Assembly (NCBI GenBank): GCA_019685555.1
Contig: JABFQN010000002.1
Location: 1-64,000, forward strand
Length of the DNA: 64,000 nt
Source of the DNA: Candidatus Bathyarchaeota archaeon A05DMB-3
GTDB taxonomy: Archaea > Thermoproteota > Bathyarchaeia > Bathyarchaeales > Bathycorpusculaceae
Direction: 5' to 3'
Position numbers and translations under genes: made by a program. The stretch's first letter is position 1. Each line of letters opens with the position of its first letter. The notes under the pieces were generated by a model that was not told where the DNA came from, did not search any database, and saw nothing but the letters and a program-made list of their open reading frames with translations. Positions 1-64,000 of this stretch are shown here, piece by piece.

Positions 1-100
1 CTAATACCATGTCCAGTGTTCCGCAAATTGGGAAACATGCAGCTAAACATACAGGAATGGTGGTTTGACCCTTCCTTGTTACTACGACTTTCTTGCTCAT
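1..100 (-). pseudogene. AbrB/SpoVT-type regulator, N-terminal fragment running off the window edge
   Basis: Starting at the ATG at 98-100 on the minus strand, the first 17 codons read MSKKVVVTRKGQTTIPV, the hallmark N-terminal beta-hairpin of swapped-hairpin AbrB (MazE/VapB) DNA-binding domains. After TTIP the family normally continues with a Leu/Arg/Tyr-rich helix (LRxKYGI-like), but here the reading is Cys/Ala/Pro-rich (VCLAACFPICGTLDMV) and fits the family in none of the three frames. The frame is still open at the window edge after 33 codons. Either the gene is degraded or rearranged right after the hairpin, or it is an unusual protein. It could have been the antitoxin of a VapBC-like pair or a stand-alone regulator; nothing here decides that. 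Confidence 0.4.
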
Positions 101-187
101 ACTTTTTCCCTGTAGTACCAAGAGCCTGTAGTACCTAAAAACTTTGCTGCAAAGGGCATGCTAGCGTTGCAGAAACTGCTGAAAGAA

Positions 188-321
188 TGGCGCCGGGGAG
201 GGGATTTGAACCCCTGCGAGCCCGAAGGCCCACTGGCTTACTTGTCCCCTTTCTTAGCCCCTTACACGTTGCGGATTTTGGGATCTCGAGGCCAGCGCGT
301 TAACCGCTCCGCCACCCCGGC
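188..321 (-). tRNA. tRNA-Ser(CGA) with a 46-nt intron
   Basis: Minus-strand type II tRNA. The acceptor strands GCCGGGG (315-321) and CCCCGGC (192-198) pair fully, discriminator G73 at 191 suits serine, and CCA is encoded at 188-190. The anticodon stem CTGGC (291-295) pairs with GCCAG (233-237); the loop carries anticodon CGA (286-288). The two halves are split by about 46 nt (239-284) at the canonical 37/38 position, as expected for an archaeal intron removed by the splicing endonuclease at a bulge-helix-bulge. A long variable arm (GGCC TTCG GGCT) and T-arm GGGGTTCAAATCCCC are present. Leucine was considered because of the long variable arm, but G73 and the CGA anticodon give serine. Confidence 0.93.
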
Positions 322-362
322 TCTTCAGCGTCCTAAAAGAGCCGCTTGTGTCTAAAAGGGTT

Positions 363-1166
363 TTATTCAGTTATTAGTGATGGGTAGAGCCACTTTTTAT
401 CTTTGGTTTTTTTCTTTTCATCCCATTCATGTAGGATTTTTACTGTTTCGTTGGCGATTTTTATAGCGTTTTCTTCGCCTTTTCCGGGTTGGAATTCGTT
501 GGTGCATCTGTTGGCGTAGACGGCGCATATTGCCCCAGCCCTTAATTTGTAAAGGCTTGCCAACGTGTAAAGGGTTGCGGTCTCCATTTCAAAATTGAGC
601 ACGCCAGCCTTCTGCAGCACTGGCAGAACATTGTTTGTTTGAGTTTTACTTGGACGGTTTTGTCCAGCATAAAAGTCTGATGTTGTGGCGGTTACGCCAA
701 AATGATAGTTGCTTATGCCAAGTGTTTCAGCAGCCTCAATCAGCGCTAACAAGACTTCATGGTTGGCTACGGCGGGATATTCTGGCATAATGTAACAGTT
801 GCTTGTTCCGTCTAGGCGAACAGCCGCCGAAGAAATAACTAAATCGCCGCACTTGATGTTCTTTTGTATGGCACCTGTGCTTCCCACGCGGATAAATGTG
901 TGAACACCTATGGCTGATGCTTCATTAACCGCTATCGCCATGCAGGCGGGGCCTATTCCGCTTGATAAGGCGGATATGGGAACACCTTTGTATTTGCCTG
1001 TGGCGCTTCGAAACTCCCGGTGGCATGAAATTTCTTTTGATGAATCCCAGAATTTGACTATTTTTGGAACACGGTCTGGGTCTCCGGGAACGAGCAAATA
1101 CTCTGCTAGGTCGCCTTTCTTGCAGGCGATGTGGTATTGTTTCCCGTTAGGTTTCGTTGGATGCAC
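363..1166 (-). CDS. udp: uridine phosphorylase (nucleoside phosphorylase family)
   Basis: About 267 residues of the PNP/UDP phosphorylase fold: phosphorolysis of uridine (or another nucleoside) to base and ribose 1-phosphate in nucleoside salvage. Visible landmarks are the phosphate-binding loop PGDPDRV near the N-terminus, SSGIGPACMAIAVNE, FIRVGSTGAIQ, and NFEMETATLYTLASL, whose EMET contacts the ribose. The frame is open further upstream but runs into the preceding gene; the GTG at 1164-1166 has GAGGTGA five bases before it, so I take it as the start. It lies 22 bp downstream of the AbrB-PhoU gene on the same strand and is probably cotranscribed with it. Substrate preference among nucleosides cannot be read from the sequence. 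Confidence 0.85.
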   Translation of the reverse strand: MHPTKPNGKQYHIACKKGDLAEYLLVPGDPDRVPKIVKFWDSSKEISCHREFRSATGKYKGVPISALSSGIGPACMAIAVNEASAIGVHTFIRVGSTGAIQKNIKCGDLVISSAAVRLDGTSNCYIMPEYPAVANHEVLLALIEAAETLGISNYHFGVTATTSDFYAGQNRPSKTQTNNVLPVLQKAGVLNFEMETATLYTLASLYKLRAGAICAVYANRCTNEFQPGKGEENAIKIANETVKILHEWDEKKKTKDKKWLYPSLITE

Positions 1167-1188
1167 TCGGTTCACCTCTGTGTTATTT

Positions 1189-2172
1189 TTACAGCTTTTT
1201 TGGCATAACCAAGTCTGCAATGTCCACGCTGTGCTCGTATATTTGCTGTAAAGTTGAAACCGCAGGCAGAATGTGTGACATGACATCAAGGCTTTGTCCT
1301 TTGGCGCTTTTTTCAATAGCACTTGCAGCCCTCTCAATTTTTTCCCGCATGCTGCGCACTTCCTCTGCCAAGGCGATGTCGCCGGTAAAGAAAGCTTTTA
1401 AAGCGTTTTCGTGAGCTTCAAAGGAGATTGAGTGAAACTCAACTATGAGCCTTTTCAAGTCGTCAGTCAGTTTAGTCCCTTTCAGTTCTGCAATTTTGAA
1501 GGCTGTGCGTACACATTCATCCCCAATTGTTTCAACAAGGCTTGCAGCTAAGCGATAGTCTAAGCATTCGATGGGCTGAACCCCGAGTTTTTCGCTTAAG
1601 CTTGGGTTCTGGATTATTGTCCGCAATATTCGAACAAGCAAGAAGTACAGCCTATTAACTTCTTCATCTCTTGCAATTACACTTTTTGCCATGTGCACGT
1701 CTACATTAACCAGCGCGTTTACAACGTCCCTGTGCATGCCAGCAGCTATTGTGTATCCTCTTCGGAGAATCTTGTCAGGGGGGAAGCTGGAGGGTTCAAG
1801 CAAACACTGCAGAACAATTTTAGAGTAGTCTTCCTCAACTATTTCTAGCCCCACCAGTCGACTGACAGTTTTCTTTACTGTCTCCCGCACCTCAAAGCTA
1901 ATATTTTCCTTCGCCTCCACACGGATAATGTCGAAGCCAAGCAGATACTTTCCAATAACTTCACGGCTTAAATAGGGTCCAGGTTTCAAAATAATGGTGC
2001 GGGGGGAAGGAGCAACGCTATATTCGGGGTCTATGAGGAGTTTGCCATCGCTGGTTTCGCTTAAGGCTACTATTGAGCCCCGTTTCAAGCCATAGTGTTC
2101 AGCCCAATCCTTCGGTAGGCAAACGAAAAATGTGCCGCTGGGGGTACGTTGAATCTTGCGGATAGCACCCAT
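1189..2172 (-). CDS. AbrB-PhoU domain regulator
   Basis: 327 residues. Residues 1-50 form an AbrB-like hairpin domain (MGAIRKIQRTPSGTFFVCLP, KDWAEHYGLKRG), which in this archaeal family probably binds DNA. The rest is all-helical PhoU, with two helical bundles carrying the typical EAHENALKAF and HSVDIADLV segments; PhoU proteins tie phosphate-transport activity to phosphate state. No pst transporter genes are in the window, so the regulated genes are unknown. GGTGATTGG directly precedes the ATG and serves as ribosome binding site. It is divergent from the DUF429-polD operon and shares a short (about 80 bp) intergenic region with it. Confidence 0.82.
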   Translation of the reverse strand: MGAIRKIQRTPSGTFFVCLPKDWAEHYGLKRGSIVALSETSDGKLLIDPEYSVAPSPRTIILKPGPYLSREVIGKYLLGFDIIRVEAKENISFEVRETVKKTVSRLVGLEIVEEDYSKIVLQCLLEPSSFPPDKILRRGYTIAAGMHRDVVNALVNVDVHMAKSVIARDEEVNRLYFLLVRILRTIIQNPSLSEKLGVQPIECLDYRLAASLVETIGDECVRTAFKIAELKGTKLTDDLKRLIVEFHSISFEAHENALKAFFTGDIALAEEVRSMREKIERAASAIEKSAKGQSLDVMSHILPAVSTLQQIYEHSVDIADLVMPKKL

Positions 2173-2229
2173 CCAATCACCAAATAACAGGCTTCAGTTT
2201 GCAGTATCAACAAATCTAAAACAGAACAA

Positions 2230-2239
2230 TAATATATAA
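2230..2239 (+). promoter_or_regulatory. TATA box of the DUF429-polB operon
   Basis: The AT-rich ATATATAAA element sits about 20 bp before the annotated GTG (2252) and about 25-30 bp before the in-frame TTG at 2261. With the usual archaeal TATA-to-start distance, transcription would begin near 2257-2262, which favours a leaderless message starting at the TTG. The element is nearly palindromic and may also serve the divergent PhoU-like gene. Confidence 0.55.
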
Positions 2240-2251
2240 ACTTAAGTGTAA

Positions 2252-2857
2252 GTGTTGAAGTTGAAAGGTAAAGTTATAATTGGTATAGATTTGGCGGGTA
2301 AGGAAAAGAACCCCACAGGATTTGCTGTTTGGGAAAATGCGCGGGTGAAAACATGCCTAATTTACACGGACAATGAAATTCTTGAAAGAGTATCTTGTGT
2401 CAATCCGACAATCGTGGCAATTGATGCCCCGCTTAAACTTCCAAAAAGGGGAATTCTAAGGAAAGTAGACGAAATGCTCATCAAAAAAGGCTACCGCGTT
2501 TTTCCACCGGGCTTACCAGCCATGAAAACCCTCACACTGCGGGCTGTTAGACTGAATAAGTTAATAACTGAAAAAGGACTAAAAACGATTGAAACACATC
2601 CTGCATCCACAAGAAAGGCTCTAAACATGCCGACAAAAGACTGGGAAACAATTCAAGCAATATTAAAAAGCATGGGAGTAAGGGGAACTTTGGAAGAGCG
2701 AAGGCTAACGCCCCACGAGTTAGACGCTGTTACCGCTGCCCTAACGGGATATTTTCACACGCAAGGGTTAACTGAGGCGTTAGGCGATGAAGAAGAAGGC
2801 TACGTCATAGTGCCGAAAAAGTTGGATTGGCGGGGAATAAAACTTGAGTGTCTCTGA
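2252..2857 (+). CDS. DUF429 family protein (predicted RNase H-fold nuclease)
   Basis: 201 residues. The N-terminal VIIGIDLAGKEKNPTGFAVW and VAIDAPL are the paired acidic motifs of DUF429, a family placed in the RNase H-like superfamily and predicted to be a nuclease; ETHPAS and TPHELDAVTAALTGY supply later conserved positions. Biochemical function of the family is not established to my knowledge. The stop overlaps the start of polD small subunit by 14 bp, so translation of the two is probably coupled; that makes a role near replication or repair tempting but unproven. Start is GTG 2252, or TTG 2261 if the transcript is leaderless. Confidence 0.75.
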   Translation: MLKLKGKVIIGIDLAGKEKNPTGFAVWENARVKTCLIYTDNEILERVSCVNPTIVAIDAPLKLPKRGILRKVDEMLIKKGYRVFPPGLPAMKTLTLRAVRLNKLITEKGLKTIETHPASTRKALNMPTKDWETIQAILKSMGVRGTLEERRLTPHELDAVTAALTGYFHTQGLTEALGDEEEGYVIVPKKLDWRGIKLECL

Positions 2858-4421
2858 GGAAAGGCTGCAAAAAGCCGTCGAATTGACACTTGCGGCGGGA
2901 TACCAACTTAACAAAGAAGCTTTTGACTTCTTGAACACGGTGGCTGCAATTGAAGATCCCGTGGATGTTATGCGCAAAGCTCTTGAAAAAATAGAGGCAT
3001 TGAAGGATAAGCCATTGTTTATTGGAAAAACCTTTCTCGAAGAAATCATAAAAAAGCCGGAGCTCATGGAGGAAACTATTCTTCAATCGCAAGCAGAAAT
3101 GGTTACGTCTCTGCCTATACCGTCTCTTGAACGGCAAACGCAAATTTTGGAAGGGAAAAAAGTGTTCCGTCCCTATGCAAAGGAAATCGAGGCCAGTGTC
3201 AATATAATTGAGGATCCCGGTAGCAAATTAAGCTCAGGTGGAACCATGAGCGACTATTTGGAGTGTTTCCGGGATAGGTTTAAGCGTATCGAAAAGCTGC
3301 TGAGGCAAAGGATAGATGCCAGAAGCGCCGCCTCAATAATCGACGCATTAAGGTCTCCGCCGAACACCAAGCTTAAAGTAATCGGCATGGTTACAGAAAA
3401 GAGGGAGGCAAAACAGAAAATTTTCCTAACAATTGAAGACTTTTACGTGAGCGCTACAGTGCTTGTGCCGCAAAACGCCCCTACAGAGCTTCTAACTAAA
3501 GCGAGAACCCTATTGCTGGACCAAGTTGTTTGTGTAAGTGTTACAAAAACGCGAGGGAACTTGTTAATTGCAGAGGACATTATTCTGCCTGACATAGCAC
3601 CCAAAATTCAAAGCAAAGCGCCGGTTCCAGCTTATGCTGTCCTCACTTCAGACATGCATGTGGGTAGTGTAAAGTTTCAGGAAAAAGTCTTTGACAGATT
3701 CGTTTTGTGGCTCAGCGGCAAATACGGAAATGAGGAGATGCAAGAGATAGCGAGTCACGTGAAGTATGTTTTGATAGCCGGTGATATTGTTGATGGAATA
3801 GGAGTTTACCCAAACCAGGTCAAGGAATTAGCAATAAAAGATGTCTATGAGCAATATAGGCTGGCGGCAAAGTTAATCGACAAGATTCCCGGCTACATCG
3901 AAGTGATCATTATTCCTGGAAACCATGACGCCCCAAGAAAGGCTTTACCGCAACCACCAATTTCAGGCGCTTTTCTGGAACTACTGCAAAAGTCTAGGAA
4001 AATCTATTCAATCGGAAACCCGAGCAGGATAAGCCTCCACGGTGTTGAAGTTCTCATGTATCACGGACGCAGCCTCGATGACGTTGTCTCCACGGTTCCT
4101 GGAATGGAATATGCGCATCCCGAAAAGGCCATGACTTTGTTTTTGCAAGGGCGTCATTTGGCACCCGTTTATGGAGGAAAAACCCCTGTTTCGCCTGAAA
4201 ACAGGGACTATTTGGTTATAGATAGGGTTCCAGACATTTTCCATGCTGGGCACATACACACTTTAGGGTATACCAATTATCGGGGAGTTTTAGTCTTAAA
4301 TTCGGGATGTTGGCAGGAACAAACCGAGTATATGAGAAGGCTTGGGTTCATCCCAACGCCTGGTTTAGTCCCTGTAGTAAACTTACAAACTTTCGACATG
4401 AGAATAATTTCCTTCACTTAG
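2844..4421 (+). CDS. polB: DNA polymerase D small subunit DP1 (3'-5' exonuclease)
   Basis: 525 residues. The small subunit of the archaeal replicative polymerase D supplies the proofreading exonuclease. A helical N-terminal region is followed by an OB-fold (KLKVIGMVTEKREAKQK, near residue 175) and a calcineurin-like Mre11-type nuclease domain with its full set of metal motifs: TSDMHVGS, AGDIVDGIGVYP, IPGNHDAPRK, YHGRSLDD, HAGHIHTLG, then the conserved LNSGCWQEQT. Starts at GTG inside the end of the DUF429 gene. It lies tail-to-tail with the endonuclease dU-like gene, beyond which are orc1/cdc6 and the likely origin; the large subunit is 9 kb away. Confidence 0.95.
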   Translation: MSVSEERLQKAVELTLAAGYQLNKEAFDFLNTVAAIEDPVDVMRKALEKIEALKDKPLFIGKTFLEEIIKKPELMEETILQSQAEMVTSLPIPSLERQTQILEGKKVFRPYAKEIEASVNIIEDPGSKLSSGGTMSDYLECFRDRFKRIEKLLRQRIDARSAASIIDALRSPPNTKLKVIGMVTEKREAKQKIFLTIEDFYVSATVLVPQNAPTELLTKARTLLLDQVVCVSVTKTRGNLLIAEDIILPDIAPKIQSKAPVPAYAVLTSDMHVGSVKFQEKVFDRFVLWLSGKYGNEEMQEIASHVKYVLIAGDIVDGIGVYPNQVKELAIKDVYEQYRLAAKLIDKIPGYIEVIIIPGNHDAPRKALPQPPISGAFLELLQKSRKIYSIGNPSRISLHGVEVLMYHGRSLDDVVSTVPGMEYAHPEKAMTLFLQGRHLAPVYGGKTPVSPENRDYLVIDRVPDIFHAGHIHTLGYTNYRGVLVLNSGCWQEQTEYMRRLGFIPTPGLVPVVNLQTFDMRIISFT

Positions 4422-4975
4422 GATAACCCTCGGGCAATAAGCCTTGCAACGCGGATTGGCTCAGGCACTCTACTGCAAGTTACCAAACTTTTTATGAGAA
4501 GCGCGGTCCACTTAATATCCTTGCCCACTGTTTCCACATAAAGCGGTGGTTCCCCAGCTGTCACATGCACCCTATGAATAGCCCCAAGCTTTTCGAACAC
4601 ATTCCAACGGATTTTCCAATCTGTAAAATGCTGAATAAGAGCACGTTTTACTGCTCTGTTGTCGGGCTTCGTCCTCGACACAACAACAACTGGTTTTTGA
4701 AATTTTTCGTGAAGAACTGTGGGGTTTATGACATTAAAACCAGCGAAGGAGACCCCCGCAAGCATAACCGCATCAAAATTCCATTCGCTAAGAATTTCAA
4801 CAGCCTTGTTTGTTGCATCTAAGCCGTCAACCATTATCTCTGCAAATTTCACTCCTTCTATCTCCAACTTTTTTAAAAGAACCGCAGCTAAAAGGGCGCG
4901 TTTGGTTATGCCTTTTCTAAAACTTCCATCCTCAATTCCTACAACGCGCATCCTTTGAAAGACATTTCGGCTCAT
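4418..4975 (-). CDS. endonuclease dU-like protein (former DUF99/UPF0215)
   Basis: About 185 residues. Recognisable by MRVVGIEDGSFRKG at the start, IMVDGLDATNKAVEIL, VMLAGVSFAGFNVINP and VVVVSRTKPDN. Members of this archaeal family are related to endonuclease V and have been linked to cleavage at deoxyuridine, i.e. repair of deaminated cytosine. It begins inside the 3' end of orc1/cdc6 (about 44 bp overlap), so it is translated from the same message as the origin-binding protein. Two starts are possible (ATG at 4975 or ATG at 4951). Its 3' end overlaps the polD small-subunit stop by 4 bp in convergent orientation. Confidence 0.8.
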   Translation of the reverse strand: MSRNVFQRMRVVGIEDGSFRKGITKRALLAAVLLKKLEIEGVKFAEIMVDGLDATNKAVEILSEWNFDAVMLAGVSFAGFNVINPTVLHEKFQKPVVVVSRTKPDNRAVKRALIQHFTDWKIRWNVFEKLGAIHRVHVTAGEPPLYVETVGKDIKWTALLIKSLVTCSRVPEPIRVARLIARGLS

Positions 4976-6182
4976 AATCAATCAGGCGCCCAAGTCTATT
5001 GTCATTAGAGAAGGCTTCTCTAATAAGAGTGCGCGTCACCTCTAACCGAATTTTCTTCGTCCGTCCATACCTTCCCATACTAACGACTTGCGCATTTAAC
5101 AAACCTAAAGCGTCCAGTTCATTAACCAAGGTGCTGACCCGCCTCTGAGTTAACGGTGTTAAAGCTAATTCTCCGCAAAGTTCATTGTAAACCTCATATA
5201 TCTCGCCTGTCACAGCGCGATAACCGTTTGCCCTGACCAGCTGGAAGACGCTTAATATAACAAGTTTTGAGTGTAATGTAAGATTTGCCAGGGCTTCAAT
5301 CACACGGTTATGCTCTATAAGCTTTTCAGCCTCACGAATATGCTCTTCCGTAACTATGTCTGCGCCTTTTCGCTCTGCAACTTCACCAGCAACACGGAGA
5401 AGGTCTAAGGCTCTGCGTGCATCCCCATGCTCAGCTGCAGCCAATGCAGCGCAGAGCCTCAGAGCCCCCTCACTTAAAGCCCCGTCACGAAACGCCATCT
5501 GCGCCCGCTCAGCCAATATGTCCCTCAGTTCCTCCGCATCATACGGTCTAAAAACAATCTCCTCCTCACTAAGGGAGCTTAAAACTCTTGGATCAAGAAA
5601 CTCTTTCAGGCGCAAGTCGTTGGATATTCCGATAATAGATACTTTGCTTTGTGATAATGCCTCGTTAATCCTTGTAAGTTCATATAGGAGAGCATCACTC
5701 CGCGACTTAACTAAGACGTCCACTTCGTCAAGTGCAATAATCATTATCTTTTTTGCAGCGTTTAAAGCCTTTTTAAACCTTTCAAACACCTCGCCAACAG
5801 AAAGACCAGTAAAAGGAACGGAAAGCTGAATGCTGTTGCATACGCTTGCCAAGATACGGTACTCTGTTCCAGCCAAGCGGCAATTTACATAGCAGAAACT
5901 GACAGGCGCGCCAAACTCTCTTGCCTTAGCCTCCAAACGGGTTAGCACATACTTTGTCACAGCTGTCTTGCCAGTTCCGGTTTTTCCATAAACAAAAATG
6001 TTTGAACATCTGGCTTCTTTTAAAACAGGTGCAACAGTCTCTCCAAGACGCTTAATTTGATCCTCACGGTGCGGCAGTCTTTCAGGTAAATAGTCATGAC
6101 GAAGAACTTCCCTGTCCTTAAAGACGCCTATTCTGTTCAAAAATCTACTGAACACTTCATCTAGCACGCTTGCCTCCTTCAT
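4932..6182 (-). CDS. orc1/cdc6: Orc1/Cdc6 replication initiator
   Basis: 416 residues. AAA+ ATPase that binds origin recognition boxes and loads the MCM helicase. Seen in order: the N-terminal LPHREDQIKRL, Walker A VYGKTGTGKTAVTKY (near residue 65), Walker B IIALDEVDVLV, sensor-1 IGISNDLRLKEFLDPR, sensor-2 region GDARRALDLLR, and a C-terminal winged helix (SKLVILSVFQLV, LTQRRVSTLVNELDALGLL). ATG 6182 follows AAGGAGGAAGG; an adjacent TTG at 6185 is the alternative. Directly upstream is the long gene-free region with ORB-like sites, the usual arrangement of an archaeal origin with its cognate initiator. Confidence 0.96.
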   Translation of the reverse strand: MKEASVLDEVFSRFLNRIGVFKDREVLRHDYLPERLPHREDQIKRLGETVAPVLKEARCSNIFVYGKTGTGKTAVTKYVLTRLEAKAREFGAPVSFCYVNCRLAGTEYRILASVCNSIQLSVPFTGLSVGEVFERFKKALNAAKKIMIIALDEVDVLVKSRSDALLYELTRINEALSQSKVSIIGISNDLRLKEFLDPRVLSSLSEEEIVFRPYDAEELRDILAERAQMAFRDGALSEGALRLCAALAAAEHGDARRALDLLRVAGEVAERKGADIVTEEHIREAEKLIEHNRVIEALANLTLHSKLVILSVFQLVRANGYRAVTGEIYEVYNELCGELALTPLTQRRVSTLVNELDALGLLNAQVVSMGRYGRTKKIRLEVTRTLIREAFSNDNRLGRLIDYEPKCLSKDARCRN

Positions 6183-6511
6183 CAACCTTCCTCCTTTTCC
6201 TTCAAGTCCCTTTTCTGGTATAATGCCTTTCTACTTTAGAGAGTGGCAAAATAAGGTGTGTTGTACAGAAAACTGGATAAGTAGCAGAAAAATCCTAAAA
6301 ACTGTAGGAGGAAAAGTTGTTGGAAAACGAACAGAGACACCCCTCGATTTCAGTTGGAAACTCTGAAGAATAAGTTTTGTTCTGATTTCTTTTTGAGAGA
6401 AATATACTCTGATAGGTAATGGCATTGGTCAAAGTAAAAAGTTTCTTGTAGAAGTTTCTATATTAAACTGAAAAAATGTTGTAATAAAAACTATGGATTT
6501 AGCCTTTAACA

Positions 6512-6535
6512 TTTTCCAGTGGAAAAGTGGGGGGG
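6512..6535 (+). promoter_or_regulatory. ORB-like Orc1/Cdc6 binding site, plus orientation
   Basis: Reads TTCCAGTGGAAAAGTGGG plus further Gs. The dyad TTCCAGTGGAA followed by a G-run is the consensus form of the archaeal origin recognition box, where the winged helix reads the dyad and the AAA+ domain contacts the G side. Confidence 0.8.
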
Positions 6536-6774
6536 CGCCCTCTCTCTGCAAATATTTGAAATTATGCAAAGATTTCACTTTTCAAATTCTTGGAAAAGTA
6601 ATTACTGTATAATCCTGAATTAATAAGGAAGATGATGAAAGCTTCATTTCTGTTTAAACCACACTTAACTTCACAGCCTTGCAAACACCTTGTGAAATTT
6701 ATCAACTCTTGCCTTTCCTTTAGCCACAAAACCCTTTTTATTGACTATTTCTTGCCTTTTTGCTGCGAAGAAGT

Positions 6775-6796
6775 CACCCTCTTTTTTCCACTGGAG
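6775..6796 (-). promoter_or_regulatory. ORB-like Orc1/Cdc6 binding site, minus orientation
   Basis: On the minus strand it reads CTCCAGTGGAAAAAAGAGGG, the same core as the plus-oriented box but inverted, with a weaker G-tract. The pair is spaced about 260 bp and brackets the AT-rich stretch. Confidence 0.7.
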
Positions 6797-6944
6797 ATAA
6801 ACAAAGCCTTTAAACCCTTTTGTTTTTCACAGTTAGAGAAATTAGTGAAGTTTGTGAAATTAAATATTTGGAAATCTTCCTTATTTGTGACTTTTAAGCT
6901 CAAATAACAGCTTTTTCTTTTCCTCTCTTCACCGTAACAGCTAT

Positions 6945-6974
6945 AACTTGTGAAGTGTAAACTTGTGAAGTGTT
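6945..6974 (+). repeat. tandem 15-bp direct repeat upstream of the winged-helix gene
   Basis: AACTTGTGAAGTGT occurs twice back to back (6945-6958 and 6960-6973, period 15 bp), ending 19 bp before the ATG of the next gene. A related TTAGTGAAGTTTGTGAAATT lies at 6842-6861. Two adjacent identical sites one and a half helical turns apart look like an operator or iteron. Confidence 0.65.
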
Positions 6975-6992
6975 GAGGGTGCTTTAGAACGG

Positions 6993-7412
6993 ATGCCCGC
7001 AAGGAAAATGCGTATCGAGCTGTTCGATAGCGAAGGCAACAAGTATAGCATAGCCTTTGAAGGGCAGGTTACGCGGGAGAAGGCCCTTCGCCTACTGGAT
7101 CTCGTGGAGATATTGGGTGGAGCGGCTGGGGCTAACCCTGGAATAAGCACTGCAGCAGGTGAAATGCCAAAGTATGATAAAGTGTTGACTTTAATACAGA
7201 GACATTTCCCCATAGCTTGGTTTTCATCAAGGGAAATTCAATCAGTCTACGAGCAAGAATTTAAGGAGCCTATAAGCCTCAGTACAGTAGCTACATACCT
7301 TTCTAGACTAGCAAACAAAGGAATGCTCATAAAAACCGGGGCTTCCAACCGCCTAAAATATAGGGTGGCTCCGGGTTTTCCGCATGTGACTATGAAACAA
7401 CAGATAACCTAA
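6993..7412 (+). CDS. origin-adjacent winged-helix protein
   Basis: 139 residues, no family recognised with certainty. Residues 5-45 (RIELFDSEGNKYSIAFEGQV, then TREKALRLLDLVEIL) look like a small beta-hairpin followed by a helix; a Gly/Ala-rich linker leads to a winged helix (YDKVLTLIQRHFPIAWFSSR, then STVATYLSRLANKGMLIKTG) with the typical recognition helix and wing. It is transcribed away from the putative origin and has tandem 15-bp repeats immediately upstream that could be its own operator. A DNA-binding role is well supported by the fold; a role in replication control is inferred only from position (compare WhiP near one Sulfolobus origin). Confidence 0.75.
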   Translation: MPARKMRIELFDSEGNKYSIAFEGQVTREKALRLLDLVEILGGAAGANPGISTAAGEMPKYDKVLTLIQRHFPIAWFSSREIQSVYEQEFKEPISLSTVATYLSRLANKGMLIKTGASNRLKYRVAPGFPHVTMKQQIT

Positions 7413-7430
7413 TAATGATTACAAACCGTT

Positions 7431-8144
7431 TTAAGCGGCTTCTGCCTCAGTTTTCCTTAAAATTTTCTCCATTTCCTTTTTCACACTGTATTTGAAGGGA
7501 ATTTTACTGGAATCCCTCTCTAAGTAGCCTTCCTCATAAAGTTTCTTCATCAGCCGGGCGGTGTGTTCACGGCTAAGCTTAATTCTCTCCTTTATTTCGG
7601 GAGCTGTTTTTGGGCCTTCTGTGCCCAGCATTTCTAATACTGCCAGCTCTGTGTCAGTTAAATGGGCCAAGGCTTTCTCCCTTTTTATGGGTATACCTGC
7701 TTCAATTCTTGGTTCAGGAAGAACGGGCACTTGTTGGGCTTTTTCTTCCAGGAGAGAAATTCTGGAAGTCAGCTTCTCGTGTGATGAGGTGACATCGCGT
7801 GTTAGCTTTTCAACTTCATCCATTCGTGCTTGCAACTTATCACTAACCTCTACCGCACTGCTGGTTTTTAGTTCTAAGGCTTTCAGTTTCCCTTCAACTT
7901 CTTCAGCTCTCTTTACGGCTTCACTGCTTCTTGCGCAGGTAGCCTCAACTTTGTAGGAAACCACCTCCAAATTATCCGCGGTGCGTTTAAGCTCCCTGCT
8001 AAAACTTAGAATGACATCGTTGAAGGATTCCCTAGCCTTTTCATACTCCTTCTTAATTCTAACAAGATACCTATAATACTGAATTGCGAAACCAGCTGCA
8101 ACAGCGAATAACACGAAAGAAAGCATGAGCACAAAGTCAATCAT
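7431..8144 (-). CDS. membrane-anchored coiled-coil protein with C-terminal winged helix
   Basis: 237 residues. An N-terminal hydrophobic segment (LMLSFVLFAVAAGFAIQYY) anchors the protein; residues about 30-140 are heptad-rich coiled coil (KRAEEVEGKLKALELKTSS and similar); residues 160-230 form a MarR/TrmB-like winged helix (LTDTELAVLEMLGTEGPKTA, SREHTARLMKKLYEEGYLER). A DNA-binding domain held at the membrane by a stalk suggests signal-dependent transcription control or tethering of DNA to the membrane. Convergent with the origin-facing winged-helix gene, 18 bp apart. The region upstream is dense in TCAC/GTGA motifs, and GGTGAT before its ATG is part of a perfect palindrome, consistent with autoregulation. 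Confidence 0.75.
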   Translation of the reverse strand: MIDFVLMLSFVLFAVAAGFAIQYYRYLVRIKKEYEKARESFNDVILSFSRELKRTADNLEVVSYKVEATCARSSEAVKRAEEVEGKLKALELKTSSAVEVSDKLQARMDEVEKLTRDVTSSHEKLTSRISLLEEKAQQVPVLPEPRIEAGIPIKREKALAHLTDTELAVLEMLGTEGPKTAPEIKERIKLSREHTARLMKKLYEEGYLERDSSKIPFKYSVKKEMEKILRKTEAEAA

Positions 8145-8148
8145 GAGA

Positions 8149-8275
8149 AATCACCGTGATTCCTCTGTAACGCTGTGTGATTTTACCATGTTACATCACA
8201 CGTCACAGTTTTAATGGTGAAAACATTTAAGGTTTATGGTCATTTTCATACAAGGTGATGATATCACACATCACA
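8149..8275 (-). promoter_or_regulatory. TCAC/GTGA-rich putative operator region
   Basis: A 13-bp element ATCACAC(G/A)TCACA occurs at 8195-8207 and 8263-8275. A perfect palindrome AATCACCGTGATT covers 8149-8161 immediately before the ATG of the membrane-anchored regulator, and a TGTGTGAT half-site lies near 8175. A further palindrome GTGACGTCAC sits at 8404-8413 at the stop of the neighbouring gene. The clustering is far above what the surrounding DNA shows and looks like binding sites for a dimeric winged-helix protein. The rest of 8276-8409 holds no gene that I can see. Confidence 0.5.
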
Positions 8276-8409
8276 AGCTCGCAAGCCTTCCTTCAACTCT
8301 TTAATAAGGCGCTTTCACAGCTATTTTTGCATTTCGCTTCATTTAATGCCTTTTAGGATATCCGTTTTTGGAAGGATATTGCTGCCTTTTGTGGATGTGA
8401 TTTGTGACG

Positions 8410-8925
8410 TCACGATAGTCCTTCAGAAGGATTTGAAAGCTTTTTTAAGCTAATTTCCAGCTCTTCTCTCAGCATTTTTAGCAATTTTACTTGCTCTTCT
8501 ATTTGTTCACCCTTTCCGGGTATGCTCTTATGGGCTTCTATGTATTCTTGCAGTTTGTTTGCGGTTTCAATATATGGATCTAAAGTTGTGCTTTCAAAAA
8601 TTCCTAAGTATCCTAGGAGTAGCACTGTGTAAATAGATTTTATTACGTTTTCTTCCGCCTGTTTTAAGGTCCTGTTGAAGGATCCGCGGCTTATTTTAGC
8701 CCTTGTTAGCCGCAATTTGGCTTTTTCATCGTATTTTACCGGTTTTCCTGAAATATTTTCTGCTAAAACGTCAATTAGCAGTGTTTCAAGCTGCGTTTTC
8801 GTTAAGTGACTGTTTTTAGCTAGTATTTTTACAACGGGATCTTCTAGAGACTTTTTTAGCCATGCTTGAACATTATCTTTTAGCTTCATTTCTTTCACTT
8901 GCCGTGTTCTCTTTATTGGATACAC
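8410..8925 (-). CDS. uncharacterised helical protein
   Basis: 171 residues (159 if the second Met at 8889 is used). No named family recognised. It is predicted to be nearly all helical, with a highly ordered middle (LTKTQLETLLIDVLAENISG; AKISRGSFNRTLKQAEENVI; KSIYTVLLLGYLGIFE) and a C-terminal coiled-coil segment (EEQVKLLKMLREELEISLKK). The SRGSFNRTLKQA stretch has a helix-turn-helix-like look, so a nucleic-acid role is possible. Composition and codon use match the neighbours. It is divergent from the aminotransferase and precedes the TCAC-rich region, which also touches its stop codon. Confidence 0.6.
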   Translation of the reverse strand: MYPIKRTRQVKEMKLKDNVQAWLKKSLEDPVVKILAKNSHLTKTQLETLLIDVLAENISGKPVKYDEKAKLRLTRAKISRGSFNRTLKQAEENVIKSIYTVLLLGYLGIFESTTLDPYIETANKLQEYIEAHKSIPGKGEQIEEQVKLLKMLREELEISLKKLSNPSEGLS

Positions 8926-9033
8926 TTTTGTATACGGGGGATTTTAAAACTATCGGACCTTATGCTCTAAATCTTCTTTTCCAAACATAACTATTATATG
9001 CTGGCCAGTGTAGCACATTGTGAGGAGACAACT

Positions 9034-10215
9034 TTGGCGTCTCACTTTAAGGCAGCTGAGCGCTTAAAAAGCCTAAAGCGGTCTGGAATCCGCCGCTTTT
9101 TCGCAGCAGCCCAAGAAATTCCAAATGTTATTAACTTGAGTGTTGGAGAGCCGGATTTTGTCCCTCCGAAGTATACTCTGGAAAGCGGTTGGCAAGCATC
9201 TTTAGAAGGGAAGACTCATTATGCCCCAACGAATGGTATCCCTGAACTTAGAGAGGCCCTCGTGCAGAAAGCTTATGGCGATTATGGAATTAAGTATGAC
9301 CCAGACTCTGAAGTGTTGGTTACTGTTGGGGGAACAGAAGCGATTTTCCTTGCTTTGCTGGGATTAGTGAATCCCGGCGATGAGGTGCTAGTGCCGAATC
9401 CCGGTTTTGTCTGCTATGAACCGGGTGTCTTGCTAGCTGGCGGGGTGCCCGTTTCGGTTCCTCTTCTTGAAGGGAACGGATTTAAACCATCTATTGACGA
9501 TGTGACATCTCTTATCACAAATAAATCACGTGTGATGATTCTAAACTATCCAAACAACCCCACTGGCACGGTGCTTTCACGCGAAGAGATTGCAGCCTTA
9601 GCGAAAATTGCTGTTGAACGTGATTTGATTGTGATTTCTGACGAAGTTTATGAAAAAATAGTTTACGATGACGCTGAACACTACTGTTTGGCTGCCTTTC
9701 CCGGAATGAGGGAGCGTACCTTAGTTGTTAACTCTTTTTCTAAGACCTACGCCATGACGGGGCTGAGAATTGGATACGTTTATGGTCCGAAGGAACTGAT
9801 TTCTCCTATATGGCTTGTTCACCAGTATCTTGTTGCTTGTGTGGATACCTTTGCGCAGTATGCAGCCTTAGCTGCACTGAAGGGCCCGCAAGATTTTGTT
9901 TCAGATATGGTGACCGAATTTGATAAGCGTAGGCGTTTCGTTTTCAGAAGGCTGAATGAAATTGAGGGATTTAGCTGTGTTCTTCCGAAAGGGGCCTTCT
10001 ACGTTTTCCCAAACATTAAAAGCTTCAAAATGCCCTCAGAAGAGTTTGCGCAATTACTTCTTAAGGAAGCACACGTGGCAACCGTCCCAGGTTCTGCCTT
10101 CGGTTCTTATGGTGAGGGATACATAAGAATCTCCTATGCAGCAGCATATGATCAACTGGAAGAGGCGTTAAACCGCGTAGAAAAGACGGTTAAGAAACTA
10201 AAAAGTACATCTTAG
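9034..10215 (+). CDS. class I/II PLP aminotransferase (aspartate/aromatic type)
   Basis: 393 residues of fold-type I aminotransferase. The frame opens at 8998, but TTG 9034 has GAGGAG seven bases upstream and gives the N-terminus usual for the family. Seen: NLSVGEPDFVPP, YAPTNGIPELREAL, the NYPNNPTG cofactor/substrate motif, SDEVYEKIVYD, the Schiff-base lysine in NSFSKTYAMTGLRIGY, and the carboxylate-binding Arg in YIRISYAAAYDQLEEAL. It transfers amino groups between an amino acid and a 2-oxo acid; the donor cannot be fixed from sequence. Its 3' end overlaps the convergent nitrilase gene by 4 bp. Confidence 0.88.
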   Translation: MASHFKAAERLKSLKRSGIRRFFAAAQEIPNVINLSVGEPDFVPPKYTLESGWQASLEGKTHYAPTNGIPELREALVQKAYGDYGIKYDPDSEVLVTVGGTEAIFLALLGLVNPGDEVLVPNPGFVCYEPGVLLAGGVPVSVPLLEGNGFKPSIDDVTSLITNKSRVMILNYPNNPTGTVLSREEIAALAKIAVERDLIVISDEVYEKIVYDDAEHYCLAAFPGMRERTLVVNSFSKTYAMTGLRIGYVYGPKELISPIWLVHQYLVACVDTFAQYAALAALKGPQDFVSDMVTEFDKRRRFVFRRLNEIEGFSCVLPKGAFYVFPNIKSFKMPSEEFAQLLLKEAHVATVPGSAFGSYGEGYIRISYAAAYDQLEEALNRVEKTVKKLKSTS

Positions 10216-11045
10216 AGTTTCTCCGCTCTTTCCTTTAAATAGTCGAAAAGGTCCGGGCGCAAGTCTTTTAATGTTGGGACAAACGTTTCGACTTGTCTAA
10301 TGTCTGCGTAGTTAACTTCACCTAAGGCAAGGTCTTCTTCGTCATATTTCGCTTGTGTAATGACTTTCCCGTTCGGCCCTATTAGTCTGCTTCCTCCCCA
10401 AAACTGTAAGCCGTCTTCTATGCCGACAAGGTTAACGTAAGCTAGAAAAGCAGTGTTTTCTATGGCTCTCGCAACCGTCAAAGTTTCAAAAAAGGTTCGG
10501 CGAACTGCAGGCGAAGCTGAAGGGCATACAATTAACTGTGCCCCTTCAAGACGAGTCAACCGGCTTACCTCAGGGAAGAATGTGTCATAACATATGATTA
10601 ATCCCAACTTGCCAAGATCCGTTTCAAAGGCTCCCACCCGATAACCTGGTCTAAAATATCTTTTCTCCTCAAAAACGCTGTGGGTGGGCAGATACATTTT
10701 CCGATATTTTCCGATTAAGCCCTTTGGTCCTATAAGCACTGCAGTGTTATATATGGTTGCTTGTGTCTTCTCGCTGAGCTCTGGCATGCCAAATACTAGG
10801 TGGACTTTATGTTTTTGGGCAATTTTTTCTATGGTGGCTGTTGATGGGCCGGGAACTTTTTCTGCTAATTCGTATAGTTCATCTCTTACTGTGTAACCTG
10901 TTAGCGAAAGTTCTGGGAAAATCACCAATTCTGCACCTTGTTGCTTTGCTTTTTCTGTGTATTCTTGAATTTTTCGTATGTTTACTTTTTTATCTCCTCT
11001 TTTGCAGCTTACTTGTGCGAGGGCAACCTTAAATTTTTGTTTCAT
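10212..11045 (-). CDS. nitrilase-family amidohydrolase, possible glutaminase partner of NAD synthetase
   Basis: 277 residues of the carbon-nitrogen hydrolase superfamily. The catalytic Glu-Lys-Cys triad is complete: E in VIFPELSLTGYT, K in GKYRKMYLP, C in GLIICYDTFFPEV. The family cleaves amides or nitriles. It follows the NAD synthetase gene with only 15 bp between them, and the FPELxLTGY motif is also what the N-terminal glutaminase domain of two-domain NAD synthetases carries. A split glutamine-dependent NAD synthetase is therefore a reasonable idea; the alternative is an unrelated omega-amidase or N-carbamoyl hydrolase that just shares the operon. Confidence 0.83.
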   Translation of the reverse strand: MKQKFKVALAQVSCKRGDKKVNIRKIQEYTEKAKQQGAELVIFPELSLTGYTVRDELYELAEKVPGPSTATIEKIAQKHKVHLVFGMPELSEKTQATIYNTAVLIGPKGLIGKYRKMYLPTHSVFEEKRYFRPGYRVGAFETDLGKLGLIICYDTFFPEVSRLTRLEGAQLIVCPSASPAVRRTFFETLTVARAIENTAFLAYVNLVGIEDGLQFWGGSRLIGPNGKVITQAKYDEEDLALGEVNYADIRQVETFVPTLKDLRPDLFDYLKERAEKL

Positions 11046-11060
11046 GCCTTTTCGCCGCTT

Positions 11061-11903
11061 TTATGGTTGATTGTGTGGGATTCTGAAGTCAAATCCAACA
11101 GTCCTATATTGGATTTTTGTTGTTAAGGGCATTCTCCTTTTATGTTCTGTGGTTTGCCATCTTCTTTTCACCTTTTCCACTAACTCCTTTTGTAAGCCCA
11201 ATTGCTTTGCTATTTCCTCTGTTTTCATGAAATGCTCAAGCCCGCATAAGATTAGGTCTAGGGTTTCGTATTTTATGCCTATTTCCTCCTCCGCCGTTTG
11301 CCCAGGCCAAAGGGCTGGTGATGGCGGCTTATTCACTATTTCTTCTGGTACGCCAATGTGCATTGCTAGTTTCCGCACTTGGGTCTTGTATAGGTCCATG
11401 AGTGGCGCTATATCTGCTGCAACATCTCCCCATTTTGTAAAGTAGCCTATCATTGTTTCTGATTTATCTGAACTTCCACAGACAATAAAATTGAGTTTGT
11501 TGGCGTAGTAGTATAGGCATAGCATGCGGGTTCGCGCTTTCAGGTTGCCCTTGCAGAGGTTATCATCCGGGTCGAAAAGGGGTATTGTTTTCTGGAAAGC
11601 TTCAATGGCAGGTGTTATATCAATAGTTTCTGTTTTTATTGCGAATTTTTCCGCGGCAAGTTTGGCGTGTTCCATGTCTTTTGGGTTGTATGTTTCCTTT
11701 TCTGGGAGTAGTAGCCCTAAAACTTTGTTGCCTCCGATGGCTATCGCTGAGAGGGCTGCGGCGGTGCTGCTGTCCACTCCTCCGGATAATCCCAAAACTA
11801 TGCCTTTTGCTCTTGCCTTTTCTATGTAATCTCTTATGAAACGGGTTATTTTCACTTTAACCTCTTCCCAGTTTAAATCTAAAACCGATTGAGTTAGCTT
11901 CAA
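11061..11903 (-). CDS. nadE: NAD+ synthetase
   Basis: 280 residues. ATP-dependent amidation of nicotinic acid adenine dinucleotide to NAD+. The PP-loop GIVLGLSGGVDSSTAAALSA activates the acid; LLLPEKETYNPKDMEHAKLA and KLNFIVCGSSDKSETMIGYF followed by KWGDVAADIAPL are family hallmarks. The frame extends far upstream over the divergent Elf1 gene, but that part is not homologous; TTG 11903 is preceded by GAGGATGA and gives the standard length. No glutaminase domain is fused; the adjacent nitrilase may provide ammonia. Confidence 0.92.
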   Translation of the reverse strand: MKLTQSVLDLNWEEVKVKITRFIRDYIEKARAKGIVLGLSGGVDSSTAAALSAIAIGGNKVLGLLLPEKETYNPKDMEHAKLAAEKFAIKTETIDITPAIEAFQKTIPLFDPDDNLCKGNLKARTRMLCLYYYANKLNFIVCGSSDKSETMIGYFTKWGDVAADIAPLMDLYKTQVRKLAMHIGVPEEIVNKPPSPALWPGQTAEEEIGIKYETLDLILCGLEHFMKTEEIAKQLGLQKELVEKVKRRWQTTEHKRRMPLTTKIQYRTVGFDFRIPHNQP

Positions 11904-12001
11904 TGTTTCATCCTCATTGTCTATTGAATTAGGCAAATATTTAAGGACGAAGATGGATATGAATAAATAGCTTAGCCTAATACTATGCGAAGGACCAGCG
12001 T

Positions 12002-12271
12002 ATGGGGCGAAGAAGGAGAAAAGTGATTCGTATTCCCAAGAAGCGTTTGCCAAAGTTCTTCTCTTGCCCAATTTGCGGTAAAGAAGCGGTTCGTGTGGAA
12101 ATATTCCGTGATGAAGAAAAAGCAATTGTAAGCTGCGGCAACTGTGGTGCGAGGGAAGAGTTTCCAATTAAACACGCATTGGGCGAAATCGACGTGTACT
12201 GCATGTTCACCGACAAAATTTATGGAGGTATTAGGCCTCCACCCGCTTCGGAGGTTAAAGCCTCAGAATAA
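12002..12271 (+). CDS. Elf1-like transcription elongation factor
   Basis: 89 residues. Basic N-terminus MGRRRRKVIRIPKKRLPK, then a zinc ribbon FSCPICGKEAVRVEIF with SCGNCGAREEFPI, matching the Elf1/Elof1 family that binds RNA polymerase near the DNA entry channel in eukaryotes and is present in TACK archaea. A TATA-like AATAAATA about 40 bp upstream and no ribosome binding site suggest a short or absent leader. It is divergent from nadE and followed 10 bp later by the GGGP synthase gene. Confidence 0.85.
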   Translation: MGRRRRKVIRIPKKRLPKFFSCPICGKEAVRVEIFRDEEKAIVSCGNCGAREEFPIKHALGEIDVYCMFTDKIYGGIRPPPASEVKASE

Positions 12272-12281
12272 GGGAAGCACT

Positions 12282-13034
12282 ATGGTGGGCGCAATAGAAA
12301 GATATCTGCTCGATAAAATTAGCGCTGAAGGAGCAATTCATATAACCCTTATTGATCCCGAGAAGGTTACGCCTTCACAAGCATCTGCTATCGCCAAGAA
12401 AGCTAAGGCAAGCGGAACCTCAGCCATAATGATAGGGGGATCCACCTTTGTTTCAACGAAACACCTCGATGACGTTGTAAAAACTGTTAAACGCGCAACA
12501 GGAATTCCCATAATTTTGTTTCCAAACAACGTAACAAGCATAAGTCGTTACGCAGACGCCATATGGTTTATGTCTCTTCTAAACTCTGTTGATCCATACT
12601 TTCTAATTGGGGCTCAAGTTTTAGGTGCTCCTTTAATTAGAAAATATCGTTTAGAACCGATCCCGCTGGGCTACATTATTGTGGGTGAGGGCGGCACAGC
12701 GGGCATTGTTGGGAAGGCTGTTCCAATTCCCTACGACAAGCCAGAATTGGCAGTGGCTCACGCATTGGCGGGACAATATTTAGGCATGCGCTTCATATAT
12801 CTTGAAGCTGGCTCAGGAGCCAAAAAACCAGTACCTCAAGAGATGATTCGCGCTGTTAAGCAGCACATAGATGCCACTTTAATTGTGGGTGGAGGAATAA
12901 GGTCTAGAACGCAGGCGTTGGCTGCAGCTTCGGCAGGGGCAGACATTATTGTTACTGGCAACATTGTGGAGAACGGGCAGGTTAAGGACCGCGTTTCAGA
13001 GATTGTTGAGGGCATAAGGCGCTACAGAACATAG
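12282..13034 (+). CDS. geranylgeranylglyceryl phosphate synthase
   Basis: 250 residues, TIM-barrel prenyltransferase of the GGGPS/PcrB family, which forms the first ether bond of archaeal membrane lipids from sn-glycerol 1-phosphate and geranylgeranyl diphosphate. Seen: ITLIDPEKVTP at the first strand, AIMIGGSTFVS, YLEAGSGAKKPVP and IVGGGIRSRTQALAA with ADIIVTGNIVE as the phosphate-binding end. ATG 12282 follows AAGGGAAG; the longer open frame overlaps Elf1 and is not used. Cytosolic or membrane-surface enzyme. Confidence 0.93.
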   Translation: MVGAIERYLLDKISAEGAIHITLIDPEKVTPSQASAIAKKAKASGTSAIMIGGSTFVSTKHLDDVVKTVKRATGIPIILFPNNVTSISRYADAIWFMSLLNSVDPYFLIGAQVLGAPLIRKYRLEPIPLGYIIVGEGGTAGIVGKAVPIPYDKPELAVAHALAGQYLGMRFIYLEAGSGAKKPVPQEMIRAVKQHIDATLIVGGGIRSRTQALAAASAGADIIVTGNIVENGQVKDRVSEIVEGIRRYRT

Positions 13035-13122
13035 TTTTGAAAGTTGCAGATTTTTGTAGAAACCCTAATGATTTTAGGCATTTCAACAGTGGCAACTTTT
13101 GCTTTTCCATGTTAGAAAACCA

Positions 13123-13130
13123 AAATATAT
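13123..13130 (+). promoter_or_regulatory. TATA box of polD large subunit
   Basis: AAATATAT, 30-50 bp upstream of the candidate starts at 13160 and 13172, the expected archaeal distance. Confidence 0.55.
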
Positions 13131-13171
13131 CACAAGTGTAGAAAGTACCGGGGGGTTGATTGGGCATCCAG

Positions 13172-16100
13172 ATGAGCAAAGCCTACGCGAAATATGTGGA
13201 AAACTTGGAGCAACAACTCGAACAGTTATATGCCATATGCAGAAAAGCCCGGGAAAAGGGAATTGACCCTTCCACTAGCCCTGAATGCGAAGTTGCAAGG
13301 GACATGGCGGATCTTGTGGAAGGGCTTGTCGGACCAAAAGGCGTTGCGAATAGAATTAGAGAGTTAAGCATTAAACTTCCAAGAGAAGAGTTAGCCTTCA
13401 AAATCGCCGAAGAAATTGTTTACGGAAAATTTGGACACATGGAGCCTGAACAAGCGGCTGAACAAGCCGTACGCACCGCTTTGGCTATACTCACTGAAGG
13501 GCTTACAGCTGCGCCTTTGCAAGGTGTGGCGCAAGTCAAAATCAAAACCAACCATGACCGAACAAAATATTTGGCCATCTATTTCGCTGGTCCTATACGA
13601 TCCGCAGGCGGCACTGACCAAGCGTTGACTTTGGTTGTTGGCGATTTTATCCGCAAGCTTCTAGGGCTTGACCGTTACAAGCCCACTAAAGAGGAGATTG
13701 CCCGCTTTATCGAGGAGGTTAGGCTTTATGAGCGGTCTGTAAGCCGCTTCCAATATCATGTTTCCGATGAAGAGTTGTGGAAGGCTCTCCAATGGCTGCC
13801 TGTGGAAGTTACTGGAACAGAGTCGGATCCTGTTGAAGTTTCCTCTTACCGCAACCTTCCACGCATTGAAACTAACAGAGTGCGGGGCGGCGCGCTTCGC
13901 GTAGTAAACGACGGAGTTGTCGGAAGAGCCTCAAAGGTTTGGGCAATTGTGGAAAAACTTAGAATTCAAGGCTGGGATTGGCTTAAGGAAATCCGCAAAA
14001 TGTCAGAGAAAAAATCCGCCGGGTTTATGGATGATGTTGTAGCAGGCCGCCCAATATTCTCTTTCCCCTCTAGACGTGGGGGATTCCGCCTACGCTATGG
14101 AAGGGCGAGAAACACAGGATTGACAGCGGTCGGTGCCCATCCAGCGACCATGCTTGTTCTGCAAGGATTTATTGCAGCTGGCACTCAACTGCGCTTGGAG
14201 CTCCCAGGAAAAGGAGGTATAGCATTGCCTGTTGACACTTTGGAGCCGCCAATAGTCAGACTGCGGGATGGTTCCGTCGTGCGGGTTTCCATAGAAAATT
14301 TTGACAGTGTCAAAGATAGAATTGAGAAAATACTGTTTTTAGGCGATATTCTTGTCAGTTTTGGCGATTTTCTCTATCAAGGCAAGACTTTGGCTCCAGC
14401 TGGGTATGTTGAAGAATGGTGGGTTGAGGATTTACAAAAAGCAATTATAGAAGGGTTTAACGGAGATTTTGAAAAAGCAGCAGCGACTGTTGGCATCACC
14501 GCAGAGAAGATCAAGAGTTTTCTAAGAGATCCATTTTTGAACAGACCCAATTGTAGAGAAGCCATAAACTTGGCATTAAAACTGAAGGTTCCGCTTCATC
14601 CAGCCTTTACGCTTTTCTGGTCAAACCTCGCCTCTGTGGAGGAGCTTAAGCGCTTAAGAATGTGGCTATGTGCGTCCGAGGTGGTTTATGATGGCGATTT
14701 TGCACGGCAAGTTATTGGAGAGCTGGATGAATGCATAAAAAGGGTTCTTGAGGCAATATGCTTGCCTCACAAAGTTTTAGACGGCAAAATAGTCATCAGT
14801 GGGGATGACGCATGCCTTTTCGCTTTTTGCCTTGGACACAAAAATTCTAACGCTGATTTTTCCATGAATGAAGCTATTTTAGACATCATTAAACGGCTTT
14901 GCGGGGCTACTGTTAAAGATAAAGCTCCAACTTTTGTTGGGGCAAGGATGGGGCGTCCGGAAAAGGCTAAGAGGCGTGAGATGAAACCTCTTGTGCATGT
15001 CCTTTTCCCTGTTGGGTTAGCTGGGGGTTCTCATAGGGACATTGTTGAAGCGGCAAAGCGTGAACAAGTTTTTGTGGAGATTGTTAAGCGGAAATGCCCT
15101 CAGTGTAGGACGTATTCCTTTAAGATAAAATGTCCGTTATGCGGCTCTGAGACAGTTCCAGAACAAGTTTGCCCAAGGTGCGGTAGAAGCATTAATGGCG
15201 GCGGCGATTGTCCCGCATGCAAAGTGTCTACCGTTTCATATGGGAAGCAAGCCGTTAACTTCAAGGAGATGCTTGAAGATGCTTGTAATCGCCTTGGGCT
15301 TTATATGCCAAAGATTCTGAAGGGCGTCAAAGGCTTGACCAACGAAACTAAAACGCCTGAGATTATTGAGAAGGGCGTTTTACGTGCAAAATATGACTTG
15401 TCAGTTTATAAGGATGGCACCATCCGCTTTGATGCAACTAACGCTCCCTTAACACACTTTAAACCAGCTGAAATTGGGGTTTCAGTGGAAAAACTCGTGC
15501 AGCTTGGGTATTCCTATGATGCTTATGGTAATCCTTTAACAAATTCGGACCAAATATGTGAACTGAAGATACAGGATGTGATCATTCCCGTTAAATGTGC
15601 TGAATACTTTGTTCGTGTTGCCAACTTTGTCGATGAGCTTCTCGTGAAGGTTTATGGGCGTCCTCCTTACTATAATGTTAGGCGTATTGAAGATCTTGTG
15701 GGGCACTTGGTTGTAGGCTTGGCTCCTCACACTTCTGTCGGCGTTTTAGGGCGCATCATAGGATTTACAAGCTTAAATGTTTGCTATGCGCATCCGGTTT
15801 GGCACTCTGCAAAGCGAAGGGACTGTGACGGTGACGAAGACGCTTTGATGCTTGCATTGGATGCACTGCTCAACTTTTCCAGAACATATTTGCCCGCACA
15901 GATCGGTGGAATTATGGATGCGCCTTTATTGTTAATCTCCGTTGTTAATCCATGTGAGGTGCAAAGGCAAGCCCACGATTTTGATGTTGCCGGCACGTAT
16001 CCATTGGAATTTTATGAAAAAACATGGGAGCGGATTGAAGCCAAACATGTAAGTCCCCTCATAGACCTCATCGAGTATAGGCTTGGAACCGAGGCGCAGT

Positions 16101-16576
16101 TTGAAGGTTTCCGCTTCACTGTGCCTGTTTCAAACATTAATATGGGGAATGATGAGAGTGCGTATAAACGGTTTAAGGCAATGGTGGAAAAGCTTAATGG
16201 GCAACTTGCCCTTGCCGAAAAAATTGAGGCTGTGGACGCCAGAAAAGTTGCCTTAAAAGTTTTAACCAAACATTTCATTCGTGATATTGCCGGAAACCTC
16301 AGAGCCTTTTCGACGCAAGGCTTTAGATGCAAATCGTGTAACAAACGTTTTCGCCGTCTGCCATTGCGTGGCAAGTGTCCTCAGTGCGGCGGAGAGTTAA
16401 CCTTAACAGTTTATCGTGGCGGCATAGAGAAGTATTTAGAGGCAGCAGAGCATATAATCAAAAAGTATAAACTTCCAAGGTATTATGTCCAAAGGGTCGC
16501 GTTGATGAGGGAGGAGATTAACTCTTTATTTGAGGGTAAAAAGCCGAAACAAATAAGCCTCACAGACTTCGCCTAA
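13172..16576 (+). CDS. polC: DNA polymerase D large subunit DP2
   Basis: About 1134 residues, the catalytic subunit of polymerase D, and free of inteins, which often interrupt this gene. The N-terminal helical domain (DLVEGLVGPKGVANRIREL) is followed by the conserved YFAGPIRSAGGTDQALTLVV. Zinc-binding clusters are seen at CPQCRTYSFKIKCPLCG and VCPRCGRS. The catalytic block is RDCDGDEDALML, whose acidic residues bind the two metals in the RNA-polymerase-like double-psi barrel. A C-terminal zinc ribbon CKSCNKRFRR...CPQCGG ends the protein, before a Lys/Gln-rich tail that in other archaea contacts PCNA. ATG 13172 is taken as start; TTG 13160 is the alternative. Confidence 0.96.
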   Translation: MSKAYAKYVENLEQQLEQLYAICRKAREKGIDPSTSPECEVARDMADLVEGLVGPKGVANRIRELSIKLPREELAFKIAEEIVYGKFGHMEPEQAAEQAVRTALAILTEGLTAAPLQGVAQVKIKTNHDRTKYLAIYFAGPIRSAGGTDQALTLVVGDFIRKLLGLDRYKPTKEEIARFIEEVRLYERSVSRFQYHVSDEELWKALQWLPVEVTGTESDPVEVSSYRNLPRIETNRVRGGALRVVNDGVVGRASKVWAIVEKLRIQGWDWLKEIRKMSEKKSAGFMDDVVAGRPIFSFPSRRGGFRLRYGRARNTGLTAVGAHPATMLVLQGFIAAGTQLRLELPGKGGIALPVDTLEPPIVRLRDGSVVRVSIENFDSVKDRIEKILFLGDILVSFGDFLYQGKTLAPAGYVEEWWVEDLQKAIIEGFNGDFEKAAATVGITAEKIKSFLRDPFLNRPNCREAINLALKLKVPLHPAFTLFWSNLASVEELKRLRMWLCASEVVYDGDFARQVIGELDECIKRVLEAICLPHKVLDGKIVISGDDACLFAFCLGHKNSNADFSMNEAILDIIKRLCGATVKDKAPTFVGARMGRPEKAKRREMKPLVHVLFPVGLAGGSHRDIVEAAKREQVFVEIVKRKCPQCRTYSFKIKCPLCGSETVPEQVCPRCGRSINGGGDCPACKVSTVSYGKQAVNFKEMLEDACNRLGLYMPKILKGVKGLTNETKTPEIIEKGVLRAKYDLSVYKDGTIRFDATNAPLTHFKPAEIGVSVEKLVQLGYSYDAYGNPLTNSDQICELKIQDVIIPVKCAEYFVRVANFVDELLVKVYGRPPYYNVRRIEDLVGHLVVGLAPHTSVGVLGRIIGFTSLNVCYAHPVWHSAKRRDCDGDEDALMLALDALLNFSRTYLPAQIGGIMDAPLLLISVVNPCEVQRQAHDFDVAGTYPLEFYEKTWERIEAKHVSPLIDLIEYRLGTEAQFEGFRFTVPVSNINMGNDESAYKRFKAMVEKLNGQLALAEKIEAVDARKVALKVLTKHFIRDIAGNLRAFSTQGFRCKSCNKRFRRLPLRGKCPQCGGELTLTVYRGGIEKYLEAAEHIIKKYKLPRYYVQRVALMREEINSLFEGKKPKQISLTDFA

Positions 16577-16600
16577 GGTGAAACCTTTTCTACTCTTTTC

Positions 16601-16608
16601 CATATAAA
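16601..16608 (+). promoter_or_regulatory. TATA box of the small winged-helix gene
   Basis: CATATAAA lies about 20 bp before the GTG/ATG candidates, implying a leaderless transcript. Confidence 0.45.
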
Positions 16609-16622
16609 AATGCTCGGTGGAA

Positions 16623-16886
16623 ATGCCCAGAGAAGGATATCATCCAAACGCATATTTAGCCGACTTTAGAAATGTTAGACTGGGCTTAAAAGCCAGAACC
16701 ATAATACTGGACTTTTTGGAGAAGTCATCAGCAGAGGCGAAGTTGGTTTCCAAGGGAACGGGTTTGCCCTACAATGTTGTTTTGCACCACCTCAAACTTC
16801 TAGAAGCCAAGGGCATAGTGCAAAGGAAAGGCGGTCGCCCCTCTATCTGGGCACTCACCGGGCTTGGACAAAAGCGCTTAGGTTAA
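16623..16886 (+). CDS. small ArsR-like winged-helix protein
   Basis: 87 residues, single winged-helix domain: LGLKARTIILDFLEKSSAEA, VSKGTGLPYNVVLHHLKLLE, GIVQRKGGRPSIWALTGLGQ. The helix-turn-helix plus wing match ArsR/MarR-type DNA-binding folds; no metal or ligand site is visible. A GTG at 16617 is an alternative start. Downstream of polD large subunit but with its own TATA element. Convergent, 3 bp from the stop of the MazG-like gene. Target genes unknown. Confidence 0.78.
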   Translation: MPREGYHPNAYLADFRNVRLGLKARTIILDFLEKSSAEAKLVSKGTGLPYNVVLHHLKLLEAKGIVQRKGGRPSIWALTGLGQKRLG

Positions 16887-16889
16887 CGC

Positions 16890-17189
16890 TTAAAAAGTAC
16901 ATTGACAAGGCAAGCGTCCACATTTTGGACATTTATTATCATACTTGTTTAGGGCTGCCTTCTCCAAGTTTATGTCTGCCACGTTTGCCAGCGAAGCCAA
17001 CCATGCAATGACGTCTGCAAACTCGTCTTCCAAAGTCTTCTTATCATCTACTTTTAACGCCTCGCCTAGTTCGGCAACTTCCTCTACAAGCCACTCAAAG
17101 GTTTTTTCAACACCTCTTTGAGAATCTCTGTGGAAATACAAGCGGCGCATTAACTCCTGAAACTCGTATATGTGCATGCCCTTTCCCAT
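16890..17189 (-). CDS. MazG-like nucleotide pyrophosphohydrolase with Cys cluster
   Basis: About 99 residues. FQELMRRLYFHRDSQRGVEK, then TFEWLVEEVAELGEALK and DEFADVIAWLASLANV give the EExxE...ExxD metal-binding pattern of the all-alpha NTP pyrophosphohydrolase (MazG) superfamily, which hydrolyses NTPs or dNTPs to NMPs and pyrophosphate and can clean non-canonical nucleotides from the pool. The C-terminus CPKCGRLPCQC may bind zinc, an addition known from archaeal members. The open frame continues into the DUF488 gene; a start at ATG 17189 (or 17177) avoids the overlap. Confidence 0.8.
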   Translation of the reverse strand: MGKGMHIYEFQELMRRLYFHRDSQRGVEKTFEWLVEEVAELGEALKVDDKKTLEDEFADVIAWLASLANVADINLEKAALNKYDNKCPKCGRLPCQCTF

Positions 17190-17226
17190 CTGAACAGTAT
17201 TCGAGTCTCGCTGCTTAAACTTTAAA

Positions 17227-17658
17227 CTATTGGATAAGGCTTTTCTGCCCCCTAGCAATTATGTGGACTACTTTTACTCCTTTTCTCTCCAAGTGGGCGG
17301 CGATGAACCTCCTGTGGCAGTATTTTGGGTTTGGCTCAAGACACATTATGCATGTCCTCTTTTGAGATGCTATTTCCAGCAGCTTCTTTATGCCTTCTTT
17401 GAAAAGGTTGGTTCGCATATGCCTCTTGTACCCGCCTTTCCTGTAGCCTCCCAGTTCCTTTCCAAGCCACACATATACTATTCCGTTTTCCGGAAGCCAC
17501 TTCTCCATGTTTTCCTTTTTGAAATGCTCAACTTTTGATGTTGGAAAACTTCGAACATCTGCCAAAACCTGGATTTCATGCTCCTTTAAAAGTTCAAGGA
17601 AGGCGTTCATGGAGCGACTACTATGCCCAACGGTCCATATTGTTGTTTTCAACTTCAC
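17227..17658 (-). CDS. DUF488 family protein
   Basis: 143 residues. TIWTVGHSSRSMNAFLELL, VLADVRSFPTSKVEHF and the C-terminal CLEPNPKYCHRRFIAAHL are the signatures of DUF488, a small family with conserved Arg, Cys and His; function is unknown. The GTG start overlaps the stop of the flavodoxin-like gene (GTGA), so the two are translationally coupled. Cys-rich and redox-type neighbours are suggestive only. Confidence 0.82.
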   Translation of the reverse strand: MKLKTTIWTVGHSSRSMNAFLELLKEHEIQVLADVRSFPTSKVEHFKKENMEKWLPENGIVYVWLGKELGGYRKGGYKRHMRTNLFKEGIKKLLEIASQKRTCIMCLEPNPKYCHRRFIAAHLERKGVKVVHIIARGQKSLIQ

Positions 17659-18266
17659 CGCTTGCTTTCTAAACTTTTAAAGATTAATTTGACCAAATTG
17701 TCCAGTCTGTCTCTGACTTTCTCATCTTCAAGAAGGTCTCCATAAAGGGAGCCTCTGCTATATTCAGCCGATTGAAGCAGGATTGATGGAGGTGGGTTTT
17801 TACAGTCATAATGGTCGAGAATTACGCTGTGATATGTGAGGTCGCCGCCTGCGGGAACATTTCCAATAACTATTAAGGCTATAATTTTGTTTAGAATAGT
17901 GCTTTTAAATTCTTCATAGCCTTTAAACACGCCTTGCGCTCTCTCTTTGAAGGCACTATAAATTCCAGCAGGTTTGCCACTATATGTTGGAATTGCAAGT
18001 ATGACAACATCTGCTTCCTGCATTGCTTTGTAAATCTTTTGGACATCGTCTTGAACGGGGCATTCTTCTTCTTTTCCCCTTATAATGTGGGCGAAACATT
18101 CGTAGTTACAATGACTGCACGGTTTTATTTCATATTTGTAGGCATTAATAACCTCGGTTTCTAAACCCTTTTCTTTTAACCGAGCAAGCACATACTCTAT
18201 ACAATTGAGGCAGTTACCCCTTTTTCTTGCACTAAATGCTATTCCTAATGCTTTCATCCGCTTCAT
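17655..18266 (-). CDS. NADPH-dependent FMN reductase / flavodoxin-like iron-sulfur flavoprotein
   Basis: 203 residues. ALGIAFSARKRGNC is the FMN phosphate loop; the Cys run CSHCNYECF and CPVQDDVQKIYKAMQEADVV followed by AIPTYSGKPAGIYSAFKERA match the NADPH-dependent FMN reductase family, including archaeal iron-sulfur flavoproteins in which a compact CxxCxxxC motif may bind a cluster. Reduces FMN or shuttles electrons; partner unknown. The ATG follows the SHMT stop directly. Confidence 0.8.
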   Translation of the reverse strand: MKRMKALGIAFSARKRGNCLNCIEYVLARLKEKGLETEVINAYKYEIKPCSHCNYECFAHIIRGKEEECPVQDDVQKIYKAMQEADVVILAIPTYSGKPAGIYSAFKERAQGVFKGYEEFKSTILNKIIALIVIGNVPAGGDLTYHSVILDHYDCKNPPPSILLQSAEYSRGSLYGDLLEDEKVRDRLDNLVKLIFKSLESKR

Positions 18267-19583
18267 CTAACGAATTTTAACATATTCGTAGGCTTCTGTT
18301 GCGTTTTCAAAGCAGTAGTGCACTTTCTGGTATGCTTTTCTGAATTCAGCCACATCGCCCTTCACTTTTTCTGGTGGTTCCTTATCCAACACTACGCGTT
18401 TTATGAATTCCGCTATTTCCACCATCTCCGATTCTTTCATTCCAAGCCTCGTAACCTCTGAAACGCCAAGTCTTATGCCGCCTGGATGTTGGAAGTGCCT
18501 TCCTTCCTTAATGTCCCATGGCAGCAAATTCCTGTTTATTATTATGTTTGCCTTTTCCAATGTTTCTTCTATCGTGCCGCCATCGCCTTGCTTTGTTATG
18601 TCTATTAGGATTACGTGGGATTCTGTGAACCCTTTGTGCTCGGCTAAGACGTTAAAGCCCCTTTCATAAAGCGCCTGTGCGAGAGCCTTTGCGTTCCTGA
18701 CTATTTGACGGGCATATTCTCTTCCAAATTCAAGCATTTCAGCAGCAGCAACTGTTACACCAGCCACTGCGTGCAAATGGTGGTTGCTCACCATTCCGGG
18801 AAAAGTGGCACGCTTTATTTTTTCGGCATATTTTTCCCATGATAAAACCCCGCCATGCTGGGGTCCAAAAAAGGTTTTGTGAGTGCTGAGGCTTACCACA
18901 TCAGCGCCTTCACGCAGCGGGTCTTGGAAGCATTTTCCAGCTATAAGCCCAGCTACATGTGCTGCGTCATAGCCCACGGTTCCGCCCACCGAGCGAATGG
19001 TGTCCGCCAGTTCTTTCACTGGATGAGGGAATGGGAAGACGCTGGCTCCAAACATGACAAGCTTGGGCGGCTTTCCATCTGTTGCAAGCTTTTCCATCCG
19101 TTGCTTCGCCTTGTTCACATCTATGTTTAACTCCTTATAGTCTAGGGGCAAGTATTCAACAATTAAGCCGTGAACTGCTCCTGCTGTGCCTCCAAGCTCT
19201 TTCTTCCCCATTGTTATGTGTCCGCCGCATGGTATTGATAAAGCCATAATGGTGTCGCCGGGTTCTGTGAAAGCTGTGTAAACAACAAGGTTTGCCACAA
19301 CGCCGGAAATGGGTCTAACATCCGCAAACTCCGCGCCGAAAAGCCTCTTCATAAGTTCAATGCATTTAAACTCCACTTGGTCTATGAAGCGGCAGCCAGC
19401 GTAAACCCGCTCTCCAGGCCAGCCTTCAGCGTAACGGTTTCCAAAATCTGTTGTTAATGCTTCGCGCACCGCTGGGCTTGGGATGTTTTCACTCGCTATG
19501 AGGGGGATGCACTCGCGGAACCATTCATGATGCTTTTGGAGAAGGCTTAACACATGATCGTATTCTTCACGGGAAGTTGGCAC
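18267..19583 (-). CDS. glyA: serine hydroxymethyltransferase
   Basis: 438 residues. Interconverts serine and glycine with a tetrahydropterin C1 carrier. The PLP lysine lies in VVSLSTHKTFFGPQHGGVLS; NRYAEGWPGERVYAGC, the ISGVVANLVVYTAF loop and NHHLHAVAGVTVAAAEML are standard. GTG 19583 is preceded by GAGGTG. The archaeal enzyme often uses a methanopterin-type carrier; the sequence does not decide. First gene of a minus-strand run with the flavodoxin-like, DUF488 and MazG-like genes. Confidence 0.95.
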   Translation of the reverse strand: MPTSREEYDHVLSLLQKHHEWFRECIPLIASENIPSPAVREALTTDFGNRYAEGWPGERVYAGCRFIDQVEFKCIELMKRLFGAEFADVRPISGVVANLVVYTAFTEPGDTIMALSIPCGGHITMGKKELGGTAGAVHGLIVEYLPLDYKELNIDVNKAKQRMEKLATDGKPPKLVMFGASVFPFPHPVKELADTIRSVGGTVGYDAAHVAGLIAGKCFQDPLREGADVVSLSTHKTFFGPQHGGVLSWEKYAEKIKRATFPGMVSNHHLHAVAGVTVAAAEMLEFGREYARQIVRNAKALAQALYERGFNVLAEHKGFTESHVILIDITKQGDGGTIEETLEKANIIINRNLLPWDIKEGRHFQHPGGIRLGVSEVTRLGMKESEMVEIAEFIKRVVLDKEPPEKVKGDVAEFRKAYQKVHYCFENATEAYEYVKIR

Positions 19584-19702
19584 ATGAACACCTCGTTCAC
19601 ACTATCGCGTTTTCTGAAATAAAACTATTTTGAGCCCAGCGCAACCTATAAATGGAGAAAACTGCATGTTTAAACGCGAAAGCATAAAGGAAGGCGCCAT
19701 TG

Positions 19703-19873
19703 ATGAGCAAGAAGAAGAAAAAGAGTGAGTCCGCACCCATGCCCGCCGCAAGTGCTGGGCTTTTAAGGTTTTTTGAAGAAGAGACAGAAGGTGTTAAAGT
19801 AAAACCTGAAATGCTGATAGTGGCTGCCATTGCGTTAATAGTTTTATGTATTTTGGCGCATGTTTTCTTCTGA
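19703..19873 (+). CDS. preprotein translocase Sec61-beta subunit
   Basis: 56 residues: MSKKKKKSESAPMPAASAGL, LRFFEEETEGVKVKPEMLIV, then one transmembrane helix AAIALIVLCILAHVFF. This lysine-rich, AxSAGLLRFFEEE-containing tail-anchored protein is the archaeal SecG/Sec61-beta subunit of the protein-conducting channel SecYEbeta. The preceding AAGGAAGG may be a ribosome binding site. It sits alone between divergent glyA and the convergent Sm-like gene and is easy to miss because of its size. Confidence 0.93.
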   Translation: MSKKKKKSESAPMPAASAGLLRFFEEETEGVKVKPEMLIVAAIALIVLCILAHVFF

Positions 19874-19882
19874 GATGCGTTT

Positions 19883-20170
19883 TTAACGGCGAGAAGTTGA
19901 ATGTAAAACTTCTATTCTCTGGACAGAGTTTAGGTGAATGAATATTTCACTCCGCTCCTCTCTGCTTGCAACCTGCGGAATTGGCTGCGCAATGGTTGCC
20001 CGTAAAACTACCGCCTCAGCATTTGAAAGCCATATCCCAGCTGGTTCGCGGGTTACAGCTGTCAATGTTCCCTCAAAACCGTAGGAAGGATCTAGGATAA
20101 CTCTAATGTTTTTGCCTAGATTCTTCTCTAACATGTGAAATATTGTCGGCGGTATGTTTTGTTCTGGCAT
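19883..20170 (-). CDS. Sm-like (LSm) protein
   Basis: 95 residues. FHMLEKNLGKNIRVILDPSY, GFEGTLTAVTREPAGIWLSN and EIFIHLNSVQRIEVL follow the Sm1/Sm2 pattern of a five-stranded beta barrel that assembles into RNA-binding rings. Sequence is divergent from canonical archaeal SmAP1, so it is probably one of the paralogous SmAPs. Convergent with Sec61-beta. Confidence 0.7.
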   Translation of the reverse strand: MPEQNIPPTIFHMLEKNLGKNIRVILDPSYGFEGTLTAVTREPAGIWLSNAEAVVLRATIAQPIPQVASREERSEIFIHLNSVQRIEVLHSTSRR

Positions 20171-20348
20171 GGGACCAGCAAAGTCTTAAATTAACACTTT
20201 AAGGATAAAACAGTTACTCTTTCCGATAACATTTGAGGCAACCATAAAGGCAACTGGCAGCCACTTTCTTCGCCTTTCTTTTTTAAACTTTTATGTTAGA
20301 ACTTTGCGACACTTTAATATGCTTGATGTGTTTTCATAGAAAAACCGC

Positions 20349-22178
20349 TTGAGCGGGTGTATATTGGTCACCGACGAATCATTTAACCAGTACTTGGACA
20401 GTGCAGTTAAGCATTATTCCTCCCTTTTTATGTTGCCATCCTATAGAAATATTGTTCTGTTCACAACCGCTGTCTGCCTAATCGTTGGATTATTTTTTGC
20501 CCCAACTCTTTCTCCATCCTATTTGGGGCTGGTTAATGGTTTCCTCTGTGGCGGTGCTCTCTTCCTCATTACTACTTTTTCGAACTACTTTCTAGTATTC
20601 TTTGTTTTAAGAAGGGATCCGGTTTATGATTTAAGGCGGACGGCAGCGCTTTCTCTTTTCTGCTGGATTTTATGGTTTGTTTTCATTTTTATGGGATATG
20701 TTACCGCTTTCTTTTTCGGTGTTGTTTGGGCTGTTAGGCTTTGTCTTCTTGGTTTTTCTGCTGTTTTGATTTTACGTTTCATTGTGCTTTATGTGACGTC
20801 CTCTTCCGGGTTTAAACGGTTTCTTGCATCTTCAATTATTCCTCCTTTTCTCTGCTTAGTTCCCTTTATGATTTTATGGTTAAATTTAGCTGACCTTTTG
20901 CGGGTTTTTCTCTTTTTAGTTTATGCTTTGGGCATTGCACTTGCTTCAAGTTTCTTGTTTATCCTTCTATTGGACAATGTGGGCAAACGAATTGTAGGCG
21001 CTTCATCCATGTCTATTTTTAAGGCTTTTCTGTTGAACTGGATTGCAGATTTAAACTCTCCTTTTGAAGTTTTCCTCGACAATCTAAGTGAAGAGCAAGA
21101 TGTCAAAGTTTCCATCTTGCAGTTTGACAGCGTGAATGGCAAAGCGTTTATAACTGTGCCTTCTGTTCATCCTGGTCCCTTCAAAAACATTGGAAGCAGT
21201 CTTCTGCCGTCCATGCTTAAAACCGCCATAGAACAAAAATTTAATAGTGTTGCATGTGTGCCGCTGGGACTGCTTGGGCACGAGCTTGATTTGGCTTCTC
21301 AAAGTCAGAATCAAAAGATAATTGATTATGTTATTAATTCGGCGGATTTTAAGGTTGACGAGGATAAAGCAACCCCATTCATTAAAGTTGGAAACGGGTT
21401 AGCCACTGCCTGTTGCCAAATCTTCGGCGGAGCAGCTTTCATCGCTTTTTCCTTAGCCCCTAACACAACTGAGGACATTCCACAAGAATTAGCCTCAGTT
21501 GTCCAACAGGAAGCGGAAAGGCTTGGACTTAAATCATGCGTAGTTGTAAACGCCCACAACAGCATAGACGGTCCGGTAGATTCTAAAAAAGCTTTAGAAG
21601 CGTTAGAGGCTGTTGCGGTGGCTTGTCTAGAAAAGGCTCCTTCCATGGATAGGTTGCCGTTTAAGATAGGTGCCGCTACTGTAAAGCCCAAAGAGTTTAG
21701 CCTAGCAGACGGCATGGGGCTTGGCGGTATAACTGTGGTAGTTACCCAAGTAGGCAAACAGAGAACAGCCTATATAGTGTTTGATGCGAACAACATGGTT
21801 TCTGGGTTACGCGAGAAAATTCTGTCAGCACTACAATCCACAGGCATTAGCGACGGTGAAGTTTTCACGACAGATACGCATTCTGTAAATGCCTTAACAT
21901 TGAATAAGAGGGGCTATCACCCCGTGGGCGAGGTTATGGACCATGAAAAAATTATTGACTATGTGAAAGAGGCGACATGCTCCGCAGTTACTAACTTAGA
22001 ATGGGCAAAGGTTGGATGCCGAGATGTGCTGGTTCCAAGGGTTAGAGTCATTGGACAAAAATCTTTAGAGAAATTGTGCTGGCTCCCAGACAAAGTGATT
22101 CAGAGGGCTAAAAGAATAGTTGTCCCCTTGTTTGCCGTTACCTCTTTACTTTTAATGTTAGTTTTGCTTTCGGTTTAG
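20349..22178 (+). CDS. DUF2070 archaeal membrane protein
   Basis: 609 residues. The N-terminal third carries about six to seven hydrophobic helices (NIVLFTTAVCLIVGLFFA, FLVFFVLRRDP and so on). The C-terminal two-thirds is soluble with a conserved core PSVHPGPFKNIGSSLLPSML, CVVVNAHNSIDG, and FTTDTHSVNAL; one more hydrophobic stretch ends the protein. The HPGP, NAHN and DTH residues look like a metal or nucleotide site. DUF2070 is restricted to archaea and has no known function. Start TTG 20349 is the first available codon and no strong ribosome binding site is visible. Confidence 0.85.
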   Translation: MSGCILVTDESFNQYLDSAVKHYSSLFMLPSYRNIVLFTTAVCLIVGLFFAPTLSPSYLGLVNGFLCGGALFLITTFSNYFLVFFVLRRDPVYDLRRTAALSLFCWILWFVFIFMGYVTAFFFGVVWAVRLCLLGFSAVLILRFIVLYVTSSSGFKRFLASSIIPPFLCLVPFMILWLNLADLLRVFLFLVYALGIALASSFLFILLLDNVGKRIVGASSMSIFKAFLLNWIADLNSPFEVFLDNLSEEQDVKVSILQFDSVNGKAFITVPSVHPGPFKNIGSSLLPSMLKTAIEQKFNSVACVPLGLLGHELDLASQSQNQKIIDYVINSADFKVDEDKATPFIKVGNGLATACCQIFGGAAFIAFSLAPNTTEDIPQELASVVQQEAERLGLKSCVVVNAHNSIDGPVDSKKALEALEAVAVACLEKAPSMDRLPFKIGAATVKPKEFSLADGMGLGGITVVVTQVGKQRTAYIVFDANNMVSGLREKILSALQSTGISDGEVFTTDTHSVNALTLNKRGYHPVGEVMDHEKIIDYVKEATCSAVTNLEWAKVGCRDVLVPRVRVIGQKSLEKLCWLPDKVIQRAKRIVVPLFAVTSLLLMLVLLSV

Positions 22179-22229
22179 GCTAACACTAATAAGGCTGTTA
22201 GTTTCATCTTTCAAATTCTGAGAAGGGTT

Positions 22230-22793
22230 ATGGTCTTGCTTAAAGAGGTTAGAATCCATGGTAGAGGCGGGCAAGGCGCAGTCACTGCTGCTCAACTATT
22301 GGCTCACGCCGCGCACATGGAAGGCAAACATGTGCAAGCCTTCCCATTTTTCGGAGCTGAACGCCGTGGGGCTCCAGTAAAGGCCTTCGCGAGAATAAGC
22401 GACATCCCGATACTTCTCCACAGCCAAGTTTACAGCCCAGACTACGTGTTGGTTTTAGACCCCCAACTCCACAAAATCATAGACGTGACTGAAGGCCTTA
22501 GAAAAGACGGAGTAATAGTTCTAAACACAACCAAAAAACCTAACGAGCTTGGATTAGCTGGTTGGCATGTTGCTACAGTGGATGCCACGGGAATTGCTCT
22601 GGAATTAAACCTTCGAGTTGCGGGGCAACCAGTCGTTAACACCTCAATTTTAGGGGCCTTCGCTGGAGCAACCAACGTGGTTAGTTTAGAGAGCGTTCTG
22701 AAGGCTATAAAGGAAAACTGGCGGGGAAGCGCCGGAGAGAAAAACGCCCACGCGGCCGAACTTGCTTATAAACGTTTAACAAAGGGATGGTAG
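22230..22793 (+). CDS. porG: pyruvate:ferredoxin oxidoreductase, gamma subunit
   Basis: 187 residues. RIHGRGGQGAVTAAQLLA is the signature of the gamma domain; FPFFGAERRGAPVKAFARI and VLVLDPQL follow. Part of the four-subunit enzyme that converts pyruvate and CoA to acetyl-CoA and CO2, reducing ferredoxin, and runs in reverse for CO2 fixation in anaerobes. First gene of porGDAB; GAGAAGGG precedes the ATG. Other 2-oxoacid specificities are possible. Confidence 0.93.
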   Translation: MVLLKEVRIHGRGGQGAVTAAQLLAHAAHMEGKHVQAFPFFGAERRGAPVKAFARISDIPILLHSQVYSPDYVLVLDPQLHKIIDVTEGLRKDGVIVLNTTKKPNELGLAGWHVATVDATGIALELNLRVAGQPVVNTSILGAFAGATNVVSLESVLKAIKENWRGSAGEKNAHAAELAYKRLTKGW

Positions 22794-22799
22794 AAGGGC

Positions 22800-23081
22800 A
22801 TGAGTTTTCCTAAAACTCGTAAAGAGATGCCTCTAACGCCTTTATCCCTGCCAACTGTTGGAAGTATGGGGAAAACAGGTTCTTGGAGAACTTTCAAGCC
22901 GGTGGTTAATTATTCAACTTGCACAAAGTGCACGCTCTGCTGGATTTATTGTCCAGACGGAGCAATAACGAGACGAGAAGATGACTCTCCAGAAATCGAC
23001 TACGAATATTGCAAAGGCTGCGGGATATGTGCCAACGAATGTCCTGTTAAGGCCATAACCATGGAGCGGGAGGAAGAATAG
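22800..23081 (+). CDS. porD: pyruvate:ferredoxin oxidoreductase, delta subunit (2[4Fe-4S] ferredoxin)
   Basis: 93 residues with two Cys motifs, CTKCTLCWIYCPDG and CKGCGICANECPVKAI, that bind two [4Fe-4S] clusters and carry electrons out of the enzyme. Six bp after porG, directly abutting porA. Confidence 0.94.
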   Translation: MSFPKTRKEMPLTPLSLPTVGSMGKTGSWRTFKPVVNYSTCTKCTLCWIYCPDGAITRREDDSPEIDYEYCKGCGICANECPVKAITMEREEE

Positions 23082-24260
23082 ATGGCGCAAATTGTAATTG
23101 ACACAGCGAATCACATAGCAGGCTACGCGGCGAAAGCCGCAAGAGCCAAAGTGGTTGCAGCATATCCCATAACCCCTCAGACAACTATAGTTGAAAAAAT
23201 TGCAGAGTTTGTCGAAAGTGGAGAAATGGAAGCAGAATACATCCGCGTGGAATCCGAACACAGCGCGATGGCAGCGTGTATAGGCGCTGCAGCAGCTGGT
23301 GTCAGAACTTTCACTGCAACATCAGCACATGGTTTGGCTTTGATGCATGAGGCTTTACACTGGGCTTCCGGTGCTCGTTTGCCCATAGTTATGGTGGTTG
23401 TTAACCGTGCAATGGGGGCACCTTGGAGTATATGGCCTGATTTCAGCGACTCTCTTTCGCAGAGGGACACTGGATGGCTTCAATTTTACTGTGCCGACAA
23501 CCAAGAGGTTTTCGACACCATTATACAAGCGTATAGGCTTTGCGAGGATGAACGGGTTTTTCTCCCAGCAATGGTTTGCCTTGAAGGCTTTCTCCTCTCC
23601 CACACCTACATGCCCGTGCAAATCCATAACCAAAACGAAATTGACGATTTTCTGCCACCATACAAGTCCGGATGGACTTTAGATGTAAATAATCCAGTCA
23701 CTCATGCAAATTTGGTTTCGCCAGAGTGGTACATGGAGTTCCGTTACATGATTCAGGAGGCTATGGAAAACGCTAAACGGCTTATCCCAGAAATTGACAT
23801 GGAATATGGAAGGCGTTTCGGTTTCCAATACGGCGGACTTGTCGACAAATACCAATGTGAAAATGCAGATTTAATCATCTGCACCATGGGAACTATAGGA
23901 TGCGAAGCCAAAGTTGCCGTTGATAACCTCAGAAAAAATGGCTTGAAGGTTGGAGCCGCAAGAATACGAGTTTATCGTCCCTTCCCGGTGGAAGAAATTA
24001 GAAAGCTTGCTTTGCAAGCCCGCATTATCGCTACAATAGACCGCCACATCTCTTTTGGAATGGAAGGCTTCCTAGCGTCGGAAGTTAAGGCTTCGCTTTA
24101 CCACATGGAAGACAAACCCTTGATTGCTGGTTTTATTGCTGGTTTGGGAGGTAGAGACGTGACATTTAAAACCATAGAGGGAATAGCCCAAAAATCACTG
24201 AAGTGGCTGGAAAGGGGAAGGGTTGAGAAAGAAACCGAATGGATTGATTTAAGGGAGTGA
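23082..24260 (+). CDS. porA: pyruvate:ferredoxin oxidoreductase, alpha subunit
   Basis: 392 residues. AAYPITPQTTIVEKIAEF is the hallmark; ESEHSAMAACIGAAAAGVRT, ATSAHGLALMHEALHWASG, VVVNRAMGAPWSIWPDFSDS and the C-terminal VGAARIRVYRPFPVEEI all fit the domain I/II architecture. It holds part of the thiamine diphosphate site with PorB. Gene abuts porD with no spacer. Confidence 0.95.
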   Translation: MAQIVIDTANHIAGYAAKAARAKVVAAYPITPQTTIVEKIAEFVESGEMEAEYIRVESEHSAMAACIGAAAAGVRTFTATSAHGLALMHEALHWASGARLPIVMVVVNRAMGAPWSIWPDFSDSLSQRDTGWLQFYCADNQEVFDTIIQAYRLCEDERVFLPAMVCLEGFLLSHTYMPVQIHNQNEIDDFLPPYKSGWTLDVNNPVTHANLVSPEWYMEFRYMIQEAMENAKRLIPEIDMEYGRRFGFQYGGLVDKYQCENADLIICTMGTIGCEAKVAVDNLRKNGLKVGAARIRVYRPFPVEEIRKLALQARIIATIDRHISFGMEGFLASEVKASLYHMEDKPLIAGFIAGLGGRDVTFKTIEGIAQKSLKWLERGRVEKETEWIDLRE

Positions 24261-24267
24261 AACAAAA

Positions 24268-25173
24268 ATGGTGTCCATAAAAGAACTTCCAAGGGAGGAG
24301 TATCTGCTTAAAGGACATGCAGCATGCGCTGGATGCGGTCCATCCATAGCTCTCCGCTTACTATTTAAAGCCTTGGGAAACAAAGTTTTCCTTGTTGTTC
24401 CCGCGTGTTGCACAACTGTTATTCAGGGTCCATATCCGTACACGTCTTTCGCTGTTCCCCTTCAAAACATGTTATTTGAGGCTACAGGTGCTACGGCGTC
24501 CGGAATTGCAGCTGCCCTTCGAATTCGCGGCTTAGAAGATATAACGGTTGTTGGATGGGCTGGTGATGGTGGAACAGTAGACATCGGCATCCAAGCCTTA
24601 TCTGGAGCTGCTGAAAGGGAAACAAACTTCATCTACATATGCTATGACAATGAAGCTTATGGCAATACTGGACTGCAGCGAAGCGGCGCCACTCCTTATG
24701 GCGCATGGACAACCACCACACCAACTGGTAAAAAAGAACGAAAGAAAAACATGCCCTTTATCATGGCTGCTCATAAAATACCCTACGTTGCAACAGCATG
24801 CCCCTCATACCCCACGGACTTCGTCAACAAACTTAGAAAAGCAAAGGAGATTAAAGGCACAAAATACATCCATGTGTTGGCGCCATGCCCCACCGGTTGG
24901 CGCTATGACTCAAGTAAAACTGTCGAAATTGGAAGGCTTGCGGTTCAAACAGGGATATGGGCGCTTTACGAGATTGAAAACGGCAAGTTTAGACTTAACT
25001 TTCCAAGTGACCGACTAGTGGATAAGGCAAAACGTAAACCAATAAAAGAATACTTATCCATGCAGGAAAGGTTCCGCCACCTTACAGAGGCTGAAATTGA
25101 GAAGATTCAAATGTGGATTGACGAAGACTGGGAGTATTATCGTAAACTAGCCTCCTCTGAAGCGTGTGTCTGA
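24268..25173 (+). CDS. porB: pyruvate:ferredoxin oxidoreductase, beta subunit
   Basis: 301 residues. Binds thiamine diphosphate (VGWAGDGGTVDIGIQAL with NEAYGNTGLQRSGATPYGAW) and a proximal [4Fe-4S] cluster through cysteines at HAACAGCGPS, PACCTT and the later APCPTGW. Six bp downstream of porA; ends the por operon before a separate promoter for Alba. Confidence 0.95.
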   Translation: MVSIKELPREEYLLKGHAACAGCGPSIALRLLFKALGNKVFLVVPACCTTVIQGPYPYTSFAVPLQNMLFEATGATASGIAAALRIRGLEDITVVGWAGDGGTVDIGIQALSGAAERETNFIYICYDNEAYGNTGLQRSGATPYGAWTTTTPTGKKERKKNMPFIMAAHKIPYVATACPSYPTDFVNKLRKAKEIKGTKYIHVLAPCPTGWRYDSSKTVEIGRLAVQTGIWALYEIENGKFRLNFPSDRLVDKAKRKPIKEYLSMQERFRHLTEAEIEKIQMWIDEDWEYYRKLASSEACV

Positions 25174-25267
25174 CCCAGCATCACACGGAAAAATATAAGA
25201 ATCCCAAAGATTATGGTATAGACTGTTGCACCGCCATCACCAGTCAAAACAGTAAAGGAGGTAGAAT

Positions 25268-25597
25268 ATGTCAGAGGAAAAGCAGAAGAAACCTGCAAAA
25301 GAAGAGAAAACTTCAAAACCGACACAGACAAACGAGAACATAGTGCTCATCGGCAAGAAACCAATAATGAACTACGTGGTTGCCTGCCTAACATTCTTCA
25401 ATTCTGGCGCGCAAAAAGTTGTTATAAAAGCTAGGGGACGGGCAATCAGCAGGGCAGTCGACACCGTTGAACTTTTAAGACGGGCTTTTGTTAAAGACCT
25501 ACAGCTTAAGGACATCTCAATAGGCACAGAAGAAGTCACTCGCGGAGAGGGACAGAAAACTAACGTTTCAACCATCGAGATAACAGTGGCAAAATAG
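25268..25597 (+). CDS. albA: Alba chromatin/RNA-binding protein
   Basis: 109 residues: a Lys-rich, disordered N-terminal tail (about 22 residues) and then the Alba fold IVLIGKKPIMNYVVACLTFF, KVVIKARGRAISRAVDTVEL. The GKKP lysines are the nucleic-acid contacts whose acetylation or methylation is known in other archaea. It coats DNA and binds RNA as a dimer. AAAGGAGGTAG before the ATG is a strong ribosome binding site. Tail length is longer than in Sulfolobus Alba. Confidence 0.93.
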   Translation: MSEEKQKKPAKEEKTSKPTQTNENIVLIGKKPIMNYVVACLTFFNSGAQKVVIKARGRAISRAVDTVELLRRAFVKDLQLKDISIGTEEVTRGEGQKTNVSTIEITVAK

Positions 25598-25687
25598 GAA
25601 AAACTCCAAATCTTCCCAAGTATAGCACATGCTTTCATCAAACTTATTGCAGATTCTAAATTTTGTTTTCAAATATCTTAACAGATA

Positions 25688-25697
25688 ATTATATAAA
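25688..25697 (+). promoter_or_regulatory. TATA box of the class III aminotransferase
   Basis: TTATATAAAA centred about 32 bp upstream of ATG 25725, so the transcript would be nearly leaderless. Confidence 0.6.
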
Positions 25698-25724
25698 ACC
25701 AGTTTTCCTAAATGGTTAAATCCT

Positions 25725-27074
25725 ATGGTGAGGCATATGGCGACTCATCCAAAAATTGTTGTAACTCCTCCCGGACCAAAAGCCAGGGAACTTGTAAAAA
25801 AGGATGAAAGGCTTATTTCGCCGTCTTATGTGCGTTTCTATCCTCTCGTCGTTGAGTCTGGTGAAGGCTACATAATCAGGGATGTTGATGGAAACGAGTA
25901 CATAGACTTCAACTCTGGGTTAGCATGCCTTAATGTTGGGCATAACCATCCCAAAGTAATTGAAGCAATAAAAAAACAGTGTGACCGCTTTCTCCACTAT
26001 TCTAACACAGATTTTTACTATAACGAGGTTATTGCGCTGGCAGAAAAACTTACAGAAATCACGCCTGGAAGTTTTGAAAAGAAAGTTTTCTTCGGTAACA
26101 GTGGAACAGAGGCTGTTGAAGCGGCGATTAAGCTGGCAAAGTGGCATACGCGGAAACAGCTTTTCATAAGTTTCATAAACGCTTTTCACGGGCGCACTAT
26201 TGGCTCCTTGTCCTTCACAGCCAGCAAACCAGCTCAAAGACGATATTTCTTTCCCTTAATGCCCGGCGTAACCCATGTTCCATACCCCTACTGTTACCGA
26301 TGCCCCTTCAAACAAACCTACCCCGACTGCCATTACTGGTGCATCGACTTCATAGACGAGTTTGTGCTTCAGAAGTATGCCCCTCCAGAGGATGTTGCAG
26401 CAATAATTTTTGAACCCATCCAAGGCGAAGGGGGATACGTCGTTCCACCACCCGAATACTTCAAACTCTTGAAGAAACTTGCGGACAAATACGGTATTCT
26501 GTTAATAGATGACGAAGTGCAAGCTGGTATGGGTAGAACCGGAAAGTGGTTTGCCATCGAACATTGGAATGTAGAACCAGACATACTTTGCAGTGCAAAA
26601 GCACTGGCTTCCGGACTGCCTTTGGGAGCAACAATTGCAAAGGCCAAAATAATGGATTGGACGGGCGGTTCCCATGCAAGCACTTTCGGGGGAAACCCGC
26701 TTTCCTGTGCTGCTGCAATGGCTGTGATTAATGTGATTAAAGAGGAGAGGCTTCTGGAAAACGCCACGAAACAGGGAACATATATTCTAAAAAGACTTGA
26801 GGAGTTAAGGGAGAAAAGCGATATAGTTGGCGATGTTAGAGGAAAAGGCTTGATGATAGGCATGGAACTCGTAACGGATAAAGAAAGCAAAAAACCAGCG
26901 CCGGACAAGGCAAATGAAATTATGATACGTTCATGGAAACGGGGAGTTGCGGTAATCACTTGCGGAGTTTCCACGATAAGAATTATGCCGCCCCTCAACA
27001 TATCAGGAGAACTTGTGGACCCAGCGCTGAACATAATTGAAGACGTCGTAAAAGAAGTTGAAAAGGAAAAATAG
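25725..27074 (+). CDS. class III aminotransferase or amino-acid racemase
   Basis: 449 residues. PLP enzyme of the ornithine/4-aminobutyrate aminotransferase group. Seen: NSGLACLNVGHNHPKVIEAI, FFGNSGTEAVEAAIKLAKW, AFHGRTIGSLSFTASK, IFEPIQGEGGYVVPP, LLIDDEVQAGMGRTGKWFA and the PLP lysine in CSAKALASGLPLGA. An insert with four cysteines (YCYRCPFKQTYPDCHYWC) is typical of the archaeal subgroup whose Pyrococcus members include amino-acid racemases as well as ornithine aminotransferase. The exact reaction is thus open. ATG 25737 is a second possible start. Confidence 0.85.
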   Translation: MVRHMATHPKIVVTPPGPKARELVKKDERLISPSYVRFYPLVVESGEGYIIRDVDGNEYIDFNSGLACLNVGHNHPKVIEAIKKQCDRFLHYSNTDFYYNEVIALAEKLTEITPGSFEKKVFFGNSGTEAVEAAIKLAKWHTRKQLFISFINAFHGRTIGSLSFTASKPAQRRYFFPLMPGVTHVPYPYCYRCPFKQTYPDCHYWCIDFIDEFVLQKYAPPEDVAAIIFEPIQGEGGYVVPPPEYFKLLKKLADKYGILLIDDEVQAGMGRTGKWFAIEHWNVEPDILCSAKALASGLPLGATIAKAKIMDWTGGSHASTFGGNPLSCAAAMAVINVIKEERLLENATKQGTYILKRLEELREKSDIVGDVRGKGLMIGMELVTDKESKKPAPDKANEIMIRSWKRGVAVITCGVSTIRIMPPLNISGELVDPALNIIEDVVKEVEKEK

Positions 27075-27091
27075 GCTGAAAGAGCATACTT

Positions 27092-27520
27092 ATGAAAATC
27101 CGAAGGCTTAACATAAACGACTATTGGGAACTAATCAGACTTTGGTCAAAGGCTGGACTGCCTTTCAAACCAAAGGGAAGAGACAGCCATGGATCCATAG
27201 CCAAACAAATGGAGGCAAACCCCGACTTCTTCATAGGAGCCTTTGAAAATGAAAAGCTTATCGGCGCTGTCATTGCTAGTTGCGACACGCGAAAAGGATG
27301 GATAAACCGCTTAGCCGTTGACCCCGATTTTAGACATCGCGGCGTCGCAAAGGCTCTAATAGCCGAAGCTGAAAAAGCACTTAGGCGACGGGGAATCAGA
27401 ATTTTCTGCGCTTTGATTGAAAACTCCAACAGTGCGTCTAAGGAACTTTTTAGAAAGTGCGGTTATGTTGAGCATCATGACATAATTTATTTTAGCAAGC
27501 GCGACAGCAACGACGTCTAG
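27092..27520 (+). CDS. GNAT family N-acetyltransferase
   Basis: 142 residues. WINRLAVDPDFRHRGVAKAL is motif A (acetyl-CoA pyrophosphate loop); ALIENSNSASKELFRKCGYVE is motif B. Transfers acetyl from acetyl-CoA to an amine on a small molecule, peptide or protein; substrate not readable. In the same direction as the class III aminotransferase, 17 bp downstream and likely cotranscribed; acetylation of that enzyme's amino-acid product is an untested possibility. Confidence 0.82.
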   Translation: MKIRRLNINDYWELIRLWSKAGLPFKPKGRDSHGSIAKQMEANPDFFIGAFENEKLIGAVIASCDTRKGWINRLAVDPDFRHRGVAKALIAEAEKALRRRGIRIFCALIENSNSASKELFRKCGYVEHHDIIYFSKRDSNDV

Positions 27521-27526
27521 CCTAAA

Positions 27527-28822
27527 TTACGCTTCTCTCTGTTCAGGTTTTGGTTCATGCACAAAGAAAAGCACCAAGGCTGCTGAGGGTATAGCTAAAA
27601 CCATCACCAAGAGAAATGGAAGCTGTGGAAAAAACAAATCATATAACAATCCTCCCATTGCGCCTCCTATAGCCATAGCGATATAAGTGAAGAAGTTCAT
27701 TGAACCCGTAACTTTCCCACGGTGCTCTTGGGGAACCAAGTCCGCGAACAACGACTGGTATGAAGAAAACCCTAAAAGCATTGAAAAACCTACAAGAGGC
27801 ATTGCTATAAAAAGGGTTGGATAGCTTCCGTAAATAAAGAGGAGAATTGCAGGAAACGTTAAAAGTTGCGAAATTATTAGGGGGATTTTTCTTCCAGCTT
27901 TGTCAATAAGCTTTCCGGCTGGAATGGCGGAAATCACCATACAAAGGAAAAGGGCCGTCATGGCATATCCCCATTTAATGCGGGCAAGTTGAAGCGCTGG
28001 GTCCTCTTGAGGAGGGATACCCGGTGTTGGGGCTCCTCCGATTTGCAAGGCGTAGAAAGCGTAAACTAGGAAGAGCGTTTGAATCATGGCGGATGATGAA
28101 CGCATCATCAGCTCCGAAAGGAACAAGAAAAGCATTGAGCGGGGTACAATTTTCCAAACGTTTATTCCGTCCTTTAAAGCTCTCGGGTAGGAGTGAAGGG
28201 CGTCTTTAAGGCTTAGCTTTTCCACGGTTTTCATGCTTTCTTTCAGCTTTAGCCGCACAATGGCTGCTGACAGATAGAATACCACTACAATTGTGTAGGC
28301 TATTCGCATTCCCCACTCGGAACCGAAATTGGCTACTAAAAGAAGGGCGACTATGGGCGCTGGGGTTGTTGAAACACTCATTATTAGGTTTAGGATAGAG
28401 AATCCTATCCCCCGCTTTTCAGGCGGTAAGGAGTCAGCCATCATAGCGTTTAATGCCGGCTGATAGAGGAGGCAAATGTTTTGCAAAACCCCTCCAATTA
28501 GAATGTAGTGCCAGCTTGGAGCAGCAGCATAAAAAATAAAGGAGAGGGCAACACCGAAGGTTAATGTTGATATAAGCCAACGTCTCCCATATTTGTCTGC
28601 TAAATAGCCTCCAGGAAATTGGACAGATGCTAAGGCGAGCAGTGAAGCGAAAGTTATTAGTCCCAAGATTGATGGGCTTCCACCTAGCTGGATAACGTAG
28701 TCAGGATAGTAGGTTCCGGGAAGCTCCCCAGCAAAGTCCATTAAAATCCAGCTTATGATAAGAATTAGATAGTTTCCTCGAAAGAAAGAGAATTCGGTTT
28801 TAATTTTGTCTTTTAATGTCAA
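27527..28822 (-). CDS. MFS transporter
   Basis: About 431 residues with some twelve hydrophobic helices. PGGYLADKYGRRWLI in the loop between helices 2 and 3, and PAGKLIDKAGRKIPLI in the matching loop of the second half, are the major facilitator signatures. Substrate unknown. GATGAGGAG lies seven bases before TTG 28822, so that start is preferred to the ATG at 28837, which is itself part of the ribosome binding site. Follows the pyruvate-kinase C-domain gene by 28 bp. Confidence 0.85.
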   Translation of the reverse strand: MTLKDKIKTEFSFFRGNYLILIISWILMDFAGELPGTYYPDYVIQLGGSPSILGLITFASLLALASVQFPGGYLADKYGRRWLISTLTFGVALSFIFYAAAPSWHYILIGGVLQNICLLYQPALNAMMADSLPPEKRGIGFSILNLIMSVSTTPAPIVALLLVANFGSEWGMRIAYTIVVVFYLSAAIVRLKLKESMKTVEKLSLKDALHSYPRALKDGINVWKIVPRSMLFLFLSELMMRSSSAMIQTLFLVYAFYALQIGGAPTPGIPPQEDPALQLARIKWGYAMTALFLCMVISAIPAGKLIDKAGRKIPLIISQLLTFPAILLFIYGSYPTLFIAMPLVGFSMLLGFSSYQSLFADLVPQEHRGKVTGSMNFFTYIAMAIGGAMGGLLYDLFFPQLPFLLVMVLAIPSAALVLFFVHEPKPEQREA

Positions 28823-28850
28823 CCCGTGGCTCCTCATCGGTTCTAATGCT

Positions 28851-29426
28851 TTAGAAGTTGGTCGGTTTCGCTATCACTTCCTTTATCTTTAGGTTAAGAA
28901 ATCTGGCGGTGTTAGCTGAGTATATGCGGAGGGCTGTGTCTGCGCCTCTACCGGTTCCTGCAATGGCTACGATGTCCTTGTCTTCAGGGATTAGACCAGC
29001 GTCTGCCGCCATAAGTGTTATTTCTACGCATACTTTTGTTCCTTCGCCCATGCGCCTAAGGGTGTGGGCTATCAGTTCTAAAGCCTGTGTTGTGCCTAAA
29101 TCTTTTCGAATTGCTCGTTCCACACTGCTTAAGGCGTGGGTTCCCGTGAAAATTTTCGCGCCGTTCTGCAGAATTTCCTTCCTAAACTCTTCTTTTAATT
29201 CATTTTCTCCTGGATGCTGGAAACCGAAACAGTGGGTTACTACAACAACGTTGTATCCTTTAAAGATTTTTGATGCTTTTGCTCCTGTTTCACCGGTTGT
29301 AGAGGCAACCACGATATCCCTTATTTCTTCCTTTTCAACGTACTCCTTAACCATTTTCAACAAAATGTCGGTGTTTTGTTTCCCAGCTGTATTAAAGTAT
29401 GCAACTTTCTTTTCAGCGAAACTCAT
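28851..29426 (-). CDS. stand-alone pyruvate kinase C-terminal (alpha/beta) domain protein
   Basis: 191 residues. KQNTDILLKMVKEYVEKEEI, VVASTTGETGAKASKIF and VVVTHCFGFQHPGENELKEE are recognisable as the pyruvate kinase alpha/beta domain, without the catalytic barrel. In pyruvate kinase this domain binds allosteric effectors; archaeal stand-alone versions have no settled role. ATG 29426 is preceded by GGGATGG and overlaps the end of nob1. It may be a sensor for a phosphorylated metabolite. Confidence 0.8.
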   Translation of the reverse strand: MSFAEKKVAYFNTAGKQNTDILLKMVKEYVEKEEIRDIVVASTTGETGAKASKIFKGYNVVVVTHCFGFQHPGENELKEEFRKEILQNGAKIFTGTHALSSVERAIRKDLGTTQALELIAHTLRRMGEGTKVCVEITLMAADAGLIPEDKDIVAIAGTGRGADTALRIYSANTARFLNLKIKEVIAKPTNF

Positions 29427-29973
29427 TTCCATCCCCTTGCGTTTTTATCTTTTGCAAGGTTTTTCTTAACGGTTTCCTTTTCAATTCTGTACCGCAAACG
29501 CGGCATCTTCGGGATTTATAGTCAGCTGGATATTTCCTGCGGCAAGCTGGACAGTATCTAATCCATTTTAGTGGGAGGCGTATGCCAAAGGTTGCGAGGG
29601 AGGCGAACTCTATGCCTAAATGTTTAGCCACATTTTGTATGGAATAGTCGTCTGTGGCTATCAGAGGCGTGTACCCTTGCATTTTCAACTGTAGAGCTAG
29701 TGCTAAAACTTGTAAGTCTGTTTCTGAAAGGAAAAATACATCTCCGACAGCGTTTGCTGAAGCCTTAACTCTTTCAAGAAAGATATTCTCCGGCGTTTGA
29801 ACCTTCAATCTTCTGTTTTCAACCGCGGTTTTGAACCGCACCCAAGCCATAGAGCTTCCCGCGACTTCCTCTCTAACCATTGGAACGGTATATTGTTCTT
29901 CACTTATTGAGGAAGGGTCAAATCCTGCCACAAAGGCTGAAGTGTCTAAAACTACAACCTTTTTTCCGGAAAT
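29413..29973 (-). CDS. nob1: rRNA maturation endonuclease Nob1 (unusual start)
   Basis: About 186 residues. PIN-domain nuclease that trims the 3' end of 16S rRNA. The catalytic aspartates lie in VVVLDTSAFVAGFD, SETDLQVLALAL and PLIATDDYSIQNVA; a zinc ribbon (YCPACRRKYPADYKSRRCRVCG) follows. The first aspartate lies upstream of any ATG, GTG or TTG in frame. Either translation begins at ATT 29971-29973, just after the nadK stop, or the A6 run at 29961-29966 (minus-strand A's) has one base too many, which would join the frame to a TTG inside the end of nadK. A start at GTG 29931 would drop the catalytic residue. Confidence 0.8.
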   Translation of the reverse strand: MSGKKVVVLDTSAFVAGFDPSSISEEQYTVPMVREEVAGSSMAWVRFKTAVENRRLKVQTPENIFLERVKASANAVGDVFFLSETDLQVLALALQLKMQGYTPLIATDDYSIQNVAKHLGIEFASLATFGIRLPLKWIRYCPACRRKYPADYKSRRCRVCGTELKRKPLRKTLQKIKTQGDGNEFR

Positions 29974-29978
29974 AGCCG

Positions 29979-30827
29979 TTAGATTTTTCCCCCAATTCCG
30001 CGGAATAGAAGTCGGCTTCTCAGTCGGTTGTAAAAGTTTTCTCGAAAACGTATGAAGGTTGTTTCGTTTTTGGAGCGCGTGACCGTTATGCTTTGGTTTT
30101 GGGATTCTACAACATGTTTATAGGCGCCGTCAACAACTGCAAGGACTTTTTTAGGTCTCAGAACCACCACTGTAATTTTAGAGTTAGCTGGAAAAACGAT
30201 TGAGCGTAGGACACTTAAAGAGCAGATGGGGGTTAAAACAAAAGCCTCAACAGAGGGGTCTAGAACGGGGCCTCCAGCTGAAAGCGAATAGCCAGTGGAG
30301 CCGGTTTGTGTGGCTATCATTACGCCATCTGCTTGACAGTCTAAGACTGGCTCGCCGTCTTTTGAGACCTTTGCATATAGTAGCTTCACTGGCTCGTCTA
30401 CTGTTATTAAGACTTCGTTTAGAGCGTCTGGAAGTTTAGTGTTGCCAGCAGTTATGGAGAGTTTTGCACATTTTTCTGTTAGGAATTCGCCTCTTAGGCA
30501 CTTGTCAACTGCCGTGAACATGTTTTTTGGTGGGGTTTCTGTTAGGAAACCTCGGACCCCCATGTTGATTGCCAGTATTGGGGGTTCTGGTTTTGGAAGT
30601 GCAACGCATGTCCTTAAGATTGTTCCATCTCCGCCAATTGTTATTATGAGGTCTGCTTTCATGTTCTCCAGAGGGCGGAAATCCCATCCTCTCTTCAGTT
30701 TTCCCTTCAACGTTTCTTCAACGTAAACCTTCAGTCCCTTTTTGTTTAGATATTCTGCTGTTTCTTCTGCAAGTTTTACGGCTTTCTTTTTGTCGAAACG
30801 CGCTACGATGCCGACGCTTTTAAACAC
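29979..30827 (-). CDS. nadK: NAD kinase
   Basis: 282 residues. Phosphorylates NAD+ to NADP+. LIITIGGDGTILRTCVALPK carries the GGDGT loop; ILAINMGVRGFLTE and the glycine-rich ATQTGSTGYSLSAGGPVLDP are the second signature. First gene of an operon nadK-nob1-PK_C-MFS. Divergent from aIF5A. Confidence 0.93.
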   Translation of the reverse strand: MFKSVGIVARFDKKKAVKLAEETAEYLNKKGLKVYVEETLKGKLKRGWDFRPLENMKADLIITIGGDGTILRTCVALPKPEPPILAINMGVRGFLTETPPKNMFTAVDKCLRGEFLTEKCAKLSITAGNTKLPDALNEVLITVDEPVKLLYAKVSKDGEPVLDCQADGVMIATQTGSTGYSLSAGGPVLDPSVEAFVLTPICSLSVLRSIVFPANSKITVVVLRPKKVLAVVDGAYKHVVESQNQSITVTRSKNETTFIRFRENFYNRLRSRLLFRGIGGKI

Positions 30828-30869
30828 TTTCTTCTCCCTTCGAAAGCAACAAAGGTTTGTTACCTTAAC

Positions 30870-30878
30870 TTATATATG
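30870..30878 (+). promoter_or_regulatory. TATA box of aIF5A
   Basis: TTATATATG, about 50 bp before the GTG start. The resulting leader of about 25 nt contains GGTGATGAT as ribosome binding site. Confidence 0.6.
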
Positions 30879-30925
30879 GGTGTTGTTTAAAATTGCTGTG
30901 GTGGAAACGTTAAGCTGGTGATGAT

Positions 30926-31318
30926 GTGAGCAAACCCGTTGATGTTGGAACCCTCCGCGAAGGCGGATACATTATTGTTGATGGCGAGCCGTGTCGAATA
31001 GTTGAAATAACAAAGTCTAAGCCGGGAAAACACGGCTCTGCAAAGGCGCGTATCGTAGCCATAGGCATCTTTGACGGAGTGAAAAGAAGCATTGTAAAGC
31101 CTGTGGACGCCAATGCTGAAGTGCCCATAATCGAGAAAAGAAGCGGGCAAGTCTTTGCTGTAACCCCCTCCAGCGTGCAGATAATGGACTTAGAAACCTA
31201 CGAATATCTTGACGCCCCTTATCCAGAAGAGGAGGATTTGAAGGCTAAACTGACGCCTGGAGTTGAAATCGAGTATTGGCGTATACTAGGCAAAGTGAAA
31301 ATTGTAAGGACAAAATAG
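30926..31318 (+). CDS. translation factor aIF5A
   Basis: 130 residues. The hypusine/deoxyhypusine lysine K35 lies in the loop SKPGKHGSAKAR; an SH3-like N-terminal barrel and an OB-fold C-terminal domain complete the protein. Relieves ribosome stalling at difficult peptide bonds such as polyproline. Start GTG with GGTGATGAT in front. Confidence 0.95.
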   Translation: MSKPVDVGTLREGGYIIVDGEPCRIVEITKSKPGKHGSAKARIVAIGIFDGVKRSIVKPVDANAEVPIIEKRSGQVFAVTPSSVQIMDLETYEYLDAPYPEEEDLKAKLTPGVEIEYWRILGKVKIVRTK

Positions 31319-31405
31319 GATAGCTACTCCTTTAGATTACCGAGGTCTTAGGTTTTTGAAGGCTTTTATGTAAAGTTAAAGGATGGAAGAACTGTTCAAA
31401 TTAGA

Positions 31406-31879
31406 ATGTTCCAACCACAAGACAAAGACAAACTTATTGAAATGTATGAATCTCTTTCCAGCGACGCTGTGCGCTGGGGCATGCCTCCTTACACAAGGGA
31501 AAGATTAGAAGAAGGCTGGTTTAGAAACCTCCAAAACATAACAGCAATAGCGGCTTTTCACGGAGATAAAATCGTTGGACATGCTCAAATTTTTAAATTT
31601 CCCCACTCAAGACGGAAGGGAACAGCGGACCTTCTCACGTATATTCATCAAGACTTTCAAGGTGTCGGTTTGGGCACCGCCATGCTCGCTAGGCTTATAG
31701 AGCTTGCAAAGAAAGAAGGACTGCATAGAATAGGCTTGCAAGTGGTGGTAGATAATAAGCCTGCTATTCACCTATACCAGAAAATGGGATTTAAAGTCGA
31801 AGGCGTTATGAAAGACGCTTATTTTGGCGGGGATGGAAAATATCACGACATGCTGGTTATGGGATTGCTGCTTGAATAA
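31406..31879 (+). CDS. GNAT family N-acetyltransferase
   Basis: 157 residues. LTYIHQDFQGVGLGTAMLAR is the acetyl-CoA loop and LQVVVDNKPAIHLYQKMGFK the second motif. The reading frame upstream of the ATG continues in a protein-like way (DGRTVQIR), which matches the usual first strand of GNAT proteins, but no standard start codon occurs there before a stop; the N-terminus may therefore be slightly longer than annotated. Substrate unknown; related to ribosomal-protein and phosphinothricin-type acetyltransferases. Confidence 0.82.
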   Translation: MFQPQDKDKLIEMYESLSSDAVRWGMPPYTRERLEEGWFRNLQNITAIAAFHGDKIVGHAQIFKFPHSRRKGTADLLTYIHQDFQGVGLGTAMLARLIELAKKEGLHRIGLQVVVDNKPAIHLYQKMGFKVEGVMKDAYFGGDGKYHDMLVMGLLLE

Positions 31880-31887
31880 GAAGCGTT

Positions 31888-32097
31888 TTATCCCCACCAT
31901 TCCCAGTTGAGTTTTTTGAAGCTTACATATAGGATTAGGAGGATGACTCCCCAGCTGAGGGCTATTGCTGCTGCTTCCAAGATTATGTTTGTCTCGCTTA
32001 GGAAGGTGTAGCTTGCCCAAGCGCTTAATCCACATAAACCCACAAGGATTAGAATAAATGTGGCACACTGGATTGCTCGTTCCCCAGTCAAGCTCAT
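31888..32097 (-). CDS. small two-helix membrane protein
   Basis: 69 residues with two hydrophobic segments: CATFILILVGLCGLSAW (residues about 11-27) and ILEAAAIALSWGVILLILYV (about 39-58), ending in a WEWWG tail. No family recognised. Its composition is that of a genuine membrane protein and it fills the space between two convergent genes, but small hydrophobic frames can arise by chance. Confidence 0.45.
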   Translation of the reverse strand: MSLTGERAIQCATFILILVGLCGLSAWASYTFLSETNIILEAAAIALSWGVILLILYVSFKKLNWEWWG

Positions 32098-32242
32098 CCA
32101 TCCGGCTAACTTTAGAGTTTGGCAAGTTTCGTTTTAAGGTTTTTCATTAACCTTATTTGGCTGTTTTGCATATACTCTTTTGAAGCCGATGATGCGAGAA
32201 GAGCCGTCTGAATTGTGAAGACCTCTGAGGAGAGCTGAGGCT

Positions 32243-32692
32243 TCACTCTACTGGAATCTCGTATTCATGCTTTCTTGGCAAACGAATCTCCAATATGCCC
32301 CTTTTAAAGCGAATTTCCATGCGGTCCATATAAACGGGAACTGGAATCCGCGTTTGACAATGGAATCTCTGAAACTCGCCTCTATAATGGGTTATGCCAA
32401 AATCGTCAAAACTTATTTTGCGTCTCATTTTGGCTGAAATCTCAATTGCGTCCTTGCCGACTGGTTTGACTTGTATGGTGTTTTGTTCAGCATATGGCAA
32501 GTCAACAGTCACTATGACTTCGTCACCGGTTACCATTATGTCGCGGAGGGGCTCCATGGAACATGTCCTACAATTCCAGCTGGGTCTCTCCATTAAGGTT
32601 TCTCTAACCCCTTCAGCCCAAGCCTCAAGGTTTTCAAGGTATTCATCTATTAAGTCGAAGATTGAACGTCTTCTCCTGTTGCTTGCTGACAT
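32243..32692 (-). CDS. small heat shock protein (Hsp20/alpha-crystallin)
   Basis: 149 residues. The alpha-crystallin domain covers about residues 48-145: DIMVTGDEVIVTVDLPYAEQ, AKMRRKIS, then RFKRGILEIRLPRKHE, with the GxLxI/L element. The RMEIRFKRGILEI strand normally binds the C-terminal I-x-I/V motif; the tail EIPVE serves here. Prevents aggregation of unfolded proteins. The N-terminal arm contains a CRTC pair that is not typical. Follows the PAC2 gene by 15 bp. Confidence 0.87.
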   Translation of the reverse strand: MSASNRRRRSIFDLIDEYLENLEAWAEGVRETLMERPSWNCRTCSMEPLRDIMVTGDEVIVTVDLPYAEQNTIQVKPVGKDAIEISAKMRRKISFDDFGITHYRGEFQRFHCQTRIPVPVYMDRMEIRFKRGILEIRLPRKHEYEIPVE

Positions 32693-32707
32693 CCCTAACC
32701 TCCCCTC

Positions 32708-33454
32708 CTAGGATATGTAAAGTGGAATATCATACTCCTGTGTCTTCCGCATTTTTGTCAGTTCTTGCTGAGTTCTCTTCATCATATCCCTCGCTTTCAG
32801 ACGTATCTCCTCACCCTTTTCTAGAAGTTTTGAAACATCCACCTTCACTCCAGTCAAATTCGCCAACTGTTCCAGCGCTTTGGCTGCCGCTTCCGGGTCT
32901 GGATAGTTAAAGAAGCACTGCGCCAGCAGCGTTAAAGCCGGCACTCCAAGCGTAGCACAGTATTGAAGCATAACCGCTTGAGGTCCAACCATGTAGCCCT
33001 CCTTCAGAATTTCCAATCCCTTGTCTTGAGCTGTTTTCAACATTTCTGGGCTTGAAGCAGCAGCGAAAACCTTTAACTCGTCAAGATCCTGTCTTTCTTG
33101 GACTGGTATGCCGCTCATTGAAATCATCATTTTAACATCTTTACTTCTTCCCCAGTCAATCAGCGCGTGCATAATCGGGTATATCAAGTCCTCTCGGAGG
33201 GCAGTTTCAGAAACCGCTAAAATAATCTGGTTGTTTCCAAAAATCCTTATAGGCGAATGGGGTAAGCCTTCATGTAAAACTATTATGGGTGGAAGAAGCC
33301 TCGAATCCATGTAAGCAGTTTCCTCTAAATTAAGCTCCGAAATCAAATGTGAAGCAGCTATAACGCCTACAAGTCCAACGTCTGGAAAGCCGAAAATCAT
33401 CACAGTTCCTTTTGGAATTTCCTTCTTTTCAATAATTTTGATTTCTTCATTCAA
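32708..33454 (-). CDS. PAC2 family protein
   Basis: About 248 residues. VMIFGFPDVGLVGVIAASHL at the start and GYMVGPQAVMLQYCATLGVP in the middle are characteristic of the PAC2 family, named after a proteasome-assembly chaperone; archaeal members are ATP-grasp-independent proteins of unsettled role in proteasome assembly. TTG 33454 is preceded by GAGGAT, giving the normal N-terminus; the open frame extends to 33532. The C-terminal helix is rich in Arg/Lys and Met. Lies between the XPD-like helicase and Hsp20. Confidence 0.82.
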   Translation of the reverse strand: MNEEIKIIEKKEIPKGTVMIFGFPDVGLVGVIAASHLISELNLEETAYMDSRLLPPIIVLHEGLPHSPIRIFGNNQIILAVSETALREDLIYPIMHALIDWGRSKDVKMMISMSGIPVQERQDLDELKVFAAASSPEMLKTAQDKGLEILKEGYMVGPQAVMLQYCATLGVPALTLLAQCFFNYPDPEAAAKALEQLANLTGVKVDVSKLLEKGEEIRLKARDMMKRTQQELTKMRKTQEYDIPLYIS

Positions 33455-33536
33455 AGTTTTATCCTCTTCAAATGTTCTGTAAGACAAGCTGTAAAAACCT
33501 TGCGGAATAAAAGGAAGGTTATTTGCTTTCAAGCTG

Positions 33537-35660
33537 TTATGCCATAAACTCTTCTATTCTATCGAGGATTTTCTCTATTCTCATGTGGGATTTCATCTCG
33601 TTTCGCCAATCTTCTGGGAAATTGTGTTCAAACTTTCCAGCCGCACGTTTGTCCATGATGATGATTATGCCTTTATCTTCTGGACTGCGTAGGAGTCTTC
33701 CGGCTGACTGGGCTAACGCGTTTAAGCATGGGATGGTGTTTGCATATTCGACGGCTTTTGCCCCAAACTTTTCTTTGAAGTATTGATATAGGGCTTTTTG
33801 GAGTTCTGTTTTCTTTGGGTATGGCAGTCCAATAAGGATGACGGCTGAAAGCATACTTTTTCCTTCCATTGTCATGTCAACCCCCTCGCTTATTTTCCCT
33901 CTTGCAACGCCAAAGACAACACAGTGCCCATTTGTCTGCAGAAACTTCAGCACATCAACAATTTTTGTTCGCTTCTCTTCCACAAGCGACGGTGAATCCA
34001 ACTTCGCCATTTTGACAATTTCTCGCATAACCTCGTAGGATGGGAAGTATACAGCAATCCTCCCTCCAACCTTTTGGATTATCTGGTTTAGGTGTGTGGC
34101 TATGCGCTTCCACTGGATTTCCCCTCGCTTCTCAAACTTTGTTGTAACCGCCTCATCCACAAGGATAAGCCTATTCTCCGATGGGAAGGGGCTTGGGAGC
34201 TCTAAGCTTTGACATCGGCTTCTTTCAAGACCTAAAACATCCATGTAATAGTTCATGTTCCAAAGGGTTCCAGACATGAGGATGGCGGAGCGAAGCTCGT
34301 TTATAACGCTGGTCGCCAAAGACGGGTCAAGACATCTAACTCCAAGTCTCGCCAGTTTCCTTCCATCTTTGTCAACTTCAACCTTGATGTATCTTACATA
34401 GCTGGAACCTGTTAGGCTCACCCAGTCCAAAATGAAGTCGGCACATCGGGCAAGGTAAGATACGGGGCTTTTTCCCAACTCGCTTCTTTTCTGGCGTACA
34501 AATTCTCCCTTATCGGCGAGTTCTTGAAGGATTTCAAGAAGTTTATCATGATTAAAATTAAGCTTCTTGGCTAAAGCCTCGGTTAAGGCTTCTCCCTCAA
34601 TTATGTGTTCAACATCTAACCCGTAATTTCTGTAAACCTTCCTTCCAAAATCCATCATAACTTCATGCAAAGCCTTCAAAAAGTCGAAATCGTCAACTTC
34701 AAAGGTTTTAACTTCTTTTTGCGCTCTTCGCACAGACCTTGAAGAAAGTTCGTCTGAAAATATGCCCGCCGCATAGTAGGGTAGGCTGTGAGCTTCATCG
34801 AAGACGCAGTTTACGTCTTTGACACGGATGCCTGCCCTGCCCAAAATCGAGCCGCGAATGGCTTCAACGAGAATGTAATTGTAATTGCCTACCACAATGT
34901 CTGCATACCTCGTTAGAATTTTTGTTACCTCGTAGGGGCAAAGTTCCTCATCGCGGCATATTCCATAAACCTCGTCCGGCAAAATGGGTCCAATCTTCTT
35001 TATTTTACCCACAACATTGTAAGCGTGCCAGCTTGGCTTCCATCCGCTGTATGTTTTGTCAAAGTATTTGCATGCACCACCAAAGACGCCTTCCTTTAAG
35101 CCCTTACAATAGTAAAGGAAATCTCTATAGCTTATGTCCTTGAGTTTTTGGTCTTCAACTGCGTGGGGGCACATTTCCTTTTTACTTTTAAAAATTGAAG
35201 CTGTGAAGTTTACGCCGCAGTGCTCTTTAATGTTTTTCAGTTCTCTAGCGTAAATTTCAAGCTGGTTTTTCGTTCTAGTTAGGGCTACAAGCCTCCCCAA
35301 CGATGGATTTACCTCTTTAGCCGCGAAAAAGGCTGTTAAAACTGAGATGGACTTTCCAGTGCCGCAAGGTGAAGAAAGCAACCCTATTTTTCCGTTTCTC
35401 ATGACTTCGTAGGCAAATTTTATGGCGTTAAGTTGGAAGGGACGAAAGCTTGGGTATGGAAAGAACTCTTTAACCAAACCCTTAAAATGGTCGCCCGCGC
35501 CTTTTTCCTCTCTCTTTGCTACCGTTGTGCAGGCGGTCTTTTTTGTAAGCAAGGTTCCGCAGTTTCCACAGAAACGACTCTTCAAATATTCGCTAAGAGC
35601 GTAGGTTTTTCCGCATCGGCGACAAATGTACTGCATATCCATTTCTGGGTTTTCACTCAA
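33537..35660 (-). CDS. XPD/Rad3-like superfamily 2 helicase with N-terminal zinc ribbon
   Basis: 707 residues. An added N-terminal zinc ribbon (YICRRCGKTY...FCGNCG) precedes the helicase. Walker A is LLSSPCGTGKSISVL, the DEAH box is NCVFDEAHSLPYYA, and the C-terminal motif VI is LAQSAGRLLRSPEDKG. Cysteines in KKEMCPHA, FLYYCKGL, GGACKYF and GICRDEELCPYE sit where XPD carries its [4Fe-4S] cluster. It unwinds DNA 5' to 3', probably in repair. The zinc ribbon is an addition that classical archaeal XPD lacks; a DinG-like or separate subfamily is possible. Divergent from XPF. Confidence 0.87.
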   Translation of the reverse strand: MSENPEMDMQYICRRCGKTYALSEYLKSRFCGNCGTLLTKKTACTTVAKREEKGAGDHFKGLVKEFFPYPSFRPFQLNAIKFAYEVMRNGKIGLLSSPCGTGKSISVLTAFFAAKEVNPSLGRLVALTRTKNQLEIYARELKNIKEHCGVNFTASIFKSKKEMCPHAVEDQKLKDISYRDFLYYCKGLKEGVFGGACKYFDKTYSGWKPSWHAYNVVGKIKKIGPILPDEVYGICRDEELCPYEVTKILTRYADIVVGNYNYILVEAIRGSILGRAGIRVKDVNCVFDEAHSLPYYAAGIFSDELSSRSVRRAQKEVKTFEVDDFDFLKALHEVMMDFGRKVYRNYGLDVEHIIEGEALTEALAKKLNFNHDKLLEILQELADKGEFVRQKRSELGKSPVSYLARCADFILDWVSLTGSSYVRYIKVEVDKDGRKLARLGVRCLDPSLATSVINELRSAILMSGTLWNMNYYMDVLGLERSRCQSLELPSPFPSENRLILVDEAVTTKFEKRGEIQWKRIATHLNQIIQKVGGRIAVYFPSYEVMREIVKMAKLDSPSLVEEKRTKIVDVLKFLQTNGHCVVFGVARGKISEGVDMTMEGKSMLSAVILIGLPYPKKTELQKALYQYFKEKFGAKAVEYANTIPCLNALAQSAGRLLRSPEDKGIIIIMDKRAAGKFEHNFPEDWRNEMKSHMRIEKILDRIEEFMA

Positions 35661-35765
35661 TTCAGTAATGGCTTTCGGAATAAAAGAAGTTTGCCTATTA
35701 CGCTTTACAAAACACTTAGGTTTAAGTTTAAGCCCAAGCCATTTTAAACGTGGGGTGGCACAACC

Positions 35766-36434
35766 TTGTCAAACGAGTTTAAGCCAACAGTTTTTGCCGA
35801 TGTCCGGGAAAGCATGGATGTTAAAGATTATTTGAAGGAGTTTGGCTGCGAAGTTATAGAGAAGGCTTTGGCGCCAGCAGACTACGTTGTTGCCGAGGAT
35901 TACGCCGTTGAAAGGAAGGAGCTCCACGACTTTTTCCGCTCAGTTTTCGACGGCAGACTTTTTGAACAAGCTGAAAGATTGGCAAAAACCTATGATAACG
36001 CTTGCTTGGTTGTTGAGGGAGATGTTGTTTACGCCATAAGAGGTGTTCGCACTCCCCAAGCCTTTTGGGGCGCACTAGCAAAGGTTATGGCAAGCCACCA
36101 CATTTCCGTAGTATTCACACCAGACGAGGCGCACACAGCCATGTTTCTTTGCGCGCTGGCTAAAAAACTGCAAGAGGAAGAAAGGCGAAAAGTAGCTGTT
36201 AAGCATAAGCCGAAAATGTACACCCTTAGGCAGAGGCAACTCTTACTCATACAAAGCTTGCCGCAAGTAGGTCCTGAAAGGGCTGAAACTCTCCTTAGAA
36301 GGTTTGGAAGCGTTAGACGTGTTTTCCAAGCTTCAAAAAGGGAATTGTTGTCGGTAAAAGGATTGGGCGAAAAAACAGTAAAAGCCATAACAGAGGTTTT
36401 AGACACAAAATATCCTGGACTGGAGCAGCAATAG
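35766..36434 (+). CDS. xpf: XPF-type structure-specific endonuclease (short form)
   Basis: 222 residues. An ERCC4 nuclease domain (FADVRESMDVKDYLKEFGCE, the catalytic VERKELHDFF) and a tandem helix-hairpin-helix domain (LPQVGPERAETLLRRFGSVR, SVKGLGEKTVKAITEVL). There is no helicase domain, as in crenarchaeal XPF and unlike euryarchaeal Hef, which supports a TACK assignment. It cuts branched DNA and needs PCNA in Sulfolobus. TTG 35766 follows GGGGTGG. Divergent from the XPD-like helicase. Confidence 0.92.
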   Translation: MSNEFKPTVFADVRESMDVKDYLKEFGCEVIEKALAPADYVVAEDYAVERKELHDFFRSVFDGRLFEQAERLAKTYDNACLVVEGDVVYAIRGVRTPQAFWGALAKVMASHHISVVFTPDEAHTAMFLCALAKKLQEEERRKVAVKHKPKMYTLRQRQLLLIQSLPQVGPERAETLLRRFGSVRRVFQASKRELLSVKGLGEKTVKAITEVLDTKYPGLEQQ

Positions 36435-36440
36435 CCGTTT

Positions 36441-37120
36441 TCAAACGTGCTTTCTTCCGTAGTCGCATAATTCTATTAATGGGCATTCCTTGCACTTTGG
36501 GTTTTGCGCCCTACAAGTGTATTTTGCTAGAAGCCAAAGTAGCCCGCCTATTCTTTCACTTTTAGGAAGGAAACATTTAACAGCCTCTTGAACTTCACTG
36601 TATTTCGCGTTTTCCTTCACTAAACCAAGTCTTTTTGCGATGCGGTCAATGTGCGTGTCCACAACGAAAACTTCATGGTGTCCGTGCCGACTTGAAAGAA
36701 GCACATCTGCAGTCTTTTCCCCTATTCCCGGCAGTTCCATAAGCTTCCTTTTTGCTTCATCTTTCGGCAAGGCTAAAACATCGTTTAAGTTGCCGTGAAA
36801 CTTTTCTAAACAGCCTTTGATGTTTCCTTAATTCTTTTTGACTTAACATTGTATAATCCGCCACGCCTAATTGCTTCTCTAATTTCGTTTAAATCCGCCC
36901 CAGCTAAAACTTCTGGTTTAACCTCAAACCTTGCGGCTAAACCCTCATATGCTCTAACACAGTTAATCTCGCTGGTGTTTTGGCTTAAAACCGTTATAAT
37001 AAGGTTCTTGAATGGGTCGGAGAAAACATCTTTAGGATATTCTACAGGCCACCAGTATTTGCCATACTTCGCTTCCAAGACTGGAATTAATTCCGGATCT
37101 AAAACCTTCATGGTTATCAC
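36441..37120 (-). pseudogene. nth: endonuclease III (nth) split by a one-base frameshift
   Basis: The 5' part (36806-37120) reads YGKYWWPVEYPKDVFSDPFK, LIITVLSQNTSEINCVRAYE, GGLYNVKSKRIKETSKAV and then hits TAG. The 3' part (36441 to about 36810) carries LEKFHGNLNDVLALPK, the helix-hairpin-helix with catalytic lysine LPGIGEKTADVLL, the aspartate in VVDTHIDRIAKRLG and the FeS cysteines CRAQNPKCKECPLIELC. The frame is restored if one T is added to the minus-strand GTTTA at about 36810, giving AVLEKFHGN. All catalytic features are intact, so a sequencing or assembly error is as likely as real decay. Product would cut DNA at oxidised pyrimidines. Confidence 0.83.
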
Positions 37121-37187
37121 AAAATATACTATACTGAAGGTTTAAATGTATTTAAGGATGTAAGCAGTCTTAAATCTGGAGAATGCC

Positions 37188-38522
37188 ATGGCGCTGGAAA
37201 GACTTGGCTCATCGCTTCACGAGGCTTTAAGGAAGCTTTTCAGAGCTGCAGTTGTGGATGAGGCTGCTGTTAAAGAGCTTGTCAGAGATGTGCAGCGGGC
37301 TTTGCTGCAAGCAGACGTAAACGTTCAGCTAGTTCTTGACATTTCTAAACGTATAGAGGAGAGAGCCCTTAAAGAAAAGGTTCCACCCGGCATTTCACGA
37401 CGCGAACACGTTATTAAAGTTGTTTATGAAGAGTTGACGCGTTTTCTAGGCGAAAAGCCTGTTCCGTTAAAGGTGGAGCCGGGCAAAAGAAAAGTCTTAA
37501 TGCTTGTGGGAATCCAAGGCTCGGGGAAAACAACTGCTGCGGCTAAACTTGTAAGATACTTCCAGAAAAGAGGCTTAAAACCCGCCCTAATATGTGCGGA
37601 CACCTATCGCCCAGGAGCCTTCGACCAACTTCAGCAATTAGCCAACAGAATAAATGTGCCCGTTTACGGCGATGCCAAAGCCAAAGACCCGGTTAAAGTA
37701 GCCCTTGAAGGCTTGAAACTGTTCAGCGACAAAGACATTGTCATAGTGGATACGGCTGGGCGCCACAAGGAGGAGCGGGAACTAATTAAAGAAATGAAGA
37801 TGCTTGAGGAGAAAATCAAGCCGAATGAGGTTATGCTGGTCATAGACGGCACTATTGGACAGCAAGCCCTTGTGCAAGCCAAAGCCTTCAATGAAGCAAC
37901 TTCTATAGGCTCCATACTCGTAACAAAGTTAGACGGCTCAGCAAGGGGAGGAGGCGCCTTATCCGCTGTTGTGGCAACTGGTGCACCAATAAAGTTCATA
38001 AGCACTGGCGAAAAAATCGAGGATATTGAACCTTTTGTTCCATCCCGTTTTGTCGGCCGACTCCTCGGCATGGGCGACCTAGAAACCCTAATTGAAAGGG
38101 TGCGGGAAGCCGAAGTTAAGGTTCCAGAGAAAAAGGCTAAGGCTATTCTAAGCGGCAAATTCACGTTAACAGACATGTATGAACAGTTTGAAGCCATGCG
38201 TAAAATGGGGCCTTTCCAGAAAATTTTGAAAATGTTTCCGGGAATGTCCTATAATGTGCCAGAAGATATGCTTGAAACAGCTGAAGGCAAACTGGAAAAG
38301 TGGCGGGTCATAATCCAGTCCATGACTCCTGAAGAGAGGGAAAACCCGAAAATTTTTAACGCTTCAAGGATAAGGCGTGTGGCGCGGGGTTCTGGAGCTG
38401 GCGAAAAAGATGTTAAAGAACTTTTGAAACAGTACAGCCTTATGCGGAAAATGTTGAAAACTCTGCGGAGAAAGAAGCGGCTGCCCTTCTTTGGAAAAGG
38501 TTTACCTTTGGATGTAGGCTAA
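37188..38522 (+). CDS. srp54: signal recognition particle GTPase SRP54
   Basis: 444 residues. N domain, G domain with GIQGSGKTTAAAKLVRYFQK, DTYRPGAFDQLQQL, DTAGRHKEERELIKEMKM, TKLDGSARGGGALSAV, and a methionine-rich M domain (MSYNVPEDMLETAEGKLEKW, IQSMTPEERENP, SLMRKMLKTL) that binds 7S RNA and the signal peptide. Divergent from nth; a TTTAAATG element about 45 bp before the ATG and GGAG ten bases before it serve for expression. Start of a long plus-strand run of translation genes. Confidence 0.97.
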   Translation: MALERLGSSLHEALRKLFRAAVVDEAAVKELVRDVQRALLQADVNVQLVLDISKRIEERALKEKVPPGISRREHVIKVVYEELTRFLGEKPVPLKVEPGKRKVLMLVGIQGSGKTTAAAKLVRYFQKRGLKPALICADTYRPGAFDQLQQLANRINVPVYGDAKAKDPVKVALEGLKLFSDKDIVIVDTAGRHKEERELIKEMKMLEEKIKPNEVMLVIDGTIGQQALVQAKAFNEATSIGSILVTKLDGSARGGGALSAVVATGAPIKFISTGEKIEDIEPFVPSRFVGRLLGMGDLETLIERVREAEVKVPEKKAKAILSGKFTLTDMYEQFEAMRKMGPFQKILKMFPGMSYNVPEDMLETAEGKLEKWRVIIQSMTPEERENPKIFNASRIRRVARGSGAGEKDVKELLKQYSLMRKMLKTLRRKKRLPFFGKGLPLDVG

Positions 38523-38549
38523 CAGCAAATAGCAGAAAAGGGAGTTTCA

Positions 38550-39881
38550 GTGAACGTTCTGGAAAAGGCTTTGAAAATGCTTGAGAGGCATCCTCTATGC
38601 AACCATTGCTTAGGGAGACAGTTTGCTTTTCTAGGACAAGGAATGGAAAACGAGGAAAGGGGCAGAATACTGAAAAATGTTCTGGTGATGGAAGCCCAAG
38701 CACTAGCCCGCTTCAAAAAGGAGGAAGGAGTACGCATCCTTAAAATCCTTGCAACAAATGGTTTCTCAAAACTGGCTGAAGAAACCCTCCGCAAAATTAG
38801 AAGCAGTGTCCCTAAGAAAGCCTTTCCCAAAACATGTTTTCTATGTGAGAATTGTTTTGAAACAGTTGACGATTTGGCAAAGAATGCCATCGAAAAGCTT
38901 AGCAAATACGAGTACAATACCTTTCTAGTCGGCATAGAATTACCAGTCAAGGTTGAGGAACGTGAAGACGAGTTTAGGGCTAGGTTTAATGTGGAATATG
39001 GTGAAAGCATTAAACTTGAATTTGGAAGACTTTTAAGCGCAAAAATCGCCCTCTACAGCGGCGGCAAAAAGGTGGAATTTCGAAAGCCGGAGATTGTGGT
39101 GCTTCTTAATCCCATGACAGAGGAAATACGGGTCCAGGTTAACCCCCTCTTCATAGCGGGACGTTACAAGAAACTTGCCAGAGGAATACCCCAATCAAAA
39201 TGGTTCTGCACAAACTGCATGGGAAGGGGCTGCGAGAAATGTAACTGGACTGGGAAAATGTATCCAGAATCTGTAGAAGAAATAATAAGCCAGCCTTTTC
39301 AGGAGGCAACAGGTGGCGTTAAAACTTCTTTTCATGCTTCTGGAAGAGAGGACATAGACGCACGCATGCTCGGCAAGGGAAGACCCTTCGTAATAGAGAT
39401 TTCCCAGCCTAGAAAACGTTTTATAGACCTCAAAAAACTTGAGGAAACCGTAAACACTTATGCAAAGGGCAAGGTTGAAATTTCAAGTTTACGTTTTGTG
39501 GACAAGGATTTTGTTAGGAAACTAAAGAAGGCAGAATCAGCGCGCAAGGAGTACCGCGTCACCGTAGAGTTTGAAAAAGATGTTTCGGATGCTGACTTAA
39601 AACTATTGGAAGAGAAACTAAGCAACACTGTTGTCAAGCAGAGAACTCCAGCCCGCGTCTTGCATAGGCGTGCAGATTTGACACGGGAAAAGTACATATA
39701 TAAGGTGAAGGTAAGAAGATTGTCGCCGAAAAAGGCTGAAATGCGAATTCGCTGTGAAGGAGGACTATATGTAAAAGAACTGGTGGCTGGTGATGATGGA
39801 CGTACCTCTCCCAGCGTCTCAGAGATTCTTGGCCAAAGAGCGAAGCCTATAAAACTTGATGTTTTAAACGTAATTATATGA
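38550..39881 (+). CDS. pus10: tRNA pseudouridine synthase Pus10
   Basis: 443 residues. An N-terminal Cys region (CNHCLGRQF, CFLCENCF) precedes a THUMP-like and a catalytic domain. WFCTNCMGRGCEKCNWTGKM carries further zinc-type cysteines; the catalytic aspartate lies in ASGREDIDARMLGKGRPFV, a region unique to Pus10. It makes pseudouridine 54/55 in the T-loop of archaeal tRNA. GTG start 27 bp after srp54. Confidence 0.95.
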   Translation: MNVLEKALKMLERHPLCNHCLGRQFAFLGQGMENEERGRILKNVLVMEAQALARFKKEEGVRILKILATNGFSKLAEETLRKIRSSVPKKAFPKTCFLCENCFETVDDLAKNAIEKLSKYEYNTFLVGIELPVKVEEREDEFRARFNVEYGESIKLEFGRLLSAKIALYSGGKKVEFRKPEIVVLLNPMTEEIRVQVNPLFIAGRYKKLARGIPQSKWFCTNCMGRGCEKCNWTGKMYPESVEEIISQPFQEATGGVKTSFHASGREDIDARMLGKGRPFVIEISQPRKRFIDLKKLEETVNTYAKGKVEISSLRFVDKDFVRKLKKAESARKEYRVTVEFEKDVSDADLKLLEEKLSNTVVKQRTPARVLHRRADLTREKYIYKVKVRRLSPKKAEMRIRCEGGLYVKELVAGDDGRTSPSVSEILGQRAKPIKLDVLNVII

Positions 39882-39900
39882 GTTAGGGGAATGATGGAAA

Positions 39901-40194
39901 GTGAAAAAGTCTAAGGGATTTCGGTCAAAAACGCGCCGTCTCCTTAAAAAGAAGCCTAGAGAAAAGGGAAAAATAAGACTTGGCAAGCTACTCTGCGAGT
40001 ACCATCCAGGCAACAGCGTAGTCATTAAAATAGACCCCAGCGTCCAAAAAGGCATGCCTCATAAGCGTTATCATGGAAAGGTGGGTACGATTGTTGGCAA
40101 ACGCGGAAGAAGCTATATTGTAAATGTCACTCAAGGGGATGCTGTTAAGGAAATCATCGTTAGACCTGAACATTTAGAACCATATGGAGGATAA
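39901..40194 (+). CDS. rpl21e: ribosomal protein L21e
   Basis: 97 residues, highly basic: SKGFRSKTRRLLKKKPREKG, then YHPGNSVVIKIDPSVQKGMP, HKRYHGKVGTIVGKRGRSYI. Matches eL21 of the large subunit. GTG start; 5 bp before the Rpo4 gene. Confidence 0.96.
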   Translation: MKKSKGFRSKTRRLLKKKPREKGKIRLGKLLCEYHPGNSVVIKIDPSVQKGMPHKRYHGKVGTIVGKRGRSYIVNVTQGDAVKEIIVRPEHLEPYGG

Positions 40195-40199
40195 CTGAA

Positions 40200-40547
40200 A
40201 TGTTGGAAAAGCCGGAGACAGAGAAAGTTAAGGAGAAGACCTTGGCCACTCCTCAAGTTAAAAAGTTGCTGGAGGAACTTGGCGAGGAAAACCTTGACCA
40301 GTTTCAAAGACGTGTCCTTGACTATGCATCTAAGTTTTCTAAAGTTGACGCTGAGGCCGCTGAAAAACTTGTGAAGAAGCTTGCTGAGGAGTTTGACTTA
40401 GAAGAAACCGAAGCAGTTCAAATTGTCAATTGTATGCCTAAAAGTGTAGAAGAGCTTAGAGCTTTTCTTGGTGGTGGGCGTAAAATTATTGAGTCTTCGA
40501 AGTTGGAAGCAATGGTTAAACTTTTAAACGAATACAGATTGAAGTAA
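40200..40547 (+). CDS. rpoF: DNA-directed RNA polymerase subunit Rpo4 (RpoF)
   Basis: 115 residues. EKTLATPQVKKLLEELGEEN, LDYASKFSKVDAEAAEKLVK and VQIVNCMPKSVEELRAFLGG match Rpb4/RpoF. It pairs with Rpo7, encoded at 59.7-60.3 kb, to form the polymerase stalk. The L21e-rpoF-DUF655-dim1 order is a classic archaeal cluster. Confidence 0.94.
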   Translation: MLEKPETEKVKEKTLATPQVKKLLEELGEENLDQFQRRVLDYASKFSKVDAEAAEKLVKKLAEEFDLEETEAVQIVNCMPKSVEELRAFLGGGRKIIESSKLEAMVKLLNEYRLK

Positions 40548-40605
40548 TTCCTAAAGTTCCCTACTAATTTTAGATGTTAATGAAAAGGCTGAAAAGGCGA
40601 ATGTG

Positions 40606-41172
40606 ATGGAGAAGAGGTACGAAGAGTACGCTTATGTTCTGGATTTTCTCCCCCACGGGCGGCCTGGTGTACGGGTCACTGGGAGGGCTGGTTACAGAGC
40701 GGGAGCCCTTGTTCAGCTTGTTGGCGAAGAGTTTTTCACACTTTTGGAAGCCCTAGTTAAAGAGGGCGTTTCCCTTAAACCTCATGACAAGGTTTATGTT
40801 GGAAAGGAAGCCCGTGAAGAAATCACTTACATTATTGGGCGGATAGGCTATGACGAGTTGACAGCCGCCGCGAAGATGGAGCTTCCAGCGGTTATAAGCC
40901 GCATAGTGCTTAACCGCGAGAAATGGTTCGTAAACTTCTTTAATACGGCGCAAGCTATAACCCCTAGAATGCACGCCCTCGAACTGATTCCGGGCATAGG
41001 CAAAAAATACATGTGGCAAGTCATTAACGAACGGGAAAAGAAGCCTTTCGAAAGCTTTGAAGACTTGCAGAAGCGCACCGAAATACCTAACCCTGTCAAG
41101 CTTATAACAAAAAGGATTTTGGAAGAACTGTCTGGCGAAAGCAAATACCGCCTATTCACCAGAGCGCGCTGA
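40606..41172 (+). CDS. DUF655 family protein
   Basis: About 188 residues. An N-terminal beta barrel (YAYVLDFLPHGRPGVRVTGR, LVGEEFFTLLEALVKEG) and a C-terminal helix-hairpin-helix (LELIPGIGKKYMWQVINERE) with a basic tail. Archaeal DUF655 proteins always sit near rpoF and dim1 and likely bind RNA; the function is unknown. ATG 40606 directly follows a GTG at 40603. Confidence 0.88.
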   Translation: MEKRYEEYAYVLDFLPHGRPGVRVTGRAGYRAGALVQLVGEEFFTLLEALVKEGVSLKPHDKVYVGKEAREEITYIIGRIGYDELTAAAKMELPAVISRIVLNREKWFVNFFNTAQAITPRMHALELIPGIGKKYMWQVINEREKKPFESFEDLQKRTEIPNPVKLITKRILEELSGESKYRLFTRAR

Positions 41173-41195
41173 AACTGGCGGTTGGTTAAGGCTTT

Positions 41196-42014
41196 ATGAG
41201 CATTTTGGAAAAAACGAAGTTCCTCCTTCGAAAGCATCGAATTTTCCCGAAGAAACGTTTAGGACAGCACTTCACTGTTGATTCTTCAATTTTTCAGCGT
41301 ATGGCTGAGTGTGCAGCACTTACACGCGGCGATGTTGTGTTGGACATAGGTGCGGGTTTAGGTTTCTTGACCCGTTTTTTGGCTGAAAGGTGTGAGAAGG
41401 TTTTGGCTGTTGAAGTGGATTTAAGGCTTGTTTGGGTTTTGCGGGAACTCCTCAAAGACTTACCAAACGTGGTGGTGGTTGAAGGCGACGTTTTCAAGGT
41501 TCAATTTCCACCTTTCAACAAGGTTGTTTCCATACCATCATACAACATTTCCTCAGCTTTGATTCAGTGGCTTTTCGGCAAAGACTTCGATTGTGCAGTT
41601 TTGGTTTTCCAAAAAGAATTTGCAAATCGGCTTTTAGCTTCTGTTGGAAGCGAGGATTATGGCTGGTTAACTGTTCTCGCTTATCACCATTTTGAGGTTG
41701 AACTTTTCGACGAGGTGCCGAAATGGATGTTTTATCCCCCGCCCGAAGTTGACTCAGTAATCGTTCGCTTAAAGCCTAGGGTTCCGCCTCCATTTCATGT
41801 CAAAGATGAGGCGTTTTTTAGGCGGCTTGTGCAGACGCTTTTCACGCAGCGAAACAGAAAAGTAAGAAATGCTGTTCAATCCTTCATCAAAAAACAATGG
41901 GTCTTTGCAGGAGAATCCGCCAAAAAAGTTGCCTTTGTCCCGTTTCACGAAAGACGTGTGCGGGAGTTGGCGCCTGAAGACTTTGGTGAATTGGCGAATG
42001 TCCTTTCCAGTTAA
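41196..42014 (+). CDS. ksgA: rRNA adenine dimethyltransferase (Dim1/KsgA)
   Basis: 272 residues. KRLGQHFTVDSSIFQRMAE and the SAM site DVVLDIGAGLGFLTRFLAE place it firmly in the family that dimethylates two adjacent adenines near the 3' end of 16S rRNA. The normally conserved NLPY motif IV reads SIPSYNISS here, i.e. the Asn and the following Leu-Pro are displaced or replaced. The C-terminal helical RNA-binding domain (TLFTQRNRKVRNAVQSFI) is intact. The start codon follows a GGTTGGTTAAGG leader. Overlaps the next gene by 17 bp. Confidence 0.92.
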   Translation: MSILEKTKFLLRKHRIFPKKRLGQHFTVDSSIFQRMAECAALTRGDVVLDIGAGLGFLTRFLAERCEKVLAVEVDLRLVWVLRELLKDLPNVVVVEGDVFKVQFPPFNKVVSIPSYNISSALIQWLFGKDFDCAVLVFQKEFANRLLASVGSEDYGWLTVLAYHHFEVELFDEVPKWMFYPPPEVDSVIVRLKPRVPPPFHVKDEAFFRRLVQTLFTQRNRKVRNAVQSFIKKQWVFAGESAKKVAFVPFHERRVRELAPEDFGELANVLSS

Positions 42015-42627
42015 AAAAGTGTTATATGCTGATTGCACTTTTCACGTTTGGCGGGAAGTTTACGAACCTGCAGAAGACTCCTTCCTATTCGCAGAAAACC
42101 TAACAGTTCATGGAGGCGAAACCGTTTTGGATATGGGTACTGGATGCGGTATTTTAGGCGTAATTGCCGCGAGGAAGGCTTTAAGGGTTGTTGCTGTTGA
42201 CATAAACCCTTATGCGGTGCGTTGTGCAAAAGAAAACGCGAAGCTAAACGATGTTGCTGACAAAATGTTTTTTGTGCAAGGAGACTTGTTTGCTCCGATA
42301 AAGGCTGAAGAAAAGTTTGACTTAATCCTATTTAACGCTCCCTATTTGCCGTCCGAGCCTTCTGAAGGCAAAACATGGGTTGAGCAAGCGTGGACTGGAG
42401 GGGCAAACGGTAGAGCAGTTATAGACTGCTTCTTGTATGGTTTTTCTCATTACTTAAAAGAGGATGGGCGCGTTCTGTTGATGCAGTCCACCCTCGCCGA
42501 CGTGGATAAAACCCTTGAAATCTTAACCATGAAAGGGTTAAAAACGAGAATTGTTGCAAGGCGTGATTTTCCGCTTTTCGAATCAATTGTGCTTATCGAG
42601 GCAAAATATTCATTCAGTAAGCCTTAA
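41998..42627 (+). CDS. HemK/Mtq2-like protein methyltransferase
   Basis: 209 residues. SAM-binding ETVLDMGTGCGILGVIAARK and VVAVDINPYAVRCAKENAKL, with a catalytic LFNAPYLPSEP in place of the usual NPPY. By similarity to archaeal/eukaryotic Mtq2 it would N5-methylate the GGQ glutamine of the peptide-release factor aRF1. The ATG is inside the 3' end of dim1. Convergent with adenosine/adenine deaminase, overlapping by 4 bp. Confidence 0.84.
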   Translation: MSFPVKKVLYADCTFHVWREVYEPAEDSFLFAENLTVHGGETVLDMGTGCGILGVIAARKALRVVAVDINPYAVRCAKENAKLNDVADKMFFVQGDLFAPIKAEEKFDLILFNAPYLPSEPSEGKTWVEQAWTGGANGRAVIDCFLYGFSHYLKEDGRVLLMQSTLADVDKTLEILTMKGLKTRIVARRDFPLFESIVLIEAKYSFSKP

Positions 42628-43652
42628 GTTGCGTATTCTTTCGCGTACTTTTCCAGTTTCATCAGCATATCATGTTTTTCTGATCTGCTTAGGAAAGAGG
42701 CTTGAAAAGAGTTTCTTGCAAGTGTGCATATTTGATGTGCATTTAAGCCTAGTGCTTTCTGCACCGCCAAGTAGTTTTCGTTGATGTAACCTCCAAAGTA
42801 TGCTGGGTCGTCAGAGTTCACCGTCACGACGATTCCCATTTCCATTATTTTCTTTAACGGATGCCCTTCCATATTTTTTATAACGCCTAATTTAAGGTTT
42901 GAGATTGGACACATTGTTAAGGGAATCCCTTTTCTAGCTAACTCCCTTAATAGGTTCTCATCTTCTACGGCGCGGTTACCATGGTCTATACGGGAAACCT
43001 TGAGCAGTCTTATTGCCTCCCAAATATATTCTGCAGGGCCTTCTTCGCCAGCATGGGCAACCGTTAAAAAGCCGTTTTCAAGGGCTTTTTCAAAGACTTT
43101 CTGAAACTTTGATGGTGGGTGCCCAACCTCGGCGGAATTAAGCCCTATAGCTGTAATCCAATCCTTATAAGACAAAGCTTCTTCTAGCGTTTGGAACGCG
43201 GATTCCACATTAAGGTCTCTTAAAATGCACATGATAAGCCTTGTTGAAATTCCAAGCTTTTGTTCTCCGTCGCGGAGAGCCCTCCTAACCCCAGTTATCA
43301 CAGTGTCAAATTTTATTCCCCTTCTTGTGTGGGCTTGAGGGTCAAAAAATATCTCAGTATGCAAAACATTTTGGGAACATGCCTTCTCGAGATAAGCCCA
43401 TGTTAAATCATAAAAATCTTGTTCGTTCCGCAGAACACTTGTCCCTTCATAGTAAACGTTCAAGAAGTCTTGGAGATTTCTGAAGTTGTATGCCGCTTTA
43501 ACTTCTTCAACAGTTCTATACTTGATTCTAACACTGTTTCTTTTAGCCATTTTAAATAGCATTTCGGGTTCAAGAGTGCCTTCAATGTGTAGGTGAAGCT
43601 CTGCCTTTGGGATTCCTTTAATGAACAACTCCATAGAGTCTTTGCCTTTCAT
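42624..43652 (-). CDS. adenine/adenosine deaminase
   Basis: 342 residues, amidohydrolase TIM barrel. Metal and catalytic motifs: KAELHLHIEGTLEPEMLFKM, TVAHAGEEGPAEYIWEA, SRIDHGNRAVEDENL, TVNSDDPAYFGGYINENYL. The SDDPAYFGGY form and the HIEGTLEPE start resemble the adenine deaminase (Aah1-type) branch more than classical adenosine deaminase. Deaminates adenine or adenosine in purine salvage. Starts at 43652, or 43634 if the inner Met is used. Confidence 0.85.
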   Translation of the reverse strand: MKGKDSMELFIKGIPKAELHLHIEGTLEPEMLFKMAKRNSVRIKYRTVEEVKAAYNFRNLQDFLNVYYEGTSVLRNEQDFYDLTWAYLEKACSQNVLHTEIFFDPQAHTRRGIKFDTVITGVRRALRDGEQKLGISTRLIMCILRDLNVESAFQTLEEALSYKDWITAIGLNSAEVGHPPSKFQKVFEKALENGFLTVAHAGEEGPAEYIWEAIRLLKVSRIDHGNRAVEDENLLRELARKGIPLTMCPISNLKLGVIKNMEGHPLKKIMEMGIVVTVNSDDPAYFGGYINENYLAVQKALGLNAHQICTLARNSFQASFLSRSEKHDMLMKLEKYAKEYAT

Positions 43653-43694
43653 TCCTTAAAGCCTTCAACTGCTTGATAAAAATTAGTTAAAAAA

Positions 43695-43702
43695 GTATAT
43701 AA
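43695..43702 (+). promoter_or_regulatory. TATA box of the dCTP deaminase/dUTPase-like gene
   Basis: GTATATAA about 50 bp before ATG 43749. Because it lies within 2 bp of the longest in-frame start (43704), that start cannot be on the message; ATG 43749 is the real one. Confidence 0.6.
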
Positions 43703-43748
43703 CTTGAAGGTTTTACTATTGCTAGAAAACGCTGCGAGGCAACCGTTC

Positions 43749-44270
43749 ATGTGTATAATTGGAAAAGACAAGTTGAAGGAACTCATCGAGAATTATAAGT
43801 GTATATATCCTTACGACTACAATTTGCTTGATGGAGACAGCTATGTGCTCACCGTTAAGGATGAGACAACGCTGCATTATCTTGAACACAAAAACCTAAT
43901 ATCCTACGAGATAGTTTTCACGCCGCCAAACTATGTTGCCCATTTAACCGCCAAAAGCAAGTATGGCAGAATGGGGTTATCCTTTCTAAACGCGGCTAAA
44001 GTCCACAGCGGTTTCATTGGAAGACTAGCCCTAGAACTCGTGAACCTGAGCAACGACCGCTGCCCCATAACCATTAAACGTGGAGACCCATTCATGCACA
44101 TAGAGTTCATTACAAGGGAGGGCGAACCGTCACCTTACATGGGTGAATACCAGTTCCAATACCTCACCGATGAGGAAGTACAAATGTACATTCCAATCTT
44201 GAAGAGCGTTTTTCCAAACTATGATGAACTTGCCAAGGTTTGGTTCAAAAACAAGCGACTGCCACCGTAG
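43749..44270 (+). CDS. dCTP deaminase/dUTPase superfamily protein
   Basis: 173 residues. CIIGKDKLKELIENYKCIYP starts as in Dcd proteins; the trimeric core shows TAKSKYGRMGLSFLNAAKVH, SGFIGRLALELVNLSN. The catalytic Glu in LELVN, which in Dcd activates water, is present. The usual ASVDLRLG is replaced by DGDSYVLTV and RSSLGR by KSKYGR, so substrate and reaction cannot be fixed. It handles deoxynucleotides to keep uracil out of DNA, if canonical. The TATA box fixes the start. Confidence 0.72.
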   Translation: MCIIGKDKLKELIENYKCIYPYDYNLLDGDSYVLTVKDETTLHYLEHKNLISYEIVFTPPNYVAHLTAKSKYGRMGLSFLNAAKVHSGFIGRLALELVNLSNDRCPITIKRGDPFMHIEFITREGEPSPYMGEYQFQYLTDEEVQMYIPILKSVFPNYDELAKVWFKNKRLPP

Positions 44271-44387
44271 CTTTTGAGTTCATATTTTCAGGAAGGATTT
44301 GGAGTTCATAATCTTAATCAATAGTAACCAATAATTTAACAAAGTGTTTAAATAAGCTGTTTATATGCTATTTGAAAGGGATGCTTG

Positions 44388-44903
44388 ATGCGCGCACGCA
44401 ACTACAGAAAGGTTAAAGGACAGCCTTACACTAGGAAAGAGTTTGTTAAAGGGTTCCCTCAACCGAAAATAACAAAATTCACCATGGGAGACCCTAATGC
44501 CAAATTCGAATACGAAGCTAGGCTCATAGCCTTAGAAAGGGCTCACATTAGGCATAACGCCTTAGAAGCAGCTCGAGTAGCCACAAACCGTCTTTTAATG
44601 GATAAACTTTCAACCAACTACTTTTTGCAGATTCTCCCATATCCCCATGTGATACTTAGAGAAAATAAGATGATTTTTGGGGCTCATGCTGACCGCCTCC
44701 AAGACGGCATGCGAAGGGCTTTCGGAAAGCCCATTGGAACAGCGGCTCGTGTGGAACCCGACCAGACAGTTATAACTGTTCGTGTAAATGCCAACGGCGT
44801 TGATATAGCTAAAGAGGCTTTGAAGCGGGGAGCTGCGAAACTGCCAATGCCCTGTAGAATAGTTATTGAAAAAGCAGCCGTCGAGGAGGCGAAGACCAAT
44901 TGA
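44388..44903 (+). CDS. rpl10e: ribosomal protein L10e (L16 family)
   Basis: 171 residues. ARNYRKVKGQPYTRKEFVKG, TMGDPNAKFEYEARLIALER, LPYPHVILRENKMIFGAHAD, GRRAFGKPIG-like MRRAFGKPIGTAAR match uL16/L10e, which sits at the central protuberance of the large subunit and contacts the P-site tRNA. A TTTAAATA element lies about 40 bp upstream. It overlaps PEP synthase by 4 bp, an unusual partner. Confidence 0.95.
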   Translation: MRARNYRKVKGQPYTRKEFVKGFPQPKITKFTMGDPNAKFEYEARLIALERAHIRHNALEAARVATNRLLMDKLSTNYFLQILPYPHVILRENKMIFGAHADRLQDGMRRAFGKPIGTAARVEPDQTVITVRVNANGVDIAKEALKRGAAKLPMPCRIVIEKAAVEEAKTN

Positions 44904-47377
44904 CAGAAATGAAGACGGATATGGTAATATGGTTTGAAAACCTTAGGAAAACCGACATACCCTTAGTCGGCGGGAAAAACGCAAATTTGGGTGAAATGAT
45001 AAGTGCTGGCATACCAATACCTCCGGGTTTCGCGATAACTGCTTACGCCTTTAAAAAATTTATTGAAGAGACTGGCATAGCTGATGAAATTTACAAGATT
45101 ATAAAGGAGACTGTAACAAACCAAAACGACCCAAAACAGTATGAAGAAGCATCAAAAAGGATTCGTGCCTTAATCGAATCTACACCTATGCCAAAAAACA
45201 TAGAAAAAGCCATAAGAACGGCTTACAGAGAACTTTGCAAAAAGCTGAATGCAAACGGGGTTTCTGTTGCTGTTAGGTCCAGCGCCACCGCCGAAGACTT
45301 GCCAGACGCGTCCTTTGCTGGGCAGCAAGAGACATACCTAAACGTATTTGGAGAAGACGAACTTATCGAGAAGACTGTTAAGTGCTGGTCTAGCCTTTTC
45401 ACGCCTCGCGCTATTTTTTACCGAACTCAGAAAGGCTTCGCCCACGAAAAGGTTCTCATAAGCGTTGGCGTTCAAAAAATGGTTAACGCGAAAGCCGCAG
45501 GCGTCATGTTCACAATAAACCCCGTTACTGGAGACCCAAACCAAATAGTTATTGAAGGAAATTTTGGTTTAGGCGAGTCTGTTGTTTCTGGAGCGGTTAC
45601 TCCAGACGAGTTTACTGTTGATAAGCAGTCCATGAAAATTGTTGGGAGACGCATAGCCGCAAAAAAGGTGATGTATACCCGCGACCCAGAAAGTGGCAAG
45701 ACAGTTCACATTGAAGTGCCCATTGAAAAACAGAATCAGCCATGCCTAGCCGACGAGGAAGTTCTGCGACTTGCAGAACTAGCCCAAAAAATTGAACAGC
45801 ATTACGGGAAGCCTCAAGACATTGAATGGGCTGTTGACAGCCACTTAAGCTTTCCAGAAAACATATTCATTGTGCAATCTAGACCCGAAACTGTTTGGAG
45901 CATGAAATCCACCGAACTAATCGAAAAAAAGACTACGGTTGGCTTAGCCAAACCAGTTGAAGAGTTGAAGGTTGTTGTTAAGGGCATACCAGCAGGCAAA
46001 AGAGACATCGGATTCGGCGTAGCTAAGGTTGTTCTGAATCCCGAGGAGGCTGCAAAGGTTATGAGGAAAGGCGACATTTTAGTAACAGATATGACTAATC
46101 CTGATTATGTGCCTTTTATGAGACTGGCTGGTGCAATTGTGACAGATAAAGGAGGCATAACATGCCACGCAGCCATTGTAAGCCGTGAGCTTGGCATACC
46201 ATGCGTTGTTGGAACTGAAAACGCTACAAAAGTTATGGTCAGTGATAAAGAGTACACTGTTGACGCGAAAAGCGGCGTTGTCTATGAAGGCGTTGTCCCA
46301 ACAATGACGGAGCATTTACCATCTGGAACGAGCGCTTCCCAAGTAGCAACTTTCGCTTTAGGCATGTTCCAGTCAGTGCCAGTTACAGCTACAAAAATCT
46401 ACATGAACTTGGGGGTTCCGGAAAAGATTGAGGAGTATAAGGCTTTACCCTTTGAGGGTATAGGGCTTATGCGCATAGAATTCATTCTAGCCAGTTACAT
46501 AGGGGAGCATCCGCTTTATCTTATAGAAATTGGGCAAAGCCAGAAGTTTGTTGATAAGCTTGCTGAAGGTATAGCCACTGTTGCCAGGGCTATTCAACCA
46601 CGTCCAGTTGTGGTGCGCTTCAGCGATTTTAAAACCAACGAATACAGAGAATTGAAGGGCGGCGAGAAATACGAGATTATTGAAGCTAATCCAATGCTTG
46701 GTTGGCGGGGCTGCAGCCGCTACATAAGCCCATGGTATGAAAAAGCTTTTCGCTTAGAATGTCAAGCCGTTAAAAAGTGCCGCGAGGAATGGGGATTAAA
46801 AAACGTTTGGGTTATGCTCCCAGTGGTGCGCACTGTTTGGGAAGCTCAAAAGTGTTTGCAAATAATGAAAGAGGAAGGCTTAGAAAGGACAAAAGACTTC
46901 CACGTCTGGTTTATGGCTGAAACTCCATCCATTGCTATTCTCGCCGACGAATTCTCGAAGCTATGTGACGGCTTCTCCATAGGCTCAAACGACATGACGC
47001 AAGGCATATTGATGATTGACCGAGACTCTGAACGCCTTGGGCAAATGGGATATTTTGATGAGAGAGACCCCGCAGTAAAGCGCATAATAGCCCATCTAAT
47101 ACGCGTGGCCCATGAAAACGGGTGCACTGTTTCCATCTGTGGAGAAGCTCCATCAAACCTTCCAGACTTCACAGAGTTCCTTGTAAGAGCTGGCATAGAC
47201 AGCATTTCAGTAAACCCCGACGCTGTGGTTGCAACTAAACAGCTTGTGGCAAGCATAGAGCAGAAAATAATCCTTGAAAAACTTGCTGAACAACATGAAA
47301 GGGCATTGGGGCGTCCAGTTCGCAAACCAAAAAGCGACTGGGAATGGGCATCCCAATGGGATGAAAACGTAAGATAG
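44900..47377 (+). CDS. ppsA: phosphoenolpyruvate synthase
   Basis: 825 residues. Converts pyruvate and ATP to PEP, AMP and phosphate, the first step of gluconeogenesis. The nucleotide-binding domain shows LVGGKNANLGEMISAGIPIP and AVRSSATAEDLPDASFAGQQ; the swivelling domain carries the phosphorylated His in GGITCHAAIVSRELGIPCVV; the PEP domain ends with IGSNDMTQGILMIDRDSERL and VSICGEAPSN. TTG start inside rpl10e. Together with por it links acetyl-CoA and sugar synthesis. Confidence 0.97.
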   Translation: MTEMKTDMVIWFENLRKTDIPLVGGKNANLGEMISAGIPIPPGFAITAYAFKKFIEETGIADEIYKIIKETVTNQNDPKQYEEASKRIRALIESTPMPKNIEKAIRTAYRELCKKLNANGVSVAVRSSATAEDLPDASFAGQQETYLNVFGEDELIEKTVKCWSSLFTPRAIFYRTQKGFAHEKVLISVGVQKMVNAKAAGVMFTINPVTGDPNQIVIEGNFGLGESVVSGAVTPDEFTVDKQSMKIVGRRIAAKKVMYTRDPESGKTVHIEVPIEKQNQPCLADEEVLRLAELAQKIEQHYGKPQDIEWAVDSHLSFPENIFIVQSRPETVWSMKSTELIEKKTTVGLAKPVEELKVVVKGIPAGKRDIGFGVAKVVLNPEEAAKVMRKGDILVTDMTNPDYVPFMRLAGAIVTDKGGITCHAAIVSRELGIPCVVGTENATKVMVSDKEYTVDAKSGVVYEGVVPTMTEHLPSGTSASQVATFALGMFQSVPVTATKIYMNLGVPEKIEEYKALPFEGIGLMRIEFILASYIGEHPLYLIEIGQSQKFVDKLAEGIATVARAIQPRPVVVRFSDFKTNEYRELKGGEKYEIIEANPMLGWRGCSRYISPWYEKAFRLECQAVKKCREEWGLKNVWVMLPVVRTVWEAQKCLQIMKEEGLERTKDFHVWFMAETPSIAILADEFSKLCDGFSIGSNDMTQGILMIDRDSERLGQMGYFDERDPAVKRIIAHLIRVAHENGCTVSICGEAPSNLPDFTEFLVRAGIDSISVNPDAVVATKQLVASIEQKIILEKLAEQHERALGRPVRKPKSDWEWASQWDENVR

Positions 47378-47446
47378 CCCGCGAAAAGTTTTCTCCATAT
47401 TCCATAAAGCTTGCATTTTCCAAGTTAAATGGGTTGGTGTTCTATC

Positions 47447-48442
47447 TTGAAAATGTTCGATTTTGAAGAGGAAAGAGTGAAACAAGAAATAGCTAAACTC
47501 GGAGCTAAACGCGTCTTAATCCAGCTGCCCGAGGGGTTAAAAAGTGAAGGGCCGCGGCTTGCAAAAATTGTGGAAAAAGCTGGAGCCTTGCCGATAATTT
47601 CTGCAGACCCATGTTACGGTGCATGTGACTTGGCAACTGCTGAGGCTGAAAGCCTAGGTGCAGACCTTATAATCCATTATGGTCATGCGAAGCTTTTGAA
47701 GTATGAGAAGGTGCCAACAGTCTACATTGAGGCGCGAGCAACCCTAAGCGTAACTGAAGCTTTGGAGAAAGCATTACCTTTAATGGATGGTTGGCGTAAA
47801 ATCGGTTTAGCCACAACGGTTCAGCATGTGCAAACCATTGATGAAGCAAAGGAAATACTTATCCGCGCTGGGAAAACCGTTATGATTGGCGACTCTGGGC
47901 GATTGAACTATCCTGGGCAAGTTATAGGATGCGACTACAGCAATGTGAAATCCATAGCAAACGATGTTGAAGGCTTCCTTTTCATAGGCGGCGGACGCTT
48001 CCACGCCTTGGGTTTAGCGCTCTCCACATCAAAACCCACAGTTGTCGCTGACCCCTATGAAAAACGCGCTTATTCGATAGGCGAGGAAACAGAGAAAATT
48101 CTAAAACAGAGGTGGGCAAGCATCCAAGAAGCCCAGAAGGCAAAGACCTTCGCAGTTTTGGTGGGACTTAAGCCTGGTCAAATAAGACTTGAAGAAGCTC
48201 TAAACATTAGAGAAAAGCTTGAAAAAAGTGGGAAAGACGCCTACCTATTCGCCGTCAGAGAAGTGACACCGGAAAAAATCATGAATTTCTTAACGGTTGA
48301 TGCCTACGTGAACACGGCTTGTCCCCGCATTTCCCTTGATGCTCCTTCAAAGTTTAGCAAGCCAATGCTTACATTAAACGAAGCCCTCGTGGTTATCGGA
48401 GAACTTTCATGGAAAGAAATCTGCAAAAGAGGATTCTTCTAA
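47447..48442 (+). CDS. dph2: diphthamide synthesis radical enzyme Dph2
   Basis: About 331 residues. Forms the first intermediate of diphthamide on aEF2 using an unconventional SAM radical. The three cluster cysteines are in SADPCYGACDLA, GQVIGCDYSNVKS and VNTACPRISLDA, one per domain. TTG 47447 has GGTTGGTG seven bases upstream; an ATG at 47429 is the longer alternative. Classed with translation genes, followed by exosome and RNA polymerase genes. Confidence 0.93.
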   Translation: MKMFDFEEERVKQEIAKLGAKRVLIQLPEGLKSEGPRLAKIVEKAGALPIISADPCYGACDLATAEAESLGADLIIHYGHAKLLKYEKVPTVYIEARATLSVTEALEKALPLMDGWRKIGLATTVQHVQTIDEAKEILIRAGKTVMIGDSGRLNYPGQVIGCDYSNVKSIANDVEGFLFIGGGRFHALGLALSTSKPTVVADPYEKRAYSIGEETEKILKQRWASIQEAQKAKTFAVLVGLKPGQIRLEEALNIREKLEKSGKDAYLFAVREVTPEKIMNFLTVDAYVNTACPRISLDAPSKFSKPMLTLNEALVVIGELSWKEICKRGFF

Positions 48443-48529
48443 AATGAGCCTCCTGTAACCGCCTCACATGGAAAGGTTTATTGATTTGTTTAGTTATTCC
48501 ATAACCCTTGTAACTGGGATGTCTACGAA

Positions 48530-49114
48530 ATGAGTTTACAATTTCAAAAACGTAACAGCGGACAAATAGTACTGCCCGGAGAACCCCTAGGTGTTATTGA
48601 AGAGTTTGTTCCAGATACAGGCACATATGTCAAAGACGGAACTATATACTCAAAGGTTGTTGGGCGGGCGCTCATAGATTTCCTCAACAAGCGGGTTTCA
48701 GTCTTCCCCCTGGTTCATGGAGCTAGGGCTCCAAAGGTTGGAAGCATTGTTGTAGGACAAGTTTCCAGTGTTCAATCACAAATGGCAACTGTTCGAATTT
48801 TTAAAATAGGCAAAAAACTTCTTTCAGGGTTTTTTACAGGTGTACTTCACGTTTCTGATGTGCATTTGAGGTTTGTTGAGTCTATGTTTGATGTTTGTAA
48901 ACCCAGCGACGTGCTGAGAGCCAAGGTTATAAGCGAAAAGAATAGGACTTACCATTTAACCACTAAGGATAAAAGTTTAGGTGTGGTCTATGCTTTCTGT
49001 TCCCATTGTGGCGGAATGCTGCAGCAGAGGGGACGCAGCGGTTTGCAGTGTCCAAGATGTGGGAAAAGTGAAAAGCGTAAAACAGCTATAGACTATGGTA
49101 AGGGAATAATCTGA
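48530..49114 (+). CDS. csl4: exosome subunit Csl4
   Basis: 194 residues. An N-terminal domain (GQIVLPGEPLGVIEEFVPDT), an S1 RNA-binding domain (APKVGSIVVGQVSSVQSQMA) and a C-terminal zinc ribbon (FCSHCGGMLQQRGRSGLQCP, RCG). It caps the archaeal RNA-degrading exosome ring and recruits RNA. Confidence 0.93.
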   Translation: MSLQFQKRNSGQIVLPGEPLGVIEEFVPDTGTYVKDGTIYSKVVGRALIDFLNKRVSVFPLVHGARAPKVGSIVVGQVSSVQSQMATVRIFKIGKKLLSGFFTGVLHVSDVHLRFVESMFDVCKPSDVLRAKVISEKNRTYHLTTKDKSLGVVYAFCSHCGGMLQQRGRSGLQCPRCGKSEKRKTAIDYGKGII

Positions 49115-49136
49115 AATGGAAGATGGCGGTGGCAAA

Positions 49137-49418
49137 ATGAAGGTTAACGTGTTAAACAAGACTGAAAACGAGCTTAAAATAGAACTTGAAGGGGCAGGGC
49201 ACACGCTCTGCAACCTTTTACAGAAAAAACTTTTAGAAGATGAAACTGTGGATTTAGCTGGATACGACATTCCTCATCCCCTCGCATCAAACCCCATCCT
49301 ATATGTGCGGACAAAGGGAGATGTGAAACCAGAAGAAGCCTTGCATAGGGCTGTGGAGAAAATCCTTGAATTAAGCAAAGAATTCAGCAAAGAGCTTAAA
49401 AAGGCTCTCAAAACATGA
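49137..49418 (+). CDS. rpoL: DNA-directed RNA polymerase subunit RpoL (Rpo11)
   Basis: 93 residues. MKVNVLNKTENELKIELEGA, GHTLCNLLQKKLLEDETVDL, AGYDIPHPLASNPILYVRTK match Rpb11/RpoL, assembly partner of RpoD. ATG 49137 follows GGTGG; a longer start at 49116 abuts csl4. Convergent with the RNase III-like gene. Confidence 0.94.
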   Translation: MKVNVLNKTENELKIELEGAGHTLCNLLQKKLLEDETVDLAGYDIPHPLASNPILYVRTKGDVKPEEALHRAVEKILELSKEFSKELKKALKT

Positions 49419-49809
49419 TTTTATTCTTCGCCATTAAAAGCAGTTGAGTGAAACCTTCAACAACATCTTCAGCTTTGCACAGCACCGCAACACACTCTTC
49501 CAATGTTATGTATTTTTGGAGCCAAGCATAAACAAGGAGGGCTTCCGCGGCGTCAGCCAGTATGTGGCTTGTAATCCTTGAAGGCATGTACCTTCTCAGT
49601 CCAGCTTTTTTGAAGGCTTCTGCAAGTATGGTGCCTTTAACTTTCGCTCCGGACGGTTGCCCCTTCTTCTCCGACAAAGCTAGGGAGTAGACGAAATTTA
49701 TGTAGGCGTCGCCTAAGGCTGCCAGCTTATGGTCGGTAAGCACCTCTGTTGGTTTGTTGTAGGTTTTAACAAAGGAAAATGATTTCTCGCGGTTTTCCAA
49801 AACGCACAC
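49408..49809 (-). CDS. RNase III-like domain protein
   Basis: 133 residues. HKLAALGDAYINFVYSLALS parallels the LEFLGDAVL signature of RNase III, and SHILADAAEALLVYAWLQKY parallels its second signature ADxxEAxxGA, so the acidic metal ligands are in place. No dsRNA-binding domain. Mini-III-like proteins of bacteria trim 23S rRNA; what the archaeal form does is not known to me. GTG 49809 or TTG 49800 as start. Confidence 0.6.
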   Translation of the reverse strand: MCVLENREKSFSFVKTYNKPTEVLTDHKLAALGDAYINFVYSLALSEKKGQPSGAKVKGTILAEAFKKAGLRRYMPSRITSHILADAAEALLVYAWLQKYITLEECVAVLCKAEDVVEGFTQLLLMAKNKIMF

Positions 49810-49844
49810 TTCCTAAACCTTACAGACGGGGGTTAATGCTTTAA

Positions 49845-49856
49845 TTTATATTTAAG
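49845..49856 (+). promoter_or_regulatory. TATA box of the APH-like kinase
   Basis: TTTATATTTAAG lies about 50 bp before ATG 49899. Confidence 0.5.
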
Positions 49857-49898
49857 TAACACTTCTCCTATGAATGTTTAATTTGCAGGTGTTAAGGG

Positions 49899-51029
49899 AT
49901 GGTTGAGAGGGAAAAAATAGGCACTGTAAGCGTGGACTTTTCTGAAGAGGCTCTTCGCCAGTATCTTTCAAGCTTGTATGGTTGTGATGTGGAGATTTGT
50001 GGTGTTTGGAGGCTTGGATGCGAGAAGGTTGAAGGCGTTAAGGATTTGAAAGGTTTCGGCTATGGCATGCCATACGTTATTGAGTTCCGCGTTAAAGACG
50101 CGGTTAAACGCGTTGTCTTGGAAACAATGAGACCAGAAGGTTTTGGACATGATTTTCCTTCTGACCGCGCCCAGATTCTGATATGGCAACATTCAGCCTT
50201 CAACAAGCTGCCTCAACATGTGCGTTCCATAGATGTCGGCGCCTTCACCGTGAATGGTAAGGGGTTGAAATCTCTCGGAGATGTCGGCGAGTTTTTCCTT
50301 TTAACCGAGTATGTGGACGGCAAGCTTTACCACTTTGACTTGGACCGCATCAAGGCAACGGGTGAAATGAGCAGTTTAGATGAGAAGCGTTGTCTGGCGC
50401 TTTCAGACTACTTGGTTAAAATTCACAGTTTAAAGCGGGAGGCACCGTGGCTTTATGTGCGAAGGGTAAGAGACCTTATTGGACATGGCGAGTGTATTAT
50501 GGGATTATTGGACAGTTACCCCTATGAACTTGATTTTGTGCGGGAATGCGATTTAATCGACATCGAAAGGGATTGTATTGTCTGGCGCTGGCGTCTAAAA
50601 CGCAAAGCGCATAGGCTTAGCCAAGTTCACGGAGACTTTCACCCTTGGAACGTCATGTTCCACGAAGGTGCGGATTTCACTGTTCTAGACCGCAGCAGAG
50701 GTGAATGGGGTGAACCAGCAGACGACGTGACTGCCATGACCATCAACTACATTTTCTATTCGCTTCAGAAGTATGGCGAATTGGCTGGAGTTTTCGAGCG
50801 GTTGTATAGGCTTTTCTGGGAGAACTACTTGCAGAAAACTGAAGATTGGGAAATCTTGGAAGTTGTTCAGCCCTTCTATGCTTGGCGAGGCTTAGTGGTG
50901 GCTTCACCTATATGGTATCCAAACCTAAACCGAGAAGTTAGAGTAAAGCTGCTCAACTTTGTGCACAACATGTTGCATTACGAGAAGTTTGACTTAGACG
51001 CAGTTAACTCCTACATTCAACCCAGTTGA
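49899..51029 (+). CDS. aminoglycoside phosphotransferase-like small-molecule kinase
   Basis: 376 residues. The kinase-like fold is shown by the catalytic loop QVHGDFHPWNVMFHEG and by the metal-binding segment FTVLDRSRGEWGEPADDVTA, where APH enzymes usually have DF/DW-E. An N-terminal ATP-binding lobe with YVIEFRVKDAVKRVVLETMR precedes, followed by a hinge FLLTEYVDGKLYHF. Phosphorylates an unknown hydroxyl compound; antibiotic resistance is not implied, since the fold is used widely for choline, homoserine and sugar kinases. Own promoter. Confidence 0.75.
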   Translation: MVEREKIGTVSVDFSEEALRQYLSSLYGCDVEICGVWRLGCEKVEGVKDLKGFGYGMPYVIEFRVKDAVKRVVLETMRPEGFGHDFPSDRAQILIWQHSAFNKLPQHVRSIDVGAFTVNGKGLKSLGDVGEFFLLTEYVDGKLYHFDLDRIKATGEMSSLDEKRCLALSDYLVKIHSLKREAPWLYVRRVRDLIGHGECIMGLLDSYPYELDFVRECDLIDIERDCIVWRWRLKRKAHRLSQVHGDFHPWNVMFHEGADFTVLDRSRGEWGEPADDVTAMTINYIFYSLQKYGELAGVFERLYRLFWENYLQKTEDWEILEVVQPFYAWRGLVVASPIWYPNLNREVRVKLLNFVHNMLHYEKFDLDAVNSYIQPS

Positions 51030-51062
51030 CATGCTAAAAGCTAAATAGCCTTTGCAGCTAAA

Positions 51063-51260
51063 GTGCTAGCAATTGCGGTGCACACATTGGGTAAAAGCTC
51101 TAAAGCAGATGTGCGGAAAATGCTTAAAGAGATGGGTTATTCTGAAAAGACTGTTGAAGAAATTTTGAAATGGTATGAAAACAGCGGTTTGCATTCGGAG
51201 GGTGGCATTGAAAGGAATCTATATCCTAACAATCTTAATAGACAAAAGCATAGCCGTTAA
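51063..51260 (+). CDS. small UBA-like helical protein
   Basis: 65 residues (60 from the second GTG, 51078). SKADVRKMLKEMGYSEKTVE, EILKWYENSGL resembles a UBA three-helix bundle. It fills the gap between two genes, but its 3' third overlaps the GIY-YIG gene in another frame and loses protein-like character (YPNNLNRQKHSR). A real short gene or a fortuitous frame; low confidence. Confidence 0.35.
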   Translation: MLAIAVHTLGKSSKADVRKMLKEMGYSEKTVEEILKWYENSGLHSEGGIERNLYPNNLNRQKHSR

Positions 51261-51627
51261 AGTCGGTGCAATGGGAAAAATCTTTTTCACTCAGGGTTTT
51301 TACGCTTACGTGGGCTCCGCCCAAAACAGCCTTGAAAAGCGTTTAAATCGACATTTTAAAAAGGCGGCTAAAAGGAAGTTTTGGCACATTGACTATCTAC
51401 TTACAGAAAAACACGTAAACACTGTAAAAGCCTTCTTCAAAGATGCTGAAAAATCAGAAGAGTGTATAACTGCGCAGCGTTTAGGCGAAATTGGTGTTCC
51501 AGTTGAAGGGTTTGGCTGTTCAGATTGCAACTGTAAAAGCCACCTTTTCATGTTCAGCGACCGCCACCTGCTAGAGAATGCCTGCCTAAAACTTGGTTTT
51601 AAGCCTCTTGCCTTATCTTGCCAGTGA
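51208..51627 (+). CDS. GIY-YIG domain protein (DUF123)
   Basis: About 139 residues. KGIYILTILIDKSIAVKVGA, FFTQGFYAYVGSAQNSLEKR and LNRHFKKAAKRKFWHIDYLL carry the Y-I-L, Y-A-Y-V-G and R elements of GIY-YIG in the DUF123 subfamily; C-terminal GCSDCNCKSHLFMF is the subfamily's Cys patch. Likely a nuclease of unknown target. TTG 51208 has GGAGGG in front; the longer frame begins at 51175. Overlaps the convergent metallophosphoesterase by 15 bp. Confidence 0.78.
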   Translation: MKGIYILTILIDKSIAVKVGAMGKIFFTQGFYAYVGSAQNSLEKRLNRHFKKAAKRKFWHIDYLLTEKHVNTVKAFFKDAEKSEECITAQRLGEIGVPVEGFGCSDCNCKSHLFMFSDRHLLENACLKLGFKPLALSCQ

Positions 51628-52389
51628 ATCGCTACATTGAGAGACATCTGAAGCTTGGAGGATTTCCCGCCTTTTAATAACTTCTTCAAAGTCCATGTAG
51701 TCTCCGCCGACAATTTTCAGTTTAGCCTCAACCTTTCCATTCTTTAATGTTATCACATTGTAGGAGTTCAGGAAAAAACCTCGCAGTTTTTCACATGAAA
51801 CGCTTCCAGCGTGAACCACTTGCATGTCCTCCATTCTCCATCTCCACGGTCTGTGGCGGTGCCCACACAAAACCAAATCCACCTCAGACTTTACAAGGCT
51901 TCTTAAGACGTCGCCGGCATCTACTATGGTAATTTGGTCTGCACCAGTGTCTGGCACTGGAATTATGTGGTGATGTATAGCCACAATTTTCACTTTATCC
52001 TTATAGTTTTCTAGCGTGTTTTCCAGCCAGAGGTTTTGCCTATGTCCTACTTCCCCGTCGTCTCTGTCTGGGCGGGCACTGCTCAGCACAATTATCGCTG
52101 CGTCGCCTGTCTCCGTTACTTGGTTGAAGGGGAAGAACTGTTTGAAAAGCAAATAACCAGTAGAACGGTAATCATGGTTTCCACTGATGTAAATGACATT
52201 TTTGGCTTTCAAACGCTTAAACTCGTCAGCCGCCATCTTAAACTCGGAGAGGATGCCGTTCTCCGTGATGTCGCCAGTTACCACAACAGCGTCCGGCGAC
52301 AAAGCGTTAATTTCATCTATGGCGGTGCGGAAACTCCCATAATTAAACATGGGACCGCAATGCACATCTGAAATCTGAACAATCAGCAT
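51613..52389 (-). CDS. calcineurin-like metallophosphoesterase
   Basis: 258 residues. The five metal motifs are clear: QISDVHCG, VVTGDITENG, ISGNHDYRS, AIHHHIIPV, LCGHRHRPWRW. Family includes cyclic-nucleotide phosphodiesterases and nucleases; no SbcD or Mre11 additions are present. ATG 52389 is preferred over the frame's first codon. Divergent from the APS kinase. Confidence 0.85.
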   Translation of the reverse strand: MLIVQISDVHCGPMFNYGSFRTAIDEINALSPDAVVVTGDITENGILSEFKMAADEFKRLKAKNVIYISGNHDYRSTGYLLFKQFFPFNQVTETGDAAIIVLSSARPDRDDGEVGHRQNLWLENTLENYKDKVKIVAIHHHIIPVPDTGADQITIVDAGDVLRSLVKSEVDLVLCGHRHRPWRWRMEDMQVVHAGSVSCEKLRGFFLNSYNVITLKNGKVEAKLKIVGGDYMDFEEVIKRREILQASDVSQCSDSLAR

Positions 52390-52436
52390 GGCAACCACTT
52401 TTCAAACTCAAAGCAGAGCAACAATTAATAAACATT

Positions 52437-53039
52437 GTGCAGAAAGAAACCTATTTGGGAAGCGGCTTAAAATTGCACGATGGCTGGTGTGTCTGGATTA
52501 CGGGACTGCCGGGAAGCGGCAAATCCGTTTTAGCCGAAGCCCTAATCAGAATTTTGCTCCAGAAGGGCATCCACGCACAGCTTTTGTCCTCCGACGCTTT
52601 ACGTAAGGTTTTAACCCCTAAACCCACATATTCGCTGGAGGAACGAGACATAGTTTACGCCACACTCGTCTACATTGCAAAACTGTTAACCCAAAACGGT
52701 GTGAACGTAGTGATTGACGCCACTGGCAACTTAAGGCGTTATAGGGAAAATGCCCGCCGTCAAATCCCAAAGTTTATGGAAGCCTATCTGACTTGTCCTT
52801 TGGAAGTTTGCATGGAACGTGAATCAAAACGAGTGGAAACCCGCCAAGCGCCAAAACAAATATACACAAAAGCCTTGGAGGGAAAGGCGCCAACAGTGCC
52901 CGGCGTGGGGCAACCCTACGAACCCCCAACAAACCCCGAAATAACCATAAACACCGCCCAGTGCACACCAGAACAAGCAGCCCACAAAATTCTGGAAACC
53001 ATACAAGGCAAATGGTACCCAAAATCTAGAGGAGGCTAG
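52437..53039 (+). CDS. cysC: adenylylsulfate (APS) kinase
   Basis: 200 residues. WCVWITGLPGSGKSVLAEAL is the P-loop of CysC; LLSSDALRKVLTPKPTYSLE, DIVYATLVYIAKLLTQNGVN and VVIDATGNLRRYRENARRQI follow the family pattern, as does KALEGKAPTVPGVGQPYEPP at the substrate lid. It phosphorylates APS to PAPS. No ATP sulfurylase or PAPS reductase is in the window, so the route is unclear; a kinase for another nucleotide is possible. Confidence 0.8.
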   Translation: MQKETYLGSGLKLHDGWCVWITGLPGSGKSVLAEALIRILLQKGIHAQLLSSDALRKVLTPKPTYSLEERDIVYATLVYIAKLLTQNGVNVVIDATGNLRRYRENARRQIPKFMEAYLTCPLEVCMERESKRVETRQAPKQIYTKALEGKAPTVPGVGQPYEPPTNPEITINTAQCTPEQAAHKILETIQGKWYPKSRGG

Positions 53040-53163
53040 TCGCTATTGGCTGATTTCCCAACCAAAAACCTAGAGGAGGGTATCCAATTTAACAAAAGAA
53101 TTCAGCATAAATTGATTAAGGCGAGTACACACTATAGAGATAGACTTAAAATGAGGAGGCGAC

Positions 53164-54438
53164 ATGGAGCCTTTTAAAATTCTTCCAGTTCTAATCTGCA
53201 GAAAGGGTCAAGTTGATGAAAATTTCATGGAGAAAAAGGTAAAAAAGCTAAAGGAAAATCTGAAAATCCCCGCTCAAATATTAGAACACGCCATTATTAA
53301 TGAAGAGGGAGAAATTCCCCTTTTAAAGGAGCACTTGGCAAAGGCAGATGTTATCCTCCTCTATAAACCCCATCTTGGTTTAGGCAACTGTGTAGTCAAA
53401 ATTTCCGAGTACAATCTTCCAATAATACTTTTTAGTGATGAAGGAATGGTGAACAATCCTCTCGATGCCTTAGAGTACATTTACCCAGCAGAGAAAGTAT
53501 GGGTTGCCGTCGACTATCAAGACATAAACAACTACTTAACGGCGCTTTTTGTAAAGAAAAGGATGGAACAGACAAAAATACTGGTTTTAAATGCTGAATA
53601 TCCCCATTGGGAAAGGTTTCTTTGCCGAATCCATGGAGGAAGCGAAGCCGTTAAAGGAAAACTTGGAATCGCGCTGGAATATGTGAAAAGTGAAGAGGTT
53701 ATAAAAAGATGGGAAGGCATGGATGCAAAACGTGTTAAACCCTTAGTGGATAAATGGTTGGAAGAAGCGGAGAAGGTTGTCGAGCCAGAGGAAAAAGACC
53801 TAATTAACGTTGCAAAACTTTACCTCGTAATGAAAGACTTACTGAAGGAGAAAAATGCTCAAGCAATAACGATGGCTTATGGAGACAACCCCCTTCCAGT
53901 TCCATGCTTTGCATACACCAACCTAAGAGACGAAGGTACACCAGCAGCATGCGAAGCCGACATAATTTCCCTTCTATCAATGATAATTCTCCATTATCTA
54001 ATTGGCAAGCCATGCTTTATGGGCAACACATTCGTTGACAATAAGGATAACACATTAATCTTAAGCCATTGCGTGTGTCCCAGAAAAATGGAAGGATACA
54101 ACGCAAAAGCCACACCATATAGGTTAAGACGATATCATAGAGAAAAATTCACCGGAAGCCTCACAGCCTTTGTGGAAATGAAAAAAGGGCAAGAAGTCAC
54201 CATATGCCGCTTAAGCGGCGACTTGAAAAGCATGATAGTTGCCAAAGGGGTAATCGTGGACTGTGCAGATATGGATTCTGAAGAATATTGTAGGGTAACC
54301 GTGAAAGTGAAAATCGCCAATCCAAGAGAGTTTATCCATAAAACATCGGGAAACCATCATGTCATGGTTTATGGCAACCACCTAGAACAACTGAAAACAC
54401 TAAACAACCTGTTAGGCATAACCACAATAGAAGCATAA
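53164..54438 (+). CDS. L-fucose/arabinose isomerase-like protein of unknown substrate
   Basis: 424 residues. The second half resembles the C-terminal domain of sugar isomerases of the FucI/AraA group: VPCFAYTNLRDEGTPAACEA, DIISLLSMIILHYLIGKPCF, then HCVCPRKMEGY and LTAFVEMKKGQEVTICRLSG. The N-terminal half (ILPVLICRKGQVDENFMEKK, VILLYKPHLGLG, LPIILFSDEGMVNNPLDALE) would be the substrate-half domain. A very strong GAGGAGGCGAC ribbon binding sequence precedes ATG 53164. The archaeal members of this branch are uncharacterised; it stands alone. Confidence 0.65.
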   Translation: MEPFKILPVLICRKGQVDENFMEKKVKKLKENLKIPAQILEHAIINEEGEIPLLKEHLAKADVILLYKPHLGLGNCVVKISEYNLPIILFSDEGMVNNPLDALEYIYPAEKVWVAVDYQDINNYLTALFVKKRMEQTKILVLNAEYPHWERFLCRIHGGSEAVKGKLGIALEYVKSEEVIKRWEGMDAKRVKPLVDKWLEEAEKVVEPEEKDLINVAKLYLVMKDLLKEKNAQAITMAYGDNPLPVPCFAYTNLRDEGTPAACEADIISLLSMIILHYLIGKPCFMGNTFVDNKDNTLILSHCVCPRKMEGYNAKATPYRLRRYHREKFTGSLTAFVEMKKGQEVTICRLSGDLKSMIVAKGVIVDCADMDSEEYCRVTVKVKIANPREFIHKTSGNHHVMVYGNHLEQLKTLNNLLGITTIEA

Positions 54439-54572
54439 ACACCTAGGTCAAGTTTAATGGTTTACTTGCTTGCTCAAGCACATAATCTTATTTGATGTAA
54501 AGAAACGTTACTAAAACCAAAATGTTAATAACTTAAATGTTTCATTCCTAGAAGACGCGAAGCGGAGAAACA

Positions 54573-55586
54573 ATGGGTCACAGGAAAAAACATGCTCCTA
54601 AACGTGGTTCGCTAGCCTATTCACCTAGGAAACGCGCTAAAAGTATATTGGCGCGGATACGCTATTGGCCCAAAATAGAGGCTGAAACTCCTAGGCTTTT
54701 GGGTTTTGTTGGTTATAAAGCGGGCATGACCTACGCCATGATGGTAGAAGACCGTAAGCGTTCCCCAAATTTTGGAAAGGAAGTTATCCGCCCAGTCACA
54801 GTTTTGGAAACGCCTCCGCTTCTTGTTTGCGGAATAAGAGTTTACACTAAAACGCCTTATGGTCTGCGAACTTTAACTGAAGCTTGGATGGAAGACCCGC
54901 CAGACGAGCTTGAAAGGGTTTTCACCCTTCCAGAAAAGTTCAACACTGAAGAAAACTTGAAAAGAATAGCGGAAAAACTTGAAAAAACCTCAAAAATCCG
55001 TGTAATAGCCATAACCCAGCCAAAACAGGCAAGCATGCCGAAGAAAAAGCCAGAAGTAGCCGAAATAGAAATAGGCGGAGGCACAATTCAGCAACAATTC
55101 GAATATGCAAAAAGCCTCCTTGGAAAAACCATAAACCCCGCCGAAGTTTTCAAAGAAGGACAAAACGTGGACGTGATAGCCGTGTCTACTGGAAAAGGCT
55201 TCCAAGGACCAGTGAAACGCTGGGGAGTAAAAATCCTCCAACACAAAGGCAGAAAAACCAAGAGAGGGGTGGCAACGCTTGGACCGTGGAATCCTCACCA
55301 CGTGCTCTACAGTGTTCCACGTGCCGGACAGATGGGTTTCCATCAAAGAACAGAGTATAACAAGCGCATACTAAAAATAGGCACAGACGGGAAAGAAATC
55401 ACTCCGAAAGGCGGTTTCATGAGATACGGACCAGTTCGAGGACCCTACATGCTCCTAGAGGGAAGCATACCGGGACCAGAAAAACGTCCAATAAAACTGC
55501 GTTATCCAACCCGCCCGCCAAAAGAAACTCCAGAAGAGCCTCCACAAATCACATACATATCCCTTGAATCTCCACAGGGGAAGTAA
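54573..55586 (+). CDS. rpl3: ribosomal protein L3
   Basis: 337 residues. RKKHAPKRGSLAYSPRKRAK, LGFVGYKAGMTYAMMVEDRK, VIAVSTGKGFQGPVKRWGVK and LGPWNPHHVLYSVPRAGQMG identify uL3, archaeal/eukaryotic type. First gene of the S10-type operon. A possible weak hairpin (GCTT GCTC AAGC) lies at about 54469-54480 in the gap behind the previous gene. Confidence 0.97.
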   Translation: MGHRKKHAPKRGSLAYSPRKRAKSILARIRYWPKIEAETPRLLGFVGYKAGMTYAMMVEDRKRSPNFGKEVIRPVTVLETPPLLVCGIRVYTKTPYGLRTLTEAWMEDPPDELERVFTLPEKFNTEENLKRIAEKLEKTSKIRVIAITQPKQASMPKKKPEVAEIEIGGGTIQQQFEYAKSLLGKTINPAEVFKEGQNVDVIAVSTGKGFQGPVKRWGVKILQHKGRKTKRGVATLGPWNPHHVLYSVPRAGQMGFHQRTEYNKRILKIGTDGKEITPKGGFMRYGPVRGPYMLLEGSIPGPEKRPIKLRYPTRPPKETPEEPPQITYISLESPQGK

Positions 55587-55601
55587 AAGCGGTGAAAACC
55601 T

Positions 55602-56390
55602 ATGGCTAAAACAGTGAAAGTCTTCGACCTTGATGGGAAACCCGCTGGAAAAATAAAGCTTCCACCAATTTTTGAAACCCCCATAAGACCCGACGTCATA
55701 AAACGAGCAGTCTTAGCCATCCAATCAGCAAGATTTCAACCTCAAGGCAGAGACCCCATGGCTGGCAAAAGAACCACAGCCGAATCAAGAGGCGTAGGTT
55801 TAGGCATAGCCCGAATCCCAAGAATTAAAGGTCCAAGAGGCACAGGTGCTTTCGCTCCCGGAACAGTTGGTGGAAGACTTGCCCATCCTCCGACTTCGGA
55901 AAAGAAAATTGTTAAAAAGATTCCAAGGAAAGAAAAACGCTTAGCACTCTTTTCTGCTATAGCTGCTACAGCATCTAAAGAAATGGTGGTGTCCCGTGGA
56001 CATTCAGTGGAGGGTATTCCGCAGATTCCGCTTGTTGTTGCCAACGAACTTGAAGGATTAAAAAAGACTAGAGATGTTGAGGAAACCCTCATAAAACTCG
56101 GCGTTTTGGCAGACCTCTACAGGGTTAGAGAAAGCATAAAGGTTAGGGCTGGAAAGGGAAAACTTCGCGGAAGAAAAATGAAGCAAGCTGTCGGCCCGCT
56201 TATTGTTGTAGCTGAGGATAAGGGTGTAGGTGAAGCCGCGAGAAACATACCCGGCGTGGAAGTTGTGCCAGTTAAAAGTTTGAATGCTGAGGTGCTTGCA
56301 CCCGGCACGCATCCGGGTAGACTGACAATATGGACCGCAAGTGCCATCGAAACTTTAGATAAGCTTTACTGCAGAGGTGAAGAAGCCTAA
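55602..56390 (+). CDS. rpl4: ribosomal protein L4
   Basis: 262 residues. PPIFETPIRPDVIKRAVLAI, GVGLGIARIPRIKGPRGTGA and the C-terminal LDKLYCRG match uL4, whose extended loop lines the exit tunnel. ATG follows GGTGAAAACC; its stop overlaps the L23 start (TAATG). Confidence 0.96.
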   Translation: MAKTVKVFDLDGKPAGKIKLPPIFETPIRPDVIKRAVLAIQSARFQPQGRDPMAGKRTTAESRGVGLGIARIPRIKGPRGTGAFAPGTVGGRLAHPPTSEKKIVKKIPRKEKRLALFSAIAATASKEMVVSRGHSVEGIPQIPLVVANELEGLKKTRDVEETLIKLGVLADLYRVRESIKVRAGKGKLRGRKMKQAVGPLIVVAEDKGVGEAARNIPGVEVVPVKSLNAEVLAPGTHPGRLTIWTASAIETLDKLYCRGEEA

Positions 56391-56650
56391 TGGACCCTTA
56401 CGAAGTTATACTGTATCCTTTAATGACGGAATCCGCAAGCCTCATGGTTGAAAGTGAAAACAAGCTTGTTTTCATTGTAAACTTGAAAGCCACAAAATAC
56501 GATGTGAAAAGGGCTGTTGAGGAACTTTACGAAGTTAAAGTTGAAAAGGTCAACGTTGTTATAACGCCAGAGGGGCAAAAGAAAGCTTTTGTCAAGCTTC
56601 ATCCAGATTATAAAGCGTCAGACGTTGCCATCAAACTTGGGATACTGTAA
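56390..56650 (+). CDS. rpl23: ribosomal protein L23
   Basis: 86 residues: DPYEVILYPLMTESASLMVE, NKLVFIVNLKATKYDVKRAV, EELYEVKVEKVNVVITPEGQ. uL23 at the tunnel exit, where SRP54 docks. Confidence 0.95.
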   Translation: MDPYEVILYPLMTESASLMVESENKLVFIVNLKATKYDVKRAVEELYEVKVEKVNVVITPEGQKKAFVKLHPDYKASDVAIKLGIL

Positions 56651-56671
56651 GAGTTATGGAGTTGAAGCGTT

Positions 56672-57415
56672 ATGGGAAAAAGAATTCGTGTGCGAAGGAG
56701 GGGGCGCGGTGGACCAACATTCAGAGCTGTAACCCACAAGCGTGTTGCTCCAGCGTGTTACCCGCCAGCGGCAAAGAATATTTTTGGATCTGTGATGAAA
56801 GGCGTTATTGAAGAAATTGTCCACGACCCTGGGCGTGGCACTCCATTGGCTTTGGTGCGGTTTGAGAATGGAGAGGAATGCTACACAGTTGTTCCAGAAG
56901 GAGCTTACACGGGACAGCAAATCGAAATGGGTGGAAGAGCCTATGTTGAAGTAGGAAACATTCTGCCCGTTGGAAAAATTCCAGAAGGCACCATGATATG
57001 CAACATAGAGCTTAAACCCGGAGATGGCGGCAAAATAGCAAAATCTTCTGGCGCATACGCCACAGTCATAGCCCACACCCCTCAAGGAACCCTAATAAAA
57101 TTGCCTTCAGGAAAAACAAGATACATAAGCGACTACTGCAGAGCCACAGTAGGCGTTGTTTCCGGTGCTGGAAGGACAGAAAAACCCTTCTTAACGGCTG
57201 GAGCTAAATTCCATTTGATGAGGGCTCGGGGGCGAAAATATCCGAGGACGAGGGGAAAAGCCATGGTTGCAGCAGTCCACCCCTACGGAAGCAGCAAAAG
57301 AAGCGCAAGAAAAGTCACAACAGTTTCTCGAACCGCTCCACCAGGGAAGAAGGTTGGACTTATTGCAGCGAGGGGCGCTGGGCGCAAAAAGAAAAGGGTG
57401 ACGGAAAGCAGGTAA
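56672..57415 (+). CDS. rpl2: ribosomal protein L2
   Basis: 247 residues. RRRGRGGPTFRAVTHKRVAP, VHDPGRGTPLALVRFENGEE and MVAAVHPYGSSKRSARKVTT, with the peptidyl-transferase loop RGAGRKKKR. uL2. Confidence 0.96.
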   Translation: MGKRIRVRRRGRGGPTFRAVTHKRVAPACYPPAAKNIFGSVMKGVIEEIVHDPGRGTPLALVRFENGEECYTVVPEGAYTGQQIEMGGRAYVEVGNILPVGKIPEGTMICNIELKPGDGGKIAKSSGAYATVIAHTPQGTLIKLPSGKTRYISDYCRATVGVVSGAGRTEKPFLTAGAKFHLMRARGRKYPRTRGKAMVAAVHPYGSSKRSARKVTTVSRTAPPGKKVGLIAARGAGRKKKRVTESR

Positions 57416-57463
57416 TCAGAAAGTTTATAGCATTCATTTTCAATGGTAAACGTGAGGTAGAAA

Positions 57464-57868
57464 ATGCCAAGGGAATTCACATACCGCGGATACACGCTTG
57501 AGCAATTACAGAGCATGTCCATGGATGAATTCATAACGCTGCTTCCATCACGCCAGAGGAGAAGCCTCCATAGAGGTTTACCGCCAGAACAGAGGGCCCT
57601 CTTAGAAAACGTGAGGAAGGCAAAAGAAGCCATGCGTAAAGGGAGCAACGTGACAATAAAGACCCATGCACGGGACATGGTAATCTTGCCAGAAATGGTA
57701 GGTCTCACCATTCACGTTCATAACGGTAAGGAATTCGTTCCAGTTGAAATTAAACCGGAAATGATTGGGCATTATCTCGGCGAGTTCGCAGTAACCAACA
57801 AACCAGTTAAACATGGAACACCAGGCATAGGCGCATCCCGCTCCTCAATGTATGTACCCCTAAAGTAA
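57464..57868 (+). CDS. rps19: ribosomal protein S19
   Basis: 134 residues. [40 protein letters not shown] and [40 protein letters not shown] match uS19, archaeal form. The operon ends here rather than continuing with L22-S3; a possible stem-loop follows. Confidence 0.96.
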
Positions 57869-57870
57869 AC

Positions 57871-57917
57871 CACGATTATCGTCTTCTAAACACAGTTTGT
57901 TGTTCTAAGTAATCGTG
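57871..57917 (+). terminator. possible stem-loop after the ribosomal operon
   Basis: CACGATTA (57871-57878) pairs with TAATCGTG (57910-57917) around a 31-nt loop, just past the S19 stop and before a convergent gene. An AT-rich stem with a long loop and no U-tract makes this weak as a terminator. Confidence 0.3.
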
Positions 57918-57965
57918 ATTATTTCATGAAACATTGTCCTACAAGAGCGATGGAGTTGTGCAGTT

Positions 57966-58394
57966 TTAAGCTGTATAATCTGTTCCAGAAGGTTTCTTTC
58001 CTGCAGTTTCTTTAGCTTGAGGGATTTGCGGCAAAGGAATTGGAGGCGGAATGTTTAATGTTCTTGAGATAATTACACTTTCCACAAAAACCACGTTAGA
58101 AATTGACTGAACCAGCACTGGCGGCGGGGGCTTTTTCTCCTTATACTCCGAATAGATTTTCCCAATCTCATCCTTGCTTCCAGCCACATAAGCCCTTCCT
58201 TTAAGGCTTATCTGGGCTACTGAAGGGTTATAGTTGACGGTTAAAACGAAGGGTACTTCCAGCATTTCCTCATTCTTCTTTTCAACCTCAACAAGGTTTA
58301 GATTAGTGTTTATCTGAATTGGCGGGATGGGCTTTCGGATATCCCAGAAACGCTCTCCAGAAACATTTGTTATTAAGACATTCACCCTAATCAT
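57966..58394 (-). CDS. uncharacterised archaeal protein next to S27ae
   Basis: 142 residues. RVNVLITNVSGERFWDIRKP, INTNLNLVEVEKKNEEMLEV, PFVLTVNYNPSVAQISLKGR and VVFVESVIISRTLNIPPPIP. An alternation of beta-strands with a C-terminal helix and a Pro-rich tail recalls the SecB fold, but I cannot confirm that. It is the last gene in the run S24e-S27ae, 35 bp past the S27ae stop, and probably cotranscribed, hinting at ribosome-linked or export-chaperone work. Ends with a low-complexity tail. Confidence 0.6.
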   Translation of the reverse strand: MIRVNVLITNVSGERFWDIRKPIPPIQINTNLNLVEVEKKNEEMLEVPFVLTVNYNPSVAQISLKGRAYVAGSKDEIGKIYSEYKEKKPPPPVLVQSISNVVFVESVIISRTLNIPPPIPLPQIPQAKETAGKKPSGTDYTA

Positions 58395-58429
58395 TCAAAC
58401 CATCACATTTTAGAAGCGCATTGTGCCAT

Positions 58430-58660
58430 TTAAGTGTGTTTGTACCGTGTAAATCCGCAGTGGCCACAAGAGTATCTGTCGCCATGATCCGCCATAAAAT
58501 ATCCGGGACCGCAACGTTCACATGTTGGGCGTTGCCTAACAATTTTATCCTTTTCAACCTTGTAAAGTGTGAAAACGCCTTTCTCCTTCCTTTTTCTCTT
58601 CTCAGCTTTTCCTTTCTTTGCTTCTTCCTCTTTTCGAGCCTCTTCCACATTTTCTGACAT
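58430..58660 (-). CDS. rps27ae: ribosomal protein S27ae
   Basis: 76 residues. A long acidic/basic N-terminal extension (EEARKEEEAKKGKAEKRKRK), then FTLYKVEKDKIVRQRPTCER and a zinc ribbon CERCGPGYFMADHGDRYSCG, HCGF. In eukaryotes this protein is fused to ubiquitin; here it is free. Confidence 0.94.
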   Translation of the reverse strand: MSENVEEARKEEEAKKGKAEKRKRKEKGVFTLYKVEKDKIVRQRPTCERCGPGYFMADHGDRYSCGHCGFTRYKHT

Positions 58661-58661
58661 T

Positions 58662-58973
58662 TTACTCTTTCCCTTCCTCTTTCGGTTTTTCTGGCGGTAC
58701 GTTTCTCTTTAGAATGTATTCCGGTTCGATAAGTTTTGCGTCTTCAATTGAGGTATAAACGTTTGCCACTCCAAAGGCTATACGGGTTCCAGTTTTGGTT
58801 TCCAACTTTTTTATAAAAACTAGATTTGCATCCCTTTTTAGCAGTTTAGCAATGGCGTTCTTAACTTCAAGTCTTGGCGGGGTGCTTCCTGTTTGGTTAT
58901 GTTCCACTTGGAAGGTAACCTCTTTTCGCTTTAACAGCGCATTTTCATTTTCCGCCAGTATTTTGACTTCCAT
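58662..58973 (-). CDS. rps24e: ribosomal protein S24e
   Basis: 103 residues. EVKILAENENALLKRKEVTF, PPRLEVKNAIAKLLKRDANL, FIKKLETKTGTRIAFGVANV. eS24. Inner Met at 58973 gives the usual N-terminus; the frame is open to 59006. Precedes S27ae by 1 bp. Confidence 0.93.
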   Translation of the reverse strand: MEVKILAENENALLKRKEVTFQVEHNQTGSTPPRLEVKNAIAKLLKRDANLVFIKKLETKTGTRIAFGVANVYTSIEDAKLIEPEYILKRNVPPEKPKEEGKE

Positions 58974-59018
58974 AGAGCTTCCCTGTTGAGTGTTGACTTG
59001 ATACATTGTTCCCTTTAT

Positions 59019-59549
59019 TTAGTCTTTCGCAACTGACTGCATTGCTTTTAGGATTTCGGCGACTTCTGCTTTTTTCTGTTGTGTAGCTTTGACCACTACT
59101 ATGCCTTTTCGGGGCTGACCGTAAACAATTATTGAGTTTAAGGGAGCGTGTAGAATTGCTGCCAATGCCAGAAGGTCTTCCTCTCCCTCGACAACCACTT
59201 TCACTCTGTGATTGGCTTTGAAGGCTTCCCGGACTGCATTAAAAGCCTCAAATGTTATGGTTCCTGGAGGGTTTTTAACATGTCTTTCCTCTTCTGCCTC
59301 CAGTGGGAAGGGTTTTATGTTTAACCGCATAACCTTGTTATCCAAAATTAAAAGACGCGGGTGAATCTGGCTTTCCATAAGGTTTTTTGAAACAACATCT
59401 CCGACAGAAACAACACAAGGTGGCTTTTCCGTTTGGACCAGAAATTTTAGCCTATCCATTGTTTCATTGAAGGAACCACAGATTAATTCGCCTAAGGGCT
59501 TTTTGAGTTTCCTTCGAAGTTTTGAGGGTAAATTGTATGCTACACTCAT
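59019..59549 (-). CDS. GTP-dependent dephospho-CoA kinase (DUF359)
   Basis: 176 residues. LPSKLRRKLKKPLGELICGS, VVSVGDVVSKNLMESQIHPR and VKNPPGTITFEAFNAVREAF with VVVEGEEDLLALAAILHAPL, GQPRKGIVVVKA match DUF359, shown in Thermococcus to phosphorylate dephospho-CoA with GTP in the last step of CoA synthesis. Starts right after spt4; a typical archaeal neighbour of S24e. Confidence 0.92.
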   Translation of the reverse strand: MSVAYNLPSKLRRKLKKPLGELICGSFNETMDRLKFLVQTEKPPCVVSVGDVVSKNLMESQIHPRLLILDNKVMRLNIKPFPLEAEEERHVKNPPGTITFEAFNAVREAFKANHRVKVVVEGEEDLLALAAILHAPLNSIIVYGQPRKGIVVVKATQQKKAEVAEILKAMQSVAKD

Positions 59550-59735
59550 TTATCTAACCTTTAAGGCGTAGCGCCCCTTCTCTTTGATGTTCATGGTTTT
59601 AGCAATGGCTGAACCTTGGGGGTCAAATATTATTACTAGTCCGCTGAAGTCGTCGCTGAGGGTTGTCGTTTTACATTTTGGGCAGACGTTTCCAGTGGTT
59701 ATGAGATGGCATGAAGAGCAAGCTTTTTCACTCAT
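59550..59735 (-). CDS. spt4: transcription elongation factor Spt4
   Basis: 61 residues. KACSSCHLITTGNVCPKCKT, TTLSDDFSGLVIIFDPQGSA. Zinc-ribbon partner of Spt5 that clamps RNA polymerase. Overlaps the Rpo7 stop by 4 bp. Confidence 0.95.
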   Translation of the reverse strand: MSEKACSSCHLITTGNVCPKCKTTTLSDDFSGLVIIFDPQGSAIAKTMNIKEKGRYALKVR

Positions 59736-60331
59736 TGTTTATCACCCTTTTCTTCCTTTTCCTTTTTCTTCTCCGCTGTCTCCTTCATCTTCTTTAAATC
59801 CTCTTCTATCCATTCCAATTTGCCGAGAAACGGCTGTCGCGCCGTTACACCTATTTTTGCTGAACCGCCAGCCCTTCCTAGGGATACAGCAGTTATTCGG
59901 ACGCGCACTCTGTCGCCTGTCGTAAGCTTCCTGCTTGTTTCCTTGCCTAAGAGAACGCCTTGTTTTTCGTCGTAGGATATGAAATCGTCCATTAACTGTG
60001 AAACATGGAGTAACGCGTCTACGGGTCCTATGCGGACAAAAGCTCCAAAATCAGCTATTTCGACAACTTCCCCTTCAACAACTTCTTGAAGGGTCGGGTA
60101 AAAGGTTAGAAGCGAAAAAGTTACCCTGTGGTAGGCGGCTCCATCTCCTGGAATTATTTTCCCAACGGGACTTACCTTAACGTTTATTACGGCTATGACA
60201 TAGCCTAATGTTTCGTCGACCACTCCTTCATATTTTGCTTTAACCTGCTGATACCCCACTCTGTCAAGAGGGTTGCCGAAGGTTTCTGGAGGAATGCGAA
60301 TTGTATCCTCCATTGTTATAAGCTTGAACAA
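59732..60331 (-). CDS. rpoE: DNA-directed RNA polymerase subunit Rpo7 (RpoE1)
   Basis: 199 residues. FKLITMEDTIRIPPETFGNP and an S1 domain VVEGEVVEIADFGAFVRIGP, DALLHVSQLMDDFISYDEKQ. Stalk subunit that pairs with Rpo4. A charged Lys/Glu tail of about 30 residues is added at the C-terminus. Confidence 0.96.
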   Translation of the reverse strand: MFKLITMEDTIRIPPETFGNPLDRVGYQQVKAKYEGVVDETLGYVIAVINVKVSPVGKIIPGDGAAYHRVTFSLLTFYPTLQEVVEGEVVEIADFGAFVRIGPVDALLHVSQLMDDFISYDEKQGVLLGKETSRKLTTGDRVRVRITAVSLGRAGGSAKIGVTARQPFLGKLEWIEEDLKKMKETAEKKKEKEEKGDKQ

Positions 60332-60333
60332 GG

Positions 60334-60759
60334 TTATACCCTCCCGTCAATTTCCAACCGTGACTTTTGCCTCACATAAATAACTGGCACACTTATATCT
60401 CTTAACCTCCTCCTAAGCGCTTTGTCGTTGGTGAAAACGGGGCATTTCCATTCGCCAGCAACTTTCACAATGGCATCGTCCGGGGAACCTGCAAACATCC
60501 CTTCCAATTTGATTAGTGTACATTTTTCCGCCAGTTTTAAGGCATAGTTTGCCTCTTTCCGCATTTTCGGCGCCCCTTTCTTTGCCATCTTTTCAAGCTC
60601 CTCCTTAATAGGTTGAAGCAAAACTAGTTCAAGGTTTCTGTTTAAAAGGGTTTTTAATTCTTCGAAGACATCGATTTTAAACTGAAGCGGAACAAATAAT
60701 GCATTTGAATCCAGAATAACCCTCAGCTTGTCTTTTTTGGAGCTAGTTTCTACTGGCAT
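60334..60759 (-). CDS. PIN domain nuclease (Fcf1/Utp24-like)
   Basis: 141 residues. RVILDSNALFVPLQFKIDVF, AGSPDDAIVKVAGEWKCPVF, TNDKALRRRLRDISVPVIYV give the acidic PIN site. Placed between aIF2-gamma and Rpo7 in many archaea and related to Fcf1/Utp24, which cleaves pre-rRNA at the 5' end of 18S; the archaeal role is unproven. No antitoxin gene is adjacent, against a VapC toxin. Confidence 0.85.
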   Translation of the reverse strand: MPVETSSKKDKLRVILDSNALFVPLQFKIDVFEELKTLLNRNLELVLLQPIKEELEKMAKKGAPKMRKEANYALKLAEKCTLIKLEGMFAGSPDDAIVKVAGEWKCPVFTNDKALRRRLRDISVPVIYVRQKSRLEIDGRV

Positions 60760-60760
60760 A

Positions 60761-62011
60761 CTACTTTATCATTCCATATCCTATTAGTCTCCATCTTCCA
60801 GCAATTTTTCTGCTAAGGGCAACCCTTGAACCAGCCAGAGCGCACACAGGTCTTGTAAGCTTAAGCGTAGCCACGTTATTCTTCACTGAAACCACTTTTC
60901 CAACGGTTATTGCGGCGCCTACATGTAGCAGCAGAGTTTCATCCTTGCTTATGTTTTCAACTTTTGCGAGCTCTTTTGTTCCCACGGCGCGTTCCAGAAT
61001 GCGGGTTTCAAGGCTTAGTTCTGTTAGAACAGGCGGCAGCATCCCGCTCTTCCCAACAATGTTTCCTGTTAAACCGTCAGCCTTAGAAAGCGATGGATCT
61101 AATAGAGTGCCAACACCCACTAATCCTCCGCAGCGGGCTTCCTTAACATTTTTACCGCCAGCCTGCAAGCTGACAATCTCGCTGAAAAGCGGCTTGTAAA
61201 CAGTTTTCCCCTCCTCCTCAGCGCTTATGCCTGGGCGGAGTTCCACCTCATCTTTAACAGAGAATTTTCCTTGCAAGATGGTGCCGCCTATGACCCCTCC
61301 CTCAAGCTTTTCAATGGGAGTGCCGGGCTTATTCACATCAAAAGACCGGACAACATACATCAACGGCGGTTTAGCCTCATCCCTCTGCGGTGTGGGAATA
61401 AATTCCTCCATTGCTTGAATTAAGGCGTCTATGTTCACGGAGTGCTGCGCTGAAACAGGGATTATCGGAGCGTTTTCGGCGACGGTTCCCTTTACAAAAT
61501 TTCTAATCTCCTCGTAGCTTCTTCGCGCTCTCTCCTCGTTAACTATGTCAATTTTGTTTTGAGCAATAATGATGTTCTTTATTCCGATAATCTCGGCTGC
61601 AGCTAAATGCTCTCTAGTCTGGGGCTGTGGACATGGTTCATCAGCTGCGATTACAAGTATGGCGCCGTCCATTATTGCGGCTCCGGACAGCATTGTCGCC
61701 ATCAAAGCCTCATGTCCTGGGGCGTCAACAAAGCTTACAGCCCTAAGGAAAGTTGTTTCTGAACCGCAGTGGGGGCAAACGGGCTCTTTTGAATAGTTTT
61801 TAGGCGGTTCGCATTTTGGACACTTGTAAACGGGCATGTCTGCATAACCAAGCTTTATGGTTATGCCTCTCTTCAACTCTTCACTATGTCTGGCAGCCCA
61901 AACACCAGTCAATGCCTGCACTAAAGTTGTTTTACCATGGTCAACATGCCCTATAGTGCCAATGTTTATTTCCGGCTGCCGAGGCAAAGTCACACGTTTT
62001 TCCCCATTCAT
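60761..62011 (-). CDS. eif2g: translation initiation factor aIF2 subunit gamma
   Basis: 416 residues. GTPase with GTIGHVDHGKTTLVQALTGV, a zinc knuckle YKCPKCEPPKNYSKEPVCPH, DAPGHEALMATMLSGAAIMD and IIAQNKIDIVNEERARRSYE. Carries initiator Met-tRNA to the small subunit. First gene of a minus-strand run that continues to S27ae. Confidence 0.97.
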   Translation of the reverse strand: MNGEKRVTLPRQPEINIGTIGHVDHGKTTLVQALTGVWAARHSEELKRGITIKLGYADMPVYKCPKCEPPKNYSKEPVCPHCGSETTFLRAVSFVDAPGHEALMATMLSGAAIMDGAILVIAADEPCPQPQTREHLAAAEIIGIKNIIIAQNKIDIVNEERARRSYEEIRNFVKGTVAENAPIIPVSAQHSVNIDALIQAMEEFIPTPQRDEAKPPLMYVVRSFDVNKPGTPIEKLEGGVIGGTILQGKFSVKDEVELRPGISAEEEGKTVYKPLFSEIVSLQAGGKNVKEARCGGLVGVGTLLDPSLSKADGLTGNIVGKSGMLPPVLTELSLETRILERAVGTKELAKVENISKDETLLLHVGAAITVGKVVSVKNNVATLKLTRPVCALAGSRVALSRKIAGRWRLIGYGMIK

Positions 62012-62163
62012 TCTTCTGCTTTTCCTTTACAATTTTGGTTATTGAAGGATGTTGCCGTGCAAGTTAATAAGTGTTAAGCGTAAGCCTCCCAGCATAAAAT
62101 ATCCCATGTCATAATAAAACCTTAAAAGTCATCCACAAATAGAGTTGAAGGGGGACGACCTAA

Positions 62164-62676
62164 ACGGGTTACATTTACCTTTACACTGGAACAGGCGGTG
62201 GAAAAACAACTAACGCTTTAGGTTTAGCTCTGCGTTCTGTTGGGCATAAACGCAAAGTCATAATAATCCAGTTTCTTAAATGGTGGAAAAACACCGGCGA
62301 ATACAAAATCCGAAAGCTATTGGCACCTCACTATGAAATCTATCAGTTCGGTAGAAAAGGTTGGCATGGACTCAGCAATTTAGGCGAAGAAGACAAGAAA
62401 CTGGCAGAAAAAGCGCTAATTTTTGCAGAGAAAGTGGTTAGAGAAAAAAAGCCGCACTTGCTGGTTTTAGACGAAATCAACCTAGCCCTACACTGCAAAC
62501 TGTTAGACATAAAAGAAGTCTTACAATTTTTAGACAAAATTCCAAGAAAAACAGACGTTGTTTTAACTGGAAGATTTGCACCTAAAGAGCTCATTGAAAG
62601 GGCTGATTTCGTAAACGAAATAGTTGACGTTAAGCATCCGGAAGAAACAGTTACGACAAAAGGAATACAATACTAA
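62164..62676 (+). CDS. btuR: cob(I)yrinic acid a,c-diamide adenosyltransferase (non-standard start)
   Basis: About 170 residues. GYIYLYTGTGGGKTTNALGL is the P-loop of the CobA/BtuR family and continues ALRSVGHKRKVIIIQFLKWW, LLVLDEINLALHCKLLDIKE, DVVLTGRFAPKELIERADFV. It adds the adenosyl group to cobalamin. No ATG/GTG/TTG lies between the stop at 62161 and the P-loop; ACG 62164 would be the start, or the T-pair at about 62169-62170 hides one extra base and the frame joins a TTG at 62144 (LKGDDLNG). A start at 62320 would lose the P-loop and is wrong. Confidence 0.82.
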   Translation, partial: TGYIYLYTGTGGGKTTNALGLALRSVGHKRKVIIIQFLKWWKNTGEYKIRKLLAPHYEIYQFGRKGWHGLSNLGEEDKKLAEKALIFAEKVVREKKPHLLVLDEINLALHCKLLDIKEVLQFLDKIPRKTDVVLTGRFAPKELIERADFVNEIVDVKHPEETVTTKGIQY

Positions 62677-63044
62677 CTTTCAGCCCTTTTTCCCTTTAGT
62701 TTCTCGACAATCTTTACGTTAATCTGGACAATTTCATCTGTTATAACGTTTCCACGAACCTTCTTTCGCCTTCTTTCCCCTTTCTTCTGCGGGTTAAACC
62801 CCACTCCACCGCTTAATACAACGCTCCTGCGCACTCCTCCATGGACATTAGGTCGCATGGGAAAACCATCCTTATCAGAACCACCAGTTATCTGTACTTT
62901 AAATCCAGACAAGCCAAGAATCGCCCCGTCAATCACGTCGCCTATCTTTTTACCAATCAAGGGAGCTGCCCGCGCATCTTCCAACTCAACAGTTTTTGAA
63001 GTTCCATCTTCGGAATCAGATACTATAACCTTGAACTTAGCCAT
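62673..63044 (-). CDS. rps6e: ribosomal protein S6e
   Basis: 123 residues. MAKFKVIVSDSEDGTSKTVE, PLIGKKIGDVIDGAILGLSG, FKVQITGGSDKDGFPMRPNV, HGGVRRSVVLSGGVGF. eS6. ATG 63044 preferred. Ends 4 bp into the convergent btuR-like gene. Confidence 0.95.
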   Translation of the reverse strand: MAKFKVIVSDSEDGTSKTVELEDARAAPLIGKKIGDVIDGAILGLSGFKVQITGGSDKDGFPMRPNVHGGVRRSVVLSGGVGFNPQKKGERRRKKVRGNVITDEIVQINVKIVEKLKGKRAES

Positions 63045-63307
63045 TTGACTCGGTACTCTCCAAGGCAAATATGAAAGTAGTTTAACATCTAACTATTAAG
63101 GGTTATGAAGCCCTCCGCCTGCTTGCGTTTTGTCAGCGGACGCATTTGTTGTTAAAAAGCTAAAGGAAAATGTCGAAATATGAGGGAGTTCAAAAGACTT
63201 AGCATGCTATAATTGGTGGCTAACCCTCTGTCGCTTTGTAAATATGGCGTCGAACGGAAAATTTGGTGGTAAAGTTTTAATTTTACATTTTGTTGGTTTT
63301 TCCGCTT

Positions 63308-64000
63308 ATGTGGAGGTTAGGTTTCCTATTCCATGAAATGGCGTTTGGCTTACTTTCAATTTTCCTTCCTCTTTATATTATAACCCTCAATGGATCATTG
63401 CTTGACTTAGGCATAATAACTTCGACTGCCTTGTTTTTGACTATTCCTGCATCCTTCTTTTGGGGCTATATGTGCGATAAAACAAGACGTTATAAGCGTT
63501 ACATCCTAATTTCATTTCTATCTTCATCTATAATCCTTTGTTTAACCGCTTTTTCAACAAGCATAAGCTTGCTGATAATCCTCTATGCAATTATGGCTGT
63601 TTTCCATGTTGCCCATGAACCTCCCAAAAACGTGTTGATAGCCGAACTTTACTCGAGGGATAAATGGGAAAAATCATTCGCCCTTTATGAAGGGTTGACG
63701 GAGCTAGGATGGCTTATTGGCCTACTAATAGGAACTTTTGTATCGTTTGCCGGCTTTGATGCAAAAGCAACCTTGCTGACCTGCTGCACCTTAAACTTTT
63801 TAGCATTTATCCATTCAGCAATTTTCCTTACAGATCCCCTTTTGGTGTTTGAAAGGGGTTTAGTCAACATAGAAAAAAGCGTAGAGTTCACTTATAAAGG
63901 TGTGACATTAGCCTCAAAGGCTCTGGACGGATTTCCCATTTACGAAGACCTTAAAACGGAAAACCTTTATGCTTTCTGCTGCGGTTTAGTATTCTTCTCG
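63308..64000 (+). CDS. MFS transporter, N-terminal part (runs off the window)
   Basis: 231 codons open to the window end. Hydrophobic helices LFHEMAFGLLSIFLPLYIIT, LLDLGIITSTALFLTIPASF, ILISFLSSSIILCLTAFSTS, SLLIILYAIMAVFHVAH alternate with the loop FWGYMCDKTRRYKRYI, the major-facilitator signature between helices 2 and 3. A larger soluble insert follows helix 6. Substrate unknown. The 263 bp upstream (63045-63307) hold no gene I can support. Confidence 0.8.
   Translation, partial: MWRLGFLFHEMAFGLLSIFLPLYIITLNGSLLDLGIITSTALFLTIPASFFWGYMCDKTRRYKRYILISFLSSSIILCLTAFSTSISLLIILYAIMAVFHVAHEPPKNVLIAELYSRDKWEKSFALYEGLTELGWLIGLLIGTFVSFAGFDAKATLLTCCTLNFLAFIHSAIFLTDPLLVFERGLVNIEKSVEFTYKGVTLASKALDGFPIYEDLKTENLYAFCCGLVFFS

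Follow-up and report, generated by a model that had tools for sequence, protein, structure and literature searches.

Described archaeal origins and the bathyarchaeal locus

Archaeal replication origins generally adjoin orc1/cdc6 genes, contain ORB elements, and sit near extremes of composition disparity (PMC4164010; PMC4010727). In Sulfolobus oriC1, three polar ORBs lie beside orc1-1, two of these in inverted orientation on either side of an AT-rich unwinding region, and both facing ORBs are required in vivo (PMC12141716). Pyrococcus abyssi has a single origin located directly upstream of cdc6, with the genes for the PolD subunits DP1 and DP2 close by (PMC4010727; PMC2643942). Linkage of cdc6 to the DP1 gene is known in Thermococcales, Halobacteriales, and Methanosarcinales, DP2 being close too in Pyrococcus, and in Thermococcales an ORB and mini-ORBs are found inside the DP1 gene (PMC2643942). 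Among the TACK archaea, Nitrosopumilus maritimus has a single, mapped origin (PMC4010727) with ORB repeats beside cdc6 (PMC5797428). Among ammonia-oxidising archaea, only Ca. N. cavascurensis lacks PolD (PMC5797428). No description of a bathyarchaeal origin was found in the open-access literature searched.

We analyzed a 64-kb stretch of a Bathyarchaeia genome (the window, referred to at its full length) and conclude with high confidence that positions 6186 to 6992 are the chromosomal replication origin of this genome, with an Orc1-1/oriC1-type layout. This gives a large class of uncultivated archaea an origin map that is precise and can be tested. The locus shares with Sulfolobus oriC1 the three polar ORBs beside orc1-1 and the inversion of two of them around an AT-rich region, but its facing ORBs are wider apart (229 bp inside, versus the 130-bp ORB3-DUE-ORB2 region). 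It also differs in having PolD genes nearby and in containing the motif TTGTGAA, which is absent from the published Sulfolobus ucm oligonucleotide. With P. abyssi, it has in common the position directly upstream of cdc6, the proximity of the DP1 and DP2 genes, and the single-origin pattern; in contrast to Thermococcales, the DP1 gene of the window has no site scoring at least 8 bits with the ORB PWM described below. The single-origin pattern and the ORBs beside cdc6 are also shared with N. maritimus. Since the origin of the latter is mapped (PMC4010727) and PolD is common in ammonia-oxidising archaea (PMC5797428), the preliminary description overstated the rarity of the locus as a reference point in a PolD-bearing TACK lineage. 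The ORB consensus, the cdc6-DP1 linkage, PolD in TACK, and the mapped Nitrosopumilus origin are already known. New are TTGTGAA, placed at fixed distances from the distal ORB, and, in many families of the phylum, a small winged-helix gene divergent from orc1.

Genes flanking the gap

The locus and the genes that define it are as follows.

6186 to 6992, no strand: predicted oriC intergenic region, 807 bp, 65% AT, without genes, between the divergent orc1 and winged-helix genes; the arrangement recurs in relatives
4932 to 6185, minus strand: orc1/cdc6-1 initiator gene, 417 aa (NCBIfam NF001625, 515.7 bits; Pfam Cdc6_C and Cdc6_lid)
6993 to 7412, plus strand: winged-helix protein gene, 139 aa, divergent from orc1; neighbour kept by many families of the phylum
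2844 to 4421, plus strand: PolD small subunit DP1 gene (NF003118, 484.7 bits)
13160 to 16576, plus strand: PolD large subunit DP2 gene (TIGR00354, 1366.8 bits)

A gene-free, AT-rich gap of about 800 bp, flanked by divergent orc1/cdc6 and winged-helix genes and with polD nearby, had been proposed from the sequence, and all of this was borne out. The AT content of the gap is 65% versus 56% in the window, and in addition to DP1 the gene for DP2 was found on the other side.

The orc1 gene directly beside the gap is of the initiator class, exceeding the cut-offs of both NF001625 and TIGR02928; the ATG at 6182 is its likelier start codon. The top PDB matches of the protein, which are close and extend over 380 residues, were 2qby_A (Sulfolobus Cdc6-1, the closest) and 2v1u_A (Aeropyrum Cdc6), the two Orc1/Cdc6 structures solved on origin DNA (PMC5333045). 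Its nearest named records come from Candidatus Bathyarchaeota genomes and are 86% identical. The end of orc1 is followed and overlapped by an endonuclease dU gene on the same strand (4418-4981; PF01949), a neighbour that several relatives do not have. Across the putative origin, two further neighbours are conserved: a gene whose product has a MarR-type domain and a coiled coil and is probably anchored in the membrane (7431-8144), and one encoding a protein of 171 aa that has no Pfam match (8410-8925).

The gap contains three ORBs, two of which face each other across an AT-rich core

The ORB PWM spans 31 bp and was derived from 129 sites in the regions upstream of orc1-1 of 52 relatives, the window itself being excluded. 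Scanning of the 64-kb window with this PWM returned exactly three ORBs, all of them in the gap and within 0.5 kb.

6333 to 6363, minus strand: ORB1, nearest orc1, TTTCCAACTGAAATCGAGGGGTGTCT, 27.4 bits; at about -165 from the orc1 start, a position kept in relatives
6510 to 6540, plus strand: ORB2, middle, TTTTCCAGTGGAAAAGTGGGGGGG, 29.4 bits; contains an exact TCCAGTGGAAA
6541 to 6769, no strand: AT-rich core between ORB2 and ORB3, 229 bp, 68% AT; candidate unwinding element
6770 to 6800, minus strand: ORB3, distal, TCTCCAGTGGAAAAAAGAGGGTGACT, 26.4 bits; contains an exact TCCAGTGGAAA and faces ORB2

The next-best score in the 64 kb was 6.2 bits, and the maximum over 100 Markov shuffles of the window was 17.6. 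With three matches to the PWM and the rest of the window at or below 6.2 bits, we conclude that the gap contains three ORBs rather than two. The two near-consensus ORBs with inward-facing G-runs named in the preliminary description are both real and correspond to ORB2 and ORB3. Of the weaker cores listed there, the one at 6350 is the third ORB, on the minus strand; those at 6319 and 6590, with scores of -32 and -20 bits, can be dismissed as ORBs. ORB1 has an intact G-run directed at orc1 and a degenerate core that is off consensus; in ORB3, it is the G-run that deviates from the consensus.

The 1.46-Mb genome has three copies of TCCAGTGGAAA, two of which are inside the gap; the third site (C7:60446) was discarded as an ORB, the PWM finding none there. 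A looser pattern, TCCANNNGAANNNNNRGGG, occurs four times in the genome, three of these inside the gap, and its reversed control gave no occurrence. Furthermore, the archaeal ORB motif of Ori-Finder 2 and DoriC, TCCA[CG]T[TG]GAAA[TC][GA]AAGGGGT (PMC4164010), matches the bathyarchaeal TTTCCAGTRGAAAYNWAGGGGTG, but the tail is slightly longer in the latter (GGGGTG..T).

The core between the facing ORBs is a candidate unwinding element. An AT content this high is reached by only 0.25% of 230-bp windows across the 64 kb. Across the genomes compared, the core measures 110 to 306 bp (median, 209 bp) and has a median AT content of 70%.

The three-ORB layout is conserved over an order

The three-ORB layout upstream of orc1-1 was present in 50 of 50 genomes, which belong to one order and several families, include the present genome, and are those whose upstream region was of sufficient length for the layout to be assessed; as they share ancestry, they are not independent trials. 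From the distal side toward orc1, the ORBs follow the order +,-,+, typically at -600, -350, and -165 relative to the start of orc1. In the alignment, positions 6545 to 6645 are poorly conserved and the ORBs stand out. The comparison across related genomes that had been suggested as a check thus found the boxes, their polarity, and their spacing kept throughout, the three-ORB geometry being maintained over a whole order. Other orders of the class, in which orc1 is 57 to 64% identical, retain a recognisable form of the array, and facing ORB pairs are present in other classes of the phylum.

Strand composition switches at the locus in two relatives

Since the genome under study consists of 28 contigs, with 6 kb between the locus and the nearer end of its contig, skew was analyzed in two long-contig relatives, G048 and G006, each sampled over about half its length. 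In the first model, gene orientation was used as a covariate, the terminus was fixed opposite, and every position of G048 (a single 2.15-Mb contig) was scanned. The AT skew switched at 1750 kb, compared with an orc1-1 start at 1748.3 kb (20-kb block permutation, p<0.0005). With the terminus left free, AT and keto skew of G006 both gave 1080 kb, with orc1-1 at 1081.6 kb, and the AT skew of G048 gave 1780 kb, within about 30 kb of orc1-1. When 40 kb around the locus was removed in G048, the switch was placed at 1765 kb. The keto skew of G048 was less sharp, its best fits being spread over 1530 to 1780 kb.

In its sense, the skew is an excess of T relative to A along the strand that leads away from the locus, corresponding to keto-rich leading strands. 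The locus lies at a composition-disparity extreme, as is general for archaeal origins, in both G048 and G006 (AT/keto), and the composition data of the two relatives fit one origin and one terminus. GC skew alone gave no signal in either G048 or G006 and was dropped as origin evidence, the signal being confined to AT and keto skew. Hence, the skew inflection expected at the locus was found for AT and keto skew in these relatives but not for GC skew. Like the comparison across genomes, this outcome speaks for an origin.

A second orc1 paralogue has no ORBs beside it

Another contig of the genome carries a second orc1 paralogue (orc1-2), 34% identical to the first, and most relatives also have it. 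A PWM scan of 18 orc1-2 loci, including that of the present genome, found no ORBs.

Within the class, 13 of the 14 sampled genomes of family f17 have neither orc1-1 nor the winged-helix gene of the origin side. The genomes behind the orc1-1 absence are G125 (a single contig), G111, G113, G092, G070, G084, G088, G106, G109, and others of f17; family f14 also contributes. An orc1-2-like copy was retained in nine of the f17 genomes checked, with no ORB beside the copies scanned. Among 81 genomes of the class, 51 have both orc1-1 and the winged-helix gene, 5 have orc1-1 only, none has the winged-helix gene only, and 25 have neither; as orc1-1 and the winged-helix gene are neighbours, these counts are confounded. 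The ORB origin may have been lost or replaced in f17, and this family offers a natural comparison within the class.

Origin function and alternative explanations

Three ORBs in a conserved layout, a facing pair around an AT-rich core, a skew switch, and the lack of ORBs at orc1-2 together lead us to conclude that the locus is very probably an Orc1-1-dependent origin with a single-origin pattern, that is, an ordinary archaeal origin. Judged by characterised origins (Sulfolobus oriC1 and the general archaeal rules), Orc1/Cdc6-1 from the adjacent gene would bind the three polar ORBs, the third of which is positioned on the orc1 side of the facing pair. The duplex would then open at the AT-rich core between ORB2 and ORB3, MCM would be loaded at this core, and upon firing two forks would leave in opposite directions.

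The array lies between two divergent promoters, and an archaeal Orc1-2 paralogue acts as a transcription regulator (PMC9738581), so the ORBs might serve solely as an autoregulatory operator through which Orc1-1 controls both its own expression and that of the divergent winged-helix gene, replication starting elsewhere. We consider this very improbable: the facing ORBs enclose an AT-rich core 350 to 600 bp from orc1, which is distant for an operator, the composition switches at the locus in two relatives, and the scanned half of G006 and G048 contains no further ORB cluster. The presence of an origin does not in itself prove its use, since Thermococcus kodakarensis tolerates the loss of cdc6 and origin (PMC5663688). 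A relic site, kept by descent in cells that replicate mostly by recombination, would agree with the existence of origin-independent replication in Thermococcus (PMC5663688; PMC11005403) and with a family of the class, f17, that has neither orc1-1 nor the winged-helix gene. Yet all boxes are kept in 50 of 50 genomes and the composition switch is centred here, which imply long-term use and make a relic the least probable alternative.

Compatible with the locus being an origin, and therefore overlapping with it in confidence, is the existence of several active origins, a second one being defined by orc1-2 or another initiator with different boxes. Most relatives carry orc1-2, and Sulfolobus uses three origins with different initiators (PMC4010727). 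Nevertheless, the 18 orc1-2 loci have no ORB-like site and the composition of G048 and G006 fits one origin with one terminus, so we regard additional origins as unlikely.

TTGTGAA elements and the winged-helix gene opposite orc1

In ORB-masked origins, TTGTGAA was the most over-represented 7-mer (117 occurrences versus 19 expected, in 48 of 50 genomes). The core TTCACA showed offset peaks from the distal ORB at -175, -159, -53, +27, +100, and +111, each with 33 to 43 occurrences over 73 genomes versus 1.6 expected per bin, and genomes outside the order share some of these positions. Helical phasing of the elements was considered and dropped, because the six offsets show no consistent 10.5-bp phase. 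In the window, 4 of the 10 TTGTGAA copies fall in the 0.8-kb gap, all on the plus strand; they are listed here with a further conserved block.

6398 to 6409, minus strand: conserved block GAGTATATTTCT between ORB1 and ORB2, the most conserved 12-mer in the alignment
6690 to 6696, plus strand: TTGTGAA element inside the core, over-represented 7-mer
6852 to 6858, plus strand: TTGTGAA element outside ORB3, its offset from ORB3 fixed in relatives
6948 to 6969, plus strand: two TTGTGAA elements (copies at 6948 and 6963) forming a 15-bp direct repeat just ahead of the winged-helix start codon

The winged-helix gene is divergent from orc1 across the putative origin in all 28 bathyarchaeal loci that reach that side. 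Several further families of the phylum have the same divergent pair, separated by 490 to 961 bp (about 525 bp in f28); these families, f28 for example, probably belong to the Nitrosopumilus group. In the remaining families, the gene is present but non-adjacent in some and absent in others. A search by sequence gave no PDB relative of the protein at E<0.02, and UBP was not among the matches. Its identification as WhiP, UBP, or another known initiator was rejected, as there was no significant sequence or fold match and the best hits were generic winged helices (RosR, MecI).

From its position, we guess that the winged-helix protein is a candidate TTGTGAA binder and/or autoregulator. More speculatively, TTGTGAA on both sides of the distal ORB and the winged-helix protein bound to it might form a second conserved origin system, in which the protein would serve the origin as a dedicated factor, corresponding to UBP or WhiP, and would aid origin opening or couple firing to orc1 expression; we put this forward tentatively. 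The open literature searched yielded no published account of a TTGTGAA origin motif or an origin-linked winged-helix gene.

The GAGTATATTTCT block lies more than 200 bp from the orc1 start and is possibly an orc1 promoter element. A second conserved block, AGTTTTCTGTAC, is found at 6263-6274, between the proximal ORB and orc1.
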